Source: a virus
Virus record (IMG/VR): IMGVR_UViG_3300030333_000375
Coordinates: 1 to 21,035 of that record
Direction: 5' to 3' (one strand)
Length of the DNA stretch: 21,035 nucleotides
The notes under the pieces were generated by a model. That model made no database searches, was not told the origin of the DNA, and was given only the letters and a program-made list of their open reading frames with translations. A program made the position numbers and the translations under genes. Positions 1-21,035 of this stretch are shown in pieces (positions within the stretch are counted from its first letter, which is position 1; every line of letters begins with the position of its first letter).

Positions 1-1238
1 GTGAAAGTTTGAGAGGCATCGGCTCTGACCCTGTTAGCAAGAGCCGTATTCATGGTAGTGACGAAAGAAGCATCGTCATTGATAGCTGCAGCCAATTCAT
101 TCAGGGTGTCTAATGCACCTGGCGCAGAGTCAATCAATGCGGTGACTTCGCCATCGACATATGCCTTGATTGATTGTTGTGATGCAGCATGAGTGGCAGA
201 GTTGGATGCCATGTCGTCTTCGTCTTTGAGGTCGAGTGTGATGGTAGCAGAGTAATCCCCACTTGCCGTGTTGGTTTCGCTTTGGATAAGCATCCCCGTT
301 CCTGCAGTTAGATCAACACCGGACGTGATGTCAGCTAAGACCGCATAACCGTAAGAGAGAATCTTATCCTGTATGGCCGCAGATGTCATCAATGAAGTAT
401 CATTATCTGCAAATGACTCCGAGCTTGTTTGAAGACTGTTAGCAGCTAATTCAGATACAGTCAAACCGCCTACGTTGAGAGTCACCGCACCTGCGGCTTG
501 GTTTGCAGTAATCCCTGTGTTAGCAGTTATGCTATACACGACACCTGTGGTGCTTGTTCCAATGGCAACACCATTGATTGAACCGCCTGTGATGGATACA
601 TCATCTGAATCCTGAGTGGCTATTGTCCCTAATCCCAGGGATGTTCGAGCCGTTGCACCGCTTTCTGCCACCCAATTAATGCCATTTCCTACTATGAATA
701 CCCCATCAGAGGGGGTCATAGCGGCCAAAGTCGTCAAATCTCCATCATAAGTTTGGAATGTATTCGCACCGCTTACCGAGCCATCGGCTGGATTGACTAC
801 GGGATCAACTGCGGTTGCAAGCAAGCTGAATGTGATTATCTCACATTGCAAAGTATATCTGAATAGTTTCTTTGAACGATCAGAAAGGTCAGTCCTGGTC
901 TTGTATATGAGTCGGTCAAAGTTATTATTGTCTCCTTTTCTGAAAGCATGAATGATCCTCCTGACTTCATCACGCATTTCTGATAGCCTTTCACGACTAT
1001 CTACCGTCCTACAATCAATGGTGATATTGACGTGTTCATTCACATAATCATAGATGAGTTCTGGTTGGGCCTCATTGTGAGCTGTCTCGAAGATACGAAT
1101 GACATCGTTGTCGAGCATCCTCACTCGCTTTGCATCGCCCTTGTCCAAATCGGCAATATCCTCGATGGATGGTTCAGGAGGCTTAGACCAATTTGTCACG
1201 AGAATATCTCGTAAAGCCCTTATCGCATCCTTAGCCAC
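1..1238 (-). CDS. Neck/tail-completion protein fused to tail-fibre repeats (partial, runs off left edge)
   Basis: I translated one uninterrupted frame of 412 codons from GTG 1238 to the window edge. The C-terminus is missing. Residues 1-140 are mostly helical and charged, with 'NITIDCRT', 'RLSEMRDEVRRII' and 'RSKKLFRYTLQCEII', and resemble small neck or tail-completion proteins of tailed phages. From about residue 150 the protein changes to fibre sequence: 'ARTSLGLGTIATQDSDDVSI' (197-216), then 'ITGGSING', and 'APGALDTLNELAAAI' (372-386), both familiar phage tail-fibre repeat motifs. A GGGGAGG lies 9 bases before the GTG, and the start overlaps the previous stop by 8 bases, which suggests translational coupling. 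Family knowledge supports a virion role. The fusion itself is seen directly; that it forms a neck or collar fibre is inference. Confidence 0.8.
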   Translation of the reverse strand, partial: MAKDAIRALRDILVTNWSKPPEPSIEDIADLDKGDAKRVRMLDNDVIRIFETAHNEAQPELIYDYVNEHVNITIDCRTVDSRERLSEMRDEVRRIIHAFRKGDNNNFDRLIYKTRTDLSDRSKKLFRYTLQCEIITFSLLATAVDPVVNPADGSVSGANTFQTYDGDLTTLAAMTPSDGVFIVGNGINWVAESGATARTSLGLGTIATQDSDDVSITGGSINGVAIGTSTTGVVYSITANTGITANQAAGAVTLNVGGLTVSELAANSLQTSSESFADNDTSLMTSAAIQDKILSYGYAVLADITSGVDLTAGTGMLIQSETNTASGDYSATITLDLKDEDDMASNSATHAASQQSIKAYVDGEVTALIDSAPGALDTLNELAAAINDDASFVTTMNTALANRVRADASQTF

Positions 1239-1497
1239 CTTTCGCCGCCTCCCCTAATTTGTCCTTCGCCTTTTTCCATGCGACTCGATGAGGGTTATTC
1301 TCCATTTGCTTTGCAACATTCGCTTCGATTTCTTCTTCAGTATATCCAAGCCCATCCATCTCGGACATATCCTTCTCTTCTCTTAGTAGTTTTGACCTCA
1401 TCCCAGGTTCCATTTTGGTGAGGTTATCACCGGCTCTTTCGAGTTCCTCTGATGATTTTATCATCGCACTCAATTGTTTTAGGAATCCAGGATGCAC
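1231..1497 (-). CDS. Small charged helical protein, unknown function, in the neck region
   Basis: An 88-residue, highly charged, probably all-helical protein with many Glu/Lys/Met residues and no recognised domain, membrane segment or cysteine. It starts at GTG 1497, with GGTGG about 7 bases upstream, and only 3 bases separate it from the stop of the connector gene. Its 3' end overlaps the start of the tail-completion/fibre gene by 8 bases. Its place between the connector and the completion protein suggests a neck component or assembly chaperone, but nothing in the sequence proves this. Confidence 0.72.
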   Translation of the reverse strand: MHPGFLKQLSAMIKSSEELERAGDNLTKMEPGMRSKLLREEKDMSEMDGLGYTEEEIEANVAKQMENNPHRVAWKKAKDKLGEAAKGG

Positions 1498-1500
1498 AGA

Positions 1501-3096
1501 TCAACCACCCATGCCCGCAACTATGATTCCCTCCTGATATGGGATTAGTATCTTCTTCACTTCTTCCTCTAATTTCTGTATCTTGGATGGGAGATCGACA
1601 TTCTGAGTGCCTTCGGGGAACATTGCAGTATAATCATCAGTCATCATGATGTCTAAAGCTACCATCTTAGTGCAAGCATCCTCAATTGCCTTATCCAGAT
1701 ACCTTTCGCCATAGATGTAAGAGAGTTTGAGACTGTGATTCTCAAAGAATGGATATTGATTGTTGAACATGATCGCACCGTTGTCCTCCATAGACCACCA
1801 ATCCTTTTGCCTCTGCTCATCGGTTGAATCACTATCGAATCGTGTCTGGTAAATCTCAGTCACATTGGCAGATAGGCCGGATTGGAAATTTGATGTCAGA
1901 TCATCCACGATTGTCAAAGCATTTCCACTCCGAGTGCATCGTGCAACTTTGATGGCCGTTCCTGTCCCATAGTAATAGAGTCCATTTCCTTCTGTGAATG
2001 CAGAGCCATCTGTGACATTGAATGTGCTTCCTGTCGATGTGGCCGTTGAATTAATGGTGTTGCAGAGGCCAAGATCGAAGCAGCTTAGGTTTGTGACCGC
2101 AATAGTGGTAGTTTCTCCTTCATCAGTTGATCTCATGCTACTGATGAGGACTACGCCATCACCATCATCGCTGTTCGCAGTAGCCAGGAACTCATGTGCG
2201 ACATTGAGTGCTTTGCTATTCTCAGTCATGGTTCCTATTTGAACGGCGGTTTTGCCAGTCGAGTCATCTTGGTTGATTAGGTTGCCAATCTCTCCGGCAA
2301 TCGTCTTCACTCCGAAGTCCTTACTCCAAGTAGTAGCGGTTGTCCCTGTTTGAAGAGTGGCAACATGGGCTATGTTTGGACACAGATATATCTTGTCCGA
2401 ACTACTGAGGAGATGAGGGTCTTTGATGGTGAGTTGCACTCTGGATGATGCGAGTTCCCTGTAATGATCCCCCTGCCATACGCCCATTCGGAGGACTCTT
2501 TGGATGGGTCTGTTCCTAAGATAGACCGCACCGACATAATCGGTGTAGTATCTGCGCCTGTATGGTTTGAATGTAGTGAAGTTCTGATATTCATCGACAA
2601 CAAGCCTGGGCCTCCATGCTATTCTGCATATCCTGTCGATGTAGTCTTGCCTTCTCTTGATTAGATTCTCCACTTGTGATTTACTGATTCCTCTTTGTGA
2701 CGAATTAGACAGAATGGAAGCAGGTTGCACATACGCATCGTTTGCCTTCGTGTATGCAGTTCCAGGGTCAGTTGCTTTGAGAGTGATCCCGCCACTCGAA
2801 CCTGTCGATTCAATTCCTGATATGGTCAAACTACTCCCTAATGCATCCACGTTGTCATAGATAGTAATGGTGTCTCCTGTTGCAAAACCCCATCTGCGGT
2901 AATCCGCACCTGCAATTGGCATCTTGATTACCGTTCCACCCCCCTCTGAAGCGGTGGATGTGTTTCCAATCAGAGCTGTTGGCTTGGCATCAGGTAATTG
3001 AAGGTATGATTCCACTTTGGCGACTGTGGTATATACCAAGTCATCTGGATAGAGAGGTTGGTCGGGTCTATGCCCAGGAGTGAATGTGCGTGGCAT
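1501..3096 (-). CDS. Head-tail connector (gp6-like) with inserted beta domains
   Basis: This 531-residue protein is much longer than usual connectors, which have about 100-200 residues. Connector-like helical pieces are at residues 16-34 ('LYPDDLVYTTVAKVESYLQL'), 137-163 (helix with 'QVENLIKRRQDYIDRICR', then 'AWRP') and 467-515 ('YLDKAIEDACTKMVALDIM' onward, ending in a Lys/Glu-rich helix). Between them are Thr/Ser/Gly-rich beta segments at about 37-125 and 250-415, with phrases such as 'FNVTDGSAFTEGNGLYYYG' typical of small virion beta domains. The ATG has an AAGGAGG about 10 bases upstream. Position downstream of the capsid genes and upstream of the tail-completion gene fits a connector bound below the portal. 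The assignment rests on helix pattern and gene order. It could also be a larger neck or adaptor protein. Confidence 0.65.
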   Translation of the reverse strand: MPRTFTPGHRPDQPLYPDDLVYTTVAKVESYLQLPDAKPTALIGNTSTASEGGGTVIKMPIAGADYRRWGFATGDTITIYDNVDALGSSLTISGIESTGSSGGITLKATDPGTAYTKANDAYVQPASILSNSSQRGISKSQVENLIKRRQDYIDRICRIAWRPRLVVDEYQNFTTFKPYRRRYYTDYVGAVYLRNRPIQRVLRMGVWQGDHYRELASSRVQLTIKDPHLLSSSDKIYLCPNIAHVATLQTGTTATTWSKDFGVKTIAGEIGNLINQDDSTGKTAVQIGTMTENSKALNVAHEFLATANSDDGDGVVLISSMRSTDEGETTTIAVTNLSCFDLGLCNTINSTATSTGSTFNVTDGSAFTEGNGLYYYGTGTAIKVARCTRSGNALTIVDDLTSNFQSGLSANVTEIYQTRFDSDSTDEQRQKDWWSMEDNGAIMFNNQYPFFENHSLKLSYIYGERYLDKAIEDACTKMVALDIMMTDDYTAMFPEGTQNVDLPSKIQKLEEEVKKILIPYQEGIIVAGMGG

Positions 3097-3111
3097 TACT
3101 GTTCATCCTCC

Positions 3112-3420
3112 TTAACTCCCCAAATTGTAGTCCATGTCTCCACCACACCCCGCACAGCTTGGAGTCCAACAGAAATGGAGTAATCCACAGGAGAGGCAAC
3201 GTGTCCCTGAACCGATGTTTTGAATATCATATCTCTCCCTTCCTCTGATCTTGATGCGAACGGTTTCGGCTTTATCCAAGTTCTCCTTACTGAAAGGAGA
3301 ATCGTCTGTGGCTATGGAACCTTCGTTTGAAGCTATCTCGGCCATACGCACCTTACGGCGGCGTTCTATCTCGTGTGCTTCTTCAAAGCAGAGTTCGTCT
3401 AATTCAACTGCCACCGGCAA
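3112..3420 (-). CDS. Small zinc-ribbon-like protein, unknown role
   Basis: A protein of about 100 residues: a charged helical N-terminal half ('EEAHEIERRRKVRMAEIA') followed by a C-terminal Cys cluster, C75-x2-C78 and C89-x2-C92 with an extra C84, the spacing of a small zinc ribbon. No catalytic motif is seen. The first in-frame start is TTG 3420; GTG 3414 is an equally good choice, since a G-rich stretch lies about 7 bases before it. It sits 8 bases after the preceding gene and 15 bases before the connector gene. It is probably a minor virion or assembly protein, perhaps a protein-protein adaptor. Function is not recognised. Confidence 0.72.
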   Translation of the reverse strand: MPVAVELDELCFEEAHEIERRRKVRMAEIASNEGSIATDDSPFSKENLDKAETVRIKIRGRERYDIQNIGSGTRCLSCGLLHFCWTPSCAGCGGDMDYNLGS

Positions 3421-3428
3421 GCCCCCGC

Positions 3429-3740
3429 TTAGGCTCGCCCACCTGTGACTGTTAGGTATGTGACTACCGTTGAGAGGTTGGTTGCGGCATCGACCTCATC
3501 TAATGGATCAGCATCCGCACCTGCTTCAAACGCCTTCAACTTCTTGTTAGTTCTGTCATATTGGAAAACAAATCCGCCACTCACTTCAACTGCCACATTC
3601 TCTATGTTTGAAACGTAAGCTGTTAGATCCAATTCTTCTCCTCCTGTTGGATAACTCGCATCAAAGGTAATCTTGAGAGCAACAGTAAGCCTATTGCCCG
3701 TCACATTCGTTCGTCCAAGTTGCTCGACTGTAAGTGCCAT
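3429..3740 (-). CDS. Small beta-rich virion protein, probable capsid decoration/accessory protein
   Basis: A 103-residue protein with no cysteines and a strong alternating beta pattern: 'RLTVALKITFDASYPTGGEE', then 'NVAVEVSGGFVFQYD' and 'NKKLKAFEAG'. This 'SYPTGGE ... GGFVFQYDRTNKKLKAF' arrangement recalls small structural proteins encoded beside major capsid genes in many marine phages. I recognise the type but not a named family. It starts at ATG 3740 after a 41-base gap, with AGGT 8 bases upstream. A role on the outer capsid surface is inferred from position and composition. Confidence 0.75.
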   Translation of the reverse strand: MALTVEQLGRTNVTGNRLTVALKITFDASYPTGGEELDLTAYVSNIENVAVEVSGGFVFQYDRTNKKLKAFEAGADADPLDEVDAATNLSTVVTYLTVTGGRA

Positions 3741-3781
3741 ACTGATACCTACGTTATTTTCAATCCTATTTAACTGATACT

Positions 3782-4270
3782 TTACTCATGCAGTATTGTA
3801 ATCCTTGCAATGTTGCTTGCTCCGGCGGTGAAAACCTTGCCTCCTGAGAGTGCTAGTGTGAATTTCACCCTGCCACAAACTGCTCCATTCCATGATCCTG
3901 CCGCACCTGCGGGGTTGTTGATCGTCAAGTGAACCCCTGCGGTATCGGTGTTAGCTCCTTCTGCAATTTGGAAATGTCCTACTAGGTTAGTAGCAGTTCT
4001 GAAATCAAGACTTGCTACTTGCTCGCAATACTTGTAATCAGTTCCGCCATCCGCTTCTGCATCCATTGAGATGTCCATAGAACCCTGGGTAGCACCATTG
4101 GAGTTGCTTGCCATGCGAGACATATCCAGTATGATACGGGAGATTTTCCCGTTCATGTCGATAGTGCCACTTATGGATCCCGTGCCATCTCCGGTTATGT
4201 CCAGGACTCTGCGGTTGATTCGAGTGCGACTTGCATAACGGCCTACGCCATCATCAATCTCATCGTTCAC
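3782..4270 (-). CDS. Beta-rich virion protein, unknown family
   Basis: A 162-residue protein rich in Gly, Ser, Thr, Asn and Asp, with alternating hydrophobic strands ('VKFTLALSGG' near the C-terminus) and two cysteines. It has no signal peptide or membrane segment. It starts at GTG 4270, whose GTGA overlaps the stop of the preceding gene by 4 bases; a G-run sits about 8 bases upstream. Composition and placement in the cluster after the major capsid gene suggest a decoration, head-fibre or tail-tube-like structural protein. I cannot choose among these from sequence alone. Confidence 0.72.
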   Translation of the reverse strand: MNDEIDDGVGRYASRTRINRRVLDITGDGTGSISGTIDMNGKISRIILDMSRMASNSNGATQGSMDISMDAEADGGTDYKYCEQVASLDFRTATNLVGHFQIAEGANTDTAGVHLTINNPAGAAGSWNGAVCGRVKFTLALSGGKVFTAGASNIARITILHE

Positions 4271-4812
4271 TCAGATGCCCCCGAGATATATTCTCGGGCC
4301 TGATCCATCATAGATGCTTTCGTTGAACGGTTGTTCACCGGAATGCCCTTGTCGGAGCACCATGACATCATCTGTGCCCTAGTCATCTTTGAATCGAATC
4401 CTGCGGCGGCTAAGAGAATGTCCACATTCACTTCCTTATCAGAGGTTGGCGGGAGGGGTTCGTCTGTGACTTCCTCAACGACTTCTTCCTTAGCTGCCGG
4501 AAGAACAGTATCCTTAACCTTCTCAACTACTTTCTGTGGTATCTCGGCTACCTTCTCCACCTTACTCTTGACAGGTGCTTCGATAGTCGATGCCATCTCT
4601 GCCGCTTGCTTGTCGTCAGAGCCTATGACTTTCCAGGCGGTTCCGCCGTTCTCGATCATTGGCATGATTTTGTTGCGGATGAGATCCTGTGGAACATCAT
4701 CCCTAACCATGCCTCGGGAGAACCCGAGAACCCTGTGCTTACCTATGGTGATTTCGCAGTAGGGGCGCATTCCAACGTATTGAAGGCTAAGAGCCACTTG
4801 GCTCACCTTCAC
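4267..4812 (-). CDS. Virion-associated protein with C-terminal SAP/HeH-like domain
   Basis: A 181-residue protein in three parts. Residues 1-65 form a compact domain with 'YCEITIGKHRVLGFSRG' and 'GTAWKVIG'. Residues 68-125 are a Lys/Glu/Val/Pro-rich linker, likely extended or coiled. Residues 128-178 form a helix-extended loop-helix with 'MTRAQMMSWCSDKGIPVN' followed by 'STKASMMDQAREYI', which matches the pattern of SAP/HeH nucleic-acid-binding motifs. It starts at GTG 4812, overlapping the preceding stop by 4 bases (GTGA), with only a weak ribosome site, so coupling is likely. Such domains occur in phage small head or neck proteins and may contact DNA, but DNA binding here is inferred. Confidence 0.75.
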   Translation of the reverse strand: MKVSQVALSLQYVGMRPYCEITIGKHRVLGFSRGMVRDDVPQDLIRNKIMPMIENGGTAWKVIGSDDKQAAEMASTIEAPVKSKVEKVAEIPQKVVEKVKDTVLPAAKEEVVEEVTDEPLPPTSDKEVNVDILLAAAGFDSKMTRAQMMSWCSDKGIPVNNRSTKASMMDQAREYISGASE

Positions 4813-5201
4813 CTGTATAGGAACGTCAGCCTGTGCGTATCGCCATCTCCACCAGTGTCCGAATCGAACTTGATGGTTGTGTCGGTGAAGCTTATGTTCA
4901 CCAAATCTCCTGCGGCACTATCAGACACGTTCACTACTGATAGTAATGATAGGATCTTGGTTGGGTTGATTAGATCAGTCACGGCGGTTGGTGTGTTAGC
5001 GTCACCGAAGTCGAAGACTATGCTCCCTGCTGCTGTATCAGGAACCACGTCAATACATCCCATGTGTAGTGCGCCTCTTACTGCGTTGCTTCCAATGGGT
5101 GATTGTTGCCAATCGGTGTTGTCATTCTCCACGTTTCCTGCCCACATTCGTAGGCTAAAAACGACACTCGTGCTTGCTTCTGTTAAGTTTGCTGATGCCA
5201 T
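4809..5201 (-). CDS. Small beta-rich protein directly after the major capsid gene, likely decoration/accessory head protein
   Basis: A 130-residue beta-rich protein with many Asp/Thr/Ser residues ('AAGSIVFDFGDANTPTAV', 'DLVNISFTDTTIKFDSD') and an Asp/Gly-rich loop near the C-terminus. It follows the major capsid gene after 38 bases and has a strong leader (AAAGGAGTG followed by A/T bases, then ATG) nearly identical to that of the capsid gene. It is therefore probably made in large amounts, as expected for a decoration protein. No named family is recognised. The next gene overlaps its stop by 4 bases. Confidence 0.78.
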   Translation of the reverse strand: MASANLTEASTSVVFSLRMWAGNVENDNTDWQQSPIGSNAVRGALHMGCIDVVPDTAAGSIVFDFGDANTPTAVTDLINPTKILSLLSVVNVSDSAAGDLVNISFTDTTIKFDSDTGGDGDTHRLTFLYR

Positions 5202-5222
5202 ATTTTTTCACTCCTTTATTTT
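5202..5222 (-). promoter_or_regulatory. Strong capsid-type ribosome binding leader before the 4809-5201 gene
   Basis: On the minus strand the leader reads AAAGGAGTGAAAAAAT just before ATG 5201. It repeats the leader of the major capsid gene (AAAGGAAGTGAAAAA) with one base missing in the purine core. An extended Shine-Dalgarno followed by an A-rich spacer predicts efficient initiation. Confidence 0.6.
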
Positions 5223-5239
5223 CTCCATCATCTCCGAGC

Positions 5240-6397
5240 CTAAGCGGCTATGTCCCTCACCTTTCCGTGTGCTCGGTAGAATAGTTGCCATAGCTCTCCC
5301 ATCGTGTGGAACATACCCATCTGTCCTAGCCTGTTGATCCCGAATGGGTCGCCTGTCTCAATACCAGACTCGTGGTATAGGGTTGGCTTGGCTGTGCAGA
5401 AGTAAATGTAGTCCGAGTCGATGAAATACATTCTGGATAGTTCGCCGTTTTCTGCGAAAACGTCCTTTGAAGGAATTAGTGGAACCCCGTTGTAGGTAGC
5501 GACCACGAAGCCCGCCTCCATACCTGGGACACCCTTAACACCGTTCACTCCTGGAACGACTCTCTTCATCTCGGTGAACCTCTGTTGAGGTTGTAGTAGC
5601 TGCTGAACCTTCTCCAGAGTGTCGTAGCCGGTTAGGATGACCTTTGGCTGGCCTCCCTTCTCCCATATGCTGCGGAACATTCCGTCAATCACGTTCAGAC
5701 TGAGTGCTCTAGCCGCACCGGAGGAACCTGCGTCACAGTTAGCGTCATACCAAGACTGGGCGGTTCCTGCGCTCCTCGTTAGGTTGTATTGGTTGTGATC
5801 TGCTGCATTCGACACGAAGGAAGATGCAGTTTCCACGAAGGAAGAGGACAAGCACCTGTCAAGGGACTCGAAGTCGTTCCCTGCGGCGTTGTCCACATCC
5901 TCTAGGAGCATGACGTTGATGTGCTCTGCGTGGTGCTTTGCCATCTCCATTTTCATTACTGCCCTTGCATCTCCAAGACCGTCATCCTTGTCGGCCAGGA
6001 ACATTGCTGTCTCGCTTAGGTCGAAGCTGTGAGCCACAGTCTTGGGCTTGGTGCTGACCTCTGCGAAGGTAGGCTTGGTGGTCTCTGGTAGAGTCCCGTT
6101 CTCAGGAAGTCCGCCACCCTTTGCCCTGTCAGGCTTCTCGGTGACTACCCTCCAACCCGACTTCTCCCAGGGTTTCTTTGGTAGTATGCTGAAGGCGTTG
6201 AACTCCTGGTTGAGCTGCGACCAAACCTTTCGGCCAAATATTGCCTGGTAGGTTCCAGTCGTGCTGCTTACTAGGGGTGAGTCTGCCTTGAGCAAGTCTG
6301 TTCCAGAGTAGGCCCATGCGTTTGCACCTGCACCCGCACCATAGTATAGCCTCTCCATGTCTTCTATTGTTCGTATGTATCCAACTGATCCACTCAT
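5240..6397 (-). CDS. Major capsid protein, HK97-like fold
   Basis: A 385-residue protein that should form the capsid shell. Family features are visible. An N-terminal arm contains 'QEFNAFSILPKKPWEKSGWR' (64-83). A Gly/Pro/Thr-rich E-loop-like region spans about 84-125. A long spine helix covers about 134-165 ('DARAVMKMEMAKHHAEHINV'). A P-domain segment 'QPKVILTGYDTLEKVQQLL' lies at 240-258, a 'GVPLIPSKDVF' strand-loop at 294-304, and an amphipathic C-terminus includes 'GELWQLFYRAHGKVRD'. The length suits an HK97-type protein without its own scaffold domain, in line with the scaffold-like tail on the neighbouring protease gene. The start ATG 6397 has a strong AAAGGAAGTG leader. Codons tend to end in C or G more than in the large upstream gene, which fits high expression. 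Confidence 0.9.
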   Translation of the reverse strand: MSGSVGYIRTIEDMERLYYGAGAGANAWAYSGTDLLKADSPLVSSTTGTYQAIFGRKVWSQLNQEFNAFSILPKKPWEKSGWRVVTEKPDRAKGGGLPENGTLPETTKPTFAEVSTKPKTVAHSFDLSETAMFLADKDDGLGDARAVMKMEMAKHHAEHINVMLLEDVDNAAGNDFESLDRCLSSSFVETASSFVSNAADHNQYNLTRSAGTAQSWYDANCDAGSSGAARALSLNVIDGMFRSIWEKGGQPKVILTGYDTLEKVQQLLQPQQRFTEMKRVVPGVNGVKGVPGMEAGFVVATYNGVPLIPSKDVFAENGELSRMYFIDSDYIYFCTAKPTLYHESGIETGDPFGINRLGQMGMFHTMGELWQLFYRAHGKVRDIAA

Positions 6398-6418
6398 TTT
6401 TTCACTTCCTTTATCTCC
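6398..6418 (-). promoter_or_regulatory. Strong ribosome binding leader of the major capsid gene
   Basis: On the minus strand, GATAAAGGAAGTGAAAAA immediately precedes ATG 6397. Closely similar sequences precede the next gene (5201) and an internal ATG in the protease gene (7217), so this appears to be a recurrent high-output leader of the virus. Confidence 0.6.
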
Positions 6419-6434
6419 TAGTCACCCTAGACGA

Positions 6435-7775
6435 TTACTCGCCTACCAATGCCCTCCTTGCAAGATCTTCTGTTGCTCTCCAAGAGTCAAGGTCGTTCCC
6501 CATTGCGGCGAACTCCTCGTTGGTTGGGACTCGAATGTCGGTTGTTGGTGCTGCGGCGGACTTCTGGATCTCTGCGGTTCCAGTGCTGATCGAAGCAATC
6601 TCCTCTCTGAGAGCCTTGATCTGTCCTCCGAAGTCGTTTGCCTTCTGAACCTCTAGCGCACGGGCGGTCTCTGCATCGTAGCGAGCCTCCCAATCTGCCT
6701 TTACAAGAGCCTTAAGCCCCTCCTCATCTCTGAGTGCAGCGTATGCCGAGTATCCTCTCTCTAGTCCTTCGGGAGTAATCCCGCCGGACTTGATCACGTT
6801 CTTGTTGCCCGATGGCTTTGAGTATGCCATGTTGCTAACGCCTGGCTGCTTGATGACGTATTTGTTGCCACCAGGAGCCGAAAGAGAAGGGTAAGAAGGC
6901 TCGGATGCGTCCTCGCCGCTTCCAACCTCGTCACCCATACCTCTGTGAGAGTAGCCACCTGAGCCGTCCACGCCGACCATGTATGCCTTCTCAAGACCGA
7001 AGTGAGTCCTCAGTCCATTGAGATCGACACCCTGCTCGTGTGCGAACTTCTCAAGAGTGTCGATGTATTCCAGAGCATCCTGAGTGGACTTCTCCAGCAC
7101 AGGCTCCTCTGACTTTTCTTCTGACTTCTCTTCAGATTTCTCCTCATTCTTGTCAATAGCCTTCAGTATTCCTGTTAGACTATCCCTTATTTCCGTCAAT
7201 GCTTCATTGTCTGTCATTTTTGTCACTTCCTCTTCATCCATCTTTAGGATTGTATAACTGGCCTCGGGATTGATTCCCTTCTTGCAGAGAGTTATCTCAT
7301 GCAACTCAAGGTCAGTAATCTCTCGGTGGTTGCCATGCTCAGGCGTGTGCTTGTTCACACGGAACAGGGCTTGGCCCCCTATTGAAAAGGCACGGAGATC
7401 TCCATCTCGCACCTGCTTTTGCACTTCTCGTGCCTTCTGAATGTCGCTGCGTATCTTGCATACGACAAAGAGGCCGTGATCGTCCACCTCGGACTTCCAC
7501 ACTCGCCCCTGCGAATCTGAATAGGAATCAACTACTTCTCCAACCTGAATACCGCTATGTGCTAACTGGACATTTCTGTAAGCCTTGTTCTCCATGAATT
7601 TTCCGAAGGCTTTCTTTAGAGCTGCGGCAGGGATTCTATCTCCCTGCTTGTCCACCATATCCACGCTTGCGTATCCGGCAACAAACAAATCATTGCCTGA
7701 ATCCTCTTTGATGAGGAAATCTGCACCAAAAGCAGACCATCCTACGGAGGGTGTTAGCATTTCTGCGGTTGCCAT
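6435..7775 (-). CDS. Prohead protease fused to scaffold-like C-terminal domain
   Basis: A 446-residue protein. Residues 1-175 match the HK97-type (S78/U35) prohead serine protease: 'GYASVDMVDKQGDRIP' near the start, catalytic His73 in 'NVQLAHSG', catalytic Ser131 in 'LRAFSIGGQ', and the conserved 'LELHEITLCKKGINPEA' strand with a probable third active-site acid at E160. Residues 187-446 are charged and helical with a KSEE repeat (about 213-226), a Gly/Ser-rich middle with two 'GNK-x-VIK' copies, and coiled-coil-like C-terminal helices, typical of scaffold. The protease cleaves scaffold and itself before DNA packaging. M187 (ATG 7217) has its own strong leader and could start a separate 260-residue scaffold. 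The main start is ATG 7775, with only a modest AGCAGGG upstream. Confidence 0.88.
   Translation of the reverse strand: MATAEMLTPSVGWSAFGADFLIKEDSGNDLFVAGYASVDMVDKQGDRIPAAALKKAFGKFMENKAYRNVQLAHSGIQVGEVVDSYSDSQGRVWKSEVDDHGLFVVCKIRSDIQKAREVQKQVRDGDLRAFSIGGQALFRVNKHTPEHGNHREITDLELHEITLCKKGINPEASYTILKMDEEEVTKMTDNEALTEIRDSLTGILKAIDKNEEKSEEKSEEKSEEPVLEKSTQDALEYIDTLEKFAHEQGVDLNGLRTHFGLEKAYMVGVDGSGGYSHRGMGDEVGSGEDASEPSYPSLSAPGGNKYVIKQPGVSNMAYSKPSGNKNVIKSGGITPEGLERGYSAYAALRDEEGLKALVKADWEARYDAETARALEVQKANDFGGQIKALREEIASISTGTAEIQKSAAAPTTDIRVPTNEEFAAMGNDLDSWRATEDLARRALVGE
7218..7238 (-). promoter_or_regulatory. Internal ribosome binding leader, possible nested scaffold start
   Basis: On the minus strand, GAAGAGGAAGTGACAAAA directly precedes the in-frame ATG 7217 (M187 of the protease gene). 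It is almost the same as the major capsid leader GATAAAGGAAGTGAAAAA. It lies exactly between the protease domain and the scaffold-like region. Initiation here would give a 260-residue protein ending at 6435. Confidence 0.5.
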
Positions 7776-7808
7776 TGAACCCTGCTACTTTCCGCAATTG
7801 TATATGAA

Positions 7809-7830
7809 TGACAACATGACAGGGTTGTCA
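7809..7830 (-). promoter_or_regulatory. Perfect inverted repeat in the largest intergenic gap (operator or RNA hairpin)
   Basis: TGACAAC, 8 spacer bases, then GTTGTCA: a perfect 7-bp inverted repeat 4 bases after the stop of the large upstream gene and 33 bases before the protease start. On the transcribed strand it is followed by an A/T-rich TTCATATACAATT rather than a U-tract, so it is not a classic intrinsic terminator. It could be an operator, an RNA processing hairpin or part of a promoter for the protease and capsid genes. The rest of the 7776-7834 gap shows nothing else clear. Confidence 0.4.
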
Positions 7831-7834
7831 GCAT

Positions 7835-10800
7835 TCACAGAGCATCATCATGACGAAGGGCTGGCAATACCTCGTTTTCGGTTTCATCATGATCTTTATC
7901 TTTCTTAGGGAATCGAATAACGGCTTTACCATCCTGGATAGTAAGCGAAGCATCCCCATCTTCTGTGGAAACGACCATGTTCATTGGCCTAAATGATGAT
8001 TCGGGATCCATTTCCACTCCTTCTCTCTTTGGATTACCAAAAGTAGTGTTTTCCTCGTCTGTAATTTCAGTCGGCCCTGTGGGTGCGGTGATGTCTGCTT
8101 GCATACCTGCCCAAGCTCCACCATCTCCTGATGCCCTATTCATACGGGGGAATGCGAACTTTTCCGCTATGTCATCATCAATCGCCTCATTGACAGTCCA
8201 TTTCTTGTCCTCTGTTTGCTCTAATCCATATTCGCCCCCATATTTGTCAAGCATACTCTCAGTCAGACCATCAACATGAGCGATGAGGTGTTTGGTTGTC
8301 AATGCCACTTCTTCTGAAGTAATTGCTTTACGAGCATGACGCATGATGTTTGAGATACTATCCTCATCATCATGTTCACCATCGACATTTACCTCTGGTG
8401 CTTTGTCAATAGATTTCCTAAAGACTGGCCTTTGTCTGTATGATGGTATTGCTTGATCGGGCAATCCAATGTATAGCGATGCAACCGGACTCCATAGTGG
8501 GAATTGAGATTCAGCTTGCTTGATAAGATAACTCGGCCCTTCATATTCAGAGACATATGTTCCGATTTCATCAGAATCGAGTTTTGCTACAACGGGAGTG
8601 TATATCCCAGGATATTCCAAAACGATATTTGAATCTCTAACACTCATCTCAGGAAGCGGAGGGAGGATAGCGGCTTTACTAATGTCATCCTGAGCATACA
8701 ACACCCACTTTGGATGAACCTCTTTGCCCTTAATGAATGTCGATTTAGCATCTCGAAGAAGTAAATCTGTTCGATCCAAATTGGCTATTGTCTTGATTAG
8801 ACCGTCTTCATCAGTAGTGACGCATGAGTTTGGTGAAGGGAAATGAACGTGATCATTGGTTGAATACAATGTCCTCAATGCATCAACACGATCAGACAAC
8901 GGCTCTTGACTCATATCTGTATCCTTGTGGACTAGCAGATCAACAACTGTCAGAACATCGCCATCCACATATCCGTCAAACATGGCATCGCCTTGCAAGG
9001 AGTCCTTGAGTGCCTTCTTCACTTTACTCGGCAGACTCATTGGCTCTATGCTCTTGCCGGACTTCTTTACGAAAACTCGCTCTCCTTTGGGTTTCTTTTG
9101 AACGACCCATTCGCCACTAAAACCCTTGAGAGTATCCATGTCATCCAAGTCTTTGACTACATGAGCAGGTTCTATCTTGGTCTTGAAAACACCTGTTGGC
9201 TCATAATCATCTGATTTGGTAATGTTATCTGTAAGATGGGGAGTTCCGGCCATAGTCGGTTGCAAGGCGTTGATTTCTTTTGACTTGGTATGAATGGGGC
9301 GTGTGGCGTGATTTACATCAACTGCATTCACTAACAATTCATGAGGGGTTCTCTGCAACATAGTAAATGGGGCTTCTTTGTTTTCCCATACCAAGTCATT
9401 TGCATTTCTATCCCATCTATAAGTCAGAGTAGCGGGCATTTCATGGCCCCATGAATCAGTAGCACCATTGTTGAATATCGGTGCTATGACTGATTCGGAA
9501 GCAGGAGAAACAGGGCCAAATGTCCCTATTTTGGATGATAATTGGCCGGATGAAGTATCAGGGATTTGATATTCAGTCGGATGGACTCCTCCTTTTCGCA
9601 TTAAAAGATGATTGGCGGCGGCTGCTATCTGTCCGATATTGCCTCTTGCAACTGTATTCATGTTGTGATCGCCATTGACTGGGTGCAAAACGTCCGGCCC
9701 GAATTGTTGCATTACCTGGGAGGCTAGTTGTGCCATGACGTTTGCAAGGGCCGAATCGCTATTCACACCATGTTGATTGTGTAGTTGGTGGAATGTTTGA
9801 TTCGAGTTTGGGTGTGGTTCTCTTAGCACACCCAATCTAGCAGAGCCAAGTTCAGCCACTTGCATTAATTGATCTCCAAAATTACTCAAGAGCAATGCTT
9901 CATCTGGTATGATTATTCTCGCACCTGCTCCTGATATTTCAGAAGGATGGTTGTTGTGACGCATGGCCGCAGAAGTCCATGCCGCCCTTCTTCTTTCAAA
10001 GTCCATATCTCCTGTTGAAAGAGAGCTAAGAGCAGATGCGAATTGAGGGGCCGAATTAGATGCGACAGGGAAATGTGAACCTCCTAGCATATGAGGCCCA
10101 TTAACTGGGACTCCATCAATCAATAAATCACTCAACCAATTCTCTCCAAAGACATTTGGATATGATTGAGATAGGATTGATTTGAGCGAACCGATGTCTC
10201 TACCCACTCCCCCATGAAACTGATAAGGTTCCCACCAATGGTAATTATGACCTGGTTCATCCCCGATGAAAGGAGAAGTCAATGCGGCATTCGGGACATC
10301 TTCTGGTGCAGACATAGTGGGGCCGCTTCTATCACTTGGCCTCTGCCACCATGCAGCAAGGGGGGTGAACCTATCTCGCCAGTTTCTCAAGTAGCGATTC
10401 CAATGCGTTCCGGTCTTCTCTTGGAATTTATTCAGAACGGTTCTTGCCTCTGGACTTTGTGGATCTTCCGTCTGACTCAATTCCTGAAGTAAGTTGTAAA
10501 ATTGCTCACTCTCTCCAGGACTGTGCCATTCTAAACCAAACAAGAAAGGAAGCATACCGAACTCATTAGCAAGGTATTGTCGCTTTTCTGACTCCCAATT
10601 CTCATCCGCACCGTAATCCCTGTTCCTATCACGTTCATACAAATCAAGCATTGAAATCTTTGGATCACCAAATATCATAGCATCTTCGGGTGATAACTTC
10701 ATCCCCTTCTCACTCATTTTGTGATTTTCTGCGATGAGATTGATGAAATCGAATATCTCATCAACATACTGGGGTTGGCCGTGAGATGCATTATGCAACA

Positions 10801-11140
10801 AAGGGAATGAGTTCGAGTTCATACCAAATGGGTGATGCTCTCCGTATGCATTGTCATCATTCGCTATCGGCCAGTCCTTCAAAGCAGATGTCGAAATCTT
10901 AGAATGACCTGCCAAATACGATTGGTAATCAGTAGGAATAACCATCTCAGACGGAGGAAGTGCAGATCCCAAATCCCTCATTGAATAAACAGGAGGGCTT
11001 TCTGCCATTGCCATAGCAGCCATATCTTCCTTTGTGATCTCGTTCCCATCTAAAGCATGGAGGTATTTCTCAAGAGGAGGCTCTTGGCCCATGATTGATG
11101 AGAGGACTACATCGGTTCTAAGTTTGACATAATCGGACAT
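7835..11140 (-). CDS. Giant protein (~1101 aa) with a ligase-like nucleotidyltransferase domain; probable virion/assembly protein
   Basis: The largest gene of the window. Residues 1-640 match no family I know; they are rich in His, Asn, Trp and Pro and contain no membrane segment. Residues about 642-815 resemble the adenylation domain of ATP-dependent DNA/RNA ligases. A motif-I-like K683-P-K-G-E-R688 follows 'WVVQK'. A motif-III-like 'FDGYVDGD' (721-728) is followed by 'VVDLL' (732-736). 'PLSDRVDALRTLY' (747-759) and a motif-IV-like 'LLLRDAKSTFIKGKE' with 'KWVLY' (793-815) complete the pattern. Canonical motif I is KxDGxR; here Asp is Lys, so activity is doubtful. The C-terminal 290 residues are acidic and unassigned. 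ATG 11140 is chosen because AAGGTGGG lies just upstream and the previous gene ends 10 bases earlier; an in-frame extension to 11164 is possible. Nucleic-acid binding in the virion or at packaging is inference. Confidence 0.85.
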   Translation of the reverse strand: MSDYVKLRTDVVLSSIMGQEPPLEKYLHALDGNEITKEDMAAMAMAESPPVYSMRDLGSALPPSEMVIPTDYQSYLAGHSKISTSALKDWPIANDDNAYGEHHPFGMNSNSFPLLHNASHGQPQYVDEIFDFINLIAENHKMSEKGMKLSPEDAMIFGDPKISMLDLYERDRNRDYGADENWESEKRQYLANEFGMLPFLFGLEWHSPGESEQFYNLLQELSQTEDPQSPEARTVLNKFQEKTGTHWNRYLRNWRDRFTPLAAWWQRPSDRSGPTMSAPEDVPNAALTSPFIGDEPGHNYHWWEPYQFHGGVGRDIGSLKSILSQSYPNVFGENWLSDLLIDGVPVNGPHMLGGSHFPVASNSAPQFASALSSLSTGDMDFERRRAAWTSAAMRHNNHPSEISGAGARIIIPDEALLLSNFGDQLMQVAELGSARLGVLREPHPNSNQTFHQLHNQHGVNSDSALANVMAQLASQVMQQFGPDVLHPVNGDHNMNTVARGNIGQIAAAANHLLMRKGGVHPTEYQIPDTSSGQLSSKIGTFGPVSPASESVIAPIFNNGATDSWGHEMPATLTYRWDRNANDLVWENKEAPFTMLQRTPHELLVNAVDVNHATRPIHTKSKEINALQPTMAGTPHLTDNITKSDDYEPTGVFKTKIEPAHVVKDLDDMDTLKGFSGEWVVQKKPKGERVFVKKSGKSIEPMSLPSKVKKALKDSLQGDAMFDGYVDGDVLTVVDLLVHKDTDMSQEPLSDRVDALRTLYSTNDHVHFPSPNSCVTTDEDGLIKTIANLDRTDLLLRDAKSTFIKGKEVHPKWVLYAQDDISKAAILPPLPEMSVRDSNIVLEYPGIYTPVVAKLDSDEIGTYVSEYEGPSYLIKQAESQFPLWSPVASLYIGLPDQAIPSYRQRPVFRKSIDKAPEVNVDGEHDDEDSISNIMRHARKAITSEEVALTTKHLIAHVDGLTESMLDKYGGEYGLEQTEDKKWTVNEAIDDDIAEKFAFPRMNRASGDGGAWAGMQADITAPTGPTEITDEENTTFGNPKREGVEMDPESSFRPMNMVVSTEDGDASLTIQDGKAVIRFPKKDKDHDETENEVLPALRHDDAL

Positions 11141-11150
11141 TTTCCCACCT

Positions 11151-11960
11151 TCATAGGCGGGCATAAATGCTTTCGATTAACCCCGCAATCTCTTCGACTA
11201 CTCCTTGCTGACCGACAGTAGCCTGTTTCTTGATTTCAGCTAGTGACTCCTCAACCTTAGCACGGTAGTCATAGTCTCCACCATCATTGAAGTGCATATG
11301 CAAGGATGACGAATCCTTGTCATACCCAGTCTGCGCTACTGATGGCATCTTGAAGACCTCGCTAATCGCTTTGGATTCAGAAGCATCCTCTGTGAAAGGT
11401 AATACTTGGTTGCCCTGGTATCCGGCAGCAGGTATCTCCGTCTTGCCTGAAATCTCCATGAACATGGGCTTGACATTATCTCCCGAACTCTCTTGGACAT
11501 ACTTCCTGATAAATTCCCGAGTAGCATCCTCCTTGCCGAACAGCTCTTGCATCTTTGCCCCTCTTTCGCCTGGGCCTCTCCTCTTATGCATGAACCTGGC
11601 AAATAGTGGGCCTTCTGTTGAGGAACCCCTTAGTTGCTCCTTATCCCAACGACCCATGCCACCATATTGGCGACCCATGTTCTCATCACTCGTTCCCCAA
11701 GCATCGAGGTCTTCCTCCGTGACAGAATCCCAATCGAAATCCTTGTATGATTTAGGATCGTATTCTGCAAGACCTTCGTTGAACTCTCCTTTTGCGACTC
11801 CCTTTGGCCCACAAGTCTTGCACTCAGGATCTTCACATCCCATGTTGCATTCATAATTGTAAGTCGAGTTCTTCTCTATGCCAACTGCCTTCTCGATGTC
11901 TCTCACGATTGCTAATAGCTTGCCTTCTGCGGTATCTTTCACGGGATCAACGAATCTCAT
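11151..11960 (-). CDS. Unknown protein with N-terminal Cys4 cluster
   Basis: A 269-residue protein with a Cys cluster near the N-terminus (C38-x3-C42-x4-C47-x2-C50 in 'CNMGCEDPECKTC'), probably binding one zinc ion. A charged, Gly-rich middle contains 'QYGGMGRWDKEQLRG', and the C-terminal helix ('AKVEESLAEIKKQATVGQQG' onward) looks like an oligomerisation segment. No enzyme motif is seen. ATG 11960 is preferred: AAGGAGA lies 7 bases upstream and the ATGA overlaps the previous stop by 4 bases; a longer in-frame start at 11990 lacks this support. It lies just before the giant ligase-like gene and is likely co-translated with it. Its function is not recognised. Confidence 0.78.
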   Translation of the reverse strand: MRFVDPVKDTAEGKLLAIVRDIEKAVGIEKNSTYNYECNMGCEDPECKTCGPKGVAKGEFNEGLAEYDPKSYKDFDWDSVTEEDLDAWGTSDENMGRQYGGMGRWDKEQLRGSSTEGPLFARFMHKRRGPGERGAKMQELFGKEDATREFIRKYVQESSGDNVKPMFMEISGKTEIPAAGYQGNQVLPFTEDASESKAISEVFKMPSVAQTGYDKDSSSLHMHFNDGGDYDYRAKVEESLAEIKKQATVGQQGVVEEIAGLIESIYARL

Positions 11961-12283
11961 CTTCTCATCTCCTTCTCTGCATCTTCCCACTCTCTAATCT
12001 CATCATGTCGTGAAATACTCTTGGCGATGAGATCGCCACTACCCTGGAAAGGGCCACTAAATGATTCCTGACCTGTTTCACGGTTCAATGGGTCGAATGC
12101 TTCATCTGCGTGAGGAGTGACAAACCTCTGCCACCCTTGAGCCTTCATTGCGGCAGTAGGATCATTGACGGCATTTCGCAATTCACGATTCTCCATCTTG
12201 AGGATTTCATTCTCTTCTTTGAGAACCTTAGCCTCCTCGATTGCGGCTTTGGCTATATCCATTGCATCTTCTGTATCTGACAT
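11957..12283 (-). CDS. Small coiled-coil protein, unknown function
   Basis: A 108-residue protein. Residues about 8-40 form a coiled coil with heptad hydrophobics ('AIEEAKVLKEENEILKMENR'), similar to a leucine zipper, followed by a Pro/Gly-containing linker and a charged C-terminal helix ending 'EIREWEDAEKEMRR'. ATG 12283 is chosen over GTG 12286 because AGGAGGTG lies 7 bases upstream of it. It overlaps the preceding stop by one base (TGATG). A dimerising assembly factor or small scaffold is possible; nothing identifies it further. Confidence 0.75.
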   Translation of the reverse strand: MSDTEDAMDIAKAAIEEAKVLKEENEILKMENRELRNAVNDPTAAMKAQGWQRFVTPHADEAFDPLNRETGQESFSGPFQGSGDLIAKSISRHDEIREWEDAEKEMRR

Positions 12284-12795
12284 CACATTGCACCTCCTGT
12301 GCCACCCATGCCTGGAACCATTGCATTAAGGTTCCCATTTGTCTGATCATTAGCCATTTGAGTTGGGTCATGCTCACGCAATGACCTCTCGGGGTCATCA
12401 TTCTTCATCTGTGCAAGGACATTTCTCATCGCTTCAAACATCTGCCTCATCTGCAAGATTTTTCCATTCCTCTCTCTGATGAAGTTATGATCTATGTTTG
12501 CACTTCCAAACTCCGTGCTAACTCTTTGCCCTGCATTTAGGATGTCTTCGCCATCATTCACCCATGATTCTAATTGCACCCACATATCATCGGCGGCAGA
12601 TTTTTTTCCAGCTCCTATCATGTGAGCAGGTAATGCACCAGGGTCGCCCATTGGCCCCTGGACATTTTGAACGTCTGTATTCAATCCTTGTTCGGCCAAT
12701 GCGCCCATAGTGGGGTCTTGCTTACGAATAATATCGTCACGGACACGCAAGGCTCGTAGGCGTTCACCTACTCCTCCTGATGCCCTCCATGACAT
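12283..12795 (-). CDS. Helical protein of unknown function in the portal-protease interval
   Basis: A 170-residue, mainly helical protein with a Met/Gln-rich segment ('GKILQMRQMFEAMRNVLAQM') and a disordered C-terminus with Gly/Met ('MVPGMGGTGGAM'). ATG 12795 is preferred because GAGGTG lies 7 bases upstream and it begins just after the previous stop; in-frame starts at 12810 and 12843 would extend back into the previous gene. No domain is recognised. The disordered Gly-rich tail resembles that of the portal, but no shared function can be claimed. Confidence 0.72.
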   Translation of the reverse strand: MSWRASGGVGERLRALRVRDDIIRKQDPTMGALAEQGLNTDVQNVQGPMGDPGALPAHMIGAGKKSAADDMWVQLESWVNDGEDILNAGQRVSTEFGSANIDHNFIRERNGKILQMRQMFEAMRNVLAQMKNDDPERSLREHDPTQMANDQTNGNLNAMVPGMGGTGGAM

Positions 12796-12796
12796 C

Positions 12797-13147
12797 TCAA
12801 TACACCTCATGGGGGCGGAATACCTTGTCGGTTCTGCCCGCACGAACTACACCGAGGGCTATTGCACCGTCATTGACGCTAAGGTCGCCATCGGTGTTGT
12901 CGAATTTCCTGATTGTTCCGAGCTGTTGGTCTTCGGTTGTTTTCTTTGACATTGCCTTTGTAAGACTGTCATGCAGAGCCAAGTCATCTCCTAAACTGCT
13001 TAATGCATTCTTAGCATCATTCAGATGCTTCTCTATGTCATCCCTGTTGTTGAAATCTATTGCCTTAATCATGGCTTCCATTGATGCCAATGCCCTTCGG
13101 GCCATAGGATCCATCTTCTGAAGCCCAAATATATCGCCTTCGCTCAT
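12797..13147 (-). CDS. Small helical protein, unknown function
   Basis: A 116-residue protein. Residues 10-70 are helical ('RRALASMEAMIKAIDF', 'DIEKHLNDAKNALSSLGDDL'); residues 80-116 look like a short beta region ('GDLSVNDGAIALGVVRAGR'). It has no cysteines or membrane segments. It starts at ATG 13147, with GGGAGG about 10 bases upstream, after a 45-base gap that holds nothing else I can identify. It belongs to the unrecognised gene block between portal and protease. Confidence 0.72.
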   Translation of the reverse strand: MSEGDIFGLQKMDPMARRALASMEAMIKAIDFNNRDDIEKHLNDAKNALSSLGDDLALHDSLTKAMSKKTTEDQQLGTIRKFDNTDGDLSVNDGAIALGVVRAGRTDKVFRPHEVY

Positions 13148-13192
13148 GTCGCTCGTTCCTCCCTATTTTTTCCATTGTTAATGACTGTTATC

Positions 13193-13498
13193 CTATCGTT
13201 GCCCTTTGGCTCCGGCGTTCCTAAGCTTGGCATCAACAGAGGATTCGGCTTGTGTTTTCTTATGATCTGTGGAGTTTCCTCGGGTCGATGAGGATGCGTG
13301 TGAGCCACTCACTCTCTTGATATTCACCGGAGATTTACCTGCTGATGCTCGGGATGGTTTTCGTTGATCTCTCCCTAATGTCTTGAGGGGTGGTATGTCA
13401 GAACCATATGTCATGGCCTCGGACTCTTTGATTGGGCGTTGCCCGTAATCTAGTCCATCTCGCTTGACGACTTCCCATGCCTTCTCGAATGCGGTCAT
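13193..13498 (-). CDS. Small basic disordered protein with FEKAW N-terminal motif
   Basis: A 101-residue protein. The N-terminus carries 'FEKAWEVVKRD' (4-14), like 'FDKAWIAVRDD' (7-17) of the protein encoded at 17824-18975. From about residue 35 it is Ser/Lys/Arg/Gly-rich and probably disordered ('KPSRASAGKSPVNIKRVSG'), with a basic character suited to DNA or to filling an acidic surface. ATG 13498 overlaps the portal stop by 4 bases (ATGA), so it is probably coupled to portal translation. A minor head protein is plausible. No family is recognised. Confidence 0.72.
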   Translation of the reverse strand: MTAFEKAWEVVKRDGLDYGQRPIKESEAMTYGSDIPPLKTLGRDQRKPSRASAGKSPVNIKRVSGSHASSSTRGNSTDHKKTQAESSVDAKLRNAGAKGQR

Positions 13499-15009
13499 TG
13501 TGGAGGAGCACCCCCTCCGCCTGGTGGTGCGCCTCCGCCTGGTGGTGCGCCACCTCCTTGTTGCATCTGAGCCTCCTGGGCTTTAGCAGCAACCTCTTCA
13601 GGCGAAGGCTCCTTGAAGTCGAACTCCAAGAATTTGTCATCTATCTGATCTCTTAGTGCGGCATCGTATCCGGCTTGCTTCATCTGCATCATGTTGCGAA
13701 TAGCCATCTCATCTCTGCGGAATCGCATGATTTCATCCTCTTCCTCATGCGGATTCAATGTAATGTCCCACTCGGTTATTCCAAATGCCTCAAGCAGAAG
13801 GGGGAACAAGTGCCTGTTGTATATAGACTGAGAATAGGCCAATGCACGGTTCGTGACTACAATCTGCATTCCTTCGTTGTTCAGACCCCCTCCTGACACG
13901 TCATTCATGAATACATTTGACACTCCATAGTATGCAGATATGCGTTGTCTGATGTCATCCTTGATTGGGATATACTGCAATTCCTCAAGAGTATCCATCA
14001 TTCGGACATACTCAAGGCCACCACGTCCCGATTCGGTTTCGACTCCGATTGTTGGGACATAGCTCGGATCACGCTCAAGATGCTCTTGGATATTCCTCGC
14101 CGTCCTCTCGACAGTCTCCATGTTGGATGACTTGATTACCATGACTCCTCTTGGCATCCTCCTCTTCTGATATGCGGAATACACATAGTTATCCATAGCA
14201 ATCAAGGTATTGACTTGTCTCCACATAGTAGCAACAGGGCTACGACCATACAACTTGGATGGCGACCATTTACTGAGGTGGATGACTTCACCCTCTGTAT
14301 ATACCTGGCCGTTGCCCACACCTGCTAAGTTGATGTAATGGATTGGAACTACAGGCATACCAGAAACAGGGCATACTGCTTCAGGGTCACTTGACCTGAA
14401 TGAACGATCAATAAGACTGGTGTATTGGGTTCCTCCCCTTATCCCTCTCTTATCTGAAACAATACGCATGAAAATTGGGTCAGCTCTCGATACTTCCCTT
14501 ATTCGGAAAAACTGAGGTTGCTTAGTAGCAGGGTCAATGAAATACTCCTTTGTCAAGACCAAATATGCATCATCGACAATATTGAGATCCATTTCTATCT
14601 CTCGAAGAATGTCAATGAATTGCTGAGTCATCCTGTTCTGTCCACCCAGGATAGTTTCTGCATACTCAATCTGTCCCTTGTCTGCCTTGCGAACCTCTCC
14701 TCCGCATGACTTGCAAGTCTCGACCTCTTGGTGGAACTCAGATTCGCATTCGACACATTTTGAAACGAATTTTGCCTTCCATTCCCAACCCTTTCGGAAT
14801 GTCTCGACACATAGGTGATTGAGGATTGATCTCAAGACCATGCATTCGTAAGCTGCAGCATACAAAGCAGGGACGGTAATACCCTGGAGGAGAGGTGGTT
14901 CTTGAACTCCCTCTGTGAACAGGGGCATGGATGGGATGGGAGTGTTATATCGTTCCATGTCCATGCCAATGGCGGCAAACATCCTCTCCATTTTTTTATT
15001 ATCAACCAC
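13495..15009 (-). CDS. Portal protein with zinc-ribbon-like insert
   Basis: A 504-residue portal, the usual length for the family. It forms the dodecameric DNA-entry ring at one capsid vertex. Support: 'EGEVIHLSKWSPSKLYGRSP' in the core, followed by 'VATMWRQVNTLIAMDNY', a familiar portal stem/wing arrangement; then 'ISAYYGVSNVFMNDVSGG' and helices matching the clip-to-crown path; and position right after the terminase block. Residues 85-102 hold C85-x2-C88 and C99-x2-C102, a zinc-ribbon-like insert not standard for portals. The last 25 residues are Gly/Ala/Pro repeats. GTG 15009 is chosen because AGGTGAAGG lies upstream and it overlaps the previous stop by 8 bases; ATG 14991 is the alternative start. 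Confidence 0.88.
   Translation of the reverse strand: MVDNKKMERMFAAIGMDMERYNTPIPSMPLFTEGVQEPPLLQGITVPALYAAAYECMVLRSILNHLCVETFRKGWEWKAKFVSKCVECESEFHQEVETCKSCGGEVRKADKGQIEYAETILGGQNRMTQQFIDILREIEMDLNIVDDAYLVLTKEYFIDPATKQPQFFRIREVSRADPIFMRIVSDKRGIRGGTQYTSLIDRSFRSSDPEAVCPVSGMPVVPIHYINLAGVGNGQVYTEGEVIHLSKWSPSKLYGRSPVATMWRQVNTLIAMDNYVYSAYQKRRMPRGVMVIKSSNMETVERTARNIQEHLERDPSYVPTIGVETESGRGGLEYVRMMDTLEELQYIPIKDDIRQRISAYYGVSNVFMNDVSGGGLNNEGMQIVVTNRALAYSQSIYNRHLFPLLLEAFGITEWDITLNPHEEEDEIMRFRRDEMAIRNMMQMKQAGYDAALRDQIDDKFLEFDFKEPSPEEVAAKAQEAQMQQGGGAPPGGGAPPGGGGAPPQ
13514..13549 (-). repeat. Two perfect 18-bp tandem repeats in the portal 3' end
   Basis: The 18-base unit CCTCCGCCTGGTGGTGCG occurs twice in tandem on the plus strand, in codon phase. 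It encodes the Gly-Gly-Gly-Ala-Pro-Pro repeats of the portal tail. Copy number could vary without breaking the frame. Confidence 0.8.
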
Positions 15010-16423
15010 TTGCCTTCACCTGCTCTTTCATGTTGTCGAACTCGTCCACGCTTAATTTGTGTTTCCGCAAGAGTCTGGAGCGATCCTTTGCCTCAACTGT
15101 ATCATATGCCATTACAATTAGAGTGTCTCTATCACCCCTCAATGCAGAAAGCATATTGCGAGGAGAAGGATATTCACCGCCATTTGACAAATGGGGTTCG
15201 GCCATTTCCAATGCCTTAAGGACAGAGGAGTCGCCTTCGATGACTAACCCTGAACCTTCTGCCTTTACTCCCAATATGCCTTCTTTCTTCAATGCCTCTG
15301 CATACCAGGGTGCTGATGGTGCATTGAAGTTGATCTCAAGACGGGGGTAAAATCTCGTATCGAATTTGAAATTACTATTGTTGTCAATCAGACCTGCGAG
15401 GAATTGGTCTGCATCCTTCAAGATGACATCTCTGCGCTTGATGTCATAGAATAATCCACGCCCCGTTGATTTACTAAATTGGCCTATTGCGATTATATCG
15501 AAGAGGAATCCATGAGATTTAATGAGTGATGAAATCTCAGCAGGGCTTGCTTGGACACCATATGATTTGAGAGTCTGAGCATTTATTGCACCCCTTGATG
15601 CTAAAATCTCTCTGCAATTATCAAGGATGCCTCTTTCTCGATGAGATAGCCTTTCAGATTTGTCAAGAGTAGTCCTCCATAGCTTCTCGGCCTGACTCCT
15701 CCCCTCTTCATCCGAGGCAGACACCCATGACTTGACGAAACGGCGAAAGGGCAAATTCAACCTCTCACTATTCTGATTCAATGAGTCATAGTCCAAATCC
15801 GTCAGAGGCAATGAACCTACGAGATCAGGTGATACGCCTGGGAATTGAGAAAGAGTGGCTTGTTTCTCTAAGAGGAGAAGAGGCTGGATTGAATCCAACA
15901 CCTTGATTTCGTTGCCTTTTATGAGAATCTCTGTCAGTTCACGCCCTGTCATCCCGAAGTTGTCCTGAAACCATGTATTCATCTTGGCTACGGGTATCTG
16001 AGGTGCTTCAGGTGGCAAAGCTGTTCCTTCTTGCTCAGTTGGAACATCGCTTTCTGCACTATCCATCCCCTCTATCTCTGCCCCCTGTCCTTCTTCTGGT
16101 GCGGCAGGAGTAGTGGCCGCCGCCGCCTGTTCCTGTTCGGCCTGTTCCTGTTCGGCCTGTTGTAATTCTAATTCGGCTGCATCTAACTCTCCTTGTTTCG
16201 CCTGTATTTTGTCCGTGATGGCTTTCATCCCCATTTGACCCATTGGAGAAGCCAAAGCCTTCCCTGCGGCCTTCCCTGCGGACGCAACTTTCGGTGCAGC
16301 GGACGCAACTCCTCGACCAACTACTGCAGCCCCTCGACCAATTGCTGCAATTGCAGGTAAGATCTTCTCAACTGAGTCTGTCATATCCTCCACACCTGGG
16401 GTTGGTTCTATGTATTCACGCAT
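15002..16423 (-). CDS. Unknown packaging-cluster protein with degenerate LAGLIDADG-type domain
   Basis: A 473-residue protein between terminase and portal. Residues about 14-70 are Ala/Gly-rich amphipathic sequence ('ILPAIAAIGRGAAVVGRG'), followed by a Gln/Glu/Ala-rich linker (about 75-145). Residues 257-330 look like a winged-helix segment. Residues about 331-415 resemble a single-motif LAGLIDADG homing-endonuclease fold: 'FLAGLIDNNSNF' (341-352), a strand 'RLEINFN' (361-367), 'WYAEALKKEGILG', then 'GSGLVIEGDSSVLKALEMA' onward. The catalytic acidic position of LAGLIDADG is Asn here, suggesting loss of cleavage. ATG 16423 is chosen because its 8-base overlap with the terminase stop implies coupling; an in-frame extension to 16456 exists. 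A DNA-binding structural or packaging role is inferred; an active nuclease is less likely. Confidence 0.8.
   Translation of the reverse strand: MREYIEPTPGVEDMTDSVEKILPAIAAIGRGAAVVGRGVASAAPKVASAGKAAGKALASPMGQMGMKAITDKIQAKQGELDAAELELQQAEQEQAEQEQAAAATTPAAPEEGQGAEIEGMDSAESDVPTEQEGTALPPEAPQIPVAKMNTWFQDNFGMTGRELTEILIKGNEIKVLDSIQPLLLLEKQATLSQFPGVSPDLVGSLPLTDLDYDSLNQNSERLNLPFRRFVKSWVSASDEEGRSQAEKLWRTTLDKSERLSHRERGILDNCREILASRGAINAQTLKSYGVQASPAEISSLIKSHGFLFDIIAIGQFSKSTGRGLFYDIKRRDVILKDADQFLAGLIDNNSNFKFDTRFYPRLEINFNAPSAPWYAEALKKEGILGVKAEGSGLVIEGDSSVLKALEMAEPHLSNGGEYPSPRNMLSALRGDRDTLIVMAYDTVEAKDRSRLLRKHKLSVDEFDNMKEQVKASG
16125..16161 (-). repeat. 15-bp tandem repeats encoding Glu-Gln-rich linker
   Basis: Two full copies and a partial copy of GCCTGTTCCTGTTCG (plus strand) in codon phase encode the Glu-Gln-Glu-Gln-Ala linker of the LAGLIDADG-like protein. 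This is a low-complexity coding repeat. Confidence 0.75.
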
Positions 16424-17834
16424 CCGCCCACCCCAACCTGTTCTTCCACATCTCACCGTCTAGGATAATTATGTTTTCTCGATATTCCTTAGTCGCTTGC
16501 ACCGAAAGTGCAAGGGCAATCACCATGTCATCATGTGCTCCGAGGCTTTCCATGCGTCCATTATCAAGCATGGTGAACATGGATAATTCATTCAACAGAG
16601 TGTTCATGTGTCGCCTTGTCGCACCTTCATCTTTGTATGGGATCAGAAGATGCCTTTGCTCGAAGTGCAATTGCAAAGTATGAATCAATGCCTCTTTCTT
16701 CATGCGACTCATGTTGAATGGTTTGATGGGCAAATCGCTAATTTCCTGCAGGACTTGGTTGAATGCCATAGCGAAGTTGTTAGTTTCTAACTCGATGATG
16801 ACTGGATTGAATCGGGCATTCAATTCGATAATCTTGTCAATCTGTTGATTGAAATTCATGTTCTTCTCATGGTGAACATGGACTACACGCTTGTGTCTAT
16901 TCTCATCCATGCCTATCACTATCATACAAGTATAGTCTGCACTCCTATCTGCGCTGATTGCCGGATCCCACCCAATGTAGTAATTTAGGGTCTGATCAGG
17001 ATCAGGATAGTATGAGAGCATCAGCGAATCATCTTTGACTCTCTCTAACATCTCCTCGGGGAATAAGCTGGATTCACTTGCTATTGGCTTGCATAAGTAT
17101 TCACGAGTGAAAGCTATGGATGTCATCTCACCCCTTCGTGTATTTAGAGCATCCAAACTCCACCTCTCCGGCCATAGCGGTTCTCCTGTTGCTTCATTGA
17201 TTGCAGGGTATTCATTTACACAATAACCATCCAAACTCTTCAATTCGGAGTATAGGTCTGTGAATGAGAACGGAGTGCCGACAACGCACATCTGAGCAGT
17301 ATGGTGGAGAACAGGGAGCAGAGCTGTATAGAACCATGTGGATATTGATTTCAACTGAGTATCGGCCTCACTCGAAAGAATGTCATCCAGGATAACTATG
17401 TCAGGGTGAGCACCACGAACTGCTTTACCTATGGACATCGCTCGAACAGATGATTTGTTTGTGAATTTGAAAAGTTGCTTTGCCCATCCTCGCTTGGGCT
17501 TGAGATGTGCTAAGGCAGGTGTAGTGACAATCAGCTCATCCATCTTGCTCATGTGATCTATGGATTGGTGTTGGCTGTGACTGAAGAAGAGGACTTCTGT
17601 TCCTGGGTTGTATGCCATCTTCCATAGGAGATAGACCCTGAAGAATACTGACTTGCCGTGATCACGACTCGCTATAACGCAGACTTTGTTGTGCTTCTCT
17701 GCATTTTCATACCACTCCTTGTGAAAATGAGCTAATTGGAAACCACAGATGTCCTCAAAGAAGAATCGGAAATCCCGTCTCCCCATATCCCAATCGACTT
17801 TACTCGTTAGTTCGAGCATTGCCTCATTGGTCAA
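16416..17834 (-). CDS. terL: Terminase large subunit
   Basis: A 472-residue DNA packaging motor with ATPase and nuclease domains, the usual length. ATPase: Walker A 'ASRDHGKS' (55-62, atypical but terminase-like), Walker B 'DIVILDD' (145-151), coupling motif 'VVGTPFS' (184-190). Nuclease (RNase H-like): 'GWDPA' with D290, 'IIELE' with acids at 348-350, and 'HDDMVIALAL' with D435/D436. All key acids are present, so both activities should be intact. The start TTG 17834 has GGGGTGG 4 bases upstream; it overlaps the preceding stop by 11 bases. ATG 17819 is a possible start but has a very short ribosome-site spacing. The small subunit is not identified in this window; the truncated helix-turn-helix gene at the right edge is one candidate. 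Confidence 0.94.
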   Translation of the reverse strand: MTNEAMLELTSKVDWDMGRRDFRFFFEDICGFQLAHFHKEWYENAEKHNKVCVIASRDHGKSVFFRVYLLWKMAYNPGTEVLFFSHSQHQSIDHMSKMDELIVTTPALAHLKPKRGWAKQLFKFTNKSSVRAMSIGKAVRGAHPDIVILDDILSSEADTQLKSISTWFYTALLPVLHHTAQMCVVGTPFSFTDLYSELKSLDGYCVNEYPAINEATGEPLWPERWSLDALNTRRGEMTSIAFTREYLCKPIASESSLFPEEMLERVKDDSLMLSYYPDPDQTLNYYIGWDPAISADRSADYTCMIVIGMDENRHKRVVHVHHEKNMNFNQQIDKIIELNARFNPVIIELETNNFAMAFNQVLQEISDLPIKPFNMSRMKKEALIHTLQLHFEQRHLLIPYKDEGATRRHMNTLLNELSMFTMLDNGRMESLGAHDDMVIALALSVQATKEYRENIIILDGEMWKNRLGWADA

Positions 17835-18975
17835 TCTTCCACCCCGATGGCAACAAACTCATGTCGTCTCCACCAGGGCCATTCGTTGCGAACAAAGAAG
17901 CCGGTAGTAGCGACAGATCATCACCCTTGACCACATCAAATCCTATATCCGGCTTCTCTTGAGGTGGCTCACTTTTGATGATTGGAGTGACATACTCTCT
18001 TTGTGGATTGGGGTTCTCATTCACGGCAAACGCCTGGGGGTTGTGGAACGGATTTGCAAAGGGATTCTTGAGTATGAATGAGGAGTCTGCCACATCATTC
18101 TGACTTATCCTAGCCTTACCGAATAACTGCTCATATTGCAATGCATACTCGGGGAAATGATCTTCCAATTCCGCCATACTGTTGTAAAGGTGCTTTCTTG
18201 CCCCTTCGTCACCCTCTTCTGCCGCACTCATTAATTCGGCAACTACACTTGGTTCAGTCGATGCGAAAATACTCGGATAGTCTGGAAGCTCTCTTGCATT
18301 ATCTGCCTCTTTTCGTTTTGACTCAATCCTTTCCTTTAGATTGCCACGAACAGAATCATGAGTGGATGCGACATTTGTAGCATTTCCTGGTTCAACGAAT
18401 ACCTCTTCATCTGTTGCGGGTCTTGCTTCGACATCCCCTCCTCTCTTATTGTATGAATCTGAATGACGTTCATATTCTTCATCGGAAATCCCATCTCCAT
18501 CTTTGTCATCGTCTGGATCTCCATCGACAACTCCATCGCCGTCATTGTCCTTTCCATCATACTTGAATCTCCCATCTTCAAAATCGTCAGGGTGACTTTC
18601 TTCATTCAGCCAAATGTCGGGATCATCCTTACGACCACCATCATCAAGGCGGCGGGCCTGATCCTCAAGGTATGTATCATCATCATCGTCAAAATTGAAG
18701 TCATCAAACTCATCAGTATCATACACAGGATGAATATTATTGAAAGTAATATCATTGTCAGGATGCCTTGCTGGAGGTGGACGATTTTTGTTGCCAATAG
18801 TCGATTCAATGAGTCGTAGCCCTTCTCTTATTTGATCCCGATTCTTGACGTAATTCTCAAGTTGCTTCTTCTGCCTTGATAATTTGAACCTGCGAATATC
18901 ATCCATTAGTCCCTTGTAGAAGGTATCATCACGCACCGCTATCCATGCCTTGTCGAACGAATCATTGGAGGGCAT
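17824..18975 (-). CDS. Acidic protein with tandem calcium-binding Asp loops, unknown function
   Basis: A 383-residue acidic protein next to the terminase. It begins with the 'FDKAWIAVRDD' motif and a basic coiled segment (28-60). A strongly Asp-rich region follows ('DDFNFDDDDD', 91-100). Residues 140-167 hold two loops of DxDxDGxxD type ('DNDGDGVVDGD', 'DKDGDGISDEE'), as in thrombospondin-type-3 or EF-hand-like calcium sites. A helical domain spans about 205-290. The C-terminus carries a duplicated motif, 'GDDLSLLPAS' (351-360) and 'GDDMSLLPSG' (369-378), ending 6 residues before the stop. ATG 18975 has GGAGG 9 bases upstream and overlaps the previous gene by 14 bases. Function is not recognised; the short C-terminal repeats look like peptide docking motifs. 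Confidence 0.8.
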   Translation of the reverse strand: MPSNDSFDKAWIAVRDDTFYKGLMDDIRRFKLSRQKKQLENYVKNRDQIREGLRLIESTIGNKNRPPPARHPDNDITFNNIHPVYDTDEFDDFNFDDDDDTYLEDQARRLDDGGRKDDPDIWLNEESHPDDFEDGRFKYDGKDNDGDGVVDGDPDDDKDGDGISDEEYERHSDSYNKRGGDVEARPATDEEVFVEPGNATNVASTHDSVRGNLKERIESKRKEADNARELPDYPSIFASTEPSVVAELMSAAEEGDEGARKHLYNSMAELEDHFPEYALQYEQLFGKARISQNDVADSSFILKNPFANPFHNPQAFAVNENPNPQREYVTPIIKSEPPQEKPDIGFDVVKGDDLSLLPASLFATNGPGGDDMSLLPSGWKIDQ

Positions 18976-20875
18976 ACCGGAACGCCTCCGTTCTATCCCT
19001 CATTCTGAAATTATGCATCGTCTTCTGCAACCCCCAATAATCATCGAGGGGTGAATCAGAAGAGGTCGTGAATGTAGGGTTTGCCCCTGTCATGCCTTGT
19101 AAGCTGGTTCGTGCGGCTTTCGCATCCCTCCTACCGCCGTGCCTGGTTAGTGCGTTTGCACCGAGTCTTGCCAAGCCCGCACCGCCCATTGTCAGAAGAT
19201 TGGAAGCAAGGCCCGTTCCTACGCCACCATCAGACCAGCTCTTACCTGCTCTTTGGTTTGCTTCGGCTAATTTCCCTGCTTGCTCACTTGCAAGGGCATT
19301 CTCTGCTATCCTGTTGGATTGTGAAGGAGCCGCCGCCGGAGCCGCCGCCGGAGCAGCAGATGTAGTAGTCGGAGTGCCGGATGACATCCCACCACCGCCG
19401 GATGACATCCCACCACCGCCACTCGATGCACCAGGCGTAGTGGTCGCTGCCGGAGGTGTGACTGTTCTCTCATGAGTCTGAGTCACTTCGCCCGTTGCCC
19501 CATCTGTTGTAGTTTTCATGGTTTCCTCGACATCGGGAACCCCATCGCCATCTGAATCCACAGGAGCCTCCGCAGGGGCCGCCGCAGGGGCCGCCGCAGG
19601 GGCCGCATTAGGTGCTCCTCCCGTATTTTGCCACTCGTCTATTTGTTGGTTCACAGCGTCTTGATCCAAACCCATACCATCTGCGGCGATTCGCATACCC
19701 TCATGAACATTAGCGGGCATATTTTGCCATCTCTTAGCAGCATCGGCCTCTTGAACGCCTTGTTTCAAGTCTGTCTGTGCTTCTCTGTCGAAGTCCAGAC
19801 TACCGGCACTTAACATTCTTCGATTGCGATCTTCTATGGTATTCATCGCACCCTTGCCTGTGACCGCACCATAGAGTCCTGCGCCGAGTGTCCCAAGCTT
19901 GTCATTGGGGTTGATGAATCCTGATGCATCCCTGCCAGTTCTCTGTCCTGTTGCGGGATCAACCGCACCGTAAGCCATTCTTCCGGCTACGTTCTGAGCA
20001 CCTCGACCTATGGCTTTCGCCGCATCTATCATGCCCCCTCCTACTTTTGATGCCATATTTCTTGCACCTTCCCATGCGGCCGTCCTGTTCTCAGGAGTAT
20101 TGTATTTCTGGTTCAATGCGCTTGCGGCATCTTTGCCTCTAGCTGCTAAATTGATAGCACCTTGCGCCCCTGTATTCATCGCCGCATCAATCCTGGGAGC
20201 AGTTCTGTTGGCCCAATCAGTATAACCCTGTGCAGCACCCTGCAACTTACCTTTCGTCCAATCCTTTGCCGCACCTAATCCCCCTCTCATAGATGAGAAT
20301 GCATTGCTTACTGTGCCACCAAGATTCTGATCCTTGACCCAATCCCTTGCCTTACCTGCGGCCCCTTGTAAATCTGAAAACTTATTGCTAACTGCCGTTT
20401 TTGCCTGAGAAGCCATTCCTGGTGTCCCTTGAAACACGCCTTCTGGATCGGCATTCGGATCGCCTCCTGTCAGCTTACCGAATCTCTGATTCATCTCCGC
20501 ATCTTTCGCATCAATCCCTTCGGTTCCCATGACAGCATCTTTGACACCTCCGGCAGCACTCTTGACTCCCTCTACTGCTTTACTCCCAATATTCTTGGCA
20601 GCACTCATGATACCAGGGTCGGTTTGTGAATTGTCTGATGAGTTATCTCCAAAACGTGCATTGTATATTTCATCGACTTTTTCATGCATTGGATTTTTTG
20701 GCGCAGGTTCTTTTGGTTTAGGGCCAAGACCCATCATGGCTTCTTGGTCTTTCTTTGCTTGCCCTTCCACATCTCCTGTTTCCACACCTGACTTAAATCG
20801 AGGATGATCTCTCCACTTGCCTGTGAACTTGATGACAGATGCCTTCACAAGCGCATCTTCGTAAGCACTAATCAT
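18962..20875 (-). CDS. Ala/Gly-rich amphipathic-helix protein with calcium loop, possible internal or ejection protein
   Basis: A 637-residue low-complexity protein. Residues about 90-300 are repeated amphipathic Ala/Gly/Lys helices ('AAKNIGSKAVEGVKSAAGGV', 'QGAAGKARDWVKDQ', 'AAKAIGRGAQNVAGR'), like LEA or perilipin-type segments and some phage internal or pilot proteins. Residues 422-438 are Ala-Pro repeats; 439-451 is a calcium-type loop 'VDSDGDGVPDVEE'; 484-500 is a Gly/Met/Ser repeat. The C-terminus is helical with another Ala/Gly stretch (551-592). No signal peptide or enzyme motif is seen. ATG 20875 has AAAGGTGG 6 bases upstream and overlaps the preceding stop by 8 bases. A role in the virion interior or membrane penetration is an inference from composition only. 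Confidence 0.78.
   Translation of the reverse strand: MISAYEDALVKASVIKFTGKWRDHPRFKSGVETGDVEGQAKKDQEAMMGLGPKPKEPAPKNPMHEKVDEIYNARFGDNSSDNSQTDPGIMSAAKNIGSKAVEGVKSAAGGVKDAVMGTEGIDAKDAEMNQRFGKLTGGDPNADPEGVFQGTPGMASQAKTAVSNKFSDLQGAAGKARDWVKDQNLGGTVSNAFSSMRGGLGAAKDWTKGKLQGAAQGYTDWANRTAPRIDAAMNTGAQGAINLAARGKDAASALNQKYNTPENRTAAWEGARNMASKVGGGMIDAAKAIGRGAQNVAGRMAYGAVDPATGQRTGRDASGFINPNDKLGTLGAGLYGAVTGKGAMNTIEDRNRRMLSAGSLDFDREAQTDLKQGVQEADAAKRWQNMPANVHEGMRIAADGMGLDQDAVNQQIDEWQNTGGAPNAAPAAAPAAAPAEAPVDSDGDGVPDVEETMKTTTDGATGEVTQTHERTVTPPAATTTPGASSGGGGMSSGGGGMSSGTPTTTSAAPAAAPAAAPSQSNRIAENALASEQAGKLAEANQRAGKSWSDGGVGTGLASNLLTMGGAGLARLGANALTRHGGRRDAKAARTSLQGMTGANPTFTTSSDSPLDDYWGLQKTMHNFRMRDRTEAFRYALQ
19326..19355 (-). 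repeat. 12-bp tandem repeats (Ala-Pro coding)
   Basis: GGAGCCGCCGCC is repeated twice with a partial third copy (plus strand), in codon phase. It encodes an Ala-Ala-Ala-Pro tract of the 637-residue protein. Confidence 0.7.
19379..19420 (-). repeat. Two perfect 21-bp tandem repeats (Gly/Met/Ser coding)
   Basis: The unit GGATGACATCCCACCACCGC plus one further C occurs twice in tandem and in frame. It encodes the Gly-Gly-Gly-Gly-Met-Ser-Ser repeat. Perfect identity at the DNA level suggests recent duplication or slippage. Confidence 0.8.
19572..19606 (-). repeat. 12-bp tandem repeats (Ala-Ala-Ala-Pro coding)
   Basis: GCAGGGGCCGCC occurs in nearly three copies on the plus strand, in codon phase, encoding an Ala-Pro linker before the calcium-type loop. 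Confidence 0.75.
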
Positions 20876-21035
20876 AGAGAGCCACCTTTACCATCTGAAC
20901 ATTTGAGTGTGGGACGTTGAATGACTTTGCGATCTCTCTCCAATCGCCTCTAGTATGGAATATGGTGACGACATCATTCGTTCCCATTTGCACCTTGCTC
21001 GACAGGAGTGCGACATCCAAAGGTGATGTCACGGA
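20868..21035 (-). CDS. C-terminal part of a helix-turn-helix protein (partial, runs off right edge)
   Basis: I read an open frame of 55 codons from the window edge to TAG 20868-20870; the N-terminus lies outside. The visible part includes 'GDWREIAKSFNVPHSNVQMV' (30-49), a helix-turn-helix with the usual 'eIAk-f-Vp-s-V' pattern, ending 6 residues before the stop. The stop overlaps the start of the next gene (ATGATTAG, 8 bases). A small terminase subunit is a reasonable guess from gene order. In small terminases the DNA-binding helix-turn-helix is usually N-terminal, so a regulator or other DNA-binding protein is equally possible. The frame could also start at an in-frame ATG (20987), giving a 39-residue peptide, but no ribosome site supports this. 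Confidence 0.6.
   Translation of the reverse strand, partial: SVTSPLDVALLSSKVQMGTNDVVTIFHTRGDWREIAKSFNVPHSNVQMVKVALYD

Follow-up and report, generated by a model that had tools for sequence, protein, structure and literature searches.

The window analysed here is the whole of an IMG/VR virus record, 21,035 bases long, whose minus strand carries almost all of the large genes. The genes in the order that follows, and the features of the 1109-aa protein, are on that strand. The gene order is terminase large subunit (TerL; 16416..17834; Pfam PF17289, E 9e-11; PHROG 38, E 4e-75), portal protein (13495..15009; Pfam PF04860, E 2.5e-10; PHROG 18178, E 3e-52), several smaller genes, a single ORF encoding a protein of 1109 aa (7835..11164, stop codon counted), an S78 prohead protease that adjoins this ORF downstream (6435..7775; Pfam PF04586, E 4e-10), a major capsid protein (MCP) of the SU10/HK97 type (5240..6397; Pfam PF17236, E 1.6e-8; PHROG 24667, E 8e-53), and further genes. 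An earlier, sequence-only reading had described a set of ligase-like peptides inside one long protein encoded between portal and protease. All the peptides it quoted are in frame within the 1109-aa ORF, at the places it gave, and the gene does lie between portal and protease, a location that relatives conserve. Directly upstream of the 1109-aa gene, and overlapping its start, lies a gene (11151-11990) with a weak KTSC-domain match (E 0.005) near the C-terminus.

Full-length homologues of the 1109-aa protein are encoded in many marine viral contigs: three overlapping searches of viral contigs returned 16, 59 and 108 relatives. As a whole, the protein gave no significant family match in Pfam, PHROGs or PDB sequences, and no effector, peptidase or anti-restriction domain was found in it with Pfam or PHROGs. 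The full-length AlphaFold2 model has a mean pLDDT of 80.4. The N-terminal region (residues 1-650; 9215..11164), modelled with high pLDDT, is mostly helical and has no recognised relative, with no match in Pfam, PHROGs or PDB sequences and no profile match to ligases. It is followed by a degenerate ATP-dependent ligase nucleotidyltransferase (NTase) domain at residues ~655-830 (8675..9202), recognised with hhalign, blastp and Foldseek, and then by a small domain (residues 838-905; 8450..8653); only about 65 modelled residues stand between the NTase and a disordered linker. The C-terminal segment (residues 985-1040; 8045..8212) is strongly conserved, with a majority-residue frequency of 0.73-0.81, and mostly predicted to be disordered, pLDDT being below 50 over residues 994-1060. 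The stretch that is both conserved and predicted to be disordered (about 994-1040) is a candidate docking or binding segment.

In a genome scan we found a remote relative, L081 (NZMJ01000101.1), on a contig labelled Maricaulis that carries TerL, portal, protease and MCP genes. Since it has these tailed-virus genes and its ligase, used as a query, was matched at 100% by the viral contig L082, L081 is a misbinned virus and the Maricaulis MAG bin is contaminated. Its head-slot gene encodes an 842-aa ATP-dependent ligase (PF01068, E 1.6e-30) with the motifs KYDGIR, DAEL, FDIM, EGVVIKD and WIKFK. This intact form (~840 aa) is encoded by no fewer than 119 viral contigs. When viruses of the pseudo-ligase kind, to which the window belongs, are compared with those of the intact-ligase kind, the identity of TerL, portal, protease and MCP is 34-42%. 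In loci not cut by a contig end the intact ligase stands between portal and protease, and the 1109-aa type of protein stands between the same two genes in pseudo-ligase loci; some of the loci compared lie on the same contig, and in a few the sequence begins too far along to show the portal. The shared slot in the magrovirus-like contigs is the X of TerL-portal-X-protease-MCP. None of the named phage records in INPHARED encodes a pseudo-ligase protein or an intact head-slot ligase. Between TerL and portal, L081 also has an ORF (1704-3020) that contains AAFIDSDGYITMDKN, a LAGLIDADG-like stretch, and may encode a homing endonuclease.

Searches with single proteins were not decisive, and the ligase signal emerged only with family profiles. 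The isolated window domain matched Pfam DNA_ligase_A_M (PF01068) at E 0.0046 (0.0034 for the best homologue, with matches in 10 of 13 homologues), and the best match to NCBIfam NHEJ_ligase_lig had an E of 2.5e-4, all of these single-sequence matches lying under the curated cut-offs; for PF01068 the window scored 17.1 bits against a gathering score of 26.2, compared to 109.4 for the intact head-slot ligase. Against the L081 ligase, the domain is 24% identical (blastp E 6e-14). When we aligned the profiles of 47 non-redundant pseudo-ligases and 35 intact sequences with hhalign, residues 655-830 matched at 99.5% (E 5e-23) with a score of 164.8, compared to 10.9-22.7 for 20 column-shuffled controls. 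With the full proteins the match was 99.2%, and the small domain at 838-905 matched template positions 572-616 of the intact ligase weakly (70.5%, E 3.9e-5, 45 columns), in the part that follows the OB domain there. Residues 10-640 and 905-1109 gave no match to the intact ligases in hhalign. The structural comparison proposed in the earlier reading pointed the same way: the top PDB matches of the AlphaFold2 model in Foldseek were archaeal and human DNA ligases, or end-joining complexes that contain a ligase (best E 1.4e-7, probability 1.00), and the one-domain target 10ye, the NTase of DNA ligase III, gave a TM of 0.62 by target length over 211 columns. The alignment behind this good model took in intact ligases, so the fold match is not fully independent, and a model built from 15 pseudo-ligase sequences alone was poor (pLDDT 49). 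Matches to LRRC8C, seen when an HMM of 13 close homologues was compared with the PDB, were rejected as noise.

The weakness of the single-sequence searches is what one would expect if short motifs in an unrelated protein resembled those of a ligase by chance. Such a coincidence has a negligible probability, and we rejected it on the profile-profile match with its shuffled controls, the conserved slot, the intact homologues that occupy it and the fold match. The domain, as modelled, is an NTase fold of the ligase/capping superfamily, and its derivation from a ligase, as the earlier reading had supposed, is in our judgement close to certain.

Canonical ligase motifs read K-x-D-G-x-R (I), D-(G/A)-E (III), EG-x-x-x-K (IV) and W-x-K-x-K (V). 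Residues were counted at these columns in the 47 non-redundant pseudo-ligases and the 35 intact ligases. Motif I is left in the window as KPKGER (residues 691-696; 9077..9094). The earlier remark that its Asp has become Lys while the Lys, Gly and Arg positions are kept holds for the window, but in the family the Lys and Arg are not conserved: the position of K691 has K in 31/47, M in 14/47, R in one and V in one (K in 35/35 intact ligases), and the Arg position has Arg in 36/47 and His in 11/47. The Lys having been lost in 16/47, that of KPKGER is best seen as a leftover. The Asp is replaced in every homologue, mostly by K or E, compared to D in 35/35 intact ligases. A check of homologues for KxDG, also proposed earlier, found it in 0/122 pseudo-ligase ORFs, versus K(Y/F)DG(M/I)R in 80/80 intact ones. 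Motif III survives as FDGY (residues 729-732; 8969..8980) within FDGYVDGD (729-736), and the position of its Glu, present in 35/35 intact ligases, holds Y in 36, V in 6, F in 4 and T in 1 of the 47. In motif IV (LLLRDAKSTFIKGK, residues 801-814; 8723..8764) the Glu-Gly pair is lost and the Lys is Arg in 47/47 (K in 35/35 intact). Motif V (KWVLY, residues 819-823; 8696..8710) retains an invariant Trp. Its first Lys has become L, R, H and others (K in 1/47, versus 35/35 intact) and its second is mostly A, with K absent among the residues listed (35/35 intact). Other positions have not changed at all: Asp742, in the motif IIIa remnant VVDLL (residues 740-744; 8933..8947), is invariant in both families, and so are L756 and R759 of the PLSDRVDALRTLY helix (residues 755-767; 8864..8902), which corresponds to the ligase 'PL.eR' region. 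The OB domain is missing, appearing as a gap of ~110-130 aa in the hhalign alignment.

These losses bear on the proposal, made in the earlier reading, of nick repair with an altered motif. The window does keep the motif I Lys and Gly, the IIIa Asp and the motif V Trp, and one could imagine a nucleotidyltransferase with a rewritten active site that is still active in nick repair, end capping or protein AMPylation. The family counts make this very improbable: the motif I Lys is lost in a third of the sequences, the motif I Asp, the motif III Glu and both motif V Lys are essentially gone throughout, the motif IV Lys is always Arg, and there is no OB domain. On the same grounds we rejected an active ligase with altered motifs, and from its sequence the domain of the window lineage very probably has no ligase activity. 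It is in use all the same, because dN/dS is at or below 0.09 in all pairs with a measurable dS, selection being no weaker in the domain than elsewhere in the protein. The domain is a trap for annotation: it resembles a ligase, yet the label 'ligase' is unwarranted.

The earlier reading had also held that ligases normally lie in replication regions. Besides the head-slot ligase, 7 of 8 long contigs of the intact kind (84-96 kb; L084, L092, L115, L125, L130, L138 and L143, contigs G029-G035) carry a separate PF01068 ligase, 509-526 aa long, whose gene lies far outside the head operon. As an ordinary ligase is found elsewhere in these seven, the head-slot enzyme is a second ligase; the remaining contig, of 74 kb, has only the head-slot copy. 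In the long contigs of the pseudo-ligase kind (up to 108 kb) there was no PF01068 match over the cut-off, and 14 of them had no NAD ligase (PF01653) or RNA ligase (PF09414); these contigs are possibly incomplete, so that absence of a ligase is unproven for any single virus. A family B DNA polymerase (PolB) is present in some of the long pseudo-ligase contigs and missing from others. In G029-G036, the contigs of L084, L130, L138, L143, L092, L125, L115 and L144, PF00136 is matched by one ORF of about 550-590 aa and by another, separate one of about 300-320 aa, which would fit a split polymerase gene.

One relative offers a link to a host. L080 (CACGHY010000002.1, 106,262 bases) is a contig of a Poseidoniales single-cell genome that carries the head module of the window, and the presence of a pseudo-ligase relative there suggests that Marine Group II archaea are the hosts. 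Among 30 genomes of the order Poseidoniales (G037-G066), 29 encode an NAD+-dependent ligase and none an ATP-dependent DNA ligase, while in a sample of 60 genomes from across the phylum 37 have an ATP-type ligase. With 0/30 in the host order, the viral ligases were probably not acquired from these hosts. We built a tree of NTase domains from pseudo-ligases, head-slot ligases, 7 replication-type ligases and 12 cellular ligases of the phylum; it came from a quick search and has long branches. Pseudo-ligases and head-slot ligases form one clade (support 98), apart from the replication-type and cellular enzymes, and within it the two are sisters, with a support of 90 for the head-slot ligases. From the shared synteny and the small match after the OB domain (70.5%), we infer that a ligase was established in this slot before the pseudo-ligases arose from it.

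By their gene order, PolB and total size, the contigs L081-L161 appear to be group A magroviruses (Apasviridae, Magrovirales); these contigs have the same order of portal, ligase, prohead protease and MCP, together with a homologous domain and head module. Their enzyme has all the catalytic motifs tested as well as an OB domain, and most of the long contigs encode it beside another ligase, whereas the window protein is ~270 aa longer, lacks the OB domain and is inactivated. In the part of the literature available to us, a group A magrovirus read is reported to span an ATP-dependent ligase gene and a prohead protease gene (PMC7318539), and the passages that deal with the magrovirus DNA ligase class it among replication genes (PMC10160649, PMC12999244, PMC10768690). 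These passages speak of no second ligase in the head slot and no degenerate version, although an earlier mention elsewhere is possible; a literature text search for two DNA ligases in an archaeal virus found none. Compared to archaeal and eukaryotic ATP-dependent ligases (PF01068; PDB 4eq5, 2cfm, 3gde, 10ye), the window domain shares the NTase fold and the positions of motifs I, III, IIIa, IV and V, and differs in its replaced catalytic residues, its missing OB domain and the lack of a recognised N-terminal DNA-binding domain. The pseudo-ligase is real and well supported, new within the ligase family and unusual in its genomic place.

The comparison suggests that these ligases form a lineage connected with the assembly of heads or the packaging of DNA. 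From the position of the gene, a role of some kind in head assembly, packaging or the virion is probable for the 1109-aa protein, and we favour, with similar confidence, the reading that it is a catalytically dead sister of the head-operon ATP-dependent ligase with a non-catalytic head or packaging role. Of the options in the earlier reading, the module that binds DNA ends fits best, or else a structural module. DNA binding as the retained function is plausible, if somewhat doubtful; the slightly negative mean net charge of the NTase domain (-1.7) calls for caution here. A model for a DNA-contacting head protein, by analogy only, is offered by DarA/Hdf of phage P1, which are inside the capsid, bound to DNA and shell, and exit with the DNA (PMC12810830).

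An injected, polyvalent protein would be an alternative: packaged in the capsid, ejected with the DNA and acting in the new host cell, with the ligase-like domain as one binding module among several, for instance to shield DNA ends or nicks or to bind a host repair factor. Polyvalent proteins are found where this large multidomain protein is encoded, among the head genes of viruses with a portal and a terminase (PMC5512222), and in the related haloarchaeal Druskaviridae (HVTV-1 gp113/gp115, HCTV-1, HCTV-5, HCTV-16) the portal-protease interval likewise holds multidomain proteins of 1.0-1.3 kaa. The domains of that interval differ, being zeta toxin and ParB in some annotations, with a separate ADP-ribosyltransferase, and the window protein has no detectable homology to them. 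It also has no recognised effector, peptidase or anti-restriction domain, and the ligase passages of PMC5512222 show no ligase domain of the NTase type. We regard an injected protein as unlikely. We would give about the same small weight to an assembly factor that stays out of the virion (a chaperone, a scaffold, or a terminase or portal cofactor) and uses the ligase fold only as a platform for protein-protein contacts. The neighbouring protease and MCP genes, the conserved disordered C-terminus and the lack of net positive charge in the domain would all suit it, but purifying selection has preserved the core fold of a DNA enzyme here, and many invariant residues are in common with the active enzyme, neither of which an arbitrary platform would require.

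For the favoured reading, that of a dead sister with a non-catalytic head or packaging role, we propose the following history, whose mechanism we infer. In an ancestral archaeal tailed virus, the slot between portal and prohead protease would have housed a ligase with NTase, OB and additional C-terminal domains, distinct from the one normally used in replication. This ligase would have stayed intact in magrovirus-like lineages, possibly for sealing DNA nicks at or just before packaging. In the window lineage the OB domain would have been lost, the catalytic residues replaced and the protein extended to ~1100-1200 aa, with the NTase fold retained under strong purifying selection. The dead form may be a minor component of the head or of packaging that binds DNA or a partner, perhaps with the conserved disordered C-terminal segment as its anchor; the sealing of nicks would in that case fall to the NAD+-dependent ligase of the host. 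In T4, fewer heads are filled with DNA when ligases are deficient, and strands without breaks are preferred by the packaging motor (PMC10893049, PMC10250835). We suggest only tentatively that tailed viruses of Poseidoniales have a dedicated head or packaging ligase, distinct from the one for replication, and that the pseudo-ligase of sister lineages binds nicks or ends, without sealing them, at the portal or in the capsid interior.

Our data suggest that many such viruses carry two ATP ligases, one of them in the head operon, in contrast to a host order that seems to have an NAD+ ligase only, and that a large sister group retains a dead version under strong selection. Two testable questions follow: whether nick sealing is coupled to packaging in some tailed viruses, and what a ligase fold does once catalysis is lost. 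If the more tentative suggestion, that of a pseudo-ligase binding nicks or ends, is true, a virus head has taken over a DNA-repair enzyme as a structural component or as a checkpoint.

As a separate observation on the head module, the portal of the window contains, at residues ~75-107, a four-cysteine zinc-ribbon-like stretch, CVECESEFHQEVETCKSCGG, with weak DZR/zinc-ribbon matches, and the portals of L080 and L081, that is, of both lineages, have it too.
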